DNA of 56,053 nt from a virus: the IMG/VR virus record IMGVR_UViG_3300045941_000468, positions 1 through 56,053 of that record. One strand, given 5' to 3'. Numbering within the stretch: position 1 is the first letter of the stretch; each line of letters begins with the position of its first letter. Made by a program: the position numbers and the translations under genes. The notes beneath the pieces were generated by a model that searched no databases, was not told where the DNA came from, and saw nothing but the letters and a program-made list of their open reading frames with translations. Of the stretch, positions 1 through 56,053 are shown in pieces.

Positions 1-315
1 CCGATGCTGGCGCGGCGGCTTGGGCGTCAGCTGATCGCCCGCGGCAACCACGTCTCGGTGCTGCTGCCGGGCGACGAGATGACCCGGCCGCTGGTGACCT
101 TCCCGGTGAAGCATCAGTGGCAGGACCGGGCGAGCCTCGATCTCATCGCGCGGAGTGCGCGCGAGCTGGTGGCGCTGACCACGGCCAAGGGCTGGCAGAC
201 GGTGGTGCTGCCGCGGCCCGGGTGTGGGAATGGCGGGCTCGACTGGTGGCAGGTGAGCCTCCTGCTGGCGCCGCTGCTCGATGATCGGTTCGTGGTGGTG
301 GAGCGCTCGGCATGA
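1..315 (+). CDS. Macro-domain-like protein, 3' end only
   Basis: The frame is already open at the left edge (codon CCG before the ATG at position 4), so the visible 104 codons are the C-terminal part of a longer gene. The visible part carries PRPGCGNGGLDW followed by a closing strand DDRFVVVE, a combination known from phage macro-domain proteins that bind or hydrolyse ADP-ribose derivatives. The N-terminal glycine-rich part of a macro domain would lie outside the window. Its stop overlaps the next start as ATGA, so the two genes are translationally coupled. The domain assignment is by motif recognition; the substrate is unknown. An ADP-ribose-handling protein is of interest because an ADP-ribosyltransferase-like gene lies at 37239-38432. 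Confidence 0.6.
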   Translation, partial: PMLARRLGRQLIARGNHVSVLLPGDEMTRPLVTFPVKHQWQDRASLDLIARSARELVALTTAKGWQTVVLPRPGCGNGGLDWWQVSLLLAPLLDDRFVVVERSA

Positions 316-566
316 GCGACGACGGCTACCTCGATCTCGCCGGGCTGGCCGACTACAGCAAGCTGTCGATGCGGACGCTGCAGCGGCACCTGAAGGACCC
401 GGATCATCCGCTGCCGTGTCACCGGGTCGGGCGGCGGCTGCTGTTCGACAAGCGCGAGTTCGATGCGTGGGTGCGGCGGCTCCCCGAGGAGCAGGTGCCG
501 ACTCCGGATGCCTCGCTCCACGCGGACGCGGCGGCGATTGTACGAAGCATTCGAGGCCGCGAGTAG
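312..566 (+). CDS. Excisionase-like helix-turn-helix DNA-binding protein
   Basis: 84 residues. The N-terminal half reads as an HTH_17/MerR-like fold: LAGLADYSKLSMRTLQRHLK forms the helix-turn-helix and LPCHRVGRRLLFDKREFDAW the wing and closing helix, the pattern of excisionases and small phage regulators. The C-terminal 25 residues look disordered. It starts at an ATG overlapping the previous stop (ATGA). Lying two genes upstream of the integrase, it is a reasonable candidate for the recombination directionality factor, but the same fold also serves as a repressor or activator, so the role is inferred. A similar HTH protein is encoded at 48527-48727. Confidence 0.65.
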   Translation: MSDDGYLDLAGLADYSKLSMRTLQRHLKDPDHPLPCHRVGRRLLFDKREFDAWVRRLPEEQVPTPDASLHADAAAIVRSIRGRE

Positions 567-570
567 CTCT

Positions 571-581
571 TGTGCTACACT
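571..581 (+). promoter_or_regulatory. Extended -10 promoter TGTGC-TACACT for a leaderless RHH gene
   Basis: TGTGCTACACT is an extended -10 (TG, one base, TACACT at 576-581). The next ATG, at 589, begins only seven bases after the -10, where transcription would normally start, and there is no Shine-Dalgarno sequence. That geometry predicts a leaderless mRNA. No convincing -35 is seen. TGTGC (571-575) and GCACA (585-589) form an inverted repeat around the start site, a plausible operator for the encoded RHH protein. TGTGCTACRMT also matches the -10 of the promoter at 6813. Confidence 0.5.
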
Positions 582-588
582 GTCGCAC

Positions 589-897
589 ATGAAAACACAA
601 CACGTCTCGTTCCGCTTCGCTCCTGAGATCTACCGCGTGCTCGATGCCATCAAGCAACGCGACGGCATCCCGATCAGTGAACAGATGCGCCGCGCCGTCC
701 TCCTGTGGATCGACAAGAAGATGCAGCCGGAACATCACGGATCGAACGGCATTGGAGAGGACGGTATTCCGCTAGCCGACCTCGTCGCTGAGATGGTCCA
801 GCGCATACGGACGGGTGCCGATGGGCGTGCCACATCCGCCCCCCGGCGACGCCGACAGGAGCGCCTCCGTCGCGGCGTGACGGTGCTCCATGACTAA
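589..897 (+). CDS. Ribbon-helix-helix (CopG/Arc-type) DNA-binding protein
   Basis: 102 residues. The N-terminal 45 residues are a textbook RHH: a strand (HVSFRFAPEIYRVLDAI), helix A (VLDAIKQRDG) and helix B (ISEQMRRAVLLWIDKK). The rest is unstructured and ends in an Arg-rich tail (APRRRRQERLRRG). RHH proteins act as dimers of dimers on inverted repeats and are usually autoregulatory. I chose the ATG at 589 because the longer frame upstream overlaps the HTH gene and lacks RHH character. The stop overlaps the integrase start by 8 bases. Being directly upstream of int, it may control integration or the lysogeny decision; this is inference. Confidence 0.7.
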   Translation: MKTQHVSFRFAPEIYRVLDAIKQRDGIPISEQMRRAVLLWIDKKMQPEHHGSNGIGEDGIPLADLVAEMVQRIRTGADGRATSAPRRRRQERLRRGVTVLHD

Positions 898-2131
898 GCC
901 GCGTGGGACGACGGTGAGCATCCGCTACAGCCCCGACGAGACGCGGCCGAAGCGGTGGGGCGTGCACTGGAACGAGTACACGGACGGCCACACCGGACGT
1001 CCGAAGCAACGCGCGAAGTTCTACGCGACGCAGGCCGAGGCGGAGAAGGTGCAGCAGATCGTGCTGGCGGAACTGGCGCGCCCTACGCCGATCACGGCTC
1101 GGGTGCCGACCTACCGAGCCGCCGACTCCCTCGCGGCGCTCGCGATGGAGTGGCTGGCGGAGGTGAAGGAGACCCGCGAGGCAGCGACGCACCGGAACTA
1201 TGAGTTCGTGGTCATCCACTATCTCGCCCCCGAGAAGGGACATGCGCGCTATCCCGGGCTTGGCCCGCTCGTCGTCAGCAACGAGACGCTCACGACCAAG
1301 GCGGTCGTCGATTACATGCGATCGCTGCACAAGGCCGGGGTGAGTCTCAGCATGCGGCGACGCGCGCAGCGGGCGCTCAGTGCGCTCTGCACCTACGCCC
1401 GCTTCGCTGGGCGTCTCACCGGGGTCAACCCCTGCGCCGAAGTGGGGCGCATGATCCGCCAGAAGGGGGAGGCGAACGAGGAGCCGATGCCGAACCCGCT
1501 GGCGATCGACGAGATCGGGCGCTTCTTCGACCAGCTCACGGCGGTGGAGGGGCTCCCGGCGCAGGTCTACTGTCAGTGGCAGTACGACGTCGGCACCCGG
1601 CCGGGGGAGGCGGGGGCGCTGCCGTGGGAGAAGGTCGATCTCGATAAGCAACGCGCGCACATCGCGTACAGCTATGACCCGATCACGGGGCTCGACAAGG
1701 ACACCAAGACACACGAGACGCGCTGGGTGGATCTCACCGATGCGGTCGTCGCGCTGCTGCGTCAGTGGCGAGGCGTGCAGCTGGAGGAGACGCTGCGGCG
1801 GGGCCTGTCGCGACCCCGCTACGTGTTCACCTCACTCCGCGTCGCCCACAAGAAGCGGGAGCTGGCGCGCTACACGCAGGACAGCCACATCGTTGAGATC
1901 TTCAAGCGGGTCACTAAGGCCTGCGCGATCACCGGGCACACGCTCTACGACCTGCGCGACAGCTTCGCCACCTCGCATCTGGTGCCCGCGTGGGACAAAA
2001 AGATCGCGTGGGTCAGTAGGCAGCTCGGACACAAGACGCCGCTGACGACCGCGGACCACTACTACGCCTTCCGCGACACCGGCGAGACGCGCGGCTTCGC
2101 CAATCAGATTCGAGACTGGGACGGGCGATGA
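890..2131 (+). CDS. int: Tyrosine recombinase (phage integrase)
   Basis: 413 residues, full length for a phage integrase. Residues 1-60 resemble an arm-binding domain, about 80-185 is the SAM-like core-binding domain, and about 205-400 the catalytic domain. Catalytic residues visible are R237 (GTRPGEA), K273 (DTKTHETR), R356 in LYDLRDSFAT, H381 (RQLGHKTP) and a tyrosine at 391 or 392 (TADHYYAF). The usual His of the HxxR box is Tyr353, a known variant in this family. It cuts and rejoins attP and attB. The start overlaps the RHH gene. The 3' end lies four bases from a tRNA gene and next to putative arm-type repeats, which is where such integrases act. Confidence 0.95.
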   Translation: MTKPRGTTVSIRYSPDETRPKRWGVHWNEYTDGHTGRPKQRAKFYATQAEAEKVQQIVLAELARPTPITARVPTYRAADSLAALAMEWLAEVKETREAATHRNYEFVVIHYLAPEKGHARYPGLGPLVVSNETLTTKAVVDYMRSLHKAGVSLSMRRRAQRALSALCTYARFAGRLTGVNPCAEVGRMIRQKGEANEEPMPNPLAIDEIGRFFDQLTAVEGLPAQVYCQWQYDVGTRPGEAGALPWEKVDLDKQRAHIAYSYDPITGLDKDTKTHETRWVDLTDAVVALLRQWRGVQLEETLRRGLSRPRYVFTSLRVAHKKRELARYTQDSHIVEIFKRVTKACAITGHTLYDLRDSFATSHLVPAWDKKIAWVSRQLGHKTPLTTADHYYAFRDTGETRGFANQIRDWDGR

Positions 2132-2135
2132 GGGC

Positions 2136-2212
2136 TGGAGCCGACCGCCGGAATCGAACCGGCAACCCCCGCATTACGAATGCGGTGCTCTACCGGATTG
2201 AGCTAGGTCGGC
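2136..2212 (-). tRNA. tRNA-Thr (anticodon CGT)
   Basis: Reading the minus strand gives a complete cloverleaf: 7-bp acceptor stem GCCGACC/GGTCGGC, D arm GCTC/GAGC, anticodon stem CCGCA/TGCGG with loop TTCGTAA (anticodon CGT, reading ACG), perfect T arm GCCGG-TTCGATT-CCGGC, discriminator T and an encoded CCA (2136-2138). The integrase gene ends four bases away at the tRNA 3' end. Tyrosine integrases often recombine in the 3' half of tRNA genes, so this is either a phage-borne intact tRNA containing the attP core or, in a prophage, the reconstituted target. Phage genes lie on both sides, which favours a phage-borne copy or a circularly permuted contig. Confidence 0.95.
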
Positions 2213-2501
2213 GTATCTACCAACTGGGTACTACCAACTGCTACCAACTGGGGGCTGGGTTGACCGCCCAAGAAAACCAGCAACTGCTTAGCCTGCAACG
2301 ACTTCCCACGATCCAAAAAACCGTCTCAGCGGCATTACGAAGAGGGTCGACAAGCGCGGTTTCCTTAGGAAATTCACACAACCCGCAACTGCGTCATGTC
2401 ATGGCATCCCCTGTCGTGACATGGCGCTCCACTAGCCTAGCCCAGTTGGTTGTTCCCCGTGAAACTGTCATCTCAGCCCTGCGCCCTAGAGGAGGTGTGC
2501 C
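2213..2501. other. Non-coding attP-like region next to integrase and tRNA
   Basis: This 289-bp stretch is visibly less G+C-rich than its surroundings and carries no credible gene. It holds three direct copies of CTACCAACTG (2217-2250), an inverted copy CAGTTGGT at 2443-2450, related words CAACTG at about 2282 and 2386, and an inverted repeat ATGTCA (2396-2401) / TGACAT (2417-2422). Direct and inverted short repeats flanking a tRNA and integrase are the expected layout of integrase arm sites and accessory-protein sites in attP. The role is inferred from arrangement only. Confidence 0.6.
2217..2250 (+). repeat. Three direct CTACCAACTG repeats (putative integrase arm sites)
   Basis: Exact 10-bp copies begin at 2217, 2231 and 2241; the last two are contiguous and the first is separated by four bases. 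A shorter inverted copy (ACCAACTG on the minus strand) lies at 2443-2450. They sit just outside the tRNA-Thr gene and integrase stop, the expected place for P' arm-type sites. Confidence 0.6.
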
Positions 2502-2792
2502 GTGGGCAAACGCATCGACGACCTACCCCTCGACGACAGCCCAATCACGCGCGAGCCGGACGCGATGGAAGGCGACGTGCGCGCCACCCAGTGGTACGCC
2601 TTCGTCCGCGAGGTCGAGGACCTGCGCGAGAGCGGCGACTACGCCTGGGCCGAAGAGACGCTCGCCGGGATTCAGGAGACCGTGGAGCGCACCAAACGGG
2701 TGACGCCCGGGCAGGAGCGCGCCCTGTTCAACATCCTCAGCGCCGAACGTCCCAGCCGCCGCTACGAAGGCTACGGGCGGAGGGGGCGGTGA
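2502..2792 (+). CDS. Hypothetical small acidic phage protein
   Basis: 96 residues from a GTG start that has a strong ribosome-binding site (GAGGAGG, about 2488-2494). No family recognised. The sequence is charged and helix-rich in the middle (VEDLRESGDYAWAEETLAGI), with a basic C-terminus (RRYEGYGRRGR), no membrane segment and no cysteine motif. Its stop overlaps the next frame (GTGA at 2789). As the first gene after the attP region it probably opens the replication module. Confidence 0.7.
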   Translation: MGKRIDDLPLDDSPITREPDAMEGDVRATQWYAFVREVEDLRESGDYAWAEETLAGIQETVERTKRVTPGQERALFNILSAERPSRRYEGYGRRGR

Positions 2793-3379
2793 ACCCCACC
2801 ACCGTGCTGCGGCGAGTGAAGGAGGAGATCGCCCACGCGATCACCACTGTCGAAGGCGACCCGGCGCACCACCGGGACGCGCGCACCCGCGGCCACCTCG
2901 AAGCGCTCCGCCACGCGGAGAACATCATCACCACCATCGAGTCACTGGAAGGAGGCGTCATGGGCTGGATCGGTGTCGACCTCGACGGCGTGCTCGCACA
3001 TTGGGACCCCGCACACTTCCCTGACATCGGCGCGCCGATCGCCCCGATGGTCGCGCGCGTACAGAGCTGGCTGGAGGACGGGCAGGAGGTGCGCATCTTC
3101 ACCGCGCGCGTCGCCATCGTCCCCGGGCTGCGCAACGACGAGGGGCAGGAGGCCGACCTGCTGTTCGCCGCCGACCAGCTGACGCGGATCCACATCTGGT
3201 GCGAGCAGCACATCGGCGTCATCCTGCCGGTCACCGCGGTGAAGGACTTCCACATGGTGGAGCTGTACGACGACCGCTGCGTGCAGATGATCACCAACGA
3301 GGGGATCTCGCTGAAGGACTCGCTGAGGAAGGACCTCGACGAGCTGCACGAGATGATCCGCACGCCGCCCTCGGTGTAG
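2789..3379 (+). CDS. HAD-like phosphatase, with alternative internal start
   Basis: From the GTG at 2789 (overlapping the previous stop) the protein is 196 residues. A second in-frame start, ATG at 2960, has a far better ribosome-binding site (GGAAGGAGG) and gives 139 residues beginning MGWIGVDLDGVLAHWD. That is HAD motif I (Asp nucleophile D7 and general acid D9 of the short form), followed by VRIFTARV, a motif II-like Thr. Phage HAD-like proteins are thought to act on nucleotides or nucleic-acid ends; the substrate here is unknown. The first 57 codons could be a separate N-terminal domain, or the gene may make two products. It lies three bases upstream of the polymerase. Confidence 0.7.
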   Translation: MNPTTVLRRVKEEIAHAITTVEGDPAHHRDARTRGHLEALRHAENIITTIESLEGGVMGWIGVDLDGVLAHWDPAHFPDIGAPIAPMVARVQSWLEDGQEVRIFTARVAIVPGLRNDEGQEADLLFAADQLTRIHIWCEQHIGVILPVTAVKDFHMVELYDDRCVQMITNEGISLKDSLRKDLDELHEMIRTPPSV

Positions 3380-3382
3380 GCC

Positions 3383-6300
3383 ATGCCGCGCCTCCCGCAT
3401 CCGCCTGGGTGTCGCGGGTGCGCGCTCGACGAGCGCGGGGAGGGCTTCGCTCCGGCCGACGGCCCGCCGGGGAGCTGGCTGCTGCTGGTGGGCGAGGCGC
3501 TCGGCTACACCGAGATGCTGACCGGGCGCCCGTTCATGGGCGACGCCGGAGCGATGCTCAACCGGCTGCTCGGCCTGCTCGGGTGGAAGCGCGACGCCAT
3601 TCGGATCCACAACACGATCTCCTGCCACCCGCCGGGCGACTGGTTCGACGAGCGGGCGCCCTGGTACTACCCCGCGATGAACCACTGCCCGTACCTCGGG
3701 CAGACGCTGGCGGAGGGACCGCAGGTCGTGGTGCCGATGGGCATGAGCGCCATCCGGCGGGTCCTGAGGCTGGAGCACCGCAAGAAGGTCAAGGTCCAAG
3801 ACTTCCACGGCGCGATCCTGCGCGACCCCACCGATCGCTTCTGGGTCGTGCCGACCTATCACCCGTCGTTCTTGCAGCGCGGCGCCACGAACCTGATCGG
3901 CACCGTGCTGTGGGACCTGCGCCGGGCCGAGCAGGCGAGAGACCACGGCGCGCCCCCGCGGGAGCACTCGCTGGTGGTCGATCCGCCGGTCGAGTGGTTC
4001 CGGGCGTGGGTCGATCAGGTCGTCGCCGCCCGGCGGCAGGACCCCGGCGCCTACCCGATCAGCAGTGACGTCGAGACCCCGGACAAGGCGGGCGGGCGGG
4101 ACGAGGGGGAGATCTCCGCCGACGATGTGAGCTTCCAGCTGCTGCGGCACAACGTCAGCTGTCACACCGACGAGGGCGTGACGGTGCCGCACGCCGGACC
4201 CTACCTGGATGAACTCGCGCGGCTGTATGCGTCGCCGGGACACATCTGGATGTGGAACCGGGAGTACGACTTCATCCGGCAGGTGACCGCCGGGCTGCTG
4301 CGCGAGGAGGACTCGACGCGGGTGGTCGACCTGATGTGGCTCTGGCACTTCCTGCAGAGCGACCTGCCGCGCGGGCTCGGCTTCGTCGCGCCCTTCTACA
4401 GCGACTACGGCCCGTGGAAGCATCTGGCCGATGAGGACCCGGCGACCTACGGCGCGGCCGACGGGCTGCAGACCCACCGGGTCGGCTTCGGCATCATCCG
4501 CGACCTCATCAGCGAGCGGCGCTACGACATCGCGATGCGGCACACGCACCGGCTGCACACCGAGGTGCTCCGGCCTGCCCAGCTGGTGGGCGTCAAGGTC
4601 GACCGGCCGCGGCTGCTCCAGTTCAAGCAGGAGCTGATCGATAAGAGCCGCGAACGGCTGCAGACGCTGCAGGGGTGCGTGCCGGAGGCACTCGCCCCGC
4701 TGACCCCCAAGGCGGGCCTCCACCGGCCCCCAGCGGCCCATCTTCTCCACGTCAAGGCCTCCGCCTTTACCCGCCGCGGCGCCCCGCGCAAGGGCAAGCC
4801 TACGGCCGAGATTAAACAGGAGCTGTATGCCCGAGCCAGAGTCGTCGAGAAGCTCGTCCTCCGAGAGGTCCTCGTCTGTCACACCTGCGGAGCTAGAGAA
4901 GTTGCTAAACGCCATCGTTGCCCTCACACAGGCGACCCGGGGGCTCCACCTCGAACTGCTCAACTGGACCTGGCAGTGGCGACGGTCACCCGGTGGTTCT
5001 GGCAAGAGCCGTTCAACCCGGACAGCGTCCCGCAGGTCCTCAACTACATCAAGCACCGCAAGCACAAACCCGGCCGAGCCAAAAAATCAAAATCCGACGA
5101 GTCCACCAACCGAGAAACCTTAGAGCGGCTGGCGAGGACGACGGGGGATCCGTTCTACGCCGCGCTGCTCGACTACCGGGCGATCGGCAAGGTCAAGGGC
5201 ACGTATGTGGAAGGGACCGAGCGGCGGCTGGACGCCGAGGACCGGCTGCACCCGGTGCCGACCTTCAAGCCGTCCACGATGCGGCTGTCGTACACCAACC
5301 CGAACATCACGAATGTGGTGGCGGACAAGTCGGGCAAGGAGGGGCTGGCGGCGGGGTTCCGGCGCTGCATCGTCGCCAGCCCGGGGTGCCGGTTGCTGGA
5401 GGTCGACTTCGCGGCGATCGAGGCGGTCGAGACCGGCTGGTGCGCCAGGGACAGCGAGTACTACCGGCTGGCGAAGCTGGGCGTGCATGCGGCGCTGGTG
5501 ACGCACGTCCTCGGCCAGCCGTACGATCCGGCGGCGAGCGACGACGAGCTGCGGCCGATCTTCAAGCGGACGAAGAGCGAGCACCCCGACATCTACGAGC
5601 CGAGCAAGCGCTACATCCACGGGCGGGCCTACGGGCTGACGGTGCCGGGCATGGTGCTGCAGTTCCCGCACCTCTTCCCGTCGCATGCCGTGGCGGAGAA
5701 GTACGCGCGCATCTTCGAGTCGATGGCGCCGGGCGTGGCCCGCTGGCAGCACGAGACGCAGCAGAAGGCCTACACCCAGAAGTATCTCGGCGGGGCGGGC
5801 GATCACCCCTTCGCCTACAAGCACTGGTTCTGGAGCGTCTACAGCTACAAGCGGCTGTCGCAGACCCAGTACTACCGCCTGGTCGCCAAATACAAGAAGC
5901 TCGGGCAGGAGCCGCCCTGCGTCAACATCAACGGGCAGTGGTTCCGCGTCGGGCTGGGCGAGGACGGCAAGCGGGTGCTGGCGTTCTACCCCCAGAGCAT
6001 CAGCACCGGCGTGCTCAAGGAGGCGCTGCTGCGGCTGTTCGCCGAGCGCGACTCCCCGAGCTACATCGGCGACGCCTACTTCGGGCGGACGCCGCTCCGC
6101 GCGCCGGTCCACGACTCGATGCTGCTCGACATCCCCGTGCGCCAGTTCGATCGGGTGTTCGAGACGGTGTGCATGGAGATGCAGCGGCCGGTCATCGAGC
6201 AGCCGTGCCCGGCGGGGTGGGCGGGGCGGCACGGGGAGTATGTCGCGATCGGCGTGGCGGCGAAGGCGGGGCAGGACTGGGCGGCGATGGAGGACCTGGT

Positions 6301-6391
6301 CGTGCCGGGGTTCGATGCGAGCTGGACGCCGGAGCCGATGGAGGTCGAGGACGAGGACGACTGGAGCGACCTGCAGCGGGTGATCGCATGA
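3383..6391 (+). CDS. Family A DNA polymerase fused to an N-terminal uracil-DNA-glycosylase-like domain
   Basis: 1002 residues. About 1-190 resembles family 4 uracil-DNA glycosylase (GEALGYTE at 37-44, GRPFMGDAG at 48-56, PTYHPS near 159). About 225-370 is a DnaQ-like 3'-5' exonuclease (SDVETPD near 229, WNREYD near 292, YGAADG near 356). The rest is a PolA polymerase: a CxxC...C zinc-like knuckle near 498-512, motif A LLEVDFAAIE near 671, motif B KRYIHGRAYG at 742-751, and motif C VHDS at 909-912. Two oddities: the motif B position corresponding to E. coli Phe762 is His746 by my alignment, and motif C has Ser where Glu is usual. This is the phage replicase. Similar UDG-polymerase fusions are known in phages. 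The start ATG is directly behind the HAD gene; the stop overlaps the next start (ATGA). Confidence 0.9.
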   Translation: MPRLPHPPGCRGCALDERGEGFAPADGPPGSWLLLVGEALGYTEMLTGRPFMGDAGAMLNRLLGLLGWKRDAIRIHNTISCHPPGDWFDERAPWYYPAMNHCPYLGQTLAEGPQVVVPMGMSAIRRVLRLEHRKKVKVQDFHGAILRDPTDRFWVVPTYHPSFLQRGATNLIGTVLWDLRRAEQARDHGAPPREHSLVVDPPVEWFRAWVDQVVAARRQDPGAYPISSDVETPDKAGGRDEGEISADDVSFQLLRHNVSCHTDEGVTVPHAGPYLDELARLYASPGHIWMWNREYDFIRQVTAGLLREEDSTRVVDLMWLWHFLQSDLPRGLGFVAPFYSDYGPWKHLADEDPATYGAADGLQTHRVGFGIIRDLISERRYDIAMRHTHRLHTEVLRPAQLVGVKVDRPRLLQFKQELIDKSRERLQTLQGCVPEALAPLTPKAGLHRPPAAHLLHVKASAFTRRGAPRKGKPTAEIKQELYARARVVEKLVLREVLVCHTCGAREVAKRHRCPHTGDPGAPPRTAQLDLAVATVTRWFWQEPFNPDSVPQVLNYIKHRKHKPGRAKKSKSDESTNRETLERLARTTGDPFYAALLDYRAIGKVKGTYVEGTERRLDAEDRLHPVPTFKPSTMRLSYTNPNITNVVADKSGKEGLAAGFRRCIVASPGCRLLEVDFAAIEAVETGWCARDSEYYRLAKLGVHAALVTHVLGQPYDPAASDDELRPIFKRTKSEHPDIYEPSKRYIHGRAYGLTVPGMVLQFPHLFPSHAVAEKYARIFESMAPGVARWQHETQQKAYTQKYLGGAGDHPFAYKHWFWSVYSYKRLSQTQYYRLVAKYKKLGQEPPCVNINGQWFRVGLGEDGKRVLAFYPQSISTGVLKEALLRLFAERDSPSYIGDAYFGRTPLRAPVHDSMLLDIPVRQFDRVFETVCMEMQRPVIEQPCPAGWAGRHGEYVAIGVAAKAGQDWAAMEDLVVPGFDASWTPEPMEVEDEDDWSDLQRVIA
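4827..5123 (+). CDS. Possible overprinted gene nested in the polymerase (98 codons)
   Basis: This frame is shifted relative to the polymerase and begins at an ATG with a well-placed ribosome-binding site (AGGAG, then CTGT, then ATG). Between about 4827 and 4990 the codons of this frame mostly end in G or C, while the polymerase codons around 4885-4955 have unusually many A/T third positions, the reverse of the rest of the gene. The product would have a Ser-rich N-terminus (SSRSSSSERSSS), a helical core (AELEKLLNAIVALTQA, then LELLNWTWQW) and a Pro/Asn-rich tail (NPAEPKNQNPTSPPTEKP). It falls in the linker between exonuclease and polymerase cores, where the polymerase can tolerate change. No family recognised; chance remains possible. 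Confidence 0.35.
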   Translation: MPEPESSRSSSSERSSSVTPAELEKLLNAIVALTQATRGLHLELLNWTWQWRRSPGGSGKSRSTRTASRRSSTTSSTASTNPAEPKNQNPTSPPTEKP

Positions 6392-6816
6392 GCGAGCGAG
6401 ACGACCCCATCACTGCCATCGTGCGACGTCGTCCCGTCAATCGTGCTGCAGCGCGGGTGACCGCTCCTGGGCCGCGATGGACGGAACTCCAGTACAGAAC
6501 GAACGGGCAGGCCTACAGCGCGACACCGTTACCGACAAAAGCGATCCCCCGAGACGCGCCAGACCTCGTCGGGTTGCGCTGCGGCCACCTCACCGTCGTG
6601 GGGCTGTCGATCGAGGGCACAGGCGCACACCACGCCCGCTGGGTCTGTCGCTGTGCCTGCGGCTACTACACCTGTCGATCGGCGAAGGCGCTCCGCAACC
6701 CGGAGAACGCAGATGATTGCTGCGCGCGGTGTCGAGAGCTGCGGAAGCAGCAGAGGGTCGCGTACCACCGGGAGCGGGGGCGCTACCCCGATGAGGAAGA
6801 AAACGGGCCGATTTGA
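6388..6816 (+). CDS. Zinc-binding phage protein, function unknown
   Basis: 142 residues, starting in the ATGA overlap with the polymerase stop. The C-terminal half has a Cys pattern RCGHLTV...WVCRCACG...CR...CCARC that can form one or two zinc knuckles, followed by a basic helix (RCRELRKQQRVAYHRERG). The N-terminal 55 residues are basic and probably flexible. The pattern is common among small phage DNA- or RNA-associated proteins; no specific function can be given. The stop codon TGA (6814-6816) lies within the -35 element of the promoter at 6813, so the gene ends exactly where the next transcription unit begins. Confidence 0.75.
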   Translation: MSERDDPITAIVRRRPVNRAAARVTAPGPRWTELQYRTNGQAYSATPLPTKAIPRDAPDLVGLRCGHLTVVGLSIEGTGAHHARWVCRCACGYYTCRSAKALRNPENADDCCARCRELRKQQRVAYHRERGRYPDEEENGPI

Positions 6817-6841
6817 CATGCATATGCATCTGTGCTACGAT
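6813..6841 (+). promoter_or_regulatory. Strong sigma70-type promoter with palindromic operator in its spacer
   Basis: -35 TTGACA at 6813-6818, exact 17-bp spacer, -10 TACGAT at 6836-6841 preceded by TGTGC. The spacer contains the palindrome ATGCATATGCAT (6818-6829), and a second near-copy starts within the -10 (6839-6852). A homologous promoter lies at 53911-53939. A protein bound to either palindrome should block RNA polymerase, so this looks like a repressed promoter for the genes at 6888 and 7313. Confidence 0.85.
6817..6830. promoter_or_regulatory. Operator-like palindrome, copy 1
   Basis: CATGCATATGCATC; the inner 12 bases are a perfect palindrome lying between the -35 and -10 of the 6813 promoter. 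Confidence 0.7.
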
Positions 6842-6852
6842 GTATATGCATC
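6839..6852. promoter_or_regulatory. Operator-like palindrome, copy 2
   Basis: GATGTATATGCATC, one base different from the consensus GATGCATATGCATC. It overlaps the -10 and the predicted transcription start. The two operators are 22 bp apart centre to centre, about two helical turns. Confidence 0.7.
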
Positions 6853-6869
6853 GTGAGCATGGTGCTCAC
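6853..6869 (+). other. 5'-leader hairpin GTGAGCA-TGG-TGCTCAC
   Basis: A perfect 7-bp inverted repeat with a three-base loop immediately follows the second operator, so it would form at the 5' end of the mRNA, 18 bases before the start codon at 6888. It could stabilise the transcript or modulate translation, or be another DNA operator. Confidence 0.55.
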
Positions 6870-6887
6870 CGCAGACAGGAGCCACAC

Positions 6888-7313
6888 ATGGCGAGACCCG
6901 ACACCGACTACGCGCCCTCCGGCCTCATCGCCACCGACCCCTTCTCCGTGCGCTGGCACGAGCTGACGGAGAACCCCGGCGCCGTGCGCGCCTCTAGCAC
7001 GCTCACCCTCGTCGACAAGTACAAGCACACGACGACGTGGATCATCGACACCTTCCGCGACGCCGGGAAGGAGACGATCTTCGTCCAGCGCCTGAGCGCC
7101 GAGGCCCCGGTGCGCCTGGTGCTCCCGTCCGCCGTGGCCGCGGTCCTCCACCGGCAGCACGACCAGACGGCGACGGCCAACCGCAAGCGCGTGGCGCGGC
7201 AGGTGATCGAGATGCGGCGCGAGCGCGGCGACGTGCTCGGGAACCCCGAGGCGCTGAAGCTGGCGCAGCGAGCGCCGCGGACGCGGAAGCGGAGCCGGAA
7301 GGGGAAGAAGTAA
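6888..7313 (+). CDS. Operator-controlled hypothetical protein with basic tail
   Basis: 141 residues; ATG preceded by CAGGAG. No family recognised. The first 80 residues look globular (VRWHELTENPGAV, LVDKYKHTTTWIIDTFRDAG); the C-terminal 50 are increasingly basic, with RKRVARQVIEMRRERGD and an end of Arg/Lys repeats (RTRKRSRKGKK), suggesting nucleic-acid contact. It is first in a two-gene unit driven by the strong promoter at 6813, and its stop overlaps the RHH gene start (TAATG). The protein could be an early regulator or host-takeover factor; that is inferred only from its promoter and charge. Confidence 0.7.
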   Translation: MARPDTDYAPSGLIATDPFSVRWHELTENPGAVRASSTLTLVDKYKHTTTWIIDTFRDAGKETIFVQRLSAEAPVRLVLPSAVAAVLHRQHDQTATANRKRVARQVIEMRRERGDVLGNPEALKLAQRAPRTRKRSRKGKK

Positions 7314-7588
7314 TGGCGAAGAGCAAGCGACCGTACTCGATGGAGTTCACCGCGCAGCGCAACCCGCGGCGCTACCTGCTCAGCGGCATCCCGCCCACGC
7401 TCTGGGAGGGCGTGCGGCGGCAGGCGAAGAAGGAAGGCAAGGCGGTGCGGCAGATCATCCTCACGCTGCTGGAGGGCTGGCTGGCGCACAGCGAGAACCG
7501 GGACCAGGCGCGGCAGGCCATCCCGGCGATCAAGGCGCACCTCGCACGGCGGCGACGGGCGTTCGACCGCGCAGGGGCGCCGGACTAG
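7313..7588 (+). CDS. RHH-like DNA-binding protein, candidate reader of the palindromes
   Basis: 91 residues. The middle reads as a ribbon-helix-helix: strand YLLSGIP, helix A PTLWEGVRRQAKKEG, helix B AVRQIILTLLEGWL, flanked by basic segments. It is second in the unit behind the palindrome-bearing promoter, and RHH proteins typically repress their own operons through inverted repeats, so it is the best candidate in the window to bind GATGCATATGCATC. That link is inference. The gene meets the leftward late genes head-on; its stop TAG and that of the convergent gene share the palindrome CTAG at 7585-7588, leaving no room for a terminator. Confidence 0.65.
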   Translation: MAKSKRPYSMEFTAQRNPRRYLLSGIPPTLWEGVRRQAKKEGKAVRQIILTLLEGWLAHSENRDQARQAIPAIKAHLARRRRAFDRAGAPD

Positions 7589-9060
7589 TACGACGGCCGC
7601 GGCGGCGGCGCCCCCACCTGAGACCCGCCCTCCTCGTCGAGGGCGGTCGTCAACCCCCCGATCGCCAGCGCGCTCCAGCCCCCCTCCTTGAGCGCCTTCA
7701 CCAGCGCGCGGCGGTCGAGCATCTTCCCGAACTCCAGCAGGCCCTTGTTGCGCAGGATGTCGATGTAGCTGCCCTGATAGCCCTGCCCCTTGTGCGCACG
7801 GACGCCCTCCCAGAAGTCGCCGAAGATGCCCGCGGTGGGACGCCCCGGCTCCAGCGAGTCGAGCACATCGTTGGTCGCCGTCAGGAAGCGGTCGACCAGC
7901 TCGTCGTCCGTCAGCCCGCCCGAGCGGGGGAGTCCTTCGGCCTTGGTGAAGCGCGTGCGCAGGTTCGGCAGCTCCTCGGTGATCGCCTTCGACTTGGTGC
8001 CCCACCCGTAGAGCGCGTGCACGTCGGGGGCGGCGTGCCCGGCCCCGGACATGAACGCGCCGAAGGGCCCGACCTTCGGCCCACCGAGATCGATCCCCCA
8101 GAACGCTTTGTTGACGTTGGGCGTCTTGCTCGGGGCCTGCGTCACTTTCTGGAACGGGAGGTTCTGCAGGATCTCCGGCGTGAAGACGCTGTGCTGCGGA
8201 TTGCCGTACAGGTAGTTCAGGACGCTCACCGCCTCCGCGGTGTTCTTCGCGACGCTGGTGTTGGCGGAGGTCGCCGCGAAGATCTGCCCGAAGAGATCGG
8301 CCAGCTCCCGCTCCCCACCGAAGCCGTGCACCAGCTCGGGGTGGGTGGACGGACCCCAGGTCACCTGCTTCGGCAGCGAGACACCGATGCGGTGGAAGTC
8401 TTCGATGCGCCGCGCCAGGTCCTCGGCCGCGGCGTAGATGCCGGGGTCAGCGGTGTTGACGACGCCGCGGCCGAGCGGCCCCGAGCGGGGCGTGACCGGC
8501 ATCCCCTTGACCGCCTTCGCCGCGTCGCGTGGATTGAACTCGGCGAGCAGCGCCTTGAGGTCGGCGGGGGAGAGGTCCTCGCCTGCGAGGATCGCGCGGG
8601 CGCTCTCGATGCGGGCCTTGGCCGCAGGCCCCTTGCCCGTCATCCAGCCCTGCACACCCGGCAGCGCCTCCGGGCGGGCGAGCAGCTCGGACAGCGGCGA
8701 GGCCTCCCCCGGCACGTAGGGCCGATTGAGCAGATCCGTCAGGAGCGACGCGTCGCCGCCGCCAGCGGCGTGGGGCCGCGCGAGTAACTCGTCGAGCAGC
8801 TCCTCGCCCGTGATGAGCGAGCGCGCCTTCCGCGCCGCTGGCGCCAGCCCGCGGCCGACCCCCTTGACGATCGCGGCAGCGGGCGTCGCCATCATCGGGT
8901 CGCCGACGATGTTGAACGGGTCGTCGGGCCCGAGCAGATCGCGGACCCACCGCAGCGCCGACCACACCTCCGGCGGGAGCCACTTACTCTCCTCCGCGCG
9001 CCCGGTCACCACGCTGGGCGTGGCCCACGGCGGGGGTGGCGGTGTCGCTCGGACCGGCAT
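7585..9060 (-). CDS. Large virion-associated protein of unknown function (last gene of late cluster)
   Basis: 491 residues; ATG with a good ribosome-binding site (AGGAGGAC). A Pro-rich N-terminus is followed by helical segments with the repeated words ELLARP and DLLNRP (about 90-135). From about 215 to 460 lies a globular region (FGQIFAATSANTSVAKNT, FWGIDLGGPKVGPFGAFM, FWEGVRAHKGQGYQGSYIDI) of a type I have seen in uncharacterised phage proteins, without a known activity. It ends with a Gly/Pro-rich tail. As the most promoter-distal gene behind the transglycosylase protein, it is probably an internal or ejected virion protein. There is no catalytic motif I can name. Confidence 0.65.
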   Translation of the reverse strand: MPVRATPPPPPWATPSVVTGRAEESKWLPPEVWSALRWVRDLLGPDDPFNIVGDPMMATPAAAIVKGVGRGLAPAARKARSLITGEELLDELLARPHAAGGGDASLLTDLLNRPYVPGEASPLSELLARPEALPGVQGWMTGKGPAAKARIESARAILAGEDLSPADLKALLAEFNPRDAAKAVKGMPVTPRSGPLGRGVVNTADPGIYAAAEDLARRIEDFHRIGVSLPKQVTWGPSTHPELVHGFGGERELADLFGQIFAATSANTSVAKNTAEAVSVLNYLYGNPQHSVFTPEILQNLPFQKVTQAPSKTPNVNKAFWGIDLGGPKVGPFGAFMSGAGHAAPDVHALYGWGTKSKAITEELPNLRTRFTKAEGLPRSGGLTDDELVDRFLTATNDVLDSLEPGRPTAGIFGDFWEGVRAHKGQGYQGSYIDILRNKGLLEFGKMLDRRALVKALKEGGWSALAIGGLTTALDEEGGSQVGAPPPRPSY

Positions 9061-9069
9061 GGCGTCCTC

Positions 9070-12018
9070 CTACTGCACCCGTTCGATCGAAATGCGCCCG
9101 CTGCCGCCAACCTTTGGCGGAGGCTCGGGCGGGGGCTGCGCACCACCGAGCGCGGGGCGCACCCCGAGGTTACTGACCGTGGGCGCCCAGCCGCGCCACA
9201 GGAACCACCGCACCAGCGACTGCATCAGCTCGGGCGAGTAGGCGGCGTAGAGCAGCATGTCCTCGTCGCTGGCGCCCTTCATCAGGCGCACGATGCCGAC
9301 GTTGCCGAAGTGCGTGCCCGCCTGCCGGATGGCGTTGAGCGCATCGGCACCGACCTGCTCCGCCTTGCGCTGTCTGCCGGGCGCGAGGGTCGAGCGCTCG
9401 AACTGCCGCTCCGCGGGGGTGCCCGCCTGGCGCTGGGTGATCTCTTGTTGCTGCTCCAGGCGGCGGACCGACATCGCCTGCGCCTGGTCCTCGGTCTTCC
9501 GGCGTGCGGCTTCCCGCGCCGCCTCTCCCGCTTCCCGCTCGGCGAGCACACGCGCGCTCTGCGCCTCGTCCACCGCGCGGGTCTGCTGCCGCGTCTGCGC
9601 CTGCGTGGTGCGCTTCGCCTCGCGCCCGGCGGTGCGCGCCTCGGCGACGGTGGCGGCGCCGCGCGCCTGCTGCTGCGCGAGCGTCTCAGCCAGCTCCTCG
9701 GAGGCTTGTGCCTGCAGCGCGGCGAACTGTTCGAGGTGGCCGATCACGTCCTTCATCTCCTGCGAGGGGAAGAGCGCCTCCATGAACTCGCCGTTCGCGC
9801 GCAGCTTGGCGACCTGCTCGCCGAGCCCCTTGAGCCCTTTGTTGAGGACGTTGCGCCGCAGCCACTCCTGCTGCACCGAGGCGAGGGCCTGGGCGCCTGC
9901 ACGCTTCCCGGCTTCGCCGCCGCCCTGCTCGGCCATCTCGGTCATCAGGCCGACGAGGAAGCGCGCCTGCTGCGGATCGTTGGGGCTGAGCATCTGCACG
10001 ATCTTCGCGGGCTCCTCGCGCGCCACGCGGCGGATGGTCTCGGCGGCGGGCCCCTCGAAGATCGGCGCGACGCGCTGGTAGTTCGCCGTGGCGGCGTTGT
10101 AGGCCGGGTCGACCGCCAGCAGGCGGCGCAGCTCGCCCGCGAGCCGATCGGTCATGCCGGTGACCTTGTTGCGCACGACGTCGTCGTAGGTCCCGCGGAG
10201 CGCTTCCTGCAGCTGCTGCTTCCACAGGTGCGCTTCCTTGAACTTCACGACGTTAGGCGCGTTGCGGATGCGCGTGAGGATGGCGAGCGCCGGGTGCTGC
10301 ACCATGCGCTCGGCTTCGGCTTCGCTGACGCGGCGGGTGAGCTGGTCGAGCGGATCCTCGGTGAGACGCGGCGGACCGCCCTCGACCGGGCTCCGCGCCA
10401 GCTGGTCGCGCGCGTCGGAAAGACGTGGCGGGGGCTCACCGGGGAGCGGTGTCATCCGCCCCGCCTTCGGGGGCTCGATGCCGCCAGGCCGCAGCAGCGC
10501 CTCGGAGGGATTGACCGGCAGATCGTCGGGCGTCCGCGGCGGCGTCGAGAGCGGGCTCATGTCGGTGGGCGGCACGCGCCGTGGGAAGGCCTGCTCGGGC
10601 GGCAGCACTTCTTCGCGCAACAGCCGCTCGGCCTCCGCCTTGAGGCTGGCGATGTTGATGTCGGGTCCGGCGTCTGCGGCGTCGTCGATCGCCTGGCCGT
10701 AGGCACGCTTGGCTTTCATCGCGTGCGTCTCGAACACCTCGGAGACGGACTGCCCCGCGGCGGTCTCGGCGGGCGCGTCGCTGGCGAGGGCGGCGAAGCG
10801 CTTATCGAGGTCGCCCTGCGCCGCTTCACCCGCCGACTCGTACATGCCCTTCGAGAGCGCGGAGGCCGACTGCGCCGCAGCGACGTCCTGCTCGGCGGTG
10901 CGCGCGGTAGCGGTGCGGGCGCCCTGTGCAGCGGTGCGCGCGGCGTGGCGGGCGTCCCCGGCTTCCTTCGCGACCTTGCGGACGGCGCCACGGGTCTCGG
11001 CCCCCAGCTCGCGCTCGACGCGTGTGCGCGCCAGGCTCTTGAACATCTCCTCCAGCCGGAGGGTGTCCGCGGTCCAGCGCATGGCGTCGAGCACCTCGCG
11101 CTTCTTGTCCTCGAAGTACTCGGTGGCGGTGCGACTGACCGAGGGGGTCACGATGCGCTTGAAGGCGCCGGTGACGCCGCGCGCGATGCCGGTGCCCATC
11201 ACGTCCATGCCGCCCTGCCACGCGCCTGCGGTGGCGATCCGCCCCGCCATCGTGCTGTCGGGTGGTGGTGGGGGACCGCCGAAGATACCGGTCTCTTCGA
11301 GGCCCTGTTCGAGCGCACCGAAGAGCGCGGCGCCTCCGGCACTGCCTGCCACGCCGCCGAGCAAGCCGCCACCGATGCCGCCGACGGCGCCCGCGATGTT
11401 CTGCCGTCCTTCACGCTCGCGCGGGTCGTAGGCGGAGACGAGGTCCTTGCCGTAGTCGACCACGATGTCGCCGAGCGACTGGCTGGGCGGCGGCGGCGGC
11501 GGCTGCACGCGCCCGCCCAGCGGCCCTGCTCCGCTGGCACGCCCCGTCGCCGGGCCTCCGCCACGCGGCTGGCCGGTCGCGGCCGGACCCGCACCTGAGG
11601 CGCGTCCCGATCCGGTCTCGGGCACGCCCATGCGGCGATTGAAGATCGTGCGGAACTTCGCGACGTAGGGATCGGTCGCCGCGCGCGACGCCTGCGGACT
11701 GCCGTTGTAGCGGCGCGCGATGAGCGTGAGGTCGGTGCCGTACTGGTCGCGCAGCTCCTTCAGCTCGCGGATGCCGCCGAGGATGTTGCCGTACTGGTCG
11801 CGCGGGTCGACGCCGTGACGGCGCGCGGTCTCCGGCATCAGCTGCATGATGCCGATCGCGCCCTTCGGCGAGTCCGGCACGTTGAAGTTCAGATTCGACT
11901 CGATCTCGGCGATCGTCAGCGCGAGCTGCGGCGGCACGCCTTCCTTCGTCGCCAGCGCGGTGATGATGTCTTCAGGGCGAGGCGGTCCGCCACCGGCGGT
12001 GGGGGATTGCGGCGGCAT
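9070..12018 (-). CDS. Internal virion protein with N-terminal lytic transglycosylase domain
   Basis: 982 residues. Residues about 15-125 are an SLT (soluble lytic transglycosylase) domain: IAEIESNLNF with the likely catalytic Glu at 40, GAIGIMQLMPETA at 53-65, and ARRYNGSP near 101-108. This domain cleaves peptidoglycan. Gly/Pro-rich linkers follow, then a hydrophobic Gly-rich stretch (AGAVGGIGGGLLGGVAG), and long Ala/Arg/Glu-rich helices from about 320 onward that look coiled-coil. The architecture matches ejected internal proteins of podoviruses, such as T7 gp16, that open the cell wall during DNA entry. I chose the ATG at 12018, which overlaps the upstream stop as TGATG, over the longer frame. 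Confidence 0.85.
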   Translation of the reverse strand: MPPQSPTAGGGPPRPEDIITALATKEGVPPQLALTIAEIESNLNFNVPDSPKGAIGIMQLMPETARRHGVDPRDQYGNILGGIRELKELRDQYGTDLTLIARRYNGSPQASRAATDPYVAKFRTIFNRRMGVPETGSGRASGAGPAATGQPRGGGPATGRASGAGPLGGRVQPPPPPPSQSLGDIVVDYGKDLVSAYDPREREGRQNIAGAVGGIGGGLLGGVAGSAGGAALFGALEQGLEETGIFGGPPPPPDSTMAGRIATAGAWQGGMDVMGTGIARGVTGAFKRIVTPSVSRTATEYFEDKKREVLDAMRWTADTLRLEEMFKSLARTRVERELGAETRGAVRKVAKEAGDARHAARTAAQGARTATARTAEQDVAAAQSASALSKGMYESAGEAAQGDLDKRFAALASDAPAETAAGQSVSEVFETHAMKAKRAYGQAIDDAADAGPDINIASLKAEAERLLREEVLPPEQAFPRRVPPTDMSPLSTPPRTPDDLPVNPSEALLRPGGIEPPKAGRMTPLPGEPPPRLSDARDQLARSPVEGGPPRLTEDPLDQLTRRVSEAEAERMVQHPALAILTRIRNAPNVVKFKEAHLWKQQLQEALRGTYDDVVRNKVTGMTDRLAGELRRLLAVDPAYNAATANYQRVAPIFEGPAAETIRRVAREEPAKIVQMLSPNDPQQARFLVGLMTEMAEQGGGEAGKRAGAQALASVQQEWLRRNVLNKGLKGLGEQVAKLRANGEFMEALFPSQEMKDVIGHLEQFAALQAQASEELAETLAQQQARGAATVAEARTAGREAKRTTQAQTRQQTRAVDEAQSARVLAEREAGEAAREAARRKTEDQAQAMSVRRLEQQQEITQRQAGTPAERQFERSTLAPGRQRKAEQVGADALNAIRQAGTHFGNVGIVRLMKGASDEDMLLYAAYSPELMQSLVRWFLWRGWAPTVSNLGVRPALGGAQPPPEPPPKVGGSGRISIERVQ

Positions 12019-13862
12019 CAGAGTGGCTCCCCGAAGTGCAGAATCTCCCCGTTCGGTCCCCACTCCCACTCCGGCGGCATCCCTTGGATCGGCGTCGTGC
12101 CGGGGGCACCGAGGCCGGTGGGCGGGGCGGGTGGCGGCGTGCCCGGGCGCCAGTTGCCGGGCGAGCCGGGGACGACCGGGCCCGGCATCCCGGCGTAGAC
12201 GTTCTCCAGATGCCCGATGGTCTCGTTGAGGCGCGCCGCGGCACTCTCCCAGGTGTCGCCCCCGAACGGGTTGTAGATGTTGCTGCGCAGCTGCGCGATG
12301 GTGTTGTAGGCGCGCTCAGCGTCCTGTTCGGTCTGCGCGCCCTTCTGCTCACCGACCGAGCGCGCCATCACGTTGACGATGTTGTCGATCGCCGCATCGA
12401 GCGCGGCGAAGCCTTCGCGGTAGCCGGGGAGGACGCGGCGCGCGGCGATCGTCGCGCCCGGGACCTTGCCGCCGAGTTCGGAGGCGCGCGGGAGCACGCC
12501 GAGCAGATCGTTGCCGATGTGCAGCAGCTGCTGATAGAGGTTCTGGATCGAGCGGCGCCGTTCGAGCTGCGCCATGTTCGGCGCGACCTGGTCGAGGAGC
12601 GCCGAGCCGCGCGTGCCGATCGGGATGCCGGTCACGGTCGACTGCACTGGCGTGATCCGCCGATCGAAGGCGGCGTCGCCCGCGCCGGTGCCGGTGGCGT
12701 AGGCAGTGTCCTGCGCGATCTGGTTCGCCTTGGCGATGACGGTGGGCACCATCGACGTCGGGACATCGGCGAAGCGGGCGTAGCCGTAGAAGCTCGCCGC
12801 CGCCTCCCGGTTGCCCCCCGCGCTGATCGCCGGGCTGCGCGGACGCGTGCCGGGCGGGAGCGGCTGGCCGTTGGCGAGCGTCCACGTCCCGTTCACGCGG
12901 TTCATCTGCGCGAAGTCGGTGACCATGCGGCCGGTGGCATCGGGGTACTGGATCGGGTAGGCCTGGTACGTGTTCGAGCCACCGACGCGCGAGATCTGTG
13001 AGGCGTAGAGGCGCGCGGCGAACTCGCTCTGCTCCTTGTCGCCGACGATCCCGAGCTGCTGCGCCAGCTCCTTGTACGACTTGATCTTCCCGCGCACGTC
13101 GCCGAGCGCCTGCCCGCGCTGCGTCTGGATCTGCAGGGCCTCGATGCTGGGGAACATCTGCGGCAGACCCATGATCGGTTCGGTCTGCGCGGGCGGCGTG
13201 GTGTAGGCGCCCCCGGCGATCATCGGCGGCGGGACGGGCGGTGGCGTGGCCTGCGGCAGGTCCTGCACTTGGTTCGCACTGAACGTCGGCTGCGACGCGA
13301 GGCGGTACGTGCCGTCCGGGCCCTGCACGAAGTCCATCGTCGGCGGCGGGACCAGGTCCCCCGTCACCGAGGTCATGGGCGCGGAGGTGGCGAAGGGCCC
13401 AGGCTTGTTCGCGGGCGGCGTCCACGCCTGCGGCTGCGCCAGCGGCGAGGCACCCGGCTCGGTCGGCGACTGCTCAGGGAGCGCCGCGGGTGGGTTCTGC
13501 TGCGGCGGCGTCGGCAGCGCGGTGGAGGTCGCCGGACGCGCACTCGGAATGCCAGGCGGGCCGGTCGGGCGGCGTCCGATCTCCTGCGGTGTCTGCGAGT
13601 AGGTGAGCAGCTGGTGGTAGAGCGGGTTGGCTTCCATCTCGCCCATCCAGCCGCGCACGCCGCCGCGTCGCTTCTGCGGCTGCGTGCCCATGAGGAGCCC
13701 GGTGCCTGCCATCGCGCGCACCTTCGGGTCCTCGGAGTTCAGGAGCAGCTTCATCACGTCGTTCTCGCGCTGCTGCTGCTCACGCGCCAGCAGGGCTTCG
13801 GTATCGACGATCTCCCGATGCCGATCGGCGTAGCCGGAGATGAGCCCTTCCATCCAGCCCAT
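12018..13862 (-). CDS. Internal virion protein, Pro-rich, function unknown
   Basis: 614 residues. The N-terminal 60 residues are helical and charged (EALLAREQQQRENDVMKLLL). About 75-215 is a long Pro/Ala/Thr-rich linker. The C-terminal 380 residues alternate helices (IEALQIQTQRGQALGDVRGK, RRSIQNLYQQLLHIGNDLL) and loops, ending in a Pro/Gly tail. No enzyme motif. Placed between the Gly-rich protein and the transglycosylase protein and coupled to the latter (TGATG), it is likely one of three internal core or ejection proteins. The assignment rests on position and size. Confidence 0.65.
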   Translation of the reverse strand: MGWMEGLISGYADRHREIVDTEALLAREQQQRENDVMKLLLNSEDPKVRAMAGTGLLMGTQPQKRRGGVRGWMGEMEANPLYHQLLTYSQTPQEIGRRPTGPPGIPSARPATSTALPTPPQQNPPAALPEQSPTEPGASPLAQPQAWTPPANKPGPFATSAPMTSVTGDLVPPPTMDFVQGPDGTYRLASQPTFSANQVQDLPQATPPPVPPPMIAGGAYTTPPAQTEPIMGLPQMFPSIEALQIQTQRGQALGDVRGKIKSYKELAQQLGIVGDKEQSEFAARLYASQISRVGGSNTYQAYPIQYPDATGRMVTDFAQMNRVNGTWTLANGQPLPPGTRPRSPAISAGGNREAAASFYGYARFADVPTSMVPTVIAKANQIAQDTAYATGTGAGDAAFDRRITPVQSTVTGIPIGTRGSALLDQVAPNMAQLERRRSIQNLYQQLLHIGNDLLGVLPRASELGGKVPGATIAARRVLPGYREGFAALDAAIDNIVNVMARSVGEQKGAQTEQDAERAYNTIAQLRSNIYNPFGGDTWESAAARLNETIGHLENVYAGMPGPVVPGSPGNWRPGTPPPAPPTGLGAPGTTPIQGMPPEWEWGPNGEILHFGEPL

Positions 13863-13865
13863 GAC

Positions 13866-15224
13866 CTACCCCCATCCCTCGCCAGCCCAGGTCGCCGAGG
13901 GGTTGTTCCGGTTGGCGTAGCTGTCCGCAGCCGACGTCACAAACTCGGTCACGCCTGCGTTGATCACCGCCCCGTAGGCCCGCCGCCACTCCGCCATCGT
14001 CTTGGCACTCTGGAGCTGCTGAATGAGCGCCTGGGCCTGCCCCTCGGGGACACCCTTCTCCGCCAGCGCCCGCGAGAGCCCCTCTTCGCCGGACCCGCCG
14101 TAGCGCTGCGCGAAGCCCTTGAAGAAGCGGTCGCGCGCGGGGTTGACCTTCACGCCCTCCTCGCCGCCGCGCAGCCAGCCCTTCTCGGCGATGCCCCACG
14201 CCACGACCGGCGCGGCCATCAGTCCGGCGGTGGTCGCGGCCGTGCCCAGCCCGACGCCACCGGCCGTGCCTGCCGCCGTGCCCCCGCCGCCCGCAGCACT
14301 CGCGCCCCCGCCGCCCGCCGCTGCACCTCCGGCGCCGAGCCCGAATCCGGTGCTCGCGCCCTGCGAGGCGATCGTCGCCGGGACTGCCGCGTGCATCCCG
14401 GGGATCGTCGCGGCCGGGAGCAGCCCGCCCGCGGCGGTCGTGGCAGCAGGAGCGGCCACACTACTGAGCTTTTGCGCCGCGCTAGCAGGCGCCGACGACG
14501 GCGTACCGCCCTGCAGGATCTTGCCGCCCTGCGTCACGGTCTCGTTGCCGGTCCACTCACCGCCGGGGTCGGTCGGGAGCTTGTTGGCGTTCTTCCCGAG
14601 CTTGTTGCCGGACCACTTCCCGATCTCCGCCGCCAGCCCGCCGACCGCCTTGCCGGTCTTCTCGCCTTCCCCACGCGCGTAGACGCGGTTCAGGTACCCC
14701 GAGTTGAGCAGGTTGCCGTAGATGTTCGCCGAGGTGCCGGTCAGCTGAGTGCCGGTGCGCGACAGATCGCTCCCGAGGTCGCCGAGCGCGCCTGCAGCGG
14801 CAGGCTGCACGCCGGTGATGAGCGAGCCGATCTGGCTGGCGCGCTGGCGATTGAGTTCGCCCATCGCCGTATCGCGCGCCGCGCCGCGCACGCCACTGCG
14901 GACCAGGCCGCGCTCGGCGCCGCGATAGAGGTCGGTGAGCTGCGCGGTGGGCGCGGCGACGGCTTGTGACATCGCCGCACGATTGCCGCGGAGGAGCGTC
15001 GAGTAGTAGTTGCCCGCCTGGGTCTGATACCCCTGCCCCTGCCCGAGCATGTTGGCCGCGGTGCGTCCGGACTGCGTCGCCAGATTCTGCTGGCCGGTGA
15101 GCCCGAACTGCTCCTCAGGCCCGCGCTTCATCGCATTCGACTGCGACTTCTTGCCCGCCAGCGCGCCGCCGAGCATCCCGGCGCCCTGAATGATCCACGG
15201 CATCGCCGGAGCCAGGAATCCCAT
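13866..15224 (-). CDS. Gly/Ala-rich internal virion protein with hydrophobic N-terminus
   Basis: 452 residues from the ATG at 15224, which overlaps the upstream stop (TAATG) and follows GGGAGGG. It begins with a hydrophobic helix (FLAPAMPWIIQGAGMLGGAL) followed by a basic patch, which could insert in a membrane during ejection. The middle has Gln/Gly/Ala helices (LTGQQNLATQSGRTAANML); about 290-410 is a low-complexity Gly/Ala region; the C-terminus is helical (LSRALAEKGVPEGQAQALI). This composition is typical of podovirus ejection proteins. Function inferred from composition and position. Confidence 0.65.
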   Translation of the reverse strand: MGFLAPAMPWIIQGAGMLGGALAGKKSQSNAMKRGPEEQFGLTGQQNLATQSGRTAANMLGQGQGYQTQAGNYYSTLLRGNRAAMSQAVAAPTAQLTDLYRGAERGLVRSGVRGAARDTAMGELNRQRASQIGSLITGVQPAAAGALGDLGSDLSRTGTQLTGTSANIYGNLLNSGYLNRVYARGEGEKTGKAVGGLAAEIGKWSGNKLGKNANKLPTDPGGEWTGNETVTQGGKILQGGTPSSAPASAAQKLSSVAAPAATTAAGGLLPAATIPGMHAAVPATIASQGASTGFGLGAGGAAAGGGGASAAGGGGTAAGTAGGVGLGTAATTAGLMAAPVVAWGIAEKGWLRGGEEGVKVNPARDRFFKGFAQRYGGSGEEGLSRALAEKGVPEGQAQALIQQLQSAKTMAEWRRAYGAVINAGVTEFVTSAADSYANRNNPSATWAGEGWG

Positions 15225-15652
15225 TACGACCCTCCCAGACGCACGCCGTCGATCGGGACGACGTACAACTTCCCGTCGGCCGGGATGTACCCGAGGTGAC
15301 GCACGAAGTCGTGCACCCGTGGCAGGCTCTCGTCGTTGACGCACGCGAAGACGTACGGCACCTGCGCGTCCTGCAGCACACTTTTTGTGGCGCCCCACAG
15401 GCGCGTGAGCAGCTCGTAGAACTCGTGCGGGCGCCCGCGATACTCCGGCGCCACCCAGAGCGGCTCCATGTGGATCGCCTCGAACAGACAGTTGAACGCG
15501 ACGATCACGCCCGCGCGCTCAGCGACGATCACGCGCCAGTGGTCGGGGCTCGGCAGGCCCGTGGAGGTGAACGGCTCGAAGGCGAGCAGCCGCGGCCACT
15601 CCTCGGGCGGGAGCTGGCGCAGCGTGACCGACTCGGTGAGCACCGGGGTCAC
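15224..15652 (-). CDS. GNAT-like acetyltransferase fold protein
   Basis: 142 residues. The core VIVAFNCLFEAIHMEPLWVAP-region followed by EYRGRP resembles the GNAT acetyl-CoA-binding strand and Q/RxxGxA turn, and VPYVFACVNDESLPRVHDFV resembles the C-terminal GNAT strand-helix. GNAT-like proteins occur in late clusters of many phages, with unknown substrates. It sits between internal-virion genes, coupled to both neighbours (ATGA upstream, TAATG downstream). The P-loop-like turn is imperfect, so catalytic activity is uncertain. Confidence 0.55.
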   Translation of the reverse strand: MTPVLTESVTLRQLPPEEWPRLLAFEPFTSTGLPSPDHWRVIVAERAGVIVAFNCLFEAIHMEPLWVAPEYRGRPHEFYELLTRLWGATKSVLQDAQVPYVFACVNDESLPRVHDFVRHLGYIPADGKLYVVPIDGVRLGGS

Positions 15653-15888
15653 GGGCCGACGACTCCTTCACCGACGAGGCTGGTCTCGGCGTCGTTGGCG
15701 CGGTAGCGGCCCTGCGCATCGAGCTTGTACTTCTCGGCGAGCGTGCGCCAGTACTGCTGGCGGCGCTCGAAGAGCGACTGCGCCTGCTGCTGCGCCATCG
15801 CCAGGTCGCTGTCGAAGGCGCGGAGCTGCCAGTAGTCGGCGGGGTCGAGTTTGTGCTGGCCGTTGCCGTTCATGCCGATGCCGTCCAT
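15649..15888 (-). CDS. Small hypothetical virion-cluster protein
   Basis: 79 residues with a good ribosome-binding site (TAAGGAGAT). Mostly one long amphipathic helix (LRAFDSDLAMAQQQAQSLFE then RRQQYWRTLAEKY), followed by a short C-terminal region. No family recognised. Helical small proteins next to internal-virion genes can be assembly factors. Its stop overlaps the GNAT-like gene (ATGA). Confidence 0.7.
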   Translation of the reverse strand: MDGIGMNGNGQHKLDPADYWQLRAFDSDLAMAQQQAQSLFERRQQYWRTLAEKYKLDAQGRYRANDAETSLVGEGVVGP

Positions 15889-15897
15889 ACGATCTCC

Positions 15898-16254
15898 TTA
15901 GAGTGGCGGGGGTGCCGCGGCGCCCAGGTCCACGCCCGCGAGCACGTTCCAGAAGGTGGCGACCTGCGAGAGCAGCGCCGCGTCGGTCACGGTCGTCACG
16001 ATCCCGGCGTCGGTGATGTCGACCGTGCCCACCAGGTTCGGCCCGCCGACGATGGTGCTCGCCGCCGCGGCCGACGACATGCTCGGATTGGCGAGCACCT
16101 GCCCCGCATAGCCGGAGCGCTGCGGGTGGTAGGGCGTGGTCTGCGGTTCCTCCCGCACGACGCGCGCCTGCTGCACCATCACGTACTGGAGGCGCTGGAG
16201 GAAGGACTGGTCCTTCGCCAGCTGCATCTGCATCGCGCTTTCCGACATCGCCAT
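15898..16254 (-). CDS. Hypothetical protein downstream of tail fibre genes
   Basis: 118 residues. The N-terminal half is helical (MQMQLAKDQSFLQRLQYVMV), followed by a flexible Pro/Gln segment and a C-terminal half of strands (NLVGTVDITDAGIVTTVTDA) ending APPPL. There is no recognised family, no signal peptide and no cysteines. By position between the glycine-rich tail protein and the internal-virion genes it may be a tail-associated or chaperone protein; this is inference. Confidence 0.65.
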   Translation of the reverse strand: MAMSESAMQMQLAKDQSFLQRLQYVMVQQARVVREEPQTTPYHPQRSGYAGQVLANPSMSSAAAASTIVGGPNLVGTVDITDAGIVTTVTDAALLSQVATFWNVLAGVDLGAAAPPPL

Positions 16255-16264
16255 ACGTGCCTCG

Positions 16265-17068
16265 CTATTCGTTCAGGACTAGTTGCAGCAGCCCGCGCAC
16301 GCCCGCCCCGCCGGTATCCGAGCCCGCGTTGCCACCGTCGCCGTGATGCCCGCCGCCCGCGTTGCCGTGCGTGCCGCCCAGCGCCGCGCCCCCGCCGCAG
16401 TAGGTGCCGCCGAAGATCGTCGAGGTGCGGCCGGGACCACCGTGCTGCTGCGAGTAGGCGCTGTTCCCGGCGCCGCCGCCGCCCCCGCCCGCGGCCGACC
16501 CGCCGACGTTGTTCTGGCCCGTGAAGCCGTTGTAGCCGAACCCGGCACGCCCGACCCCTGCGGCCCCGCCTTGCTGATAGCCCCCGGCGCCACCGCCGCC
16601 GCCACTATCGCCATTCCCGCCGTCCTGTCCTGCGGCGATCGCGCCGCTGCCCCCGAGCCCGCCGCCGTAGACGGTCCACGGTCCCAGCTGCGTGAGGCCC
16701 CCGGGCTGCGCGTTCCCGGCCCCCGGCGCCGTCGCGCCCGTGCCTCCGGCGCCGACGTAGACCGTGATGGTGCCGCTCACCACCAGCCCCCACGACTCCC
16801 AGAACCCACCCGCGCCCCCACCGCCTCCGTTGTGGTGCGAGTCGTACTCGGCCCAATACACCCCCGACCCCGCGCCGCCCCCGCCCGCGATGAACAAGCC
16901 GCCGAGGGTCATCTGGCGGCTGAAGACGAAGGTGTAGGTGCCCGCGACGTTGAAGGTCGCCACGGCGCCGGGCGTGAAGATGTGCGTGCCGTTCATCGCG
17001 CCGGAGTAGGTGACCGACGGGACGCTGAGGCCCCCACTCGTCTGCCGCCATTTGATGCTGCTCGGCAT
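16265..17068 (-). CDS. Glycine-rich tail/adhesin-like protein
   Basis: 267 residues. After an N-terminal beta segment (SIKWRQTSGGLSVPSVTYSG, TYTFVFSR) the protein becomes about 200 residues of polyglycine stretches (GGGGAGSG, GGGGGAGGF, GGGGGAGNS) interleaved with aromatic and Asn residues. This resembles the glycine-rich domain of phage tail-tip adhesins and many prophage tail proteins, where stacked polyglycine-II helices present receptor-binding loops. It lies directly behind the collagen-stalk fibre gene, so a receptor-binding or fibre-tip role is likely. The specific receptor cannot be inferred. Confidence 0.7.
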   Translation of the reverse strand: MPSSIKWRQTSGGLSVPSVTYSGAMNGTHIFTPGAVATFNVAGTYTFVFSRQMTLGGLFIAGGGGAGSGVYWAEYDSHHNGGGGGAGGFWESWGLVVSGTITVYVGAGGTGATAPGAGNAQPGGLTQLGPWTVYGGGLGGSGAIAAGQDGGNGDSGGGGGAGGYQQGGAAGVGRAGFGYNGFTGQNNVGGSAAGGGGGGAGNSAYSQQHGGPGRTSTIFGGTYCGGGAALGGTHGNAGGGHHGDGGNAGSDTGGAGVRGLLQLVLNE

Positions 17069-20000
17069 TTACCACCAGACGAAGTTCTTGATGACGGACG
17101 CGAACCAGATGCCCCCGCCGTCGTAGGTGCTGAACGTGTAGATGTCCAAGCGGCTCGCCCCCGAGCCGCCCGGCTCGCCGCGGTTGTCTCCGGCGTTGCT
17201 GTTCGCCCAGCGCACGCCCGCAGGCCAGCTCACCGCGAACGGCCCGCCGTTGTGCCGCACGAACACCGTGATGCTGGTCAGGACGCCTCCGGGCCGCGGA
17301 TTGTTGAACCCGATCCCGGCAGCTTGGTTGAGGTCGAGGATGAAACAGGTGTAGTTCGAGCAGTCGAGATAGAAGACACCCGCGTTGGCTTGGTATTGGT
17401 ACGGCTCGCCGTAGCCCCGCAGATACGGCCGGTAGAGGTCCTTGTTGGTGTGGTCGATGTAGCCCGCCACGTAGAGATTCCCGGTCAGGTAGAGCCCCGT
17501 GTTCGACCACAGGCCGTAGCTGGGATGGCTGGCGAGGTACCAGGTCTGCTGCGACCCGTAGACGTCCGCGCGGCCCGGGAAGATGCCTTGCGCCGTGTAG
17601 AGGCTGGCGTTGGTCCAGATGTTCCCAGTGACCATCAGCCCGGTGTTGGTGTAGAGGCCGTAGCTGCCGTGGCCCGCGAGGTACCAGTCGCTCTGCATCT
17701 GCCAGCCCGCGTCCAGTCGGCCGGGATAGAACGGTCCGCGGAAAAAGACGGTGGTGTTCCGATCCAGCCGGATGTGTTCCGTCCACTGCAGCCCCGCATC
17801 GTCGGTCGTGGGGCCGATGCGGAGATACCCTTGGTAGTTCATGATCGACCAGTTCTGCGACCCCGCAGGCTGGCTCATCTCACGGAAGTGCAGGCGCACG
17901 AAGTTGCTGGTGCTGTGCAGGTAGTTCTCGGAGCTGGTCGAGACGAAGCCGCCCGTCTGAAGTTGGCCCCCCACCGACGCCGGGCCGGTGATCGCCACAC
18001 TCTCGAAGTAGCCGTAGCGGACGTAGCCGTAGGCCCAGCGCAGCGTGGGATGCCCGAGGTAGTAGGTGTCAGTCGTCTGCGGATAGAGATTCTTGGTCCG
18101 GAGAGAATCCCCGCGTAGCGTGTAGGCGGTCGAGTCCGAGAGGTTGACGTTGCCCGCCTCCTCCACAATCAGCGAGGTCCCCCCGGTGGGACACCAGAAG
18201 GTGGTGCGGCCCGTCTCCGCGACGGTGATGTTGTTCCACCAGGCCCCGCCCGCCTTCCACGTATAGAAGTCGAACTGGCTGGGTTTGACCTGGAACGTCG
18301 CCGCGCCGATGGACGTGTCGTCCTTCACCCACGTCCCGCCCACGTAGTCCACGTTGGTGCAGACGTTGTGATAGGTCGCGGCTCCCGCCGGGGCCAGCAG
18401 CAGGCGCGCCTTCACGGTCAGGCCGGGGATGGCTTGCACGAACCTGACCCAACTGCCGTCGGCGTTGGCGTACTGGGTCATCAGGCCCGTGGTCATGCCG
18501 ATGCGGAGTCGGTCCTTCCACCCCGGGGTGGGGGTGCCGTCCCACTGCAGGACCATGAAGTCGCCCTCGCCATCGACGACGATCGTCCCGCCCGGTTTCG
18601 CCGGGTCGTCCCGCTGCCAGTTCGTCCCGTCGTAGTAGAGATTCGAGAGCAGCTCGCAGCGTCCGCCCGGCACAACCGAGCCGAAGCGGGCCTTCCGCAC
18701 GTCGCTGCCGGTGTAGTCCACGACGTAGTAGCGGCGATTGCCGACCACGGTCACGTTCCCCGCCGCCGTCGCGTCACCCCCCGTGGTCACGCCGAAGACT
18801 TTGGTCATCGCGCCGTCGTTGCGGTAGAACTCCAGCCCCGCCGCCGGGGCGAGCTGGAGGAGCAGGCCCGCGTGAGCGGCGTCGTCTCGCACGTAGCTCG
18901 CGCCATCCCAGTCTAGATTCGACGTCAGCGTGAGGTGGTCGCCGACGTGGCTCATCACCCGCGCCTTGCCACCCCCCGCCACCTGCGGGTCGAGGATGAG
19001 GCGGGGCCGCGTCTTCTGGATCGGCACATCGACCGTGAAGGGGAGCGACGCCCCGCTGCCGCTCGGGGGCGCGGCGAAGGTGCCGTCCGCACGGAGGAAG
19101 TTCGTCGTGCCGCCGGGGAAGCCGCCGGTGAACTTCAGGACGTTGGTCGTGAGGCGCGCATCGGCGACGGTGCCGGTCGTGATCACGCTCCCCGCCAGCG
19201 CGATGATCGCGTCGCTGCCGCCGGTCTCGTGCGTCGTGTGATGCGCGGCCAGCGGGAGGGTGTCACTCGGGACGTCGACCACGCCACCCGTGACGTGGAC
19301 GTAGCCAGTTCCCGCAGGCGCGGGCCCGGGCGGGCCTGGCGTCCCGGCGAGCCCGGGGTCCCCTCGCACGGCGAGCACGTCCCACGACGAGGAGGCGCCC
19401 AGCAGCGTGGCGTAGAGACTGAACTGGAAGGCGCCACTCGCCTGCGGATTGAACGGGTTCGGCAGCGAGCCCGTCCAGGGCGCCCCGTTGAACCACGCGC
19501 CCGCCCCACCGGCCGTCCAGAAGCCGGTGAAGGCGATCTCCCCCTGCACCGCCAGCCAGTAGGTGCCCACGCCCAGCGCCGGGCCGGTGGGGATGGCGAG
19601 CGTGTTCCACCCGACGACCGAGAGCGTCACCAGGCTCTGGGCGAGGAGGGTGCTGGGCGCGCCGCTCGCGTCGGCGTAGACGCCCACCAGCAGGTTGACC
19701 CCCGCTTGGGTGGTGTAGACGCTGACCGACTGCAGGATGCCCGGCTGGGTCACCGCGACCTGCACGCCGGTGAGCCCGAGGAAGCTCCCCGAGGAGGGGC
19801 CGGGGGTGGCGCTCCCCACGGTGATCAGGGGCCCCGCCGCCGGGTCATTGCCGGTGTTGGCGGTGACGCAGACGAAGCTCGACCCGTCTCGGCGGACGAC
19901 GTCATCCACGGCGTAGGCGGTCGCCGAGTCCCACGCGCCGCGCCACGTCAGCCCGGGCGGACCCGGCGCCCCGTCCGCCCCGTCTGCGCCTGCCGGGCCG

Positions 20001-21967
20001 GGGTCACCCTGCGAGCCCTGCGGCCCTTCCGGCCCCGTCACTCCGATCGGGCCCTGCGGACCCACGGGGCCCTGTGCGCCGGTGTCGCCCGCGTCGCCCT
20101 TGGCGCCCTGCGGTCCGGTCGCACCGGTGGCCCCTGTGGCTCCGGCGGGCCCCTGCGCCCCGTCTGCTCCGGCCGGACCAACGGGACCTTGTGCGCCGGG
20201 GGGGCCCTGTGCACCCGTCGCCCCCGTGGCACCTGCCGCGCCTGCGGGGCCTGCGGGCCCTTCCGGGCCGGTTTGCCCCTGCGTCCCGACGGGGCCCTGC
20301 GGCCCTTGCGGCCCGGCGGATCCCTGCGGTCCGGTCGCGCCTGCGGGCCCTACCGGACCCGTGGCCCCAGCGGCGCCCGGCACGCCCTGTGGCCCGCGCT
20401 CGCCTTCCGGCCCGATCGGTCCCTGCGGCCCCGGCGACCCCTGCGGCCCCTCGGGGCCGATCACCCCCTGGATGCCCTGTGGCCCGGCCTCGCCGGTGGG
20501 GCCGATGGGCCCGGCCGGTCCGGGGGGACCTTGCGCGCCAGTGAGGCCCTGCGGCCCGGTGACGCCCTGCGGGCCCGGCGGGCCGGGCGGGCCGACGATC
20601 GCGCCCGCGTCCACCCAGCTGTCGCCGTCCCACACCCACATATGGCCGGTGTCGGCGACGATCCATGCGTCTCCGTCGGTGTTGCCGGTGGGCGGGAGAT
20701 CGCCCGCGGTGTCGACCGTCCCCTTGACCGTGATGCCCGGGCCGGGCGGGCCCTCAGGACCGATCGGGCCTTGCGGGCCGGTGAAGCCTTGCGCCCCCGC
20801 CGGACCGATCGGACCGGGGTCGCCCTGCGAGCCGGTGGCGCCGGTGGCGCCTGCCGGACCGGTCGCCCCCTGCGGACCCGTCGGGCCCTCAGCGCCGGGG
20901 AGCCCCTGCGGCCCGCTCGGCCCCGGCGCGCCCTGCACGCCTTGCGGACCGGTGGCGCCGACCGCGCCCTGCGGTCCCGTGGCACCGGGCGCGCCCGCGG
21001 GCCCCGGGTCGCCTTGCGCCCCCGTCGCGCCGGTGAGACCGGCTGGACCGGGGGGACCCTCAGGCCCGACGAGCCCCTGCGGTCCGGTCGCACCGGTGGC
21101 GCCAGTCGGTCCCGCGGGGCCGTCCGCGCCGGGCGGTCCTGCCGGGCCAGTCGCCCCCGTCGCGCCTGCCACGCCCTGCACACCTTGGGGCCCTTGCAGG
21201 CCAGGCTCTCCCTGCGGACCGGCGGGACCAATGGCGCCCTGCGGGCCGGTGGGACCGACCGCACCAGTCGCGCCCGTCGCGCCGGTGGGTCCTTGTGGAC
21301 CGGTGGCGCCGGTCGTTCCCGTGTCGCCTTTGACGCCCTGCGGCCCGGCGGGACCCTGTGGCCCGGTGGCGCCCGCAGGCCCCTGCGCCCCGGTCGCCCC
21401 CGTGAGACCGGCCGGACCCGTGGGCCCGGGGATGCCCTGCACCCCCTGCGCCCCCTGCGGGCCCTGCGGACCGGCGGGACCGGCGGGACCGATCGCGCCG
21501 TCCGCGCCGGGGGGACCGACGATCGGCCCGGCATCGATCCAGAGACTGCCGGTCGCCTCCCACACCCAGAGGTGGCCGTCGTCGGCCGTGATCCACGCGT
21601 CGCCGTCGACGTTGCCGGTGGACGGGAGATCGGCGAAGGCGGGCACGGTGCCCTTGACGCTGACGCCGCTGCCTGCGGGGCCTTCGGGACCTTCCGGACC
21701 GGCGGGACCGACGGGACCCGCAGGACCCGCGGGGCCAGGCTCCCCGGGCGGACCCGCGCCCTCGCTCGCCTCACCCGCCGGTGCGGCGTTGACCGCGGTG
21801 ACGAGATCGCCCTGCGTCGTCTCGGCGCCCTGCAGCCGCGATTCGAGATCGAAGACCCGATCCCAGAGGAGGCGGGTGGTCTGCTGCGCCCGCCAGTCGG
21901 TGATGTCGTCGACGTGCGGGTACTGGCGACGGATCTCCGGCGGCTCCGCAGACTTCACCGGTGTCAT
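17069..21967 (-). CDS. Very large tail fibre with collagen-like stalk and repeated inserted domains
   Basis: 1632 residues; ATG at 21967 overlaps the upstream stop (ATGA). Residues 1-70 are helical and likely attach to the tail. About 71-674 is Gly-X-Y collagen-like stalk, interrupted twice by a near-identical 50-residue domain (101-150, [20 protein letters not shown]; about 411-461, [20 protein letters not shown]). At about 675 comes a carbohydrate-binding-module-like segment ([18 protein letters not shown]). Beyond about 960 are three beta repeats built on [10 protein letters not shown]-type words, and near 1450-1540 two repeats ([17 protein letters not shown] and [17 protein letters not shown]). 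Trimeric collagen stalks are known in phage fibres. The C-terminal half should carry host recognition. Confidence 0.9.
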
Positions 21968-24900
21968 GGGGTCGCTCCCGGCGTGAGCGTGCCTCCGGCG
22001 GATTGCGCGGCGAGGATCGCGTGCGTCATCGGGCGCGAGGGATCCTGATCGTCGTTGCCGAACGGCTTGACCTCGATCGAGCTGAAGGCGCCCCACGGCT
22101 GGATGACGACGCTCGTCTCATCGCGGTACAGCCAGAAGGGCACGGCGCTCGTGAGCACGTACTTGATCAGCACGCCCTTGCCTGCGTGGAAGCCGTGCAG
22201 GAAGCGCCGCTGCTTCACGCCGCCGGTCGCCGGGATCGTGTAGGTGTGCGTCGTCGTCCCGCCGACCTGGTTGTGCTGCACGACGGTGGTGAGGGTCACG
22301 TCGGCGGTCGACTTCAGCGTGATGTGCGCGTAGAGCGGATAGAACCAGCCGGGCAACCCGTGGTTGGTCTCCTGCGTCTCCCAGCGCGCCAGCTGGAACG
22401 GCTCCTCGTCGAAGATCGGCTCGGCGGTGTAGAGGCGCCCCGGGTGGGCGTCGATCGGGAACATCCGCCACACGCGCCCGAGGCGCTGCTCGCTGAGCGC
22501 GAGCTGCACGACCCGGCGCCCGGTGGTGTTGACGGTGAGCACCTCGACGACGGCGCCGTCGACTTCCACATTGACGGACTTGTCGGCGCCGTAGGTGTCA
22601 CACTCGAAGATGATCGCCTTCAGCCACTTGTCGGCGTGCGTGCCGAGGATCGAGAAGTTCTGGTTCCAGTTCGCCTGCTCGCTGGGCTCCTCTTGGAGGT
22701 GCCACCGGTGCGTGTAGAGCAGCCCCGGGGCATCGTCGATGGCGACGAAGCGGAAGACGTGCCCGCGGCCCCACGGCAGTGTGAGGTGCACGACCTGGCG
22801 CCCGCTGGCGACCACCGGCCAGTAGGGGAGCGAGGCGAGCGTGTTATCGAGCCGCACCCCGTCGACGTAGACCTCGATGCGCTTCTCCTGCCCATTGGTG
22901 TCGCAGTAGAGATCGAGCCCCGTGTAGTACTGGTCCCACTGGTTCTCGAAGTGCACGTCCCACTTCGCGATGCGCGGCGGCTCCTGCACGTAGATCCAGT
23001 CGGCGCGATAGAGCAGCCACGGCGTGCAGGTGTCGGGCTCGGGACGGAGGCGCACCTGGTTCGCCGGGACGGCAGGCCACGAGAACTTGAACTTGTGCCG
23101 GTTGTCGCTGGTGACCGTGAAGGTCGCGACGATCGCGCGCGTGCCGAGGAAGTCGCGCTCGACGTGAAACGTCTTCGGGTTGTTGCCCGTGTCGACATCG
23201 AGTGTGACGCCACTGAGCCAGACCTCGTCGGGCGAGTTGAGGTCGTCCCAGTTGGTGACGCGCGTGTTGGTGAGATCGGGCTGCAGCGTCACCGCGTAGC
23301 CGAGCTGATAGAGCGTGGGCGCGCCGCTGTCGGAGGTCCAGCGCAGCTCGCAGGCGATCGAGTGCGCCTTCTGCGGGTTGCGCCCGAAGGCGTGGATCAG
23401 GAAGCGCTCGCGCCCGGTGGAGAGGGGCGGGACCGCTTCGGCGACGTTGGCGTGTTTCTCCTCGTTGAGGAAGACCTGCAGCGTGACGTCGACCAGGTCG
23501 GTGTCGATGTCGAGGAAGAGATCGCCGAAGAGCTTTTCCTCGCGCCGCCCGCCGCTGGCCGAGCCGGTGCGCACGACACAGGCGATCGGCTCGTCGTCGT
23601 CGCTCGTGCCTTCGTGCAGGTAGCTCTTGCCGGTGCCTGCGCCGCCGATCACGAGGATGTCTTCGTCCTCACCCTGCAGCACGGCGGCGGGTTTGTGAAA
23701 GTGATAATGCCGCCAGAACTTCTGCAGGATCGAGTAGACCAGCACCTGGCGGGCGCCGGACTGATCCTCGTAGAGGACGTAGAGATCGTTCTCCCACACG
23801 GTGCAGCGCAGCGCGGTGACCACCGACTTGTTGATCGGCTCGTAGCCGTTGACGGCGGTGCCGTAGAAGAGCGGGTTGATCTGTTCGGAGATCCACTCCT
23901 CGGGCCCGCCGGTGGTCGCGAACACGCCATCCTCGGCGACGAAGTAGATCACCCCGCCCGGCCCCATGCAGAAGCTCCAGCGCCCGAGCAGCCCGCGCGT
24001 GCAGAGCGAGGGCGTCGCCGTGACGCCGAACGCCCCCGAGAGATTCGGGTAGAGCAGATACATGCGCAGGCGCGAGAAGACGAAGCCTTGATGTCCGGCG
24101 ATGCCGCCGTTCATCAGCTCTTCGCTCGGCGCGCACACCTCGGTGTTGCCGTCGCTCGGCCAGTGATCGGGCTCGCCGGGGAGGGAGAAGTAGACGTAGC
24201 CGGGGCGGTAGGGATCGCCGCAGCCGAAGAGCATCCCCTCGATCGGGCCCCAGAGCGCGGGCAGCGGCTGCGCAAGCACCGTGTTGCCGGTGTCGTCGAT
24301 CGTGGGCACGGGCTGGTAGTGATCGATCGGCAGCGTCCCGGCGCCCACGATCGCGACGTCGCTCTCGGTGTCGGTGAACGGCGCCCCGTCGGCGGTGTTG
24401 GTGCCGACGTAGTACCAGTCGTCGATGAGCGAGCCGCCACGGCGATAGATGCGCTGGCGGATGGCGGCGTCACCGTAGGCGGGCGGCGTCACGATAATCG
24501 CGCGCCGCGCGCTGTCGATGTACGCGGCGGTCGCCATCTCCGGCGAGCCGTTGCTCTCGGCGCCGGTGCGCGGGTCGTAGTGCGTGTACCGATAGTCGTA
24601 CTTCTGCGCGCCAGGCTCGGTCGTATCGGGGTCGCTGCCGCCGTGCAGGTAAATGTCGTCGAGGCCGAGCGCGACGATGTGATTGAGCGCGTCGATGGCG
24701 GTGCGGATGTAGAGCACGAAGCCGGTGACGGTCGCCCAGTCGCGCCCGGGCGTGGACCCCATGCGGACGAAGTCGCTGCGGCGAATGGGCGTGCCGACCG
24801 CGCCGAACTCGATCCACTGATAGATGCCCTCGGTCCGTCCGATGAGGGTGGTCGACGCGATGCCGATCGCCTGCGCAATGTCCTGCTGCGTGAGCGTGAG

Positions 24901-25854
24901 GACGTAGGCGTCCGAGTTGACGACCTCCGCCGGATCCGGCTGGGTGCCGGGGAGGACGGTGGCGTCGAAGTCGGCGCTGACGACGACGTAGAGACGTAGC
25001 TCCTTGAGCAGGTAGGGGTGCGAGAGCGTCAGCCAGAAGTGAAAGAGATCATCGGCGACGGCAGGCGTGCTCCCGACGGTGGAGAGGTTGACGTCGCGCG
25101 CGATCGCCCAGAAGCTGTCGTAGCCGCCGTTGTAGCCGTCCCCGTCTTCCACCGCGGGGTCGACCGCGGTGTGGAAGATGACGCAGCTGCCGGGCCCGAT
25201 CGCGGGCGGCACGGCCTCGTTGTCGGTGGTGAACGGGACGTCGGTGAACTGGCCCACGTCGTCGGTGCCCTTGTTGCCCACCCACCCTTCGGCGTGGCTC
25301 CCGTCGGCGGCGTCACACGCGGCGAGGCCTGTTTTCTGGTGCGGGCCGAGCACGGCGCTCGGCGGATTCACCGGCGCAGGCAGGCCGATCGGCGCGACGA
25401 TCCCGCCACTGGAGATCTTCACCATCTTGCTGCGATCACCGACCCACATCCACGGATCGCCACTGAGGGTGGGGCGGTGGGGGAGGAGCGTGACCGGATC
25501 GCCGCTGAAGCCACTGGCGACGATGTCGGTCGCGCCGGTGGCATCGGTCTGGATGGTCTGGTCGACGCCCCAGACGCGCGTCTCGGTCCCGGCCTGCGGG
25601 TCGCGCAGCTTGCGCACGGCGTGCGCGGTGCCGCCGTCCTCGTGCGTGACGAGGACGGTTTCGCCCGGGCGCGCGGTGGCTTCGCCCTCGTGCTGGTGCC
25701 AGAGGTTGGTGAGGCGCGACCACCCCTCCATCGCATCGAGCGAGTCCTTGAGATTCAGCCCGCGGATGCCGTAGCGGACGATCTGCGTCTCGAAGGGCGC
25801 CTCGAAGTTGGCGCTGGTGACGTTGTTCGAGCGGCGCGAGATCTGCTCCGCCAT
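21964..25854 (-). CDS. Large tail protein (tail tubular B / hub-like)
   Basis: 1296 residues from the ATG at 25854 (TGATG overlap; GGAGGG upstream). It begins [20 protein letters not shown] and continues with a beta-rich body ([52 protein letters not shown]). About 1000-1270 contains three repeats of a beta domain ([40 protein letters not shown]). Size, composition and position, after two adaptor-like genes and before the fibre, fit the large tubular or needle component of short-tailed phages, comparable to T7 gp12. It also contains the words GGAGTGKSY (near 740), which resemble a P-loop, but no other ATPase motif follows. Role inferred from context. Confidence 0.65.
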
Positions 25855-26489
25855 CAGGCCCACCCTCCGAGGATGATCGCGGCGGCGGTCTGGGTCAGTT
25901 CGTAGCGGCGCTCACAGTAGCGCGCCCGTTCGTCGTCGAGCAGCCGTCCCACTTTGCGGAGCAGCCACCCGAGCGCGGCGTACTTCACGCCGGAGGTGAA
26001 CTCCTCCGCCAGCGGGAGTGCGGTGCCGGGGAGAGCACCGGTGACCGAGGGCGGCAGGCGGATGTAGAGCAGCTCGACGACGCCATCGACGTCGGGCGTC
26101 GGGACCAGGCGGAGCGTGAGCGTGGATTGATCGAGATCGGCGTAGGCGAGCGGCAGACCGGGTGTCGTCTCCCAGCCGGGGAGGGCGAGGTCACTCTCGA
26201 AGCTGTCGGCCGGGCCGAGCGGCGTGCGTCCGCGCGCGTCGGCCCAGACGAGGTACGCGGTGGCGAGCCAGTCGGCGGGGAGGGCGAGCTGTGGCTGGCC
26301 CGCCGTCATCGGCAGCTCGACGCGTGCGACATCGAGGTGCACGCCGCGACAGAGCGCGCGGATGCTGGAGTTCACCGCATCGAGCACCTCGGGGCGTGTC
26401 CAGATGAGAGACGGCCAGCTGTCCCCGCCATCGGGCGGTTCGATAAGCGCGAACTGCAGCTCGGTGAGGAGATCACGATCGAGCATCAC
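25854..26489 (-). CDS. Head-tail / tail adaptor-like protein
   Basis: 211 residues. The layout is an N-terminal helical part with an acidic helix (RPEVLDAVNSSIRALCRGVH), strands with VELPMTAGQPQLALPADWLA, a middle beta domain, and a C-terminal helix pair (PLAEEFTSGVKYAALGWLLR). This recalls connector and tail-tubular A-like proteins of podoviruses. It shares its plan with the next gene (helix EARLAIN-type, then a beta core with ALP, then a helical end), so the two may be distant paralogues. Coupled on both sides (ATGA upstream, TGATG downstream). No enzymatic motif. Confidence 0.6.
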   Translation of the reverse strand: MMLDRDLLTELQFALIEPPDGGDSWPSLIWTRPEVLDAVNSSIRALCRGVHLDVARVELPMTAGQPQLALPADWLATAYLVWADARGRTPLGPADSFESDLALPGWETTPGLPLAYADLDQSTLTLRLVPTPDVDGVVELLYIRLPPSVTGALPGTALPLAEEFTSGVKYAALGWLLRKVGRLLDDERARYCERRYELTQTAAAIILGGWA

Positions 26490-27232
26490 TCCTGCTCCGC
26501 TTGATCGTGGCGCGCGAACTGCGTCGCCACACCCTGCATCTGGTTGCTGGCGTCCCGGGTGGGCTGCATATCACGGCGGCGATCGAGCCCGGCCCAGCGG
26601 CGATACGCCTGGTTGGCTTTGAGCAACCCGTTCTCGTCGGCGGCAGCTTGGAGGAAGGCCTCGAAGTAGGGGCGGGTCGCGCGCCAGCGCTCGGCCGCTT
26701 CCTTGAACGCGGCGACGTGCAGCGCCATATCGGCGACGACGTCGAGAATCTCCTCGCCGAGATCGACGAGGTCGGTCGGGTTGACGAGCACGGGCGTGCG
26801 GAGGACGCCGTCGAGCACGAGTGCGTTCGACACGAGCGTCGGGTAGGTCGGCCAGATGGCGACGCGCGAGAGCGAGATCGGCGCCCAGAGCGTCGGGACC
26901 GGCGGTGCGTCGCCGCCGCTGGCGGTGGTCTGGCGGCGCCACGGCGGGTGGCCGAGATCGAGTTCGAGGAGCGACGTCGGGATGAGCGGCGCACCCGCGG
27001 CGGTGGCGAGCCGCATGCCGTAGGTCATCGAGCCGGGGAGCGCAATCTCGGGGTCACCGGCGTTGACGGTGAGCGGCACGCGCGTGCGCCAGCGGCCGGT
27101 CAGGAGGTTCCAGTCGCGCAGGGACTCGTTAATCGCGAGGCGCGCTTCTTCCGGCGTCCAGAAGACCACCTGGTCCCAGCGCTGGGCCATCAGGAGCTGG
27201 AGGTCGGCGAGGGTCGTGGTGGTGTAGGGCAC
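26486..27232 (-). CDS. Head-tail / tail adaptor-like protein, paralogue of its neighbour
   Basis: 248 residues from a GTG at 27232. WTPEEARLAINESLRDWNLL, then VNAGDPEIALPGSMT and a C-terminal helical region (EEILDVVADMALHVAAFKEA) match the plan of the gene at 25854 and, more loosely, that at 32775. An additional basic C-terminus follows. No Shine-Dalgarno sequence precedes the start; instead the box AGGGGGATCTGGAC lies 32 nt upstream, an arrangement shared with three other genes in the window. Structural role inferred. Confidence 0.6.
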   Translation of the reverse strand: MPYTTTTLADLQLLMAQRWDQVVFWTPEEARLAINESLRDWNLLTGRWRTRVPLTVNAGDPEIALPGSMTYGMRLATAAGAPLIPTSLLELDLGHPPWRRQTTASGGDAPPVPTLWAPISLSRVAIWPTYPTLVSNALVLDGVLRTPVLVNPTDLVDLGEEILDVVADMALHVAAFKEAAERWRATRPYFEAFLQAAADENGLLKANQAYRRWAGLDRRRDMQPTRDASNQMQGVATQFARHDQAEQE

Positions 27233-27264
27233 CCCGGAAGAGGATCGTCAGAGGCGGGCGGCTC

Positions 27265-27278
27265 GTCCAGATCCCCCT
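27265..27278 (-). promoter_or_regulatory. AGGGGGATCTRGAC box, copy A (32 nt before start at 27232)
   Basis: The minus strand reads AGGGGGATCTGGAC; its first A is the last base of the TGA stop of the gene at 27278-29626. 32 bases separate the box from the GTG of the next gene, and that interval contains GACGAT, similar to the TACGAT -10 of the phage promoter at 6813. No Shine-Dalgarno sequence. Candidate promoter or other control element. Confidence 0.5.
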
Positions 27279-29626
27279 CAGGTGAGTGGGAAGGCGACGG
27301 GGCACGCTGACTCACGACGCGGCGGTGTCGGGTCCGGCGGGCCGGGACAGGACGTGCTATTCACCGCCGTGATCGAGAGGTTGTCGGTCGCCCCCGTCGG
27401 GTTCACATAAAAGCGGTTCCACAGCCCGTAGGGCAGGTCCGTGTGCAGGTTCCGCCGCCGCTGCCAGAGCCGCACCCCGTCCACCCACAGCTCGACGCAG
27501 CCATCGTCGTCGTAGCTGTGGGTGGCTTCGTGGTAGGTGCTGTGGCGCCAGCGGATCTCCCACCGGTGGTAGGCAAGCTTGTAGGGGGTGAAGTCGACCC
27601 CGGTCTCGACAATTTCGAGCAGCTCCGCTCGCCCCGCCTCGTGATCCCAACCCCAGACGCGGAACTGAATGAGCCCGTTGGTCTCGACCCCGCCGCCGCT
27701 CGCCGCCGAGCCGTGCGCGGCCCAGAAGTCCCACCCGTAGCCGTAGTCCATGAGGTGGTACGCGCAGTCGAGATAACTCCCCCCATCGCCGCACTCGGAG
27801 AGATCGACGGTGTTGGGCACCCGCGCCCATTCCCACGACCCGTAGATGCCCATGCCCCATTTCCAGCCGTTCTCCGCCCAGTCATCGACGTAGCAGTCGA
27901 GCGCCGCCACGCCGTAGCCCGTCTTGAAGGTCAGGTCGGCCAAGTCGAACCCGCACTGTGCGACCTCGGTGAACGGCTCGACCGTCGGGCCGACGCCGGT
28001 GGTGCCTTTGCTGGAGCTGAGGCCCCAGCCCGGCGCGACGTGGGAGAAGACGCCGACGTAGCGCTGCCACCAGTCGCCGCCGAACATCGCCTCCGACTCC
28101 CACGACTCGAAGTCGTCCGCCCACGCGCTGATGCTCCCCTGCACGCCGAGATGCAGGCGATCGAAGCCGTCCACACTCTCGCAGCCGACCTTGAAGAAAT
28201 AGATCGTCCCAGCCGTCGCCCAGAACCCGCCCCGCCCTTGTGGATAGCAGCGAATCTCGGAGAGTGCGCCGCAGCTGCCGGTGTAGATCGTGACGGGGGC
28301 GTAGGTGTTGTTGGAGCCGTAGCCGTGGGCCGCGACCACGATCAGGTCATCGACGAGCGCGGTGTAGGTCCACCAGACCGTGCGGCGATCCGTCACGAGG
28401 GACGAGGCGGGCTCACCGATCGTCGTCGCGCTGCGCGTGTCGATCTCCGGCGAGGAGTACGGGAGCGCACCGACGCTCAGGGCGTCAGCGCAGGCGTCGT
28501 TGACCGGAGCCGGGATCACCGCCGCGGTCATCTTGAACACAAGCGTGCCGCCGTGCGGGTAGGTGTCGTCGCTCCACGACGCACTGCGCCCGACGATGAT
28601 CTGGTAGGTCGTGCCCGCGACCGCCGGGAAGACCAGCGGGTCGGCGTCGCTGGGGCTGAACTCGCCCTCCTTGTGCTCGACGCCGGTGAAGCTGGCCGTC
28701 CCGGCGAGGAGCGCCGCGACATCGTTGAAGACGTTGACGGCGATGATCGCGCCCACGCCGTAGTCGGAGCCCTCGACCGAGATCCGGTAGGCGCCATCGC
28801 CGGGGCAGGTCCACCGGTACCAGACCGAGTGGGTGACGATGTTGCTGAAGGCCGTGTAGGGATCGTTGACGACGAGGTCGCGGATCTGCCCCGAGCAGCC
28901 CTGCGCCTGCAGCGTGTCCACGGTGTCGGTGTAGGGCAGCGTGGTGATCACCGTCGGCGTGTCGATCGCGTCGTGGGCTGGGGTGGTGAGGGCGATCGGG
29001 CTGCTGAAGAGGAGGTGGCCGTTCAGCTGAATGTCGGTCGCCCCCGCCGTCATCAAGCCCTTGTTGATGTTCGAGCCGTGCTGCAGCGACTGCGTGAACG
29101 AGACCGCGCTGGAGGAGCCCTTGTAGCCGATCTCGACGACGAGGAGGTCTCCGCGCTCGATGGTGACGGGCGTGAGCGTCTGCGGGCCGAGGCCGAAGGT
29201 CACGCCCGCTTTGGTGGTCGGCCATTCGGCCGTGTCCTCGAAGGTGTTGAGGAGCGTGCCGCGGAGGGTGCCGTAGTCGGCGTCGGTTTCGTGCACGCCT
29301 TTGGCGACCCAGAGGTGCAGGCAGAAGACGGCATCGGAGGCGGCGTTGTTCTCCGAGACGGCGAAGGTGGCGAGGACGGTGCCGCTGATCGTCTGTGCAT
29401 CGAGCGGCGGAGAGACCGCGAAGTCGACGCAGACGCGATACGGAGCACTGCTCGCCCCTGCCTGATTGGTGAGTTGCGTCTGCGTCTGGTTCTTGAACGG
29501 TTGGAGCGCCCGGCGGATCCCCGAGGACCGCTGCCACGCCCCCTTGAGGGGAAACTTCGCCGCGTTGGGCGAGGTCGAGTCGTCGTACTGGTTGATGAAC
29601 CAGGTGCCGTAGGCGGTGGTCGGCAT
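27278..29626 (-). CDS. Large virion surface protein with PPC-like repeats (paralogue 1)
   Basis: 782 residues. The N-terminal 200 residues form a beta-rich domain beginning with a PLKGAWQ motif. Two repeats follow at about 212-345 and 373-500 with the pattern PVNDACADALSVGALPYSS, DTRSAT, VWWTYT, YTGSCG, AGTIYFFKV. These resemble bacterial pre-peptidase C-terminal (PPC)-type Ig-like domains found on cell-surface proteins. The C-terminal 280 residues are Trp- and Asp-rich and resemble a carbohydrate-binding lectin fold. It is a tandem paralogue of the next gene (same order and repeat positions). Likely a virion appendage or decoration that contacts the host surface; inferred. Confidence 0.65.
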   Translation of the reverse strand: MPTTAYGTWFINQYDDSTSPNAAKFPLKGAWQRSSGIRRALQPFKNQTQTQLTNQAGASSAPYRVCVDFAVSPPLDAQTISGTVLATFAVSENNAASDAVFCLHLWVAKGVHETDADYGTLRGTLLNTFEDTAEWPTTKAGVTFGLGPQTLTPVTIERGDLLVVEIGYKGSSSAVSFTQSLQHGSNINKGLMTAGATDIQLNGHLLFSSPIALTTPAHDAIDTPTVITTLPYTDTVDTLQAQGCSGQIRDLVVNDPYTAFSNIVTHSVWYRWTCPGDGAYRISVEGSDYGVGAIIAVNVFNDVAALLAGTASFTGVEHKEGEFSPSDADPLVFPAVAGTTYQIIVGRSASWSDDTYPHGGTLVFKMTAAVIPAPVNDACADALSVGALPYSSPEIDTRSATTIGEPASSLVTDRRTVWWTYTALVDDLIVVAAHGYGSNNTYAPVTIYTGSCGALSEIRCYPQGRGGFWATAGTIYFFKVGCESVDGFDRLHLGVQGSISAWADDFESWESEAMFGGDWWQRYVGVFSHVAPGWGLSSSKGTTGVGPTVEPFTEVAQCGFDLADLTFKTGYGVAALDCYVDDWAENGWKWGMGIYGSWEWARVPNTVDLSECGDGGSYLDCAYHLMDYGYGWDFWAAHGSAASGGGVETNGLIQFRVWGWDHEAGRAELLEIVETGVDFTPYKLAYHRWEIRWRHSTYHEATHSYDDDGCVELWVDGVRLWQRRRNLHTDLPYGLWNRFYVNPTGATDNLSITAVNSTSCPGPPDPTPPRRESACPVAFPLT

Positions 29627-32115
29627 TACGGCCAGTTCTCCTCGGTGTCGGGGTCGAAGAACGGCGGCGCACAGGATCCTCCGGCGGGCTCCGCCTCGAT
29701 CGGGAAGTCGACGGGGCAGCTGTTCGAGCTGGGTGGGATGTAGGGTGGCAGGCCCTCGACCGGCGTGCGGAAGGCGAAGAAGGCGTAGCTGATGTTGGTG
29801 GTGTTGTCGACGTTCGCAGGCCGCCCCTGCGGATCGATCATCGGAATCGCCTTCTGGCTGGGCGCCTGCTCGTCCTCGTCAACGGAGCTGTGGTACCAGC
29901 GCTCCCAGACCCCGCCGTCCTCGACGTACATGTCGGCGGGCGTCGCCGGGGTGGCCGTCCAGTCCTTGAAGTAGAGCAAGCCCGCGGCGCTCGGGTCCCA
30001 CGTCAGGTTGAACTCGTCGATGTCCCGCACGTAGAAGCGATCGGTGTACTGGCTCGGGTGCCACATGACGCCCTCCCACGACGAGGGCGGATAGGACGGG
30101 CCGAACGGCGGGCGCGTGTAGCTCGGCCCGCCCAGCGCCACGTTCTCGAACCGGAAGACGTCGCCGGTCCCCTGCTCGAACCCGATGTCGGAGTTCTCCC
30201 ACTTCACCTCGACGTAGCCGGTCGGCAGGATGTCGTGGCTGATCTCGTCCCAGTCCCCACAGCGGAAGCGGACGTGGATCTGGCCGTAGAAGTACAGCTC
30301 CTCCGACACCACCCCACTGGTGGCACCGGTGGACCGCTCGATGTTGCCGTGAAAGGTCCCGCCGACCCCGCAGTCGCCGGAGGTGTGATAGGGCGGGATG
30401 AACGCGGGGCCGTAGCCGACGAAGTGCTCAGGCGGGTAGACGATCCCGGGGTAGGGCTGGAACGCGCCGGTGACCAGCAGACCTTGGAGGTAGGTGATCC
30501 AGTCGTAGCCGACCGCGCACGACCCCCGCGCCTCCATGCCGATCCGCAGGACGTGCCCCCCAGAGGGATGGAGGAACGTCAGGAAGCCCGCCGCGTCTAT
30601 CCCGTTGGCGGCGTAGTTCCACTGATGCACCGAGAGGCCTGCAGCGCCCTTCATCCCGGGCTTGATGAACCCCAGCGCAGCGGTGTCCCCCGCGTGCAGG
30701 GTGAGCAGCCCGCCGGGATTGTCTTGCGCCGCGACCACGATCCAGTAGGTCGTCCCGGCCGCGACGTACATGCTCAGGCGCGAGTAGCCGGGACCCGTCG
30801 GCGAGCACTTGACGGAGGTCCACGGGCCGCTCGGGCAGCTGCCGGTGAACACCCCGATCGTGTTCGCGTAGGTCGTGCCGTTGGTGTCGAGATAGAGCCG
30901 GTGACTGACGCTGGGCGTGTAGGTGAACCACTGCGTGTGCTTCGGCAGGGTCCCGCCCATGCACGGGATGACGGGCGTCTCGTCATTGGGCAGCGCGGTG
31001 GTGTCGAGTCCGGAGACGGTGAACGGCAGGGAGGAGATTGGGATCGCCGTCGTACAGCCGTGTGGCGGTGCGGCCCCGGCGCTGATCGACACCGGCAGCA
31101 GCCCGCCGGGGCCGTAGCCCATGCTGGCGTCCCGCTGCACCAACAGGTAGTAGTCGGTGCCCGCGACGGGCGTGTAGGTGAGGGGGTCGGCCGCCGTGGG
31201 GTTGACCTTGCACGCCACCTGTGTCGCGGGCCGCGGGCAGCTGCCGGTCCACAACGAGACCACATTGCTGTAGGGCGCGCCGCCGGTGTGAACGCTGAGG
31301 ATCTCCCCGGCGTGGTTGGTGAGCTTCCACCACACCCCGAAGGTGTCGTCCTGCCACGGGGAGCAGCCCGCCCACATGTTGCTCGGGTACTCCATCGTCG
31401 CCGCGCGCGTGTCGGCCACCTCGGTGTGCGGGTAGCTGCTGACGACGGTCGCGCCCGCGCACTGATCGTTGGCGGGCGGCGCCTTGAACGCGAGGGTCTG
31501 GCTGAACTCGAAGAACCCGTTGAGTGTTTGATCCGTCGACCCGGCGGTCAGATCGCCGGTGTCGAAGTCCGCCCGGTACCACAGGCGCGCCTGCGTGCTG
31601 CCGCCGGGGACAGCCGTGCCGTAGACGAACCCCCACTCGATGCAGAGGCGGTCACCCTCCTGTGCAGCAACGGGCGTCAGGGTCTGGGGACTGGCAAACC
31701 GGATGGCCGCACCAAAGGTCCCCGCCGTCGGAAACTCGGTGGTGTCGACATAGGTGTCGAGCAGCACGCCGCGCACGGCACTGGTGTCGCCCACCAGCAC
31801 GTAGGCATAGACGCGCAACACGCAGTTGAACGCGGCGTTGGCCTCCCACGCCAGCAACAGCGGGTTCAGGGTGCCCGCGATCGTCTGCGCCCCGTCGAGG
31901 GCTTGCGAGATCCCCTGTGCGTGGCAGACCGCGGTCCCGGCCGAGACCGCCTGCGAGTGATTATTGAGCCCGATTGAGGAGGAGACCTTGACGGGCGCCA
32001 GCCACTGCTGCTCGGCAAACGCGGTGTGCCCCCACGCGCCACGCAGCGGGACGACGACATCCTCGAAGAGCCATTGGACGTTCTCGTCGTCGTTGTGATA
32101 GAGCTTGGTCGCCAT
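29626..32115 (-). CDS. Large virion surface protein with PPC-like repeats (paralogue 2)
   Basis: 829 residues; TAATG overlap with the downstream paralogue. An N-terminal beta domain starts with PLRGAWG, two PPC-like repeats follow at about 211-340 and 346-480 (PPANDQCAGATVVSSYPHTE, DTRAAT, VWWKLT, WTGSCP; and PFTVSGLDTTA, WFTYTPS, FTGSCP, AGTTYWIVV), then a 340-residue Trp-rich C-terminal domain that has diverged strongly from paralogue 1. It has paired cysteines in each repeat (GSCP...ACKV), suggesting possible disulfides. There is no signal peptide, as expected for a virion protein assembled in the cytoplasm. Tandem duplication with a variable C-terminus suggests adaptation to different surface targets. 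Confidence 0.65.
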   Translation of the reverse strand: MATKLYHNDDENVQWLFEDVVVPLRGAWGHTAFAEQQWLAPVKVSSSIGLNNHSQAVSAGTAVCHAQGISQALDGAQTIAGTLNPLLLAWEANAAFNCVLRVYAYVLVGDTSAVRGVLLDTYVDTTEFPTAGTFGAAIRFASPQTLTPVAAQEGDRLCIEWGFVYGTAVPGGSTQARLWYRADFDTGDLTAGSTDQTLNGFFEFSQTLAFKAPPANDQCAGATVVSSYPHTEVADTRAATMEYPSNMWAGCSPWQDDTFGVWWKLTNHAGEILSVHTGGAPYSNVVSLWTGSCPRPATQVACKVNPTAADPLTYTPVAGTDYYLLVQRDASMGYGPGGLLPVSISAGAAPPHGCTTAIPISSLPFTVSGLDTTALPNDETPVIPCMGGTLPKHTQWFTYTPSVSHRLYLDTNGTTYANTIGVFTGSCPSGPWTSVKCSPTGPGYSRLSMYVAAGTTYWIVVAAQDNPGGLLTLHAGDTAALGFIKPGMKGAAGLSVHQWNYAANGIDAAGFLTFLHPSGGHVLRIGMEARGSCAVGYDWITYLQGLLVTGAFQPYPGIVYPPEHFVGYGPAFIPPYHTSGDCGVGGTFHGNIERSTGATSGVVSEELYFYGQIHVRFRCGDWDEISHDILPTGYVEVKWENSDIGFEQGTGDVFRFENVALGGPSYTRPPFGPSYPPSSWEGVMWHPSQYTDRFYVRDIDEFNLTWDPSAAGLLYFKDWTATPATPADMYVEDGGVWERWYHSSVDEDEQAPSQKAIPMIDPQGRPANVDNTTNISYAFFAFRTPVEGLPPYIPPSSNSCPVDFPIEAEPAGGSCAPPFFDPDTEENWP

Positions 32116-32151
32116 CGCCCGATCACACGCGGGGGCAGATCCGCCCGCCCC

Positions 32152-32457
32152 CTAGTACGGCACCCCGAGCACGGTGAGCGTCGACCCCGCGCCGACCGCG
32201 TAGAGATCGGCGAGCTTCACCGGGCCGGTGGTGAAGGGACCAATCGAGAGCGGCAGCGGCGCGGTAGTGGCGACGGTCACCCCCGTGGTCGTGGTGACGC
32301 CCGGCCCGCCGATCGTCGCCGCCGCGCCCGTGGCGGTGAGCAGGAGCTGGCGGAACGGGATGTTCTTCGACTCGTCGACCGCGTTGGCCGGACCACCGAA
32401 GACATCACTCAGCCGCTTGGCGGAGGCGGCGAGCGCGAGCGTGTAGGTGACGATCAT
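32152..32457 (-). CDS. Hypothetical small structural protein
   Basis: 101 residues starting MIVTYTLALAASAKRLSDVF and continuing as Thr/Val/Gly-rich strands (GGPGVTTTTGVTVATTAPLP, PVKLADLYAVGAGSTLTVLG). The beta composition suits a small virion component near the head-tail junction. No family recognised. The 36 bases to the next gene hold no evident signal. Confidence 0.65.
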   Translation of the reverse strand: MIVTYTLALAASAKRLSDVFGGPANAVDESKNIPFRQLLLTATGAAATIGGPGVTTTTGVTVATTAPLPLSIGPFTTGPVKLADLYAVGAGSTLTVLGVPY

Positions 32458-32465
32458 GGCGGGCC

Positions 32466-32762
32466 TCAGCGCTCGTCGATCGTGCCCGGGCGGCGGTCCT
32501 GCAGCGAGGGCGGACCGGGCGGTTGATCGCTCGGCTCGAAGCGGTTCGGCAGCGACGGCAACCCGCTCACCGAGTTCTCCGTCTCCGCGCCGCTGGGGTC
32601 CGGCACCGAGGGGTTGGGCCAGAGCACCTGCCCCGCCAGGCCGTTCGGACTGTCGACGGTGATCGACGGGTCGCTGCCGCTCGACACGACGCTACTGCCC
32701 GCGAGGCCGGGATCGTCAGGCGGGCCACCCGGGTTGGGCCAGAAGGTCTTGAGATCAGACAT
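32466..32762 (-). CDS. Pro/Ser-rich hypothetical protein with repeated FWPNPG / LWPNPS words
   Basis: 98 residues, low complexity, rich in Pro, Ser, Asp and Gly. The segment TFWPNPGGPPDDPGLAGSSV is echoed by VLWPNPSVPDPSGAETENSV, an internal repeat of about 40 residues. No fold or family is recognised; it is probably extended, perhaps a virion linker or decoration. The start has an upstream GGAGACC. Confidence 0.6.
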   Translation of the reverse strand: MSDLKTFWPNPGGPPDDPGLAGSSVVSSGSDPSITVDSPNGLAGQVLWPNPSVPDPSGAETENSVSGLPSLPNRFEPSDQPPGPPSLQDRRPGTIDER

Positions 32763-32774
32763 GAGGGGTCTCCT

Positions 32775-33494
32775 TCAGTAGGTGTAGGCGGAGGCGTCGG
32801 TGGCGCGAGGGTCGCCGCCGCCGAGACAGCCGCAGTCGGCCTCCGGCCAGCTGTCCCAGAGGTCGTCGGGGTATTGCTCGTCATCGCGCAGCGAGAGCAT
32901 CTGCACGCCGTAGCCGAACTCTTTCGTTTTGCTCGCGGCGAGCGTGGCGTTGAAGTACAGGTTCGGCTTGTCGGGGGTGCCCGGCCACATGGCGGCTTGC
33001 GCGAGCGCACCGGCGACGAGGACTTCGGCCCCGTCGGCGAGTACGCCGGTGAAGACCTGGCCGTCGAGGAGGCGCGGCCCCTGCTTGTGATAGATCGCGC
33101 GCAGGGTCGCCACGCCTTTCGGATAGGCGACATAGCGCGCCTGCCCGAGGGTCGCCGGGTCGGTCGAGGGCGTGGTGGCGATGAGCGCGCCCGGGGGGCC
33201 GGTGGCGGTGAGGCCCGGGTCGAGCGTGGCGAGTTCGTCGAGCGAGTGCCAGGTGCAGATCCGCACCTGCCGCGACTCGTCGACGACCACCTTGAAGCTG
33301 GCGAAGTCGGCGGGCATGACCACGAGGCCGCTGGCGGGGACGGGGACGGTGAGGTCCCCGCGCATGAAGCCCCAGCGCCGCGCCGCGAGGAGCTGCTTCC
33401 ACGCCGCCTGCACCCACTCACGCGCGAGGAACGTCGGGGCGGACGGGCAGTAGAGCCTGACCGTCCGCCAGCAGTACCCGAAGTCTTCGGCCAC
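32775..33494 (-). CDS. Head-completion / adaptor-like protein
   Basis: 239 residues from GTG 33494. The order is an N-terminal helical part (FLAREWVQAAWKQLLAARRW), a beta domain (GDLTVPVPASGLVVMPADFA) and a C-terminal half with KPNLYFNATLAASKTKEFGY. The pattern of a helix, WGF, then strands is common in phage head-tail adaptor proteins following the capsid gene. It ends with a Cys pair (DCGC). It resembles the two adaptor-like genes at 25854 and 26486 in plan but not clearly in sequence. Confidence 0.6.
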   Translation of the reverse strand: MAEDFGYCWRTVRLYCPSAPTFLAREWVQAAWKQLLAARRWGFMRGDLTVPVPASGLVVMPADFASFKVVVDESRQVRICTWHSLDELATLDPGLTATGPPGALIATTPSTDPATLGQARYVAYPKGVATLRAIYHKQGPRLLDGQVFTGVLADGAEVLVAGALAQAAMWPGTPDKPNLYFNATLAASKTKEFGYGVQMLSLRDDEQYPDDLWDSWPEADCGCLGGGDPRATDASAYTY

Positions 33495-33497
33495 GGC

Positions 33498-33821
33498 CTA
33501 CTTCCCGATCGCCTCGAAGCGACAGTAGTAGGTCGAGAGGTTCACGCCCTGCGCGACCTCGACGCCCGTGGAGGCGACGATCCACTTGACCTTGCCTCCG
33601 GCGGTCGCCGGGTCCGGGTTCCACGCCGGGTAGAGCGGCGTGGTCCCGCTGAGCGCGTTGCTGAACAGGACCAGCTCGATGCGCGACATCCCGAGGTCGC
33701 CGGGCGTGATCGGATCGCCGCCGGTGTTGTAGACGGCGGGACCGGTGTAGCCCCCGATCTTGCGGATGCGCGCGGCCGAGCTGTCGTGGAAGGCGCCGAT
33801 GGTTTTGTCGATCGTCGGCAT
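33498..33821 (-). CDS. Small capsid-associated beta protein (putative decoration)
   Basis: 107 residues. ARIRKIGGYTGPAVYNTGG, DPITPGDLGMSRIELVLFSN and a C-terminal VKWIVASTGVEVAQGVNLST form a beta-sandwich-like pattern that I recognise from small proteins encoded next to capsid genes in many tailed phages. They are thought to be capsid decoration or head-associated proteins. Good start ATG at 33821 with an AGGAG upstream. Function inferred from family resemblance and position. Confidence 0.6.
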   Translation of the reverse strand: MPTIDKTIGAFHDSSAARIRKIGGYTGPAVYNTGGDPITPGDLGMSRIELVLFSNALSGTTPLYPAWNPDPATAGGKVKWIVASTGVEVAQGVNLSTYYCRFEAIGK

Positions 33822-33829
33822 GGCGCCTC

Positions 33830-34399
33830 CTAGAAGTTCTCCGCAGGCACGTCGATGTCGCAGAGGATCCGGTGGTTGCCGGTGCCGCCGGTCGTGTCGG
33901 TCACCTTCGGTGCGGCGATCGTGCCGAGCGGCACCGTCGCAGGCGCGGTGCCCGCGGCGACCAGCACGGCGAGATCGGCGGCACCACCGACGAGCATGTC
34001 CGCTCCGGCGACCGCCGCGGCGACGTTGGCGTCACTGGCGCGCACCAGCCCCGGGCCCCCCACCTGGATGCAGGTGTAGTTGCCGCGGGTCGGCGCGTTG
34101 TTGACGATGCCCGCCAGCTGGTTGAGCGTGGTGCCGCCCGCGGTGGTGACGACGTAGTTGGCGCGATCGGACCAGTAGACCGGTTGCCCGACCTTGGGCG
34201 CCGCGGCGGCGGCGGGGTCCACGCGCACGAGCTGAAAGCGCTTCGTGCGGGGCGCGGTCGCGGGTGTGCCGCGGCTGACCGGATGCTGCACCGAGAAACG
34301 CGCCCCGAGCAGCCCCGGGGCGTGCAGGGTCGGCGAGTCCTCCGCGAGCGGGTTCCCCGAGGCGAGGTAGACGGCATTCTGTTCATAGACGCTGGGCAT
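33830..34399 (-). CDS. Putative capsid decoration protein
   Basis: 189 residues; ATG with AAAGGAG upstream. Ala/Gly/Val-rich beta protein: HAPGLLGARFSVQHPVSRGT, VGQPVYWSDRANYVVTT, NYTCIQVGGPGLVRASDANV, ending in CDIDVPAENF. Proteins of this kind (DUF2190-like in plan) sit beside major capsid genes. It is the first gene after the capsid gene, separated by a 39-bp gap that contains two back-to-back palindromes, suggesting separate control of its expression level. Confidence 0.6.
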   Translation of the reverse strand: MPSVYEQNAVYLASGNPLAEDSPTLHAPGLLGARFSVQHPVSRGTPATAPRTKRFQLVRVDPAAAAAPKVGQPVYWSDRANYVVTTAGGTTLNQLAGIVNNAPTRGNYTCIQVGGPGLVRASDANVAAAVAGADMLVGGAADLAVLVAAGTAPATVPLGTIAAPKVTDTTGGTGNHRILCDIDVPAENF

Positions 34400-34414
34400 G
34401 ACGCACTCCTTTCT

Positions 34415-34428
34415 GATGCATATGCATC
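34415..34428. promoter_or_regulatory. Operator-like palindrome, exact GATGCATATGCATC
   Basis: A perfect 14-bp palindrome between the capsid gene and the decoration gene, 15 bases upstream of the decoration start and just before its ribosome-binding site. No -35/-10 pair is arranged around it as at 6813, so it may act as an operator, a processing site or an mRNA structure. Confidence 0.65.
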
Positions 34429-34442
34429 TAGCCCAGGGCTAG
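34428..34442 (-). other. Inverted repeat CTAGCCC-T-GGGCTAG over the capsid stop codon
   Basis: Two 7-base arms around one central base; as RNA it would form a 6-bp stem with a 3-base loop. It includes the capsid gene's TAG stop (34441-34439) and abuts the palindrome at 34415. There is no U tract, so it is not a standard intrinsic terminator. It could protect the capsid mRNA 3' end. Confidence 0.45.
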
Positions 34443-35491
34443 CTGCCGATCCCGTAGATGACCCGCGACAGCCGCAGGGCCTTCACGGTGAGGTTGCCGC
34501 CGAAGAGAATCTGGCCCGCGACCTGGTTGTCCTGCCGCGCGCCCTTGAAGCCGGTGAACCCGAACGCGAACTTGCGCGACTGCGCGATGTAGAGGCGGAT
34601 GTAGGCGTCGTCGCCCTGCGGCCCGAAGTTGAGCCACCAGAACGTCTCGTTCGGGGCGTAGTAGTTGCCCAGATCCTCGTCGTTCACGCCGTCGGCGCCC
34701 GGGCAGTACTGCGACATCGTGATCGTCGCCTTGTCGAACTTCATGCCCGGCCAGTTGATCTCCGGTTGGGTCGTGTCGATGATCTGGTGCGGGAGGAAGT
34801 TCTCGGCGATGAAGCCCATGCAGCGGTTGGTCGTGATGCCGATGGTGGGCGCTTCGTTGCCGATGATGCAGCTGAAGTAGCTGTGACGCAGCACGCGGTA
34901 GGAGATCGGCTGGCCGTTCAGGTTCGCCGGGATGAGCCCGGTGGGCGCATCGAGCGCAGGCGTGACGTCGACGCGTGTCTGCCCGCCGTAGCTCGGGAAG
35001 AGCGTGCCCGTCCACGAGGCGGTGGCGGCGGAGCCGAAGGCCTCTTCCAGGCCGTTGATCTCGGCGGAGCGATCGTCGCCCACGATCGGTTGCCCGTGGT
35101 GGAACGCGGCGATTTCGAGGATGGCGGACATGGTGAGCGAGGCCTGCGCCATGTCGGTGCGGATGACGCTGAACGCCGCCCGCGGTCCGGCCATTTCGAC
35201 TTCGAGATCTTCGAGGAACTCGGTCACGCCGACCTGGTAGTAGCGCGGCCCGAACAGCAGGCCCGTGCGGGTCTGCCGCTTGAGGATGTCGAAGCTGGCG
35301 CCCTTCTTGTACGCGCCGCCCTTCATCGGCTTGTACATGAAGTTCTCTTGTATCTGCGGACCGATCCACTTCCGGTTGAAGCGCGATTTCGCCATCGCGA
35401 TGAAGGGACCGGCCTTGAAGTAGCCGTCGACCACACCCGGTTCGATTTCCTTGGTGACAGTCGTATTGACGTCGTCGAGCTGAATGGGCAC
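34439..35491 (-). CDS. Major capsid protein (HK97-fold type)
   Basis: 350 residues. Its position right after the scaffold gene and its size fit a major capsid protein. Sequence features are an N-terminal arm (TVTKEIEPGVVDGYFKAGPF), an E-loop-like stretch with YKPMKGGAYKKGASFDI, a long central helix (RTDMAQASLTMSAILEIAAF) corresponding to the spine helix, and a beta-rich C-terminus (ARQDNQVAGQILFGGNLTVK). No protease domain precedes it. It forms the shell subunits together with the decoration proteins downstream. ATG start with GGAGG upstream. Confidence comes from context and topology rather than a precise family match. Confidence 0.8.
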   Translation of the reverse strand: MPIQLDDVNTTVTKEIEPGVVDGYFKAGPFIAMAKSRFNRKWIGPQIQENFMYKPMKGGAYKKGASFDILKRQTRTGLLFGPRYYQVGVTEFLEDLEVEMAGPRAAFSVIRTDMAQASLTMSAILEIAAFHHGQPIVGDDRSAEINGLEEAFGSAATASWTGTLFPSYGGQTRVDVTPALDAPTGLIPANLNGQPISYRVLRHSYFSCIIGNEAPTIGITTNRCMGFIAENFLPHQIIDTTQPEINWPGMKFDKATITMSQYCPGADGVNDEDLGNYYAPNETFWWLNFGPQGDDAYIRLYIAQSRKFAFGFTGFKGARQDNQVAGQILFGGNLTVKALRLSRVIYGIGS

Positions 35492-35523
35492 AGCAGCCTC
35501 CTAGAGTGAGGCGGGAGCAGTGA

Positions 35524-36348
35524 TCACATGCCGCGGGCTTGCTGCAGCCGCTCGTACTCGGCGACGGCGGTATCCAGCGTGTGCGCCTGCGACCCCTCTT
35601 TGGTCGAGAGGACATCGAGCGGGGACGACTCCTGGCGCAGCGGGAACGGATGCGAGCTGTTCGCCTTGAGGCGCTCGCCGAGCCGCTGTTCCACGAGGTC
35701 GTTGATCCGCTTGTCCTCGGCTTCCTTCGCCTTGGCCTGGATCCGCTCGCCATACCGTTCGGTGTAGGCGTCTTGGAGCGAGAAGACACGACCGGGCTGA
35801 CCCATCACCGGCTTCCCCAGCTTCGGGTTGGCGATCAGCTCGGTCATGTCGAGCGGTTCCTGAAACAGGTGCATGTGCCGGGCACCCTGCGTGGCGAGGA
35901 AGGCACTGACGGCGATGTAGTCGCGCCCCGCTTCGTTGATGCGCGCATCGGCGATGCGCGCGATCTCCTCGGCGGTGAGCTGCGCGGGCGTCTGCAGCGG
36001 TGGGGTCGGATTCGGGTTCGGGTTCGGGTTGGGATTGGGATTGGGGTTGCCGTTGCCGTTCCGTCCGCCGTTGGCCTCCAGCTCGCGTGCGCGATCGAGC
36101 GCACTCTTGTTGTCGGCGAACCAGCCGTTCAGACGCTCGTAGTACGCCGTCAACTCGCCTTCCTTTTCTCGCAAGGTATCCATCGAGCGGCTGTAGTCGC
36201 TCCGGGCCAGCGCGCCATCTCCGAGGAGCGTGACGGCCTCCTTCGCTTCTGCCGCATTGAAGATGGCCTCGGCCTGTGCGCGCTGCTCCGGGGGGAGCTT
36301 GGCGAGCACGCCAGCCATGAAGGCCTGTCCACTCTCAAATGCACCCAT
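35524..36348 (-). CDS. Capsid scaffolding protein
   Basis: 274 residues from the ATG at 36348 (GAAGGAGAC upstream); the longer frame has no ribosome-binding site. It is highly charged and helical: N-terminal (LAKLPPEQRAQAEAIFNAAE), a central helix (DTLREKEGELTAYYERLNGW), then an Asn-Pro dipeptide repeat region (about 111-124), then acidic/basic helices (RIQAKAKEAEDKRINDLVEQ) and a flexible C-terminus. This is typical of scaffolds, which direct procapsid assembly and leave before packaging. It lies immediately upstream of the capsid gene. The dipeptide repeat is encoded by a hexanucleotide repeat. Confidence 0.8.
   Translation of the reverse strand: MGAFESGQAFMAGVLAKLPPEQRAQAEAIFNAAEAKEAVTLLGDGALARSDYSRSMDTLREKEGELTAYYERLNGWFADNKSALDRARELEANGGRNGNGNPNPNPNPNPNPNPTPPLQTPAQLTAEEIARIADARINEAGRDYIAVSAFLATQGARHMHLFQEPLDMTELIANPKLGKPVMGQPGRVFSLQDAYTERYGERIQAKAKEAEDKRINDLVEQRLGERLKANSSHPFPLRQESSPLDVLSTKEGSQAHTLDTAVAEYERLQQARGM
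36008..36060 (-). repeat. Hexanucleotide repeat encoding Asn-Pro dipeptides in the scaffold gene
   Basis: About nine imperfect copies of AAYCCN/AACCCS (on the minus strand) encode NPNPNP. Because the unit is six bases, slippage would lengthen or shorten the linker without breaking the frame. Confidence 0.8.
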
Positions 36349-36472
36349 CGGTCTGTCTCCTTCACGCAGGCCAGGCAAGAGCCGAGGCGGGCCTCCGCGG
36401 GCGCGGGCAAGACCGCTCTGGAACTCCTCTGCCTGTCGTGGCTGTCGTCGTCGTCGGCGAGCGGCGTTCCGC

Positions 36473-36874
36473 TTAGATCGATCCGGCTCCCGCTAGTCCG
36501 CGATCGATGCCGCCGCCCGGGAACGCCGGACCCGTGGCGGTCGGAGAGGTCGGTCCAGCGCCATCCGACATGACGTCGGCGAGGTACTGCTGGAGCATGT
36601 CCTTGATGAGCGCGAGCTGCGCGGCGCGGTTGGGCGTGACTTGGGCCCACGCGTCGAGGAGGTCGGCCATCGAGCCTGCCGACTGCGTGATCCCCGTGAG
36701 GACCTCAGGCGGCATTTGTGCGCCGGGGATCGAGCCTGGTCCGGCGATCCCGCGCATCGAGAACGGCTGCGAGGGGTCAGCGCCGCCCATCACGGTGGGC
36801 GAGGGCGGCGGCATGTCGAGCGCGGTACTGCCGGGGGTCGGGCCGGTGCCGGGGAAGAGCGGCGGCGTCGCCAT
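36473..36874 (-). CDS. Hypothetical protein between portal and scaffold
   Basis: 133 residues. Flexible Pro/Gly/Ser-rich ends flank one helical segment (SMADLLDAWAQVTPNRAAQL, ALIKDMLQQYLADVM). Start ATG overlaps the upstream stop (TGATG). No family recognised; the organisation suggests a small head-assembly cofactor. The 124-bp gap to the scaffold gene contains only G+C-rich sequence with short potential hairpins, and no clear promoter. Confidence 0.65.
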   Translation of the reverse strand: MATPPLFPGTGPTPGSTALDMPPPSPTVMGGADPSQPFSMRGIAGPGSIPGAQMPPEVLTGITQSAGSMADLLDAWAQVTPNRAAQLALIKDMLQQYLADVMSDGAGPTSPTATGPAFPGGGIDRGLAGAGSI

Positions 36875-37023
36875 CAGCGCGACCCTCCGAAGCTGCGGCC
36901 CTGCCGGAGCGACTTGGTGGCGGGGGTCTGCTTGCCCTTGCCGAAGGGCCGCTTGCCCTTGCCTTTCTGTTTGCTGAAGGCGGGCGGGGCGCCAGACTTG
37001 TCCTTGGGCGGGGGAAACGCCAT
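36874..37023 (-). CDS. Small Lys/Gly-rich basic protein
   Basis: 49 residues beginning MAFPPPKDKSGAP and continuing with KQKGKGKRPFGKGKQ. Strongly basic and probably disordered, which suggests DNA or capsid-interior binding. Coupled to the downstream gene by TGATG. Too short for a firm family assignment. Confidence 0.55.
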   Translation of the reverse strand: MAFPPPKDKSGAPPAFSKQKGKGKRPFGKGKQTPATKSLRQGRSFGGSR

Positions 37024-37025
37024 CG

Positions 37026-37193
37026 CTACCTCTTGCTCAGCGACCGGCTGGGACTGGTGCGCTTGCCGTGCCACTTCGACGAGCCCGGCTTGCCTTTGTT
37101 GATGGAGGCGTAGAACACCCGCTCGCCCTTTTCGGAACCGTACGAGTCCTTCATGGAGGAGAGGACCTTGGAGCCGGAGGGCGTGAGCGGCAC
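37026..37193 (-). CDS. Small conserved phage protein near the portal gene
   Basis: 55 residues from GTG 37193: PLTPSGSKVLSSMKDSYGSE followed by ERVFYASINKGKPGSSKWHG. I recognise this K-x-FYASINKGKPGS pattern as a common small protein of unknown function in head-gene regions of many tailed phages. It is basic. The start has no Shine-Dalgarno sequence, but the AGGGGGATCTRGAC box lies 31 nt upstream (37225-37239). The stop is two bases before the next start. Confidence 0.75.
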   Translation of the reverse strand: MPLTPSGSKVLSSMKDSYGSEKGERVFYASINKGKPGSSKWHGKRTSPSRSLSKR

Positions 37194-37224
37194 GCCTGGT
37201 AGCGTCAGGGGAAAAATCAGGCTT

Positions 37225-37239
37225 GTCTAGATCCCCCCT
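37225..37239 (-). promoter_or_regulatory. AGGGGGATCTRGAC box, copy B (31 nt before start at 37193)
   Basis: The minus strand reads AGGGGGGATCTAGAC (one extra G). As in copy A, its first A is the last base of the preceding gene's TGA stop. A T-rich patch (GATTTTTCCCC) and GACGCT lie between box and start codon. No Shine-Dalgarno sequence. Confidence 0.5.
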
Positions 37240-38432
37240 CAGGACGGCCCGCGGGTGTGGGAGGCGACCGGGCGGACGGGCGGCGGGGTGGCGCCCTGCT
37301 GCTGCGCGCCGTAGGCGGCGCCGGTGATCAGGGCGGGGAGGCCGTACTTGCGGAGGATGTCGATGAGCGAGTCGTCCCAGATCACGTAGTTGCGCGTGCC
37401 GAGGGTGCGGGCGGCTTCCTGTGCTCGCTGCCACGCCAGCCCCGGCGTGGCCTCCTTCGCGATGAGTTGCCCGTTGAAGTTCAGGACCTCCCACTGCTTC
37501 GCGCTGTTGTTGAAGGTGGGCGGCTGCAGGTCGACACGCGCGCGGGAGACCTGATCGCGATAGCGCTGCCCAGGCACGCCGGAGATGCGGAACGCGTCGC
37601 TCGCTGCCGCGCGCCCGTACTGCGCCTGCGCCCGCTCATAGAGGTCCCGCCCGGGGTATCCCGGTGGCAGGCGCCCGATCACGTCCCGAACCGCCTGCTG
37701 CACGGCGGGCGATTGACTGCCGAGCGGGACGTCGTAGTCGAGCAGCTGCGAGGGATCGACACGGAGATCGACCTCATACATATGCCCCTCTGGGAACTGT
37801 ACCTCCCCCGACTTGAGCATCCGGCGAAGCAGCATCAGCTCCTGAGGCTTGTTGAGCAACATCGTCTCGGCGTTCTTCCCGTAGCTCGCCAGCGTGTTGA
37901 TCACGTTGATCCGTGGAATGTCCATGCGCCGCGCCGCCTCCGAGACGGTCACTCCCCAGCGGCGAGCCGCCTCCATCGACGACGAGGGTAGCTCGTCGGC
38001 GACCTCCATCGCCGAGCGCCCTCCGACCAGCGTGCGCGTCTGCGACAAGGCATAACTGCGAGCGACCGGCTCCGCCTCGGCGAAGTACAGACCGTGCCCG
38101 TAGCTCTGCGCGCCTTCGCCCGTACCCAGCTTCGAGAGGTCGAAGCGATCAAAGTCGTGCGGGGAGCCGTGATAGGCGCGGATGCCGGTGGCGGGCGGAG
38201 CGGGCGGCTTGCCGACGTTCGTGGTCGCCAGCATGTTCAGCTGATTGCGCGGATCCATCCCGAATCCGAGCAGCTGCCGGATCGCCTCGGTCGCCAGTGT
38301 CTTCCCCGGCTGCTCCACCTTCGTCGACCAGAAGTCGGGCGCCTGCGGTTGCGCCGACCAGTCGCGCAGGTCGCGCACCCACGTCGGCACAGTCGACGAT
38401 GCATATGGATCCTTGAGAAGTGGCCCCGGCAT
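37239..38432 (-). CDS. ADP-ribosyltransferase-like protein (ART-PolyVal type)
   Basis: 397 residues. Residues about 86-120 read RAYHGSPHDFDRFDLSK, then GTGEGAQSYGHGLYFAE. This is the signature of the ART fold found in phage polyvalent proteins (ART-PolyVal): His88 and the Y-x6-Y-F region match the H-Y-type NAD+-binding core. Near the end, NYVIWDDSLIDILRKYG is the strand-helix that usually closes this family. The enzyme would transfer ADP-ribose from NAD+ to a target. Lying between portal and scaffold genes, it may be packaged and injected to modify host proteins. The target is unknown. The first codons overlap a GATGCATATGGATC palindrome variant. Confidence 0.75.
   Translation of the reverse strand: MPGPLLKDPYASSTVPTWVRDLRDWSAQPQAPDFWSTKVEQPGKTLATEAIRQLLGFGMDPRNQLNMLATTNVGKPPAPPATGIRAYHGSPHDFDRFDLSKLGTGEGAQSYGHGLYFAEAEPVARSYALSQTRTLVGGRSAMEVADELPSSSMEAARRWGVTVSEAARRMDIPRINVINTLASYGKNAETMLLNKPQELMLLRRMLKSGEVQFPEGHMYEVDLRVDPSQLLDYDVPLGSQSPAVQQAVRDVIGRLPPGYPGRDLYERAQAQYGRAAASDAFRISGVPGQRYRDQVSRARVDLQPPTFNNSAKQWEVLNFNGQLIAKEATPGLAWQRAQEAARTLGTRNYVIWDDSLIDILRKYGLPALITGAAYGAQQQGATPPPVRPVASHTRGPS
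38398..38411. promoter_or_regulatory. Operator-like palindrome variant GATGCATATGGATC
   Basis: One mismatch to the consensus; located 22-35 bases inside the ART-like gene (codons 8-12, DPYASS). Confidence 0.4.
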
Positions 38433-38433
38433 C

Positions 38434-40587
38434 TTACTTCTCGCTCTCCGTGATCGTCTCCCGCCCGCCCGGCTCGTCGTTCTTCGTCTCCTGCTTCGGC
38501 GGCGCCCCGCCGCTCGCCTTCCGCCCCGCGGGACTGACCGTCTGCCCGATCCCGAGCATCGCCTGCGCCTGCAGCCGCTCGGTCACCGTCACCGGGACGC
38601 GCAGCTCCAGCAGCTGCCCCGACATGATGTCCAGCAGGAACGTGCGGCCGGTCTGCGGGTCGGTGTACTGCGGCGGCGCGGCGCCGCCCGCGGCCAGCAT
38701 CGGGCCCATCGAGAGCGTTTGCATCGCCTGCTGCATCATCGCGGGCAGGACCGTGTCGGGCGGCTTCTCGATCACCGGCAGCGGGATCGCGGGCGGGGCG
38801 CCGACGTTGGGGGTCTCCAGCGTCTCGTGCAGCGACCAGAAGTCGTAGTAGCCCATGCGGGCGAGCTGCACCCGCATCATCTTGCGCTCGGTCGCGTCCA
38901 TCGCCAGGACGCTGTTGGGCGCGACGATGAAGACGAACTGCTTGTGGAAGTACTGCGCACGCTGGTCGCGGCTGGTGGTGTTGACGTCCAGCTCCGGGGT
39001 GTAGCCGGGCTGACCGGGCAGGAGCGCCGGGACCATCATGTCGGGGTCGAAGTCGAACTCGTTCAGCATCTGCCCGCCGGTGCCGAGGATCTGCACGCGC
39101 TTGGACGTGGAGAGGAACTGGAAGTAGTTGATCTTCACCATCTCGCTGAAGTCGCGCAGGAAGAGTTCCACCTGGCGCGCCTCCTGCCGGATCTCGGGCG
39201 TGAGCGCTTCGTAGTACTTCTGGATCGTGTCGGCCGAGGGCATCTGGCGGAGTTGCAGGAGCGCCGAGAGGTTGGCGGTGCCACTGAGGTCGGCAAACTT
39301 CTGGGTGAGCCGCTCCCACATATCGATCCCCATCGCGATGATCTGCGGGTTGGGGCCTTCTTCCTTCTTCCACGGGTCGCCGAACCCCGGCATCACCTTG
39401 ACGCGCTTGCCCGGGCGGCGCGGGTCCATCAGCTTCATGGTGGCTTCGCTGACGGCGTTGCGGTTGTAGGTGATGTCGGGGTTGGTCCACTGGCGCATCC
39501 CGAGGCGCACGTCGTGCACGGTGTCGTTGATGGCGTCTTGGAGCGGGAGCAGATCGTTGAAGAGCGGGATGCCGAGGAACTGCCAGGGGACGCTCCAGAG
39601 CTTCAGGCGGCAGAACGGATACATGCCGTGCCAGTAGGTGTTGGGGCCGTCGTAGATGAGGACGTCGTCAGTGGCGACGAGCAGACGCCCGCGCGGGTAG
39701 AGCGGCTGGCCGGGCTCGGCGAGGTAGGCCCAGTTGGTGCCGGGCGTGCCCATCGGGATCGGCTTGTTCGTCAGGTTGCGCGTGCGATCGCGGAAGTAGG
39801 CGCGGTAGAGGACGAGCGCCCCGCTGCGCGCCTTCTTCACCGTGCCCGCGCTGCCGGGCCAGGCGATCGTGTCGAGCGGATCGGCGGGCGAGATGAGGCG
39901 CGAGAGGCCGGTGCGGAAGCGGCCCATCACCTGCCCGAGGAGCGTGTCGGGTGAGGCGCGGAACAGATGCGCCTTGGTCGGATACATCCCCTTGAGCACG
40001 TTGACGGTGTGCTCCTCGCGGAAGCAGACGCCTTCCCAGAGCTGACACGAGCGGCCGAAGGAGGGGCGGAGCGGCAGGGTGTCGCGCGGGTCGCGCGCGG
40101 TGAGCTGGTGCGCGCCGCCGAGCGGCGCGTGCGGGTCCCAGTCGATGACGAGATCGCCCGTGCCTCCGGCGAGCGAGTACTTCACGCAGTCGCCCAGGTC
40201 GAGGTCCATCATCGTGGTGACCCACTCGTACATCAGGTACATGTTCAGGAGGTTGGCCTGGACCTGGTACTCGGGGTTCGATCGCCAGCCCGCGATCGGC
40301 TTGAGGTCGGTGATGGCGGAGACGTGCGCCTGCATCGCCTTGCGCGTCTCGTTGATGGTGACCTGCGGGAGGTACTTCATGCGGCAGTGCTCAGCGGAGA
40401 GCTGGTTGCCGGTGATGTAGTCCTGCGCCTTGCCGATCAGATCGTAGGAGGGGTCGGTGCGGTTGATCAGGTCGCCTTCCTGCACCCACTCGCGCAGCCA
40501 GTTGAGGACGCGCGGGTCGCCCGCGATGAGGCCGTCGGCGGTGACGCGGGGGAGATCGATCACACCAGAGGGAGAGAAGTCGGCCAC
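38434..40587 (-). CDS. Portal protein
   Basis: 717 residues from GTG 40587, which has an AAGGAG at good spacing; the longer frame runs back into the preceding gene. Features of podovirus-type portals are a helical N-terminus (VLNWLREWVQEGDLINRTDP), a wing region with RSNPEYQVQANLLNMYLMYE and GGTGDLVIDWDP, the stem/clip region (PLFNDLLPLQDAINDTVHDV), a long C-terminal helical part (ALTPEIRQEARQVELFLRDF) and a flexible Pro/Gly tail. Twelve copies would form the DNA channel and anchor the terminase and adaptors. It is encoded downstream of the terminase and directly before the ART-like gene. Confidence 0.85.
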   Translation of the reverse strand: MADFSPSGVIDLPRVTADGLIAGDPRVLNWLREWVQEGDLINRTDPSYDLIGKAQDYITGNQLSAEHCRMKYLPQVTINETRKAMQAHVSAITDLKPIAGWRSNPEYQVQANLLNMYLMYEWVTTMMDLDLGDCVKYSLAGGTGDLVIDWDPHAPLGGAHQLTARDPRDTLPLRPSFGRSCQLWEGVCFREEHTVNVLKGMYPTKAHLFRASPDTLLGQVMGRFRTGLSRLISPADPLDTIAWPGSAGTVKKARSGALVLYRAYFRDRTRNLTNKPIPMGTPGTNWAYLAEPGQPLYPRGRLLVATDDVLIYDGPNTYWHGMYPFCRLKLWSVPWQFLGIPLFNDLLPLQDAINDTVHDVRLGMRQWTNPDITYNRNAVSEATMKLMDPRRPGKRVKVMPGFGDPWKKEEGPNPQIIAMGIDMWERLTQKFADLSGTANLSALLQLRQMPSADTIQKYYEALTPEIRQEARQVELFLRDFSEMVKINYFQFLSTSKRVQILGTGGQMLNEFDFDPDMMVPALLPGQPGYTPELDVNTTSRDQRAQYFHKQFVFIVAPNSVLAMDATERKMMRVQLARMGYYDFWSLHETLETPNVGAPPAIPLPVIEKPPDTVLPAMMQQAMQTLSMGPMLAAGGAAPPQYTDPQTGRTFLLDIMSGQLLELRVPVTVTERLQAQAMLGIGQTVSPAGRKASGGAPPKQETKNDEPGGRETITESEK

Positions 40588-40589
40588 GG

Positions 40590-40802
40590 CTACTCCTTCG
40601 GCCCCTCGATGAGGGGGTGCCACTGCGTCGGGTGCAGCACGGGCGGCGCGTCGGCGACCCACGCCGTGCCGTTCCAGTGCGCGATGAGTTGCCGGGTCCC
40701 GCCCACGAGGATCAGCACGTCCTGCCCGTCGGTCGGGGCGGTGGCGATCGGGGACCAGGACGCGGGTGGGGCAGGCGGGGCAGGCGCGGGACGTTTCGCC
40801 AT
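40590..40802 (-). CDS. DUF551-like small phage protein
   Basis: 70 residues. After an Ala/Pro-rich start ([15 protein letters not shown]), the core WSPIATAPTDGQDVLILVGG, IAHWNGTAWV, TQWHPL matches the small W-x-P...G-x-x-V-L...W-x-P pattern of DUF551-type phage proteins. The function of this family is not known. Coupled closely to the portal gene (three bases apart). Confidence 0.65.
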   Translation of the reverse strand: MAKRPAPAPPAPPASWSPIATAPTDGQDVLILVGGTRQLIAHWNGTAWVADAPPVLHPTQWHPLIEGPKE

Positions 40803-40803
40803 G

Positions 40804-41286
40804 TCACTTCTCCAGTCGGTCGAGCGCCGACGGGGTGGCATCGCTGACCCCGGGGCCGTAGTCGGTGTCGGCGACATCGGCGTTCCGGCGGATGTCGGCG
40901 GCGTGCTTTTTGACGAAGGCGGGGTCGGGCTGTTCGCCGCCCTGCCAACGGGGCGCGAGCGCGTGGACGTCGCGGTTGCTCGCGTCTTGCGACCAGCGCC
41001 GCCAGACGATCGGCTGGCCTTCGCCGTTGCGGTACTGCCGCTCGCTGTCCGCTTCGACCTGGCGGAGCTTGCGGAGGCTGTCGATCGTGACGAGGTGGTT
41101 TTGCCCATCGCGTGCCTCGAACTCCTGAAAGGGCTCATACGCATCCATCCGCCCGACCTGCGGGATCCACGCCGCTGTGCGTCCGCAGTGCTCGGGCGCA
41201 CCGGCGGTGGCGCCCACGGCGATCGGGATATTCACATCGAGCAGGACCTGGCCGCAGGTCTGGCACCAGAAGTCATGCAGAGCCAT
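40804..41286 (-). CDS. Zinc-ribbon (FmdB-like) hypothetical protein
   Basis: 160 residues. The N-terminus HDFWCQTCGQVLLDV...EHCG forms a CxxC...C ribbon like FmdB-type regulators and many phage zinc proteins. The middle is helical (LVTIDSLRKLRQVEADSERQ). The C-terminus has NADVADTDYGPGV. It has no recognised catalytic site. It overlaps the gene upstream by 14 bases. Confidence 0.6.
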   Translation of the reverse strand: MALHDFWCQTCGQVLLDVNIPIAVGATAGAPEHCGRTAAWIPQVGRMDAYEPFQEFEARDGQNHLVTIDSLRKLRQVEADSERQYRNGEGQPIVWRRWSQDASNRDVHALAPRWQGGEQPDPAFVKKHAADIRRNADVADTDYGPGVSDATPSALDRLEK

Positions 41287-41491
41287 AGAGCTTTCCCTCG
41301 GGCTGTCGCGGCGGACGGCGATGCAGCTGGTTGACGTGCGGGTGGAGCAGGCCGTTCGACATCACGAAGATCCAGGCGCCGCAGATCGGGCACTTCCCGA
41401 TCGGCACGTCGCGCTCGCGCCGCATCCCAGGCGACTGGCGGCGCTCGACACGCACGGCGCACGGCACCCGGCCCTCGCAGCGCTGATTCAT
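41273..41491 (-). CDS. Small zinc-finger-like protein
   Basis: 72 residues from ATG 41491. CEGRVPC and CPICGAWIFVM...HPHVNQLH can bind one zinc in a C2H2-like manner; the rest is Arg-rich. Probably nucleic-acid-associated, but no function known. Confidence 0.55.
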   Translation of the reverse strand: MNQRCEGRVPCAVRVERRQSPGMRRERDVPIGKCPICGAWIFVMSNGLLHPHVNQLHRRPPRQPEGKLYGSA

Positions 41492-41646
41492 CGCGGCCCC
41501 CGCGGGCGCAGGTGCAGGATCTCCCCGCAGTCGGTACACAGCAGGACGACGAGGCGCCCCTCGTCGCGCACCTCCAGCAGCTGGCAGGGTTCCAGGTGGA
41601 ACCAGTGCGCCAGGCGGTGCCGCCAGTACTGCAGGTGCTTACGCAT
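41488..41646 (-). CDS. Small protein with CxxC pair
   Basis: 52 residues from ATG 41646: a basic helix (KHLQYWRHRLAHWFHLEP), then CQLLEVRDEGR and LLCTDCGEIL. Possible zinc knuckle. Coupled at both ends (TGATG upstream, ATGA downstream). Confidence 0.55.
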   Translation of the reverse strand: MRKHLQYWRHRLAHWFHLEPCQLLEVRDEGRLVVLLCTDCGEILHLRPRGPR

Positions 41647-41738
41647 CAGCGTCGCTTCCCCACGAGCAGCGTGAGCAGCCAGAGCCCCACCAGCACGGCG
41701 AGGATGATCCACCCCTGACGCCAGTCGATCTGGTCCAC
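41646..41738 (-). CDS. Tiny single-pass membrane protein
   Basis: 30 residues from GTG 41738: a short polar start (DQIDWRQG), a hydrophobic segment (WIILAVLVGLWLLTLLVG) and a basic end (KRR). Third of three adjacent tiny membrane proteins. Could be a lysis accessory such as a holin or antiholin, or a membrane regulator. GAGGGT upstream serves as the ribosome-binding site. Confidence 0.55.
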   Translation of the reverse strand: MDQIDWRQGWIILAVLVGLWLLTLLVGKRR

Positions 41739-41745
41739 ATCACCC

Positions 41746-41820
41746 TCACTGCGTCACCCACACGAGGAGGACGTAGACCAGCAGGACGAACACGACCGCG
41801 ATCGCGAGCGTGACCTTCAT
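41746..41820 (-). CDS. Tiny single-pass membrane protein
   Basis: 24 residues: MKVTLAIAVVFVLLVYVLL followed by VWVTQ. Almost the whole protein is one membrane helix. Start overlaps the upstream stop as ATGA, and the next start is eight bases beyond its stop, so the three tiny genes form a coupled cassette. Confidence 0.5.
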   Translation of the reverse strand: MKVTLAIAVVFVLLVYVLLVWVTQ

Positions 41821-41927
41821 CTGCCGCTCTCGAAGTAGGCCCGGGCGATCACGAAGATCAGCCAGGCGAACACCAGCCCGAGCACGAGCAGCGTCTGCGG
41901 CAGGGTGAGATCAGGAAGCATATGCAT
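41817..41927 (-). CDS. Tiny membrane protein, paralogue of 44554-44652
   Basis: 36 residues. MHMLPDLTLPQTLLVLGLVF is followed by AWLIFVIARAYFESGR: a short polar N-terminus, one membrane helix, and a charged end. It is a clear paralogue of the 32-residue protein at 44554 (PDLTLPQ...GLVFAWLIFVIARAYFE). The two copies flank the terminase and its neighbour. The start codon lies inside the palindrome at 41915-41928, giving the unusual N-terminus Met-His-Met. Lysis-related or membrane-anchoring function is possible; unknown. Confidence 0.65.
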   Translation of the reverse strand: MHMLPDLTLPQTLLVLGLVFAWLIFVIARAYFESGR

Positions 41928-41928
41928 C
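41915..41928. promoter_or_regulatory. Operator-like palindrome variant overlapping a start codon
   Basis: GAAGCATATGCATC, one mismatch to consensus. On the minus strand it contains ATGCATATG, the first three codons (Met-His-Met) of the tiny membrane protein gene. Confidence 0.6.
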
Positions 41929-42348
41929 TCAGCCCGCCCGGTAGAAGATCTCGTCCTGGATCCGGTCGACCGCCGCCTTCATCTCCGCTTCGACCGTGCG
42001 CCCGCGCTTGGCCGCCCGGTGCTGCAGCTCACTGAGCTGCCCGGGGGTGAACGGGAGGCGGATGTCGCCGATGCGCAGCGAGGCGAGGCGGTCGATGGCG
42101 AGGACGAGCGCCTCGGGCGTGCGGGTCGAGCCCAGCCCGCAGATCTCCTCCAGGCGGGCGCAGTCGGCGGGCGTGAGCTGCAGGCCCGGCGGGGGCGCGG
42201 CGCGCCAGCCCTCCAGTGCTCGCGTCACCACCCCTTCGATCTCCGCGGTGAGCGAGCGGATGCGCGGGTCAGGCGCGCTGGCGATCGTCGAAGTAGAGCC
42301 CGCCGGTCTCGTCGGTGAGGGCGTAGGTGTCGTCTTGGACGGACTCAT
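41929..42348 (-). CDS. Hypothetical protein with possible C-terminal RHH/helical domain
   Basis: 139 residues if started at ATG 42348, which overlaps the terminase end by 80 bases in another frame; a GTG pair near 42231 would give a shorter product of about 100 residues. The first 35 residues are Ser/Thr/Pro-rich. The C-terminus IRLPFTPGQLSELQHRAAKR followed by TVEAEMKAAVDRIQDEIF looks like strand-helix-helix and could be RHH-like. No firm family. The stop is separated by one base from the tiny membrane gene. Confidence 0.5.
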   Translation of the reverse strand: MSPSKTTPTPSPTRPAGSTSTIASAPDPRIRSLTAEIEGVVTRALEGWRAAPPPGLQLTPADCARLEEICGLGSTRTPEALVLAIDRLASLRIGDIRLPFTPGQLSELQHRAAKRGRTVEAEMKAAVDRIQDEIFYRAG

Positions 42349-44557
42349 GATCGGTCTCCAGGTCGTCGGCTTCCTCAGCGGTCATCGCCGAGTTGCGGTA
42401 GTCGGGTTTCTCGGTGCGCGCCTCGCGCGCCTGCTGCTCGATCGCCGACTTGCGGCGCCGCCGCTCGGCGATCGGTTCGACTTCGCCGCCCGCCATGCGC
42501 CAGGCGACGTAGTAGCCGATGGCGGACGACATCACGGTGTCGTCGTGCTGCCCGCGCGCGGCCTCGGCCTCGCCGATCGAGGTTTCGGTGATGAAGTGCC
42601 GCAGCTCCCCGCGCGTGATGGGCGAGTTGAGGATCAGGTCGGGGAGGCGGCTGATCGGATCGAAGGTGGTGACGGCGCCGTAGTAGCTGGCGAGCAGCAG
42701 CGGGCGCGTGCGCGGGTTGGTCTGCCAGCCGATGCGGGTGGAGTAGCGACGCTCCTGACTGGCGGCGTCGGCATACTCCCAGACGTAGAAGTGCGCGTAG
42801 CCCAGATGCAGCTGCAGGGCGTCCTGCGTCGCCAGCCCGTGGTTGTTGGTCTCGATCGCCGCCATCGCCTCGATGCCGTCGGGGTCGGCGTAGTAGCGGC
42901 CGATGGCGTCGCAGACGAAGGCGAGCGCCTTGGGGTCGAGCTGATTGGTGATGTACTGCGCGACCTGCTCGGCGGGCTCCTCCATCGAGGGGAGGCGGAT
43001 GACGTCGACGACCGAGTAGTCCTGGCCCAGGCCGTCGCTGACGTCGACGCCGAGGATGTAGCGGCGCGTGCCGCGCAGGCGCGGGTACTCCCAGATCGCC
43101 ATGACGCTGTGGCGGAGGGAGGGGAGCTGCGCCAGCTGCTCGGCCGAGAGGCGGCGGAAGCCGTAGCCGGGCGGCACCGGCGTCGTCTCGTGGCTCAGTG
43201 GGGTCGAGAAACGCGCGATCGCGGGCGCCAGCGGCGGGACCACACGCTGCCGCTGGACGTCAGCGGTCTCGGGCTGGCCGCGCAGTTCGGCCACCGCCAG
43301 CGCGGGTTCCACGCTCCAGACGTCCCGCAGGGGGCGGAGCGAGCCTGCGCGGTCGATCGCTTCGAGCTGTTCGAGGGTGAAGACCGAGCGGCCCGCATAC
43401 TGGAAGCACTCCTGATCATCAGCGGGGTACTCCTTCAGGAACTTGTACAGCTGCCCTTTCGATTCGTAGAAGCGGCGCGTCTTCTCGTACCAGTACAGCT
43501 GGTCGCGCGAGAGCGTGACGGTGCGCCCGGCATACCACTTCGGGCTGTCGCGTTCGCACTTGGCGGCGTGCGCGAGGGTCGAGGGCGAGGGGTCCCAGCC
43601 CGCCGGGGCGGGGAGCGAGTACTTCTTCGGCTCGGCACTCCACGGGATGAAGATGTTGCGGAAGCGCCCCTCGCCCTGCCCGCTGGCGAGCCAGTGCTTG
43701 TGCCACCAGTCCCCGGCGTACTCGGCGGTCGCCTCGTAGATGACGAGGGTGTCGGCGGCGTAGGGGATGGCGGGGAGGAGCGCGGTGTCGAGCTGCTCGG
43801 GGTTGTCCCAGGTGGGCAGCTCGCTGATGTGCACGACCGAGTAGGTCTGGCCGCGCCCGATCGACCCCTTCGTCCCTTCGGTGCCGGTCACGGATTGCAG
43901 GGCGCCGCGGGTGGACTTGCCCCAGGCGGTTTTCAGAAAGCACTGGTTGACGAGACTGAGTTCGCGGTTCTTGTTGAAGTACACCCGCTCGGGCTTGAGG
44001 AACCACGGCAGCTGGTCGTAGATGCGCACGACCATGCGGAACAGATACCCGGCCTGGTCCTCGACGTCGGCCGCGGAGAGGGCGCGGATGTGCGTGCGGG
44101 TGACGATGCGGTGCGCCACGAGCGACTCGGCAAGGGTCGAGACCCCCAGCTGCCGGGCCTTGAGCACATTGAGCAACAGGCCGTCGGGCGAGCCGCTCGT
44201 GACATTCGCCATCTCCATCCGCGCGAGCTGGTCGAGCACCATCGCCTGCGACTCCCACAGCGGCGAGAGGCGGCGCAGCCCGTGGCCTTCCTGGTCGATC
44301 CAGACGAAGCGCTCGGCGAAGTAGGGGAAGTCGTAGGGGCAGCGCAGGCGCGAGCTGCCGACGAAGCGCTGCTCGTCCTCGGTGAGGGGACGGCGCGGCT
44401 GTCCGGACTCGTCCATCGCCTGCATGGCGCTGCTGGTGAGGGTGGCGCTGTCCGCGACCGAGTAGCGCGGGATCCCATCAGGGAAGACGGCGCGGAACTT
44501 CTGCGCAATGACCGCTTCGTCCTCCGCGATGAGATCCGGGTGGTACATGGCCGTCAC
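42269..44557 (-). CDS. terL: Terminase large subunit
   Basis: 762 residues. ATPase domain: Walker A-like KARQLGVST at 133-141 and Walker B VVHISE at 241-246. Nuclease domain: ILGVDVSDGLGQD (Asp505), FVCDAIG (Asp550) and GQHDD (671-673), matching the acidic triad of the RNase H-like headful nuclease. It translocates DNA into the capsid through the portal and cuts it. The GTG at 44557 overlaps the upstream stop (GTGA); an ATG at 44548 is the alternative. The insert between the domains (about 400-500) is long. A Gln/Arg/Glu-rich C-terminal tail probably binds the portal. Confidence 0.92.
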   Translation of the reverse strand: MTAMYHPDLIAEDEAVIAQKFRAVFPDGIPRYSVADSATLTSSAMQAMDESGQPRRPLTEDEQRFVGSSRLRCPYDFPYFAERFVWIDQEGHGLRRLSPLWESQAMVLDQLARMEMANVTSGSPDGLLLNVLKARQLGVSTLAESLVAHRIVTRTHIRALSAADVEDQAGYLFRMVVRIYDQLPWFLKPERVYFNKNRELSLVNQCFLKTAWGKSTRGALQSVTGTEGTKGSIGRGQTYSVVHISELPTWDNPEQLDTALLPAIPYAADTLVIYEATAEYAGDWWHKHWLASGQGEGRFRNIFIPWSAEPKKYSLPAPAGWDPSPSTLAHAAKCERDSPKWYAGRTVTLSRDQLYWYEKTRRFYESKGQLYKFLKEYPADDQECFQYAGRSVFTLEQLEAIDRAGSLRPLRDVWSVEPALAVAELRGQPETADVQRQRVVPPLAPAIARFSTPLSHETTPVPPGYGFRRLSAEQLAQLPSLRHSVMAIWEYPRLRGTRRYILGVDVSDGLGQDYSVVDVIRLPSMEEPAEQVAQYITNQLDPKALAFVCDAIGRYYADPDGIEAMAAIETNNHGLATQDALQLHLGYAHFYVWEYADAASQERRYSTRIGWQTNPRTRPLLLASYYGAVTTFDPISRLPDLILNSPITRGELRHFITETSIGEAEAARGQHDDTVMSSAIGYYVAWRMAGGEVEPIAERRRRKSAIEQQAREARTEKPDYRNSAMTAEEADDLETDHESVQDDTYALTDETGGLYFDDRQRA

Positions 44558-44652
44558 CCCCGCTCGAAGTACGCGCGAGCGATCACGAAGATCAGCCAGG
44601 CGAAGACCAGGCCGACGACGACGATCGCTTGCGGGAGGGTGAGGTCCGGCAT
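44554..44652 (-). CDS. Tiny membrane protein, paralogue of 41817-41927
   Basis: 32 residues: MPDLTLPQAIVVVGLVFAWL followed by IFVIARAYFERG. One membrane helix with a charged end, nearly identical in its last 16 residues to the protein at 41817. Coupled to the terminase by GTGA. Two retained copies around terL suggest selection for dosage or for slightly different variants, as in holin/antiholin pairs, but this is only inference. Confidence 0.65.
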   Translation of the reverse strand: MPDLTLPQAIVVVGLVFAWLIFVIARAYFERG

Positions 44653-44662
44653 GGCGGCGCGC

Positions 44663-44875
44663 CTACTCCTCGACGCCCTTGCCGTGCCCGTCGCGGAAGC
44701 CGAGCACCACCGCGCCGCGCTCGGTCAGGACCTTCTCCTCGGTGAGGCGATTGATGATCAGCTGATCGCCGTCTTCGACCGGCGCCTCGGCGAGGCGCTG
44801 CCCGTCGCGGTAGCCCTCGATCAACCCCTGCATGTAGTCGTCACTGACGGCCTGGCCCAGATACATCGGCGACAT
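44663..44875 (-). CDS. Hypothetical small protein upstream of terminase
   Basis: 70 residues from ATG 44875. Charged and probably globular: VSDDYMQGLIEGYRDGQRLA, DQLIINRLTEEKVLTERGAV, ending GHGKGVEE. No cysteines or membrane segment. AGAAAGGCAGG upstream serves as the ribosome-binding site. No family recognised. Confidence 0.65.
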   Translation of the reverse strand: MSPMYLGQAVSDDYMQGLIEGYRDGQRLAEAPVEDGDQLIINRLTEEKVLTERGAVVLGFRDGHGKGVEE

Positions 44876-44892
44876 GACGAACCTGCCTTTCT

Positions 44893-45693
44893 CTAGCTGC
44901 GGTCCTCCTCCTCAGCGTCGTCGTCGGCGTCGTCGTCGTGGGTGCCCAGCGGGAGATCGGGGGGCTCCTCGATGGGGGCGGGGGGATATTCGACCGGCGG
45001 CTCACTCACCGGCGCATAGGGACTGGCGCTGCGCGTGCGGCCGGGCGTGAAGAGCAGATCGCCGACCGCCTGGTGCAGCTGTTCGAGGGAGCCGCCGCCG
45101 TTCGCCGCCAGGGCGCCTGCGGCCACCACGCCCTGGTTCTGCGTGATGGTGAGCCCGCCCTTCTTCTCCAGCAGCTGGCCGAGTTCGAGCGCCAGCTTCT
45201 GCCGGTCGAAGTCCGGCTCGCTCAGGGTGGTGCCCGTGCCCCGGCAGACCGGACAGGTCGGGCGCCGAGCCTCCTCCGCCTGACAGGCCGAGCAGGCGAT
45301 CGGCACGGGCATCGCGCGCGTCATCACGTCCTCGACGATGGGTACCAGGCGGCTGGCGATGATGTGACTGGCCTCGATGTGTGCGCGGGTGATGAGTGCC
45401 TTGCGGTAGGCGGCGAAGAGTTCCGCGACGCTGATGCCGGTCAGCGTGCACAGGCGCCGCAGGCTGTAGGTGCGGTAGCGCGGGTCGAGCAGCAGGTTGA
45501 TCACCTTCTCGACTTCGGGCGCCGTCTCGGCGACCGCCAGGACATCGGCGAGCTTGGCGCGCCCGCCCACCGCGGTGGCAAACAGCTCGACCGCCTCGCC
45601 GTTCTGGATCTCTTCCTCGGCGCGCGTGAGCACGATCTCGGGGGCGCGCACCGCCGCCGGGACGAGCGCGCTGGCAGGGGTGCGGCGGGCCAT
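44893..45693 (-). CDS. Probable terminase small subunit with zinc knuckle
   Basis: 266 residues. The region YSLRRLCTLTGISVAELFAA is a helix-turn-helix of the type used by small terminases to bind the packaging start. It is followed by a long helix (ALITRAHIEASHIIASRLVP) and CSACQAEEARRPTCPVCRG, a four-Cys zinc knuckle. The C-terminal 60 residues are Pro-rich, then very acidic (HDDDADDDAEEEDRS), typical of a flexible tail that contacts the large subunit. Position just upstream of terL supports the call. The zinc knuckle is unusual for a small terminase, so a regulator remains possible. Confidence 0.65.
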   Translation of the reverse strand: MARRTPASALVPAAVRAPEIVLTRAEEEIQNGEAVELFATAVGGRAKLADVLAVAETAPEVEKVINLLLDPRYRTYSLRRLCTLTGISVAELFAAYRKALITRAHIEASHIIASRLVPIVEDVMTRAMPVPIACSACQAEEARRPTCPVCRGTGTTLSEPDFDRQKLALELGQLLEKKGGLTITQNQGVVAAGALAANGGGSLEQLHQAVGDLLFTPGRTRSASPYAPVSEPPVEYPPAPIEEPPDLPLGTHDDDADDDAEEEDRS

Positions 45694-45696
45694 CGG

Positions 45697-45894
45697 TCAG
45701 GTCCGGATGATGCGGTGGCCGAGCAGGCTGTGCGCCAGGAGGCCGGGGCGCGGCGGGTCCAGCTGGCGGCGCGGGATCTCCGGCGCGGGCTGGGGGCGCA
45801 GGAACCGCTCCACCTCCCGCGGATCCCGAGAGGTCGGCGCTCCGACCGCAGGGGGCGCGCCGGGCAGGCGGGGCGGGTGGCGATCGGGCTTCAC
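45697..45894 (-). CDS. Small Pro/Arg-rich hypothetical protein
   Basis: 65 residues from GTG 45894, which overlaps the previous stop (GTGA). Pro- and Arg-rich: PPRLPGAPPAVGAPTSRDPR, then QPAPEIPRRQLDPPRPGLLA and an ending HRIIRT. Probably disordered. Codon third positions are strongly G/C, as in real genes here. Function unknown. Confidence 0.5.
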   Translation of the reverse strand: MKPDRHPPRLPGAPPAVGAPTSRDPREVERFLRPQPAPEIPRRQLDPPRPGLLAHSLLGHRIIRT

Positions 45895-46250
45895 AGCCGT
45901 GACTCCGCCAGCCGCGTGAGTTCGACGTCGCGCGCGGTGAGGCGGGCGGCGAGGTCGCGCGTCTTTTCGTCGGCGAGGTAGATCATGACCTCCTCGTCGG
46001 TGGGGATGTGCCCGGTGTCGTTCTGCGTGCGCGCGATGTAGGTGGCGGCGAGATACGCCTCCTGCGGGTCGAGGAAGCTGACGCCGGTGTCCTCGCGGAC
46101 GGCGGCGCGATCGGCAGGCGGGGGCGGGGGCGCCAGGTGGTCCACGAGGCGGAGGAGGAGGTCGCCCTGCCGGTCGAGCGAGGCGGTGATCGCGTCGAGC
46201 GAGCGGGCGACACGCCGGAGATAGAGCAGCCCGGCGAGACGCTTGAGCAT
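45891..46250 (-). CDS. Hypothetical protein with N-terminal amphipathic helix
   Basis: 119 residues. Starts with a hydrophobic/basic helix (LKRLAGLLYLRRVARSLDAI), then LDRQGDLLLRLVDHLAPPPP, a linker, and a C-terminal domain (EEVMIYLADEKTRDLAARLT). The N-terminal plan is familiar from small phage proteins near terminases, without known function. There is no Shine-Dalgarno sequence; the AGGGGGATCTAGAC box ends 31 nt upstream of the ATG, suggesting a leaderless or specially initiated mRNA. Confidence 0.65.
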   Translation of the reverse strand: MLKRLAGLLYLRRVARSLDAITASLDRQGDLLLRLVDHLAPPPPPADRAAVREDTGVSFLDPQEAYLAATYIARTQNDTGHIPTDEEVMIYLADEKTRDLAARLTARDVELTRLAESRL

Positions 46251-46281
46251 GGAGCAGGATATGGGCCAGAGCCCGGGGGCT

Positions 46282-46295
46282 GTCTAGATCCCCCT
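46282..46295 (-). promoter_or_regulatory. AGGGGGATCTRGAC box, copy C (31 nt before start at 46250)
   Basis: The minus strand reads AGGGGGATCTAGAC and contains the TAG stop of the preceding gene (46286-46284). CATATCCT lies between box and start codon at about the -10 distance. No Shine-Dalgarno sequence. Confidence 0.5.
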
Positions 46296-46577
46296 GGTCA
46301 GGAAGCGGGGCGTGGCCGGGCCGAGGAAGGCGTCGATGGTGTTGCCCTCGAACCATTCGAGCGCGGCGTCCTCGCCCATGTCCCGCGCCATCGCGCTGAG
46401 GACGGCGTCCCGGTCGTAGAGGACGGCGGGCGCCTGGCCGGAGCCTTCCACGAGGCCGAGGATGGCGTGGTCGAAGTGCTCGGGCGGGTCGAAGAAGATC
46501 AGCTCGACGTCGTGATCCTCCGCCCAGCGGGTGAGGTCGGCGCGGGTGGGTGGGGCGAGTCGGGCGACGCGAGCCAC
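46284..46577 (-). CDS. Hypothetical phage protein of late-operon type
   Basis: 97 residues from GTG 46577. The central part DHAILGLVEGSGQAPAVLYD, then RDMGEDAALEWFEGNTIDAF and LGPATPRFL is a pattern I know from conserved small phage proteins of unknown function. Its N-terminus resembles a bipartite helical segment (LTRWAEDHDVELIFF). The start has no Shine-Dalgarno sequence, but box D lies 32 nt upstream. The last codons run into box C. Confidence 0.65.
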   Translation of the reverse strand: MARVARLAPPTRADLTRWAEDHDVELIFFDPPEHFDHAILGLVEGSGQAPAVLYDRDAVLSAMARDMGEDAALEWFEGNTIDAFLGPATPRFLTRGI

Positions 46578-46591
46578 GCCCGGGAGGATGC

Positions 46592-46813
46592 CTAGCGGGC
46601 GGGCGGCGTGTCCAGATCCCCCTTGGCGCCGTGCTTGGGGCAGTCGACGCTGACGCAGCGGCCCCCGGGGTCGACCTGGATCGGGCCGCAGCCTTCACAG
46701 AGGACCACGGCGGCTTTGCCCTCGGCCCACGCTTCGGGGGTGGTCAGCCCAGCGAGTTCCTCGAAGTCCTTGCCGAAGAGTTCATCCGAGCACTGCAGGC
46801 AGAAGTCAGCCAT
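46592..46813 (-). CDS. Conserved small zinc-ribbon phage protein
   Basis: 73 residues: ADFCLQCSDELFGKDFEELA, GLTTPE, then VLCEGCGPIQVDPGGRCVSV and DCPKH. Three Cys pairs suggest two zinc sites. This family is common among tailed phages infecting various hosts; its role is unknown. It overlaps the upstream gene by eight bases. Its last 17 codons run through box D, so the box is coding sequence here. Confidence 0.75.
   Translation of the reverse strand: MADFCLQCSDELFGKDFEELAGLTTPEAWAEGKAAVVLCEGCGPIQVDPGGRCVSVDCPKHGAKGDLDTPPAR
46610..46623 (-). promoter_or_regulatory. AGGGGGATCTRGAC box, copy D (32 nt before start at 46577)
   Basis: The minus strand reads AGGGGGATCTGGAC inside the end of the preceding gene (codons KGDLD). 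GGCATCCT lies at about the -10 distance. The downstream GTG start has no Shine-Dalgarno sequence. Confidence 0.5.
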
Positions 46814-47024
46814 CGGTCACCGTGATGGAGACGCGCAGCTCGGTGACCGTCGGGGCCTCGCGCCCAGCGACGCGCTGCAGATCGGCGCTGAGGACGTACT
46901 TCGAGACGAGCTTGACGCCGTCGCCGGTGGCGTAGAGGGCGGCGATGAACTCGCCGTCCTGCCAGACCTCGCAGACCGGCTGGCCGCGCAGCAGCGCGTG
47001 CTCATCGAGACGGAAGGTAATCAT
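46806..47024 (-). CDS. Small hypothetical beta protein
   Basis: 72 residues from ATG 47024 (ATGA overlap). Mostly strands: ITFRLDEHALLRGQPVCEVW, FIAALYATGDGVKLVSKYVL, TVTELRVSITVTDG. It could be a small beta-barrel, but there is no identifiable family or active site. Confidence 0.65.
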   Translation of the reverse strand: MITFRLDEHALLRGQPVCEVWQDGEFIAALYATGDGVKLVSKYVLSADLQRVAGREAPTVTELRVSITVTDG

Positions 47025-47278
47025 GGCTCGGGCTCCTCCCGTGTCAGCTGCTGGTGGCGGAGCGCCAGCTCGCACACCTTGGGGCCGACCGCCTCAATAG
47101 CGGCGACGAACGATTCGAGCAGCTTGTAGGCGGCGTAGATGTCCTTGCCGAAGATGGTGCCGCTGGTGATGTGGCGCTGCAGGATCTGATAAAACGGGTC
47201 ATCCGCTGACCAGCGCCCCTCGGCGAGGATCTGCTTGGCGCGGGCGACGTCCTCGGCGAGGGTCTCGTAGTAGGGCAT
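47021..47278 (-). CDS. Small hypothetical helical protein
   Basis: 85 residues: YYETLAEDVARAKQILAEGR, DPFYQILQRHITSGTIFGKD, IYAAYKLLESFVAAIEAVGP. Predominantly helical, no Cys motif or membrane segment. TGATG overlap upstream and ATGA downstream. Function unknown. Confidence 0.65.
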   Translation of the reverse strand: MPYYETLAEDVARAKQILAEGRWSADDPFYQILQRHITSGTIFGKDIYAAYKLLESFVAAIEAVGPKVCELALRHQQLTREEPEP

Positions 47279-47700
47279 CACCGCCTCCGCTTCGGTCCGC
47301 GCACCTGCACCGCGCCGAGGATGCGCCCCTCGCCGGTCTTGCCGCAGGCGGCGATGAACTGCGGCTCCCACGGGCCGTAGGTGCCGTGCTGGCGGTTCTG
47401 GTCGAGGATCTCCTCCATCGTGTAGCGGCGGGGCTCGCGCACTTTCTTCCAGCGGTAGAAGTCCACGCGCTTGATCGAGTAGTAGACCTTCTGCCCCTCG
47501 ACGAGCGCCGCGTTCCAGCACAGGCCCTTGTCCTCCGCCCAGCCGTGCGCGTAGATCGTGCCGTCCTCGGCCTCGCACAGGGCGTGGACCAGGCGGAGAT
47601 GGTCGGCGGCGTAGCGGGGGCCTTCCTCGCGCACGCGCGACTCGATGAACTCGATCGCGTCGTCGAAGCAGGTGAAGGTGGGCAGGAGCGCGTTCGTCAT
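47278..47700 (-). CDS. Hypothetical phage protein
   Basis: 140 residues from ATG 47700 (ATGA overlap). TFTCFDDAIEFIESRVREEG, LVHALCEAEDGTIYAHGWAE, VYYSIKRVDFYRWKKVREPR, PWEPQFIAACGKTGEGRILG. A mixed alpha/beta pattern with a basic C-terminus (RGPKRRR). It resembles conserved small phage proteins with no assigned role. Confidence 0.65.
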   Translation of the reverse strand: MTNALLPTFTCFDDAIEFIESRVREEGPRYAADHLRLVHALCEAEDGTIYAHGWAEDKGLCWNAALVEGQKVYYSIKRVDFYRWKKVREPRRYTMEEILDQNRQHGTYGPWEPQFIAACGKTGEGRILGAVQVRGPKRRR

Positions 47701-47897
47701 CGCGGCGCCCCCACGAAGGGACGCGGCAGCGGCCCGTGCACGAAGAAGACCGTGTGCCGGACGTCGCCGGGCGTGACGCCTTCGGCCCGCAGCGTGGCGA
47801 CGGCGTCCTCGGGGGTCAGGCCGGTGAGATCGACCGTGCGGCCGTCGCGCAGAAAGCAGGTGACGGTGGTGGTGGCGAGGGCGTGCTTGAGATCCAT
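47697..47897 (-). CDS. Small hypothetical protein with palindrome at its start
   Basis: 66 residues: MDLKHALATTTVTCFLRDG, TVDLTGLTPEDAVATLRAEG, VRHTVFFVHGPLPRPF. A beta-alpha-beta plan. The ATG lies in a palindrome variant (47891-47904), and GGAG precedes it at good spacing. No family recognised. Confidence 0.6.
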   Translation of the reverse strand: MDLKHALATTTVTCFLRDGRTVDLTGLTPEDAVATLRAEGVTPGDVRHTVFFVHGPLPRPFVGAPR

Positions 47898-47904
47898 ATG
47901 CTTC
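47891..47904. promoter_or_regulatory. Operator-like palindrome variant over a start codon
   Basis: GATCCATATGCTTC, two mismatches to the consensus but keeping the CATATG core; on the minus strand CATATG supplies the start codon of the gene at 47697-47897. Confidence 0.35.
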
Positions 47905-48034
47905 ACTCCAGGGCACGCGCCGCTAACCGGCAGAAGCGCCGGAACCGGCGATGCTGGCGCGAGCCGGGTCGCGGCCAGCGGTACTGCGTCGTGACGCGCG
48001 TGAGCACCTTCTTCGTCTTCCGCGGCAGGCGCAT
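47903..48034 (-). CDS. Very small basic protein
   Basis: 43 residues: MRLPRKTKKVLTRVTTQYRW, RPGSRQHRRFRRFCRLAARA. About one third Arg/Lys. Coupled to its neighbour by TGATG. Probably nucleic-acid binding if real. Confidence 0.5.
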   Translation of the reverse strand: MRLPRKTKKVLTRVTTQYRWPRPGSRQHRRFRRFCRLAARALE

Positions 48035-48294
48035 CAGTCCGCCTGCCCTTCGCCGCGGGCGATCCGCCGCAGCATCGGGCAGTGGTCGCCGTGCTCGAAG
48101 GGGCGCGGCTCCACGCGCAGCACCTCGCCCTCCCGGTGCCCCGGGCTGGTGACACTGACCCCGCAGCCCTTGCAGGTGCGCGTCACGGTGATGGCGTCGC
48201 CCTGCTCGTGGAAGGACGCCCAGCCCCAGCCGAGGTCGACGATCTCGGTGGCGGTGGCGACCCACTGATCGAGGCGGGTGCCCTGCTCGTTCAT
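48034..48294 (-). CDS. Small hypothetical zinc protein
   Basis: 86 residues: TRLDQWVATATEIVDLGWGW, then ITVTRTCKGCGVSVTSPGH, ending PFEHGDHCPMLRRIARGEGQ. CKGC plus later His/Cys residues could bind zinc. TGATG overlaps at both ends. No function known. Confidence 0.6.
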   Translation of the reverse strand: MNEQGTRLDQWVATATEIVDLGWGWASFHEQGDAITVTRTCKGCGVSVTSPGHREGEVLRVEPRPFEHGDHCPMLRRIARGEGQAD

Positions 48295-48527
48295 CAGAAC
48301 CACACGAAGGTTGTCTCGGTCCAGTTGACTTCCTTGCCCATGCAACACAGCTCCTGCAGGTAGCGCGCGTAGGCGTCGGCCAGCGCCTGCCGTTCGAGGA
48401 ACAGCTGGTACCCGAGGCCATTCTCCCACTCGCTGGACGTCAGGCCCCAGCGCCGCGTGTGCTCCGGCATCACCTGGCCGGGGATGAGCCCCGCGGTCAC
48501 TTCCCACGCACAGCGTGCCGCTTCCAT
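48294..48527 (-). CDS. Small hypothetical helical protein
   Basis: 77 residues: MEAARCAWEVTAGLIPGQVM, SSEWENGLGYQLFLERQALA, DAYARYLQELCCMGKEVNW. Mostly helical, with no recognised motif. TGATG overlap with the HTH gene upstream, whose stop it shares. Confidence 0.6.
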   Translation of the reverse strand: MEAARCAWEVTAGLIPGQVMPEHTRRWGLTSSEWENGLGYQLFLERQALADAYARYLQELCCMGKEVNWTETTFVWF

Positions 48528-48727
48528 CACGCCTCCTCCCGCCGGGGCACTTCCTCGACCAGCGCGGCCAGATCCGCCCGGGAGAAGCGCACGCGGCTCC
48601 CGAGGATCTTGACCTTGCGCACGCGCCCCTGCCGCGCGAGCCGATAGATCGTCTGGTCCTTCAAGCCCGTCATCCGCATCGCCTCGCGGATGTCGACGTA
48701 GTCGGCCCCCTGCACTTGCATATGCAT
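48527..48727 (-). CDS. HTH_17/excisionase-like DNA-binding protein, start in palindrome
   Basis: 66 residues. YVDIREAMRMTGLKDQTIYR, LARQGRVRKVKILGSRVRFS and RADLAALVEEV form the winged HTH of excisionase and MerR-like small regulators, the same type as the protein at 312-566. The ATG (48727) lies within the palindrome at 48716-48729, giving the N-terminus MHMQVQ. Such an arrangement invites autoregulation, whether the protein itself or another factor binds the palindrome. A GAGGAG precedes the start. Confidence 0.75.
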   Translation of the reverse strand: MHMQVQGADYVDIREAMRMTGLKDQTIYRLARQGRVRKVKILGSRVRFSRADLAALVEEVPRREEA

Positions 48728-48729
48728 CA
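48716..48729. promoter_or_regulatory. Operator-like palindrome variant overlapping HTH gene start
   Basis: TTGCATATGCATCA on the plus strand; the core GCATATGC is intact and the minus strand gives ATGCATATGCAA, the first four codons of the HTH gene. Confidence 0.6.
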
Positions 48730-48906
48730 CTCCTCAGGCACCAGCGGCGCCTCGATCACCCGCTTGAGCAGGTCCCCAATCTCGATCTCCTCGCCGGTCA
48801 CCGCATCGATCGACACCTCCAGCGCGGTCGAGGACGCGACGTAGTCCATCAGCACGGTGAGCAGCGCCTGCCGCTCGTGCGGCGTGAGGTCGAGGCGGAC
48901 CTTCAT
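48727..48906 (-). CDS. Small hypothetical protein
   Basis: 59 residues: MKVRLDLTPHERQALLTVLM, YVASSTALEVSIDAVTGEEI, IGDLLKRVIEAPLVPEE. Helix, then strand, then helix. Plausible small regulator or adaptor. Coupled by ATGA upstream and TGATG downstream. Confidence 0.6.
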   Translation of the reverse strand: MKVRLDLTPHERQALLTVLMDYVASSTALEVSIDAVTGEEIEIGDLLKRVIEAPLVPEE

Positions 48907-49232
48907 CGCGCTTCTCTCCGCAGCCGGAAGAACAGATCGGTCGCCGCGAGCGCCGCCTGACGCCGCGTCAGCCCCGGCGGGTCGGTCTCCTCGCCACCCC
49001 CATAGCAGCTGCAGCGGTGCTCGATGTGCGCCACGCTGCCGAACAGCTGCCGCAGGTGGCACTCGATGTGGTACGGCAGCTGGCTGATGGTGTCGCCGCA
49101 GTGCGGGAGGGTGTAGCCCTCGTCCTCGTCGGTGAAGCCCTCGCCGCACCAGGCGCAGGGGGTGGTCGGCGTGGCGGCGCGCGTGCAGTCGTCGCAGGCG
49201 GCGGAGAAGGGGGCGGGGCCGAACCACTGCAT
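48903..49232 (-). CDS. Zinc-binding phage protein
   Basis: 109 residues from ATG 49232. CDDC, CAWC, PHCGDTISQLPYHIECHLRQ, HRCSC: enough Cys/His for two or three zinc sites, then a helical end (LTRRQAALAATDLFFRL). The motif with HIECHLRQLFGSVAHI is familiar from conserved zinc proteins in phage genomes. Function unknown. Confidence 0.65.
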   Translation of the reverse strand: MQWFGPAPFSAACDDCTRAATPTTPCAWCGEGFTDEDEGYTLPHCGDTISQLPYHIECHLRQLFGSVAHIEHRCSCYGGGEETDPPGLTRRQAALAATDLFFRLRREAR

Positions 49233-49588
49233 CACGGCCGCTCCGGCTCCTCGAACTGGTGACACCGCACACAGTAGCGATTGGCGATGTCGTTGGGGTT
49301 GAAGCTCACCACGCCGCACCGCGGACAGCGATAGTGCGGGCGTGTGCCGGGGTCCTTCTGCCGCGCCTCCGCTGCCTCCACGAGCGCGATGAACTCGCCG
49401 AACCGGCGGATCGCGTCGGGGCTCCACGAGGCTGGGTCCTGACGCGCGCGTTCCTCCGCGTGCAGCCGCACGTTCTCACTGGCCTGTGCCGGGTCGGTCG
49501 GGCAGGCGCCGTCGGGCTCGCTGTGGGCGTTCCACCACTCGTCGCAGTGACGGCACTCGCCGTTGTGATCGGGCTCGAAGGTGCTCAT
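49232..49588 (-). CDS. Zinc-ribbon protein
   Basis: 118 residues. CRHCDEWWNAHS at the N-terminus and YRCPRCGVVSFNPNDIANRY, CVRCHQFEEP at the C-terminus make two zinc knuckles joined by a helical segment (AIRRFGEFIALVEAAEARQK). The C-terminal ribbon resembles zinc-ribbon ends of nucleic-acid-associated proteins. Function unknown. Confidence 0.65.
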   Translation of the reverse strand: MSTFEPDHNGECRHCDEWWNAHSEPDGACPTDPAQASENVRLHAEERARQDPASWSPDAIRRFGEFIALVEAAEARQKDPGTRPHYRCPRCGVVSFNPNDIANRYCVRCHQFEEPERP

Positions 49589-49812
49589 GGCGTCGCGACC
49601 TTGCAGGGATACCCGGCGGCATCGTAGGCGCGCGGGTCGGGCCGGTACGGCTTGCCGAGCGTCGAGAGCGTCCGCCGCCACTCCTTCTCGTAGAAGCACG
49701 CCGACCCGCAGACCCCGTGGTCGAAGCGGTGCCAGGTGGCGGCGACGCTGGCCGCGTAGTCGACGCCGCAGATGCAGCACTTCAGCGCCATCGGCGTGAA
49801 GGTCGGGCTCAT
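49585..49812 (-). CDS. Small zinc-finger-like protein
   Basis: 75 residues from ATG 49812 (ATGA overlap); the shorter start at the later Met (MALKCC) is possible. CCICGVDYAASVAATWHRFD, HGVCGSACFYEKEWRR gives a CxxC...CxxxC treble-clef-like pattern. Function unknown. Confidence 0.6.
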   Translation of the reverse strand: MSPTFTPMALKCCICGVDYAASVAATWHRFDHGVCGSACFYEKEWRRTLSTLGKPYRPDPRAYDAAGYPCKVATP

Positions 49813-50054
49813 GCCCAATCCGCCGACGGCTGGTGTCGCTCGAACACCGCGATGATCGTCTCGTTCAACTCGTCCTCCCGCACCATCAGCCGATGCAGCG
49901 AGAAGGTGACCAAGCGGTAGCCGCGCTGCGCGTTGACGTCGATGACGCGCTCGAACTGCTCGGCGATGAGGCCGCTGCCGGGGGTGACCTCCCGCCCCTC
50001 GCGCCAGTTTTTGCTGACCTCGGCGACGATGACGCGCGGCGAGGTCTCGCTCAC
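49809..50054 (-). CDS. Small hypothetical protein
   Basis: 81 residues from GTG 50054 (GTGA overlap). RVIVAEVSKNWREGREVTPG, LIAEQFERVIDVNAQRGYRL, VTFSLHRLMVREDELNETII, AVFERH. A pattern of strand-helix-strand-helix, with no motif of known function; related small proteins of this plan are common in phages. Confidence 0.6.
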   Translation of the reverse strand: MSETSPRVIVAEVSKNWREGREVTPGSGLIAEQFERVIDVNAQRGYRLVTFSLHRLMVREDELNETIIAVFERHQPSADWA

Positions 50055-50272
50055 CGCGGCAGCTCCTCCTCGAAGCCGTACCTGTCGATTTCGTCGGCCT
50101 TGATGCCGTGCAGCGCGATGCAGTGCCGCGACACGCGATAGCGCCGCCCGCTCACGACGACGGTAGTCCACTCGCCCAGCTCCTGAATGAGCGTCCTGCA
50201 CGCCCGCACCTGCGCCGGATCGAAGCCGGTGTAGTCCAGACGGACCGCGAGGGCGCAGGGGCAGGTCGTCAT
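50051..50272 (-). CDS. Small hypothetical protein
   Basis: 73 residues from ATG 50272 (ATGA overlap). CPCALAVRLDYTGFDPAQVR, LIQELGEWTTVVVSGRRYRV, SRHCIALHGIKADEIDRYGF. Mixed alpha/beta. Cysteines near the N-terminus. No family recognised. Confidence 0.6.
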   Translation of the reverse strand: MTTCPCALAVRLDYTGFDPAQVRACRTLIQELGEWTTVVVSGRRYRVSRHCIALHGIKADEIDRYGFEEELPR

Positions 50273-50538
50273 CCCCGCTTCCCGCAGACCTGGCACCACT
50301 CGGTGCAGTCGTGCGTCCCGCCCTCGTCCGCCAGCTTGCGCGCCAGCGCCACCGCGCCATCGACCCCGAGGTGCTGGTGCGCGCGAAAGGCGCAGAGCTG
50401 CGCCAGGACGCTGAGATCGCCGAGCAGTTCATCGACGGGCAGGTCGCGCCAGATCGCCAGCAGCGTCGTGTGGCGCTGCAGGCGGGCGTGATCGACCTCG
50501 GTGATCGCGGCGAAGGGGGTGCCGTCGTCGTGCGACAT
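50269..50538 (-). CDS. Small hypothetical protein, first gene of the leftward unit
   Basis: 89 residues from ATG 50538. ITEVDHARLQRHTTLLAIWR, DLPVDELLGDLSVLAQLCAF, ARKLADEGGTHDCTEWCQVC. Helical, with a CxxxCxxC end that could bind zinc. No good ribosome-binding site is visible before the ATG, so the start is uncertain; T-rich tracts (ATTTTTTC) lie 25-50 bases upstream. The promoter of the leftward unit is expected here, but I cannot identify it. Confidence 0.55.
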   Translation of the reverse strand: MSHDDGTPFAAITEVDHARLQRHTTLLAIWRDLPVDELLGDLSVLAQLCAFRAHQHLGVDGAVALARKLADEGGTHDCTEWCQVCGKRG

Positions 50539-51006
50539 CGGCCGCGAGGCTATCACAGGGAGTGAACAGAAAAAATCACGACGAAAAAATATCTGGAGTC
50601 GAGCGCGGGCGCTCCCGCCCTGGCCGCAGGGGGCCTCGCGGACAATGCAGCCGCGTGCAGTTCTGGGCACTGGCGCGCAGCTGCGTGCAGATCCGTGCAT
50701 CGCCCACAGCTGCAGGGGCGCAAGGCGGGCGGCGCGGCGGCGCGGCGGATGGCTGAGAGGCGGCGCGGCAGCTGGCGGGGCGATCGCGAGGCGAGTTAAT
50801 TGTTGACAGCAAAGGACTTATGCGCTCAGGGTCGTATAGGAATGGTTATGTTAACCAGCCCGGCAGTAGGTCGAGGCCTCGGGCACAAGCTGCAGGGGCG
50901 TACACAGGCTGGTGAGACGGCCTGCGAGACGCCTGCAGCTGCGGGGGCGACGTGAGCCGGGGCCGGGTACACCCGGCAAGCGGGCAGCGGGCGGGCGGTA
51001 CCTGGG

Positions 51007-51028
51007 AATGACGAAGCCCTTCGTCATT
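51007..51028. promoter_or_regulatory. Perfect inverted repeat AATGACGAAG-CC-CTTCGTCATT
   Basis: Ten-base arms, two-base centre. It is followed four bases on by a related palindrome with the same TGACGAA/TTCGTCA half-sites; a pair of repressor operators is the simplest reading, a pair of RNA hairpins the alternative. Confidence 0.6.
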
Positions 51029-51031
51029 CAC

Positions 51032-51049
51032 TGACGAAAGCTTTCGTCA
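51032..51049. promoter_or_regulatory. Perfect 18-bp palindrome TGACGAAAGCTTTCGTCA
   Basis: Second member of the tandem pair; centre-to-centre distance from the first is about 23 bp, two helical turns, as expected for cooperative repressor binding. Confidence 0.6.
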
Positions 51050-51180
51050 ACCCACAGCCGGGGCCTAGCGGGGATCACCTGCCGGGCCGGGCGGCTCGGC
51101 GGGCGGCTGATCGGGGTCGCGAGACAGCTCCCTTTTAGGTCGTCTGGCCGGTAATTCTCAGAATCGGACACAGCCTCAGC

Positions 51181-51197
51181 TGTGCTGGGATAGCACA
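51181..51197. promoter_or_regulatory. Inverted repeat TGTGCT-GGGAT-AGCACA
   Basis: Six-base arms, five-base centre, in the less G+C-rich part of the control region. The TGTGC/GCACA half-sites also flank the -10 of the RHH gene promoter at 571-589, so one protein could read both. Confidence 0.45.
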
Positions 51198-51491
51198 CGG
51201 AAAACACGCTGGAATGCTGAGCGAAAGCGCATGTCGTGGAGGCATATCACAGGTCTGTGTTCATAGGTGAGACACGCTGCACACTTTGGCGATCTTTCTT
51301 CAGGTATTTTCGAGGCTCAGGAAGGGCCCCGGAAGGCCTCTAGCGTGCCCTGTGGCGAGAGCGATCGATTTTGGCGGGTACCCCCTTACCGGAGGCGCGT
51401 TCGTCGCCCCAGCGCAAAATCCGGATCTAGGCAGACTGGGCTGTTCGGGGTCGAAAGCGGTGCTGTAGGAGGGATAGATCAATACGGGATC

Positions 51492-51588
51492 GCTGACAGC
51501 CTGACAGCTCGAAGCTGCGCGGGGCGGAATGTGCCTGCAGGCCGGGGGGCTTGACACTGAAAGCTGACAGGCTGTAAGCTTGACAGCC
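51492..51588 (+). repeat. Clustered TGACA(G) words upstream of the DUF932 gene
   Basis: GCTGACAG (51492), CCTGACAG (51500), GCTTGACAC (51549), AGCTGACAG (51562) and GCTTGACAG (51578): five same-strand words within 100 bases, immediately upstream of the gene at 51642. They may be iterons or an activator/repressor array; two of them supply TTGACA. Confidence 0.5.
51551..51580 (+). promoter_or_regulatory. Putative promoter for the DUF932 gene
   Basis: TTGACA at 51551-51556, 18-base spacer, TAAGCT at 51575-51580 (weak -10 keeping TA...T). It would start transcription about 55 bases before the ATG at 51642. A second TTGACA-like word (51580-51585) has no clear -10. Confidence 0.4.
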
Positions 51589-51641
51589 GGGCCCATTCCG
51601 GGCCGCGCACAGTCGGGCACAGACCCGCAGGAGTAACGAAC

Positions 51642-52613
51642 ATGGCATATCAGGCACAGACCCCGTTCCACGTTGTCGGCACCCGGACCGCGTCCCTCAC
51701 CAACCTTGACGAGGCCCTGCAGAAGACGGGGCTGGACTGGCAGATCGACAAGCGCAAGCTGTACCTGGCGGACGGCACCGAGTTCAAGGGGCACTTCGGC
51801 ATGGTCCGGCTGAACGGCGACGGCTCGATCAAGTCGCAGCTGGGCGCGGTCGGCGCCAAGTACCACCCGACCACCAACCGGCAGAACGTGGAGATGATCG
51901 AGCCGCTGCTGTCGCGGTTCGGCTGCACGGTGGAGAGCGGCGGGACGTTCAACGGTGGCCGTCGGTGCTTCCTGCTGCTCAAGTTCCCGGGCGTCAAGAT
52001 CGACGTGGTCCCGGGCGACAGCCTGAAGGGCTTCAACCTGCTCTCGTGGAACCACGACGGGCAAGGCGGCGTCCGCAACAATCCCACCACCATCCGGCCC
52101 ATTTGCGCCAACACGCTGGCGGCGGCGGCGGCGCAGTGTGAAGCGTGGGCGATGGTCCAGCACCGCGCGGGGGCGGCGCAGCGGATCGACGAAGCGGCCA
52201 AGGTGGTCGAGCAGATCGTGGCGGCGATGATCGCGGCGGGCGAGAGCTTCGCGGCGCTGGCCCGGGCCCGGATGACGCGCAGCGACCTGCAGGCGTTTGT
52301 CGAGCGCATCATCCCCAGCGAGGCGGAGGAGGTGTCCACCGTCATCCGCGAGCGGCGCGAGAGCATCGTGGCGCTGGCGAGCGGCGGGCGCGGCGCCGAC
52401 ATGGCGAACCAGCTCGTGAGCACCGTGGACGGTGGCGTGAGCCTGTGGGGCGCGATCAACGGGGTCAGCGAGTACTTCGACCACGTCCGCCCGGCTGAGG
52501 CGAAGTCTGAGGCCACCCGGCTGAAGGCGAACGAGAGCGCCCTGTTCGGCGGCAATGCGCTCGTCAAGCAGCTGGCGCTGGCCGAGGCGCAGCGGCTGCT
52601 GGGCGCGAACTAG
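51642..52613 (+). CDS. DUF932 phage/plasmid-like protein
   Basis: 323 residues; ATG with GCAGGAG upstream. The signature LGAVGAKYHPTTNRQNVEMI, GCTVESGGTFNGGRRCFLLL, PGDSLKGFNLLSWNHDGQGG, TIRPICANTL identifies the DUF932 (phage/plasmid-like TIGR03299-type) family. This family is common on plasmids and phages, often near replication or recombination genes, and has no established biochemical function. The C-terminal half is helical (AAQRIDEAAKVVEQIVAAMI). As the first rightward gene after the control region it is likely early and highly expressed. Confidence 0.85.
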   Translation: MAYQAQTPFHVVGTRTASLTNLDEALQKTGLDWQIDKRKLYLADGTEFKGHFGMVRLNGDGSIKSQLGAVGAKYHPTTNRQNVEMIEPLLSRFGCTVESGGTFNGGRRCFLLLKFPGVKIDVVPGDSLKGFNLLSWNHDGQGGVRNNPTTIRPICANTLAAAAAQCEAWAMVQHRAGAAQRIDEAAKVVEQIVAAMIAAGESFAALARARMTRSDLQAFVERIIPSEAEEVSTVIRERRESIVALASGGRGADMANQLVSTVDGGVSLWGAINGVSEYFDHVRPAEAKSEATRLKANESALFGGNALVKQLALAEAQRLLGAN

Positions 52614-52626
52614 GCGCGGGCAAGGC

Positions 52627-52652
52627 CCCATCCGCCCTGCGGGGCGGGTGGG
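52627..52652 (+). other. Intercistronic hairpin (11-bp stem, TGCG loop)
   Basis: CCCATCCGCCC pairs with GGGCGGGTGGG (one G-U pair) around TGCG, 13 bases after the DUF932 stop. No U tract follows, so readthrough is likely; it could stabilise the upstream mRNA or attenuate. A second short inverted repeat (AGGCC-TGC-GGGCCT region) follows it. Confidence 0.65.
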
Positions 52653-52707
52653 CTCCCCTGAGGCCTGCGGGCCTGAGGCGGGCCCATACCGGGACCGGAT
52701 GCAACGG

Positions 52708-52725
52708 AGAGGACAACGAGCAATG
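52708..52725 (+). promoter_or_regulatory. Conserved ribosome-binding leader AGAGGACAACGAGCAATG (copy 1 of 6)
   Basis: The same leader, with small changes, precedes starts at 52723, 53171, 53645 (shortened), 54023, 55343 and 55866: GAGAGGACAACGAGCAATG, GAGAGGACAACGATCATG, GGGAGGACACGAGCATG, GAAAGGACAACGAGCAATG, GAGAGGACAACGAGCCATG, GAAAGGACAACGACCATG. Conservation of the ACAACGA spacer beyond the Shine-Dalgarno core suggests recent duplication or a specific translational signal. Confidence 0.8.
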
Positions 52726-53082
52726 ACATACGAATTTGTGGTCGAGCTGAAAGCGACGTTTCAGGAGCTGCTGTCGCGGCCGTTCCGGCCGGGCGACATC
52801 GAGATCAGGGACGTCCGGCCGGTGGCGCCAGAGGCCGCACAGGAGCCCGTGGCGGGCCCGGTGGGCGACGTTCGGCCGGTGAGTGTGCCTCAGGAGCCTG
52901 TGGCCGCGGCGCCTGTCCAGCGACCGCTGGCGGGCCGGACGCCCAAGGCAGCGGCAGCGGCGCGGGCGGGACGGTTCCGGATCAACGCGGCGGGCATCAG
53001 GGACGCGGCGCCTGCCCAGCCCACGGCGGCGCCTGCGGTGGCGCCCGCCAAGCCGGTGGCGCCGGAGTTCGACCCGTTCTAG
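52723..53082 (+). CDS. Small hypothetical protein with Ala/Pro-rich middle
   Basis: 119 residues behind leader copy 1. The N-terminal part TYEFVVELKATFQELLSRPF, PGDIEIRDVRP looks folded. The middle is Ala/Pro/Val-rich (PVAAAPVQRPLAGRTP), and the C-terminus ends with acidic PEFDPF, reminiscent of the flexible tails of single-stranded-DNA-binding proteins, though no OB fold is evident. Function unknown. Confidence 0.65.
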   Translation: MTYEFVVELKATFQELLSRPFRPGDIEIRDVRPVAPEAAQEPVAGPVGDVRPVSVPQEPVAAAPVQRPLAGRTPKAAAAARAGRFRINAAGIRDAAPAQPTAAPAVAPAKPVAPEFDPF

Positions 53083-53097
53083 GTCGTGGTTCCACGT

Positions 53098-53125
53098 CGC
53101 CCTGCGGGCCCCGGCTCGCAGGGCG
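53098..53125 (+). other. Intercistronic hairpin CGCCCTGCG...CGCAGGGCG
   Basis: A perfect 9-bp stem with a ten-base loop, 16 bases after the previous stop and upstream of leader copy 2. It uses the same CGCCCTGCG word as the hairpin at 52627, so the hairpin plus leader may be a repeated intergenic module. Confidence 0.6.
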
Positions 53126-53170
53126 GAGCGGAGACACGGCCACAGGCCAGCATCGGAGAGGACAACGATC

Positions 53171-53488
53171 ATGCGTGACACGACGATCAACGCGGCGGCG
53201 GAGCGGCGGGTGGAGTGGGGCAACTGGGCGCTGCTGTTCTACTGGCAGGTGCCGGGCGTCTACGGCCCGGAGCGCATCGAGGGGCGCCTGCCGTTCCCGG
53301 TGGGCGCCCGCGGCCCGATGGACGGCTGTCTGGGCACCGTCGAGCGGCAGCGGTACGTGGACGCGTCCAAGGCGTGGATGGACCGCGGCGAGCTGCCCGC
53401 GGGGCTGTATCGCCGGTGCGAGGCCTGCGGCACCGAGTACCGCGCGGAGCGGGGGGAGTGCAGCTGTTTCGACAACGGGTGCCAGTGA
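53171..53488 (+). CDS. Small zinc protein behind leader copy 2
   Basis: 105 residues. NWALLFYWQVPGVYGPERIE, PMDGCLGTVERQRYVDASKA, then YRRCEACGTEYRAERGECSC. The C-terminal CxxC...CxC cluster probably binds zinc. No function known. Stop is one base before the next ATG. Confidence 0.65.
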   Translation: MRDTTINAAAERRVEWGNWALLFYWQVPGVYGPERIEGRLPFPVGARGPMDGCLGTVERQRYVDASKAWMDRGELPAGLYRRCEACGTEYRAERGECSCFDNGCQ

Positions 53489-53489
53489 C

Positions 53490-53648
53490 ATGCTGACGCT
53501 GGCGTGGGTGCTGACGCTCTACACCGGCCCGCTGCCTGTCAGCGAGCCGGTGGCGTGGGGGATGCTGGCAGAGGCCGCGGCAGAGGCCGCGGGGCTGTGG
53601 CTGGCGGTGGGGCTGGCCCTGTGGCGTGAAGGGAGGACACGAGCATGA
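53490..53648 (+). CDS. Small membrane protein
   Basis: 52 residues: a hydrophobic start (MLTLAWVLTLYTGPLPVSEP), a second hydrophobic helix (GMLAEAAAEAAGLWLAVGLA), and a basic end (LWREGRTRA). Probably one or two membrane passes. No obvious ribosome-binding site; it is coupled to the preceding gene. Overlaps the next start by ATGA. Confidence 0.5.
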   Translation: MLTLAWVLTLYTGPLPVSEPVAWGMLAEAAAEAAGLWLAVGLALWREGRTRA

Positions 53649-53913
53649 GACACCAGCACAACGTGGAGGTCGCGAGCCAGTACGCGCCGGGCGACCCGGC
53701 GTGGCTGGCGGAGACGCTGCAGCGGCGCTACTTCGCCCCGTACGCTGTACGCAGTGTCAGCTGCCGGTGTCCCTGACGCCGGACTGGACCCTGTGGCCGT
53801 GGCCGGACGGGGCGCAGCTGTGCGCCCGCTGCAACGAGGCGCGGCACGCGCGCGAGGACTGGACCGAGATCGAGCGCCGCGAGGCGGCGGCGGAGGCGAA
53901 GCGCCGTCAGTAG
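53645..53913 (+). pseudogene. Zinc-ribbon small gene split between two frames (possible -1 frameshift)
   Basis: Behind a shortened leader, ATG 53645 opens a frame (MRHQHNVEVASQYAPGDPAW, LAETLQRRYFAPYAV) that stops at 53776. Another frame one base back, open from GTG 53701 to 53913, carries a good zinc ribbon: RCTQCQLPVSLTPDWTLWPW, DGAQLCARCNEARH, then a charged helix. G/C at third positions switches from the first to the second frame at about 53745-53755. A -1 shift would join them into one protein of about 89 residues. It may be a mutation, sequencing error or programmed shift; two independent overlapping genes are less likely. Confidence 0.5.
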
Positions 53914-53939
53914 ACTTGCATATGCATCCATGCTAGGAT
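53911..53939 (+). promoter_or_regulatory. Second palindrome-bearing promoter, homologous to 6813
   Basis: -35 TAGACT at 53911-53916, 17-bp spacer, -10 TAGGAT at 53934-53939. The spacer holds TGCATATGCATC (53917-53928) and a second palindrome begins in the -10 (53937-53950). About 30 of 40 bases, including every landmark, match the promoter at 6813. It drives the gene at 54023. The TAG at its 5' end is the stop of the preceding gene. Confidence 0.8.
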
Positions 53940-53950
53940 GCATATGTTTC
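53937..53950. promoter_or_regulatory. Operator-like palindrome variant at the 53911 promoter
   Basis: GATGCATATGTTTC: left half exact, right half degenerate. Same position relative to the -10 as the second operator at 6839. Confidence 0.55.
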
Positions 53951-54022
53951 ATCTCATCTCTCAAGCCGGGCGCGAGCGGACGGAGGCCCCGACGACGCGC
54001 CCGGACGAAAGGACAACGAGCA

Positions 54023-54616
54023 ATGGCGACCAAGCGCACGAACAAGCCGACGCAGGCCCTGTACCTGCACATCATGGAAGAGCGCAGCCCCGGCTGGGGC
54101 GACGGGCCCTACTTCCACATCCGCCTGCGCGTCTGCACGCAGAAGTACGAGAACGGCCAGTACGTGGTCTACGGCGTGGACGACGACTACGACAACGGGA
54201 TCCTCTACAGCAACCTCCGCATCAGCTGTCAGGGCGACGAGAAGAGCCGCCTGCGGGAGCACATCGGCCACAACGGCGCGGTGTACGGCTGGGACGTGCT
54301 GTACCACGACGTCTACACCGTGGACGCGCGGAAGGCCACGCGCATGTCCAAGACGCTGGCGCTGATCGAGCGCAAGCTGCGCCAGCTGGCCGACCGCCGC
54401 GGCTACGCGGGGAACTTCGGCGACTACTGCGGGCGGGTGGCCGAGGCGCTGGGCTGCGTGGGCATGGTCGAAACCCGCGGCGAGAAGGGACGCGTGAACG
54501 TGGGCGACAAGTTCCGCTGGCACGCCAACATCGGGGACGGGATCAACGCGATCAACAACGCGATCTGGCGCTGGCAGCAGGAGGCGAAGGAGAAGGGGCA
54601 GGAGGCGGCGTCGTGA
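54023..54616 (+). CDS. Operator-controlled hypothetical protein
   Basis: 197 residues behind leader copy 4; an in-frame ATG at 53930 lies inside the promoter and is rejected. ALYLHIMEERSPGWGDGPYF, HIRLRVCTQKYENGQYVVYG, DNGILYSNLRISCQGDEKSR are strand-rich; the C-terminal half is helical (MSKTLALIERKLRQLADRRG, VAEALGC, NAINNAIWRWQQEAKEKGQE). No family is recognised. Its expression appears to be co-regulated with the genes at 6888 and 7313 through the same operators. Confidence 0.7.
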   Translation: MATKRTNKPTQALYLHIMEERSPGWGDGPYFHIRLRVCTQKYENGQYVVYGVDDDYDNGILYSNLRISCQGDEKSRLREHIGHNGAVYGWDVLYHDVYTVDARKATRMSKTLALIERKLRQLADRRGYAGNFGDYCGRVAEALGCVGMVETRGEKGRVNVGDKFRWHANIGDGINAINNAIWRWQQEAKEKGQEAAS

Positions 54617-55077
54617 CCGCGCCTCCCTTCGAGCGTACGACTTGCGCCTGCCCGGAGTGTCAGGCCTGCTGCACCCGCCAGCCGGGGCCGCTCATCCCCG
54701 GCCAGCTGGAGGCGATTGCCGCGTACCTGGGCAAGACCGTCCGTGAGGCGAGCAGCCTGTTTGTCGCCAGCCCCGGCGGCGTCATGGGCAACCGCGCGAC
54801 CGGGGCCCAGCTGCGGGTGGGCACGATCACCCCGCGGATGAAAGACGGCCGGTGTGTCTTCCTCGACCGGCAGGGGGCCTGCCGCATTCACCCGGTCGCG
54901 CCGTTCGGGTGCAGTCACTTCGATACGCATATGAGCGGCGAGGAGGGGCAGCGCCGTGGCCTGTGGATGATGCGCCTGCAAGCGAGCGACGAGGCGTACC
55001 AGTCGCTGCGCCGCACGCTGGCCCCGGCGACCAGTCACCGCCCGCTGGCGTACGACCACGACGGGGGCGAGCGATGA
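54613..55077 (+). CDS. YkgJ-like Cys-cluster (zinc/iron-binding) protein
   Basis: 154 residues from GTG 54613 (GTGA overlap). CACPECQACCTRQPGPLIPG, then CVFLDRQGACRIHPVAPFGC and SHFDTHM match the CxxC...C...C-I-H/Y-x-x-R-P-x-x-C pattern of the YkgJ/CxxCxxCC family, which binds zinc or iron; here the usual Arg of RPxxC is replaced (HPVAPFGC). Between them is a helical region (LEAIAAYLGKTVREASSLFV). Biochemical role unknown. Confidence 0.7.
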   Translation: MTAPPFERTTCACPECQACCTRQPGPLIPGQLEAIAAYLGKTVREASSLFVASPGGVMGNRATGAQLRVGTITPRMKDGRCVFLDRQGACRIHPVAPFGCSHFDTHMSGEEGQRRGLWMMRLQASDEAYQSLRRTLAPATSHRPLAYDHDGGER

Positions 55078-55316
55078 CGCGGTGTGCCAAGGGCGATCAT
55101 GTGCTCGACGCCTTGGCGCAGCTGCACGGGCAGACGGTCTGCACCGATTGTCAGGCGCGGCCGCGCACCCGGCGGCGCCGCTACTGGCGCGGCGTCTGCG
55201 AGGACTGCACGCGTGAACGGGAGGTGACCACCATCGCCTTCCCTGACAGCCCCCAGCGGCGGCGGGTGTGCCGTCGCTGCATTCGTACCTACACCGGGAT
55301 GATCATCGCGCCCTGA
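55074..55316 (+). CDS. Small multi-CxxC zinc protein
   Basis: 80 residues (ATGA overlap). CAKGDH, CTDCQARPRTRRRR, CEDCTRERE, CRRCIRTYTG: four Cys pairs or singles with Arg-rich linkers, likely two zinc knuckles. The Arg content suggests nucleic-acid contact. Function unknown. Confidence 0.65.
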   Translation: MTRCAKGDHVLDALAQLHGQTVCTDCQARPRTRRRRYWRGVCEDCTREREVTTIAFPDSPQRRRVCRRCIRTYTGMIIAP

Positions 55317-55342
55317 GCCGGGCGCAGAGAGGACAACGAGCC

Positions 55343-55617
55343 ATGAGCCGAGAGATTCGCGTACGACTCCGCAAAGATATTGCTGTGTGCGACGGGCAGA
55401 CGTCCACCGTCGTCTTCGCAGGGACCGAGGGCACGGCGTTGAGCGTCAACAGCCCCGAGGACAGACTGCGCGACAAGCCACGCACCATCGCCGTGAGCTG
55501 GGACGCCGCCCTGCTGAACGAGAGGACGATCCCACCTGTGTCACCACCGGCTGGGAGGCGGCGGCGGTCGCGATTGAAGACGTCGAGTACATCGGGCTGA
55601 TCGAGCGCCCGGAGTAA
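55343..55617 (+). pseudogene. Small gene with likely -1 frameshift near 55530
   Basis: Behind leader copy 5, ATG 55343 opens REIRVRLRKDIAVCDGQTST, VVFAGTEGTALSVNSPEDRL and TIAVSWDAALLNE, then degenerates into Arg/Ser-rich residues before stopping at 55600. The frame one base back, ending at 55617, continues sensibly as DDPTCVTTGWEAAAVAIEDV, EYIGLIERPE. A -1 shift around 55525-55535 would give one folded protein of about 91 residues. This is the same type of break as at 53645-53913. Either mutation or sequencing error, or a programmed shift. Confidence 0.55.
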
Positions 55618-55623
55618 AGAGCC

Positions 55624-55869
55624 GTGACCTGTCCCTACTGCGGGTGGGTACATGTACCTGGCGAGCTATGCCCACCCGCCACGATGGACGACGACCAGCT
55701 GATCGAGCAGCTACTCGTCGCGTTGAAGCTGCAGCACGAGGACGAGGCGCGGCGCCTGACCATCGAGGTCCAGCGCCGCGGGCTGGTGGCGCGGGCCTTC
55801 GCACGCGCCGAGGAGCAAACGAACGAGGACCGGCGCCGACTGGGCGCCACGAAAGGACAACGACCATGA
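55624..55869 (+). CDS. Small zinc-finger-like protein
   Basis: 81 residues from GTG 55624. CPYCGWVHVPGELCPP at the N-terminus is a compact Cys cluster, followed by a long helix (DQLIEQLLVALKLQHEDEAR, RLTIEVQRRGLVARAFARAE). Its stop overlaps the next start (ATGA). Function unknown. Confidence 0.6.
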   Translation: MTCPYCGWVHVPGELCPPATMDDDQLIEQLLVALKLQHEDEARRLTIEVQRRGLVARAFARAEEQTNEDRRRLGATKGQRP

Positions 55870-56053
55870 ACGGACTGACCCCCGAGGCGATCACCCTGCT
55901 GCGGCAGGTGTGTGAGGACGCCGCTGGCGACGGCACCTGCACGCACAGCATGGCGCTGCGCGGCATGGCGGCGATCGACGCCCTGCCGCCCGCCCAGCCA
56001 GACTCCACGATCCAGTGCGGCATGGGCCGCTACACCCGGGGGCATTTCCGGCG
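55866..56053 (+). CDS. Hypothetical protein, cut by the right window edge
   Basis: 62 codons visible behind leader copy 6: LTPEAITLLRQVCEDAAGDG, TCTHSMALRGMAAIDALPPA. The gene runs off the window, so length and family are unknown. Confidence 0.55.
   Translation, partial: MNGLTPEAITLLRQVCEDAAGDGTCTHSMALRGMAAIDALPPAQPDSTIQCGMGRYTRGHFR

Follow-up and report, generated by a model that had tools for sequence, protein, structure and literature searches.

Evidence for a selected +1-frame gene nested within a family A DNA polymerase gene of phages

Can one stretch of a phage DNA polymerase gene also encode a second protein in another reading frame? The question arises from IMG/VR virus record IMGVR_UViG_3300045941_000468 (here called the window, analyzed over its full 56,053 nucleotides, or 56 kb). 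A preliminary description of its sequence had proposed that a 98-codon reading frame with an AGGAG-CTGT-ATG start is overprinted on the polymerase gene. This open reading frame is present as described, with its ATG at 4827-4829 and in the +1 frame relative to the polymerase frame (Table 1). For the host gene, Pfam identified a UDG domain at residues 26-169 and a DNA_pol_A domain at residues 541-801 (8.1e-20), and PHROGs assigned it to PHROG 17 (DNA polymerase). Its predicted fold is Klenow-like, with phage G20c Pol I and Klenow as the best Foldseek matches (E 2.5e-17), while the 3'-5' exonuclease label is based on motifs read by eye. Upstream of the polymerase, a tyrosine-integrase-like gene (890-2131, PHROG 1) suggests that the window phage is temperate.

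Table 1. Positions in the window of the polymerase gene, the nested reading frame and their parts
Feature	Position	Strand	Basis
UDG / 3'-5' exonuclease / family A DNA polymerase fusion (host gene), 1002 aa	3383..6391	+	Pfam, PHROG, Foldseek
AGGAG Shine-Dalgarno-like site, 4 nt 5' of the ATG	4818..4822	+	Present in 17/17 ATG-bearing relatives
Overlapping +1-frame gene (probable), 98 aa, ATG to TAG	4827..5123	+	ATG and open frame kept in 17 genomes
Alternative-frame residues 1-19: Ser/Lys-rich N-terminal segment, synonymously constrained	4827..4883	+	Synonymous differences, composition
Zinc-ribbon motif CxxC...HxC of the polymerase (main frame), residues 499-513	4877..4921	+	Invariant Cys/His
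Alternative-frame residues 20-53: predicted amphipathic helix, length differs between relatives	4884..4985	+	AlphaFold2, composition
Alternative-frame residues 54-98: predicted disordered basic Ser/Thr/Arg/Pro-rich tail	4986..5120	+	pLDDT, composition
TAG stop made by polymerase Leu580 TTA-Glu581 GAG	5121..5123	+	Leu column ranking, codon table

The polymerase frame itself is certainly translated through the overlap, since it is uninterrupted there in all relatives and the zinc-ribbon residues C499, C502, H511 and C513 do not change among 22 homologs. The invariance of these residues in the main frame also rules out compensating frameshifts in the polymerase. The preliminary description had placed the nested frame in a linker before the polymerase core. 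In the structural model, however, this DNA encodes a predicted beta-hairpin (residues 486-499 and 528-541) bearing the zinc-ribbon loop, so that the segment is not a plain linker.

Relatives were collected by a protein scan of IMG/VR with the polymerase (25 loci, 46-81% identity), a profile scan, which added more distant relatives and one contig from a bacterial bin (L069), and a DNA scan for the start motif. The latter permitted either Tyr codon and returned 20 contigs, most of them already-known relatives and a few from other records. The same ATG column preceded by AGGAG-N4 was found in 17 phages including the window, and the polymerases of the other 16 are 58-81% identical to that of the window. 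An alternative ATG at this column requires Tyr482 to be encoded by TAT. All 17 genomes use TAT there, whereas it accounts for 20% of Tyr codons over these genes; among 24 well-populated Tyr columns, the next highest reaches 59% and the median is 17%. This comparison, like that of the Leu columns below, was run on the same sequences and thus retains shared ancestry. The conserved ATG is the only possible start (ATG, GTG or TTG) within the open stretch in 15 of the 17 genomes. The AGGAG arises from common Gln-Glu codons of the polymerase and is weak evidence taken alone, and its 4-nt spacing to the ATG is short.

Over polymerase residues 482-579, the +1 frame contains no stop codon in the 17 genomes, compared to 13.1 +/- 2.5 in local synonymous shuffles (5000 runs, minimum 5 stops; shared ancestry is not built into this null model). 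In the 11 relatives that lack the ATG, the same frame contains 21 stops in total. The openness in homologs that the preliminary description had named as a check is thus found wherever the ATG is found. Between residues 500 and 550 the +1 frame has 0 stops where 9.6 are expected, while the other four alternative frames show 34, 12, 15 and 37 stops against expectations of 13.1, 5.0, 4.6 and 25.8. This excess in four frames and absence in one tells a coding signal apart from an effect of base composition. In a sliding scan of the gene, depletion of +1 stops coincided with hydrophobic enrichment (z +14 to +17) only at residues 475-550. We do not take openness alone as proof of a gene, given that the same frame holds a 232-codon ORF downstream and that the window's own codon usage gives a probability of 0.17 for this stretch being open.

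The end of the frame is also conserved in position, at polymerase residues 580-584 in 14 of the 17 genomes. In nine genomes the stop is made by TTA or CTA at Leu580 or Leu583. These two codons make up 4.6% of Leu codons, and Leu580 and Leu583 use them more often than any other of the 72 Leu columns.

An inversion of third-position composition between the two frames, as noted in the preliminary description, is real. Over residues 482-536 of the window, GC at codon positions 1, 2 and 3 is 0.76, 0.55 and 0.56, compared to 0.68, 0.45 and 0.95 in the rest of the gene. All 17 ATG-bearing genomes share this pattern, with polymerase GC3 of 0.45-0.64 in the segment and 0.82-0.95 over the rest of the gene, and with GC of 0.68-0.87 at polymerase position 1, which is the third position of the alternative frame. 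GC3 there stays at 0.76-0.98 in ten of the 11 relatives without the ATG, one of them L005 (78% identity to the window); only L028 departs from this.

Synonymous differences in the polymerase frame were lower in ATG-bearing than in ATG-less relatives at residues 482-500 (0.277 vs. 0.491) and at residues 536-560 (0.297 vs. 0.400) and were raised in the helix region at residues 500-536 (0.533). The expected reduction in synonymous change therefore holds for the first 18 or so codons and for part of the 3' end, but not for the fast-changing middle. From these comparisons, the nested start appears to be constrained in sequence and the middle only to stay open and helix-like.

We judged the composition of the putative product against the codon usage of the respective gene. 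Over its first 18 codons, Ser (0.43 vs. 0.26 expected) and Lys are in excess, and Trp and Cys are nearly missing (0.01 vs. 0.14). In the middle, Leu/Ile/Val/Met/Phe reach 0.32 where 0.09 is expected, Asp/Glu/Gln/Asn/Lys are raised, and Arg/Pro/Gly are lowered. This hydrophobic excess (z +17) occurs in the +1 frame nowhere else along the gene and is found in each of the 17 genomes taken alone (p <= 0.003). The hydrophobic residues are arranged amphipathically beyond what composition yields, by a modest margin over local shuffles (Fisher p = 6e-4, 21 sequences). ATG-less control relatives show none of the biases of the start or the middle. AlphaFold2 predicts the middle as a single helix (pLDDT about 90-94), with pLDDT of 46-60 in the tail. 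The tail is mostly dictated by conserved polymerase sequence, yet Arg is lowered and Lys and Pro are raised.

The predicted pI is 10.8-12. We dropped this basicity as a sign of nucleic-acid binding, as the +1 translations of relatives that lack the gene are just as rich in Arg and the reading frame itself largely accounts for it. The product gave only single weak matches and no convincing one in PHROGs, Pfam, PDB sequences or an annotated phage collection; those to a CoV nucleocapsid (0.03), bMG6 (0.065) and an SMC coil (0.024) were put down to noise from low-complexity or coiled sequence. No standalone copy of the nested gene was found in 19 phage records.

In a tree built without the overlap columns, the 17 ATG-bearing genomes sit in one 20-member clade (support 100/99) together with L005, L027 and L028. 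L005 and L027 have stops in the +1 frame. Stops in close relatives had been named beforehand as an observation that would speak against the gene; they do occur, but the ATG is missing from both genomes too and their GC3 is normal, and we therefore read them as probable losses. Being absent from these two phages, the nested gene would be dispensable. L028 has an open, helix-like +1 frame but lacks this ATG and has no clear start. Outside the clade, the signature is confined to one deep, separate trio (L037, L038 and L069), in which GC3 dips immediately ahead of the PFNP motif, the +1 frame is open and hydrophobic residues are in excess (p <= 0.003). Their starts are likely TTG or GTG, judging from the sequence; L038 and L069 carry Shine-Dalgarno-like sites containing GGGG, and the +1 product of L038 is a long heptad-like coil. 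Clade and trio fit two origins as well as a single ancient origin with several losses. A bolder reading, which we consider rather unlikely, is that the gene is ancient and recurrent in UDG-PolA phage replication modules and encodes a coiled-coil partner of the polymerase that it overlaps. It would then have been present in the ancestor, with shifting starts in the ATG clade with L028 and in L037/L038/L069, and repeated loss elsewhere.

The collected polymerase genes differ in further respects. L007 and L008 carry an in-frame insertion within the UDG domain (L008:4265-5035) that resembles a partial intein splicing domain (Pfam 2.5e-8, slightly under the curated cut-off), and L020 carries one after residue 292 (L020:4850-5605) with a weak LAGLIDADG match. 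In L038, L023, L032, L033, L037 and L069, the polymerase frame breaks off shortly before motif A, around window residue 665. It picks up about 1 kb further on in L038, where the interrupting stretch (L038:6280-7290) contains a 174-aa ORF. These breaks may mark a single conserved site occupied by self-splicing introns or by intervening genes. In L056, similarity to the polymerase changes from frame 2 to frame 3 immediately ahead of the PFNP motif, reflecting an insertion or else a genuinely split gene. Differences between the L007 and L008 polymerase genes fall in tight blocks, a sign that close phages have recombined into mosaics. Most of their overlap is free of differences (naive P about 1e-4), and this was put down to recombination and dropped as a sign of constraint; the block without differences extends from 785 to 1454, and mosaicism runs through the whole gene.

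As far as sequence comparison reaches, the start, the open frame, the position of the stop and the frame-specific composition have been kept in 17 phages. Selection for an overlapping gene, as the preliminary description had suspected, is the only explanation we found that covers all four, and all are absent from the ATG-less relatives. We conclude that 4827-5123 is very probably a real, translated gene. Within the polymerase mRNA, ribosomes would start anew at AGGAG-N4-ATG and produce a soluble protein of about 100 residues with a Ser/Lys-rich start, an amphipathic helix that likely forms a coiled coil or binds a partner, and a basic disordered tail. The overlap would be tolerated because the polymerase segment beneath it varies in length and sequence. 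As to function, we tentatively suggest a small accessory or regulatory protein acting at the time of replication, perhaps a helical polymerase partner or a nucleic-acid binder, with its dose tied to that of the polymerase through the common mRNA.

The main rival to this role accepts the gene and places its product outside replication, where it might counter host defence, help to take over the host or contribute to lysis; we regard this as a serious possibility, somewhat short of an even chance. The patchy loss in L005 and L027 fits an accessory function, and young overprinted viral proteins are frequently accessory or anti-host (PMC8227390). A holin-like function would call for a membrane segment, and the highest 19-residue hydropathy (0.55-1.61) shows no clear one, so that hydropathy lends no support to a transmembrane or holin role. 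No resemblance to lysis families or others was found in Pfam or PHROGs.

The A/T-rich third positions could slow translation where two domains meet, or belong to an RNA element or a DNA site, with the open frame as a side effect, and the segment does form a predicted hairpin near a domain boundary where GC3 falls sharply. A/T enrichment should add stops in every alternative frame, however, and the +1 frame alone does the reverse. The invariant ATG and the TTA/CTA stops are also left unexplained, and neither an Rfam match nor a promoter-like site was found within the overlap region. We consider this explanation very unlikely. Still less probable, in our view, is a programmed +1 frameshift at AGGAG-CTG-TAT, after which a UDG-exonuclease protein would end in a tail read from the +1 segment. 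Such shifting is known from prfB, where a Shine-Dalgarno-like sequence just 5' of the shift site stimulates it, and the distant lineage has no ATG at this site. Against it, the A site holds neither a stop nor a rare codon, there is no good re-pairing, and what is conserved is an ATG of the new frame, for which shifting has no need. Mere chance in a GC-rich gene, whose alternative frames are indeed often long and open, is hardly credible, as it would need 17 near-identical copies rather than these divergent genomes and leaves unexplained their TAT start, lack of stops, rare-codon termination and composition, which the ATG-less controls do not share. We therefore retain the selected overlapping gene.

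Overprinting as such is a known phenomenon, and both hepadnaviruses and plant RNA viruses have examples that overlap part of a polymerase gene (PMC8227390). Across the hepadnavirus polymerase spacer, a second protein, preS, is encoded in another frame over a variable polymerase segment, and both products vary (PMC8227390). The arrangement here is alike in this respect, without a claim of homology. The hepadnavirus enzyme is a reverse transcriptase in a 3.2-kb genome about half of which is overlapped, whereas here a small, fully nested gene for an orphan protein lies in a family A polymerase gene on contigs of about 50-76 kb. Among plant viruses, the cucumovirus 2b protein is small, basic and helical and is generally made from a subgenomic RNA, overlapping the 3' end of 2a. 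The 2b of spinach latent virus overlies the zinc-finger domain of the 2a polymerase, and both products diverge fast (PMC8227390). The bromovirid 2b/2a pair thus likewise has a small protein read from a polymerase gene in a different frame, but in an RNA virus with another polymerase, while internal initiation in a phage mRNA is proposed here.

Within phages, lambda Rz1 is a lysis lipoprotein nested in Rz. The Ms6 lysis gene nested inside lysA is in-frame (PMC3111421). Both resemble the present case in having a second product from an internal start in a phage gene, but the genes that hold them are not DNA polymerase genes. Across 12,609 surveyed viral genomes, +1 overlaps had a median length of 14 nt (PMC8903798), compared to 297 nt here. 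The host gene, with its UDG and PolA Pfam domains, compares with UDG-exonuclease-PolA phage fusions, and distant phage relatives match either end of it. In the annotated phage collection, none of 34 matching records covers 80% of the host gene. Our searches of open-licence papers turned up no description of an overprinted gene in a tailed-phage DNA polymerase.

Overlapping genes are well documented in small viruses; here about 100 codons lie out of frame in the replicative polymerase gene of phages that measure about 50-76 kb. Such phages are not short of genome space, which argues for co-expression or the birth of a new gene over compression. A single synonymous TAT-to-TAC change would abolish the start and leave the polymerase protein unchanged, and L005 and L027, which lack the nested gene, offer a built-in natural experiment. 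The gene was probably missed by annotation because gene finders generally reject nested genes, and others may be hidden for the same reason.

Follow-up and report, generated by a model that had tools for sequence, protein, structure and literature searches.

A short leader stands directly ahead of the start codons of unrelated genes in the early region of the phage studied here. The window, meaning the whole stretch of 56,053 nucleotides that was analysed, is a 56-kb phage record in which an integrase is present, and it holds six copies of this leader. Several related phages have other leaders at the same position. We consider it probable that the sequence is a start-associated leader that is reused in intergenic modules, uniform within lineages and replaced between lineages. 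The data suggest a standardised, fast-changing expression module between early-region genes.

Five exact copies of the 10-mer AGGACAACGA were found in the window (52710, 53159, 54010, 55330 and 55854), and in 5/5 an ATG follows 2-3 nt downstream. Copy 1 together with its ATG is the exact 19-mer GAGAGGACAACGAGCAATG (52707..52725, gene 52723-53082), which begins one base before the 52708 of the original prediction. This 19-mer occurs once in the window; at up to 3 mismatches there are three copies, against a mean of 0.02 in shuffles. Copy 2, GAGAGGACAACGATCATG (53156..53173), leads into gene 53171-53488, copy 4, GAAAGGACAACGAGCAATG (54007..54025), into gene 54023-54616, and copy 5, GAGAGGACAACGAGCCATG (55327..55345), into ORF 55343-55600, which the gene caller missed and which was added by hand. 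Copy 6, GAAAGGACAACGACCATG (55851..55868), sits inside the ORF ahead of it, at its 3' end, with an ATGA overlap. Copy 3 is a one-base-deleted variant, GGGAGGACACGAGCATG (53631..53647, ORF 53645-53776); its AGGACACGAGCATG at 53634 lacks one A, was missed by the mismatch scans and was read in the sequence. The core RRAGGACAACGA has five exact copies, on the + strand only, and six matches at up to 1 mismatch (0.55 expected); the sixth, at 35607, has no start nearby. All leader copies are on the + strand, opposite TerL, and none of the window's 56 minus-strand genes has a match at up to 2 mismatches. The predicted count of six copies thus holds, provided that one copy may carry a deletion and that 1-2 bases ahead of the ATG may vary.

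When the six copies are aligned, with gaps placed by hand, AGGACAACGA is invariant except for the single gap of copy 3, and so are the G that lies three bases ahead of this 10-mer and the C directly before the start. Conservation therefore extends past the Shine-Dalgarno (SD) core into the spacer CAACGA, as predicted, and is not limited to the core. We compared the 6 nt after the SD 4-mer, at up to 1 mismatch, among SD-bearing proximal genes in 1000 permutations. In the window one spacer is common to 6/8 such genes, while the permutations reached at most 4 (P=0.001). These six are the genes of five leader copies, the hand-added ORF 55343 among them, and the DUF932 gene (51642..52613, + strand), the first of the cluster, whose start region AGGAGTAACGAACATG has only the spacer AACGA in common with the leader. 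The same P was obtained in G019 (6/18) and G030 (9/21), hence in 3/20 phages overall; the spacer-only test fails in the other 17, with P=0.08 in G021 and 0.16 in G036, and G011, G024 and G032 also among them.

Translation initiation is the most likely role of the leader. It might be nothing but a plain strong ribosome-binding site (RBS), an open A/C- or A/G-rich spacer being favoured at 70% G+C, with neither shared descent nor a dedicated factor. In line with this, the leaders of different phages are alike in character and not in sequence, and proximal start regions of the leader phages contain 7% T and are less folded (median predicted energies in the eight leader phages of -4.75 kcal/mol, against -7.4 in the distal arm and -8.25 on the minus strand). 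Openness needs no single hexamer, yet 6/8 SD-bearing genes of the window share one, against a permutation maximum of 4, and we regard this explanation as rather unlikely. Predicted anti-SD pairing is indistinguishable between these starts and those of the distal arm (P=0.83) and exceeds that of minus-strand starts (P=0.002). These results fit uniform, open initiation; the original prediction had proposed uniform strong translation.

The leader is one part of a larger intergenic arrangement. Hairpins had been noted near 52627 and 53098, and folding predicts them close to both places, on the + strand: copy 1 is preceded by a gap of 109 nt with two adjacent G+C-rich hairpins (52632..52687), and copy 2 by one of 88 nt with a 13-pair hairpin (53097..53126; z -4.2 when the last 28 nt of the gap are removed). 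The 109-nt gap before copy 4 contains a predicted 12-pair palindrome or hairpin around GCATATGC (53918..53947, + strand), a possible operator, and a second G+C-rich hairpin directly before the leader (53965..54006, + strand). In these three gaps, the ones that were folded, the GCATATGC palindrome occurs just once, ahead of copy 4; some gaps of the leader-phage early region have a promoter-like site around it. Across the eight leader phages proximal gaps fold with a mean z of -2.46 (57% below -2, n=58), compared with -0.62 in the distal arm (8%, n=25) and -0.21 on the minus strand (7%, n=44). Phages in which no leader reaches significance often have hairpins in their proximal gaps, too (mean z -1.30, 32%, n=60). 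TTTT was seen in 1/29 gaps inspected, and a promoter and terminator scan of 50500-56053 returned zero promoters and a single terminator-like site, which is below the number in shuffles; neither role thus finds support from consensus signals in the window. Upstream similarity, hairpins and the conserved spacer together bear out the idea of a repeated intergenic module.

For comparison we collected 62 contigs with a TerL 53-100% identical to that of the window, one of them the same phage, and analysed 24. In the proximal arm, the early-gene region beside TerL, we counted pairs of non-homologous genes matching at no fewer than 12 of 15 upstream bases. G018, G020 (a copy of G019), G038 and G034 (whose leader places are mostly those of G032 again) were left out, and of the 22 phages entered, the window (G000) included, 20 had at least 5 genes. 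Upstream similarity was found at P<0.02 in 8/20: the window (7/136 pairs, P=0.018), G019 (19/276), G021 (57/297), G030 (61/406), G032 (10/153), G011, G024 and G036. Only G019, G021, G030 and G032 pass correction for 20 tests, and 12/20 have no leader at P<0.02, among them G035, the TerL sister of G019. A first test of the whole + arm, with gaps of at least 12, was not significant for the window (P=0.12); it omitted two leader ORFs, 55866 owing to its gap and 55343 as uncalled. The proximal test, from which ORF 55343 is still absent, is post hoc, since its region and looser gap limit were chosen once the whole-arm result was seen. Distal arms gave 0/18 at P<0.02 (lowest P 0.06), and in some leader phages the leader is confined to the proximal arm. 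The GA-rich leader of G024 is at least as common distally (4/6 against 7/20 proximally), and for G032 the counts are 3/39 distal and 2/18 proximal. The standout start-linked repeat of G032, GGGCGCCGCCG before ATG, is a different thing. As the leaders of G021, G024 and G030 are GA-rich, a simple repeat may act as the SD there.

A leader can be named in six phages, with five types altogether. A search of the genome and its relatives, as originally proposed, gave five exact copies in the window, whereas AGGACAACGA is almost absent from the relatives (one copy in 1/24 and one copy each in 2/15 records of TerL relatives). Since several relatives have the same type of module with another leader sequence, which the original prediction had not anticipated, the leader appears to be replaced between lineages. 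Orthologues were compared as well: most of 33 pairs were uninformative, and in the seven whose two members are each similar (at least 12/15) to a further gene of the phage they come from, the orthologue score lies below both own-phage maxima (7/7) and is not above either own-phage mean in 6/7, a weak test because maxima gain from many comparisons. Further afield, the overlapping contig IMGVR_UViG_3300045926_000355 (L006) adds 8.4 kb in which we saw no convincing further copy; a near-match at 12393 reads in frame within a gene, one at 2 mismatches before gene G001tail_003 is weak, and both were rejected. AGGACAACGAGCAATG was found in 10 stretches of other viral contigs. The overlapping contig accounts for two; among the remaining eight contigs seven have a single AGGACAACGA and one has two, and because of these low counts we take the matches as chance. 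Among GenBank phages there was no DNA match for 51001-56053 and none for the 54023 protein; TerL reached at most 26.5% identity among the 12 matches listed of 263 records and DUF932 at most 27.1% among the 12 listed of 252. TerL alignment against genome_contigs gave no relative, and the 42-nt 3' part of tRNA-Thr that adjoins the integrase had no exact match in the host search.

Leaders that resemble one another inside each phage, differ from one phage to the next and keep a fixed position at the start codon would also be expected if a trans-acting phage factor, an RNA-binding protein or a small RNA, targeted the leader and controlled translation of a gene set; leader and factor would change together and sequences would therefore be private to each phage. 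No such factor was identified, the exact complement of AGGACAACGA is absent from the window, and a gene of G016 carries another leader in the same arm, which makes such control decidedly improbable. An extended version, a private translation-start code in each lineage, with a leader that is read by a lineage-specific factor, is uniform across early genes and has all its copies replaced together, also seems unlikely to us. If it were true, cassettes coming in from a relative would have to adopt the resident leader for timely expression.

In the close pair G028/G016, unrelated genes are flanked by homologous intergenic stretches. This arrangement fits gene shuffling, as had been suggested, with one restriction: the two swapped genes carry different leaders, and hence the leader was not the crossover site in this swap. 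Duplication of a single gene along with its leader, the proteins having diverged past recognition, would be another origin of uniform leaders, and G021 does have two nearly alike leader-gene starts (L069:2162, L076:8861). Among the six leader ORFs of the window blastp gives no mutual match at E<=1, and their matches to the called window genes are no better than E=0.25, so the genes are unrelated, as claimed before; the complete ones span 43 to 197 aa, and we hold this origin to be very unlikely indeed. Cassette exchange is the most likely cause of leader turnover. On the preferred reading, the reused and replaced leader would consist of the SD core and a fixed, little-structured A/C-rich spacer, placed ahead of unrelated small genes in the non-structural arm. 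The module would run from the stop codon over a hairpin and, in part of the gaps, a palindrome-bearing promoter-like site to the leader and ATG, and might insulate each gene or short operon and give open, uniform initiation, presumably for early expression. Most likely, genes would be duplicated, gained and exchanged with their flanking modules, leaving the leader uniform within lineages and replaced between them. With a leader that differs from one relative to another, the roughly 60 contigs of this family form a natural variant series, in which the features that stay constant (position, openness, hairpins, arm) can be told apart from the sequence, which is free to vary.

Repeated intergenic elements have been described in other phages. 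The PeSLs of T4-like phages are reportedly composite promoter-terminator motifs that mediate modular shuffling, as the title of the report has it; they are not known to have a uniform RBS leader. The 17-bp dyad repeats of Cluster O mycobacteriophages are dispersed and many are intergenic, like our leader, and recombination at them is inferred by the authors to have caused deletions (PMC4351075). Unlike our leader, they are palindromes without a close link to start codons. Cluster EF Microbacterium phages have a SAS-like motif, GGGAAAGGACCCC, which occurs ten times at the place of the RBS and is accompanied by a weak element upstream (PMC7302621). It has AAAGGAC in common with window copies 4 and 6, while the window copies lack the flanking GGG/CCC and GGGAAAGGACCCC lacks the spacer CAACGA. 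The SAS of Cluster K mycobacteriophages is a repeated asymmetric RBS sequence that is conserved beyond 16S pairing and lies a few nt from start codons, most of which are ATG; most copies share one orientation, and they stand in the non-structural arm before different gene families. About half have an upstream inverted repeat, which in Adephagia contains a putative promoter, and the ESAS, located ahead of the SAS, is an imperfect inverted repeat of 17 bp with a promoter (PMC12699233, PMC11373665). The SAS was described in 2011, and a 2024 paper still calls its role unknown. Its consensus GGGATAGGAGCCC has 0 copies at up to 1 mismatch on the leader strand of 26 sequences. Hairpins are in excess in our gaps, whereas the 2011 authors saw little hairpin support in the ESAS. 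The 13-bp SAS consensus serves most subclusters (few K4, none K8), while the leaders of our relatives differ; cluster-wide sharing thus appears to set the SAS apart from the window leader. In the SAS phage Anaya 87/1485 pairs are alike (0.059, with homologues not removed), compared with 0.051 in the window. With its RBS position, single orientation, non-structural arm and conservation beyond 16S rRNA pairing, the window leader resembles the SAS, and the SAS/ESAS of Cluster K and Cluster EF phages are the closest known systems; by analogy, the leader may work like the SAS.

The repeated ribosome-binding leader of the original prediction is real. It is present as five exact copies of AGGACAACGA, all 2-3 nt 5' of an ATG, and a sixth copy with one base deleted, on the plus strand at about 52707-55868, and the six ORFs that follow share no mutual similarity. 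A scan of the whole window found no further exact copies of AGGACAACGA. A second contig (L006, IMGVR_UViG_3300045926_000355) is 99.96% identical to the window over 11.9 kb and extends 8.4 kb beyond its end, and these additional 8.4 kb hold no convincing leader. Thus, the exact leader is limited to about 3.2 kb downstream of the DUF932 gene. This contig carries 49 extra bases at 55921-55926, the 6 bases shared by both of its alignments with the window; the difference reflects either a deletion variant or a misassembly. The short ORF behind the third copy terminates prematurely, and another reading frame directly after it encodes a CxxC-type protein (53645-53913); the sequence may contain a frameshift here, genuine or erroneous.

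The 56,053 bases are a complete virus record with an integrase gene (893), a DNA polymerase gene (3383) and the terminase large subunit gene (TerL) on the minus strand (42272-44557). The leader cluster lies in the rightward arm past TerL, downstream of the DUF932 gene. Pfam at its cut-off names two of the ten cluster proteins, DUF932 (the first) and CxxCxxCC (54613). A PHROG scan of 17 larger proteins outside the cluster left 13 without a match. Between both arms, 1.1 kb without called genes (50539-51641) contains short repeats and palindromes and is possibly an origin or control region. A complete tRNA-Thr(cgt) at 2136-2212 adjoins the integrase gene and is probably the attachment site; its 3' part had no exact match in the genome collection. 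The same tRNA type occurs in four related contigs (G013, G014, G018 and G028).

A TerL search of the viral collection returned 77 loci, 62 of them at 53-100% identity including one from the same phage, while the genome collection yielded no TerL relatives. We fetched 24 contigs, picked by length and reach past TerL (G020 duplicates part of G019). The 10-mer of the window occurs as a single copy in one of these 24, and once each in two of 15 TerL-relative records. Several relatives have a different repeated sequence 5' of starts in the same arm: CAGGAGACACGACCATG in G019/G020, GAGAGAGAGGC with ACACACGTG upstream in G021, a GA tract similar to that of G021 with ACACACGT in G024, GAGAGGAGAGAGCGATG in G030 and RAAAGGACACC in G036. 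Hence the leader sequence demonstrably differs among related phages, which holds for a handful of phages. Another start-linked repeat, GGGCGCCGCCGATG, is found without a Shine-Dalgarno core in the relative G032 (L157-L160, about 35000-36300 as oriented for the analysis), where seven copies precede an ATG among ten GGGCGCCGCCG in the record.

Pairs of non-homologous genes in the first 15 kb from TerL were called alike when at least 12 of the 15 bases upstream of the start agreed, with random draws across phages as control. Alike pairs were commoner within the phage than in cross-phage draws in 8 of 20 phages (P<0.02). After correction for 20 tests, four of them remain significant (G019, G021, G030, G032). 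The window, at P=0.018, is not among these, nor did it reach significance in a whole-arm version. For the distal arm, P stayed at or above 0.05 in all 18 phages. The case for the window rests more on motif counts and the spacer test than on the pair test. With homologues kept in, Anaya, a phage with known Start-Associated Sequences (SAS), has a pair rate of 0.059 vs 0.051 in the window; the published SAS motif precedes 14 of its 55 right-arm genes. A tree of TerL places all eight phages with a leader in a single clade (17 of 23 rows, several forks of which lack support), interspersed with leaderless phages.

Counting genes that carry the leader of their own phage at no more than two mismatches, the window has 5/19 in the proximal plus arm (one a weak match in the 8.4 kb beyond the window end; the ORF at 55343 is uncalled), 1/13 in the distal plus arm and 0/56 on the minus strand. 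The same order gives 6/26, 0/27 and 1/38 for G019, 14/27, 1/34 and 1/39 for G021, and 12/29, 1/23 and 1/45 for G030. G036 has 10/26 proximal and 0/27 minus, with no distal genes present; G024 has 7/20, 4/6 and 2/14, and G032 2/18, 3/39 and 0/45. Proximal restriction is therefore evident for G019, G021 and G030; the window shows it less strongly, and G024 and G032 lack it.

Gaps of 50-220 nt, with the last 28 nt removed, were folded and scored against shuffles. In the eight leader phages, proximal gaps are more stably folded than their shuffled versions, with a mean z of -2.46 and 57% of values below -2 (n=58), compared with -0.62 in distal (8%, n=25) and -0.21 in minus-strand gaps (7%, n=44). 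The other phages gave -1.30 (32%, n=60), -0.27 (15%, n=40) and -0.58 (19%, n=69), respectively. A single gap among the 29 inspected contains TTTT, so the hairpins do not qualify as classical intrinsic terminators.

The palindrome GCATATGC occurs five times in the window (6820, 34418, 41918, 48718, 53918; mostly as TGCATATGCA), always between called genes, vs 0.4 expected from composition, although one other palindrome of the same letters likewise reaches five. At least three copies are found in 11 of 25 records (10 of the 24 relatives studied) and none in 13. TTGAC lies within 22 nt upstream of 13 of 44 intergenic sites in 11 records, the kin G016 and G028 both counted, and is absent from the control stretch. 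The site at 6820 has a promoter-like setting, TTGACA-N17-TACGAT. GCATATGC is possibly a repressor operator.

One gap of G028 and G016 holds the entire module of hairpin, TTGACA, palindrome, -10-like hexamer, leader and ATG, with TTGACA and hexamer spaced by 14 or 19, neither of which is standard. The two phages are alike until about the leader; unrelated genes with different leaders follow, and the next gap is alike again, leader included. This is one direct case of gene exchange between modules.

The data are best accounted for by a start-associated leader within an insulating module, and from its position and lower folding we infer a role of the leader in translation. Our search of open-licence papers found no publication describing such leaders in other phages. 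The closest match is the SAS and Extended SAS of Cluster K and Cluster EF phages, the role of which is called unclear by their authors (PMC11373665, PMC7302621). Compared with these systems, the leader sequence that differs between relatives and the excess of hairpins are new here.
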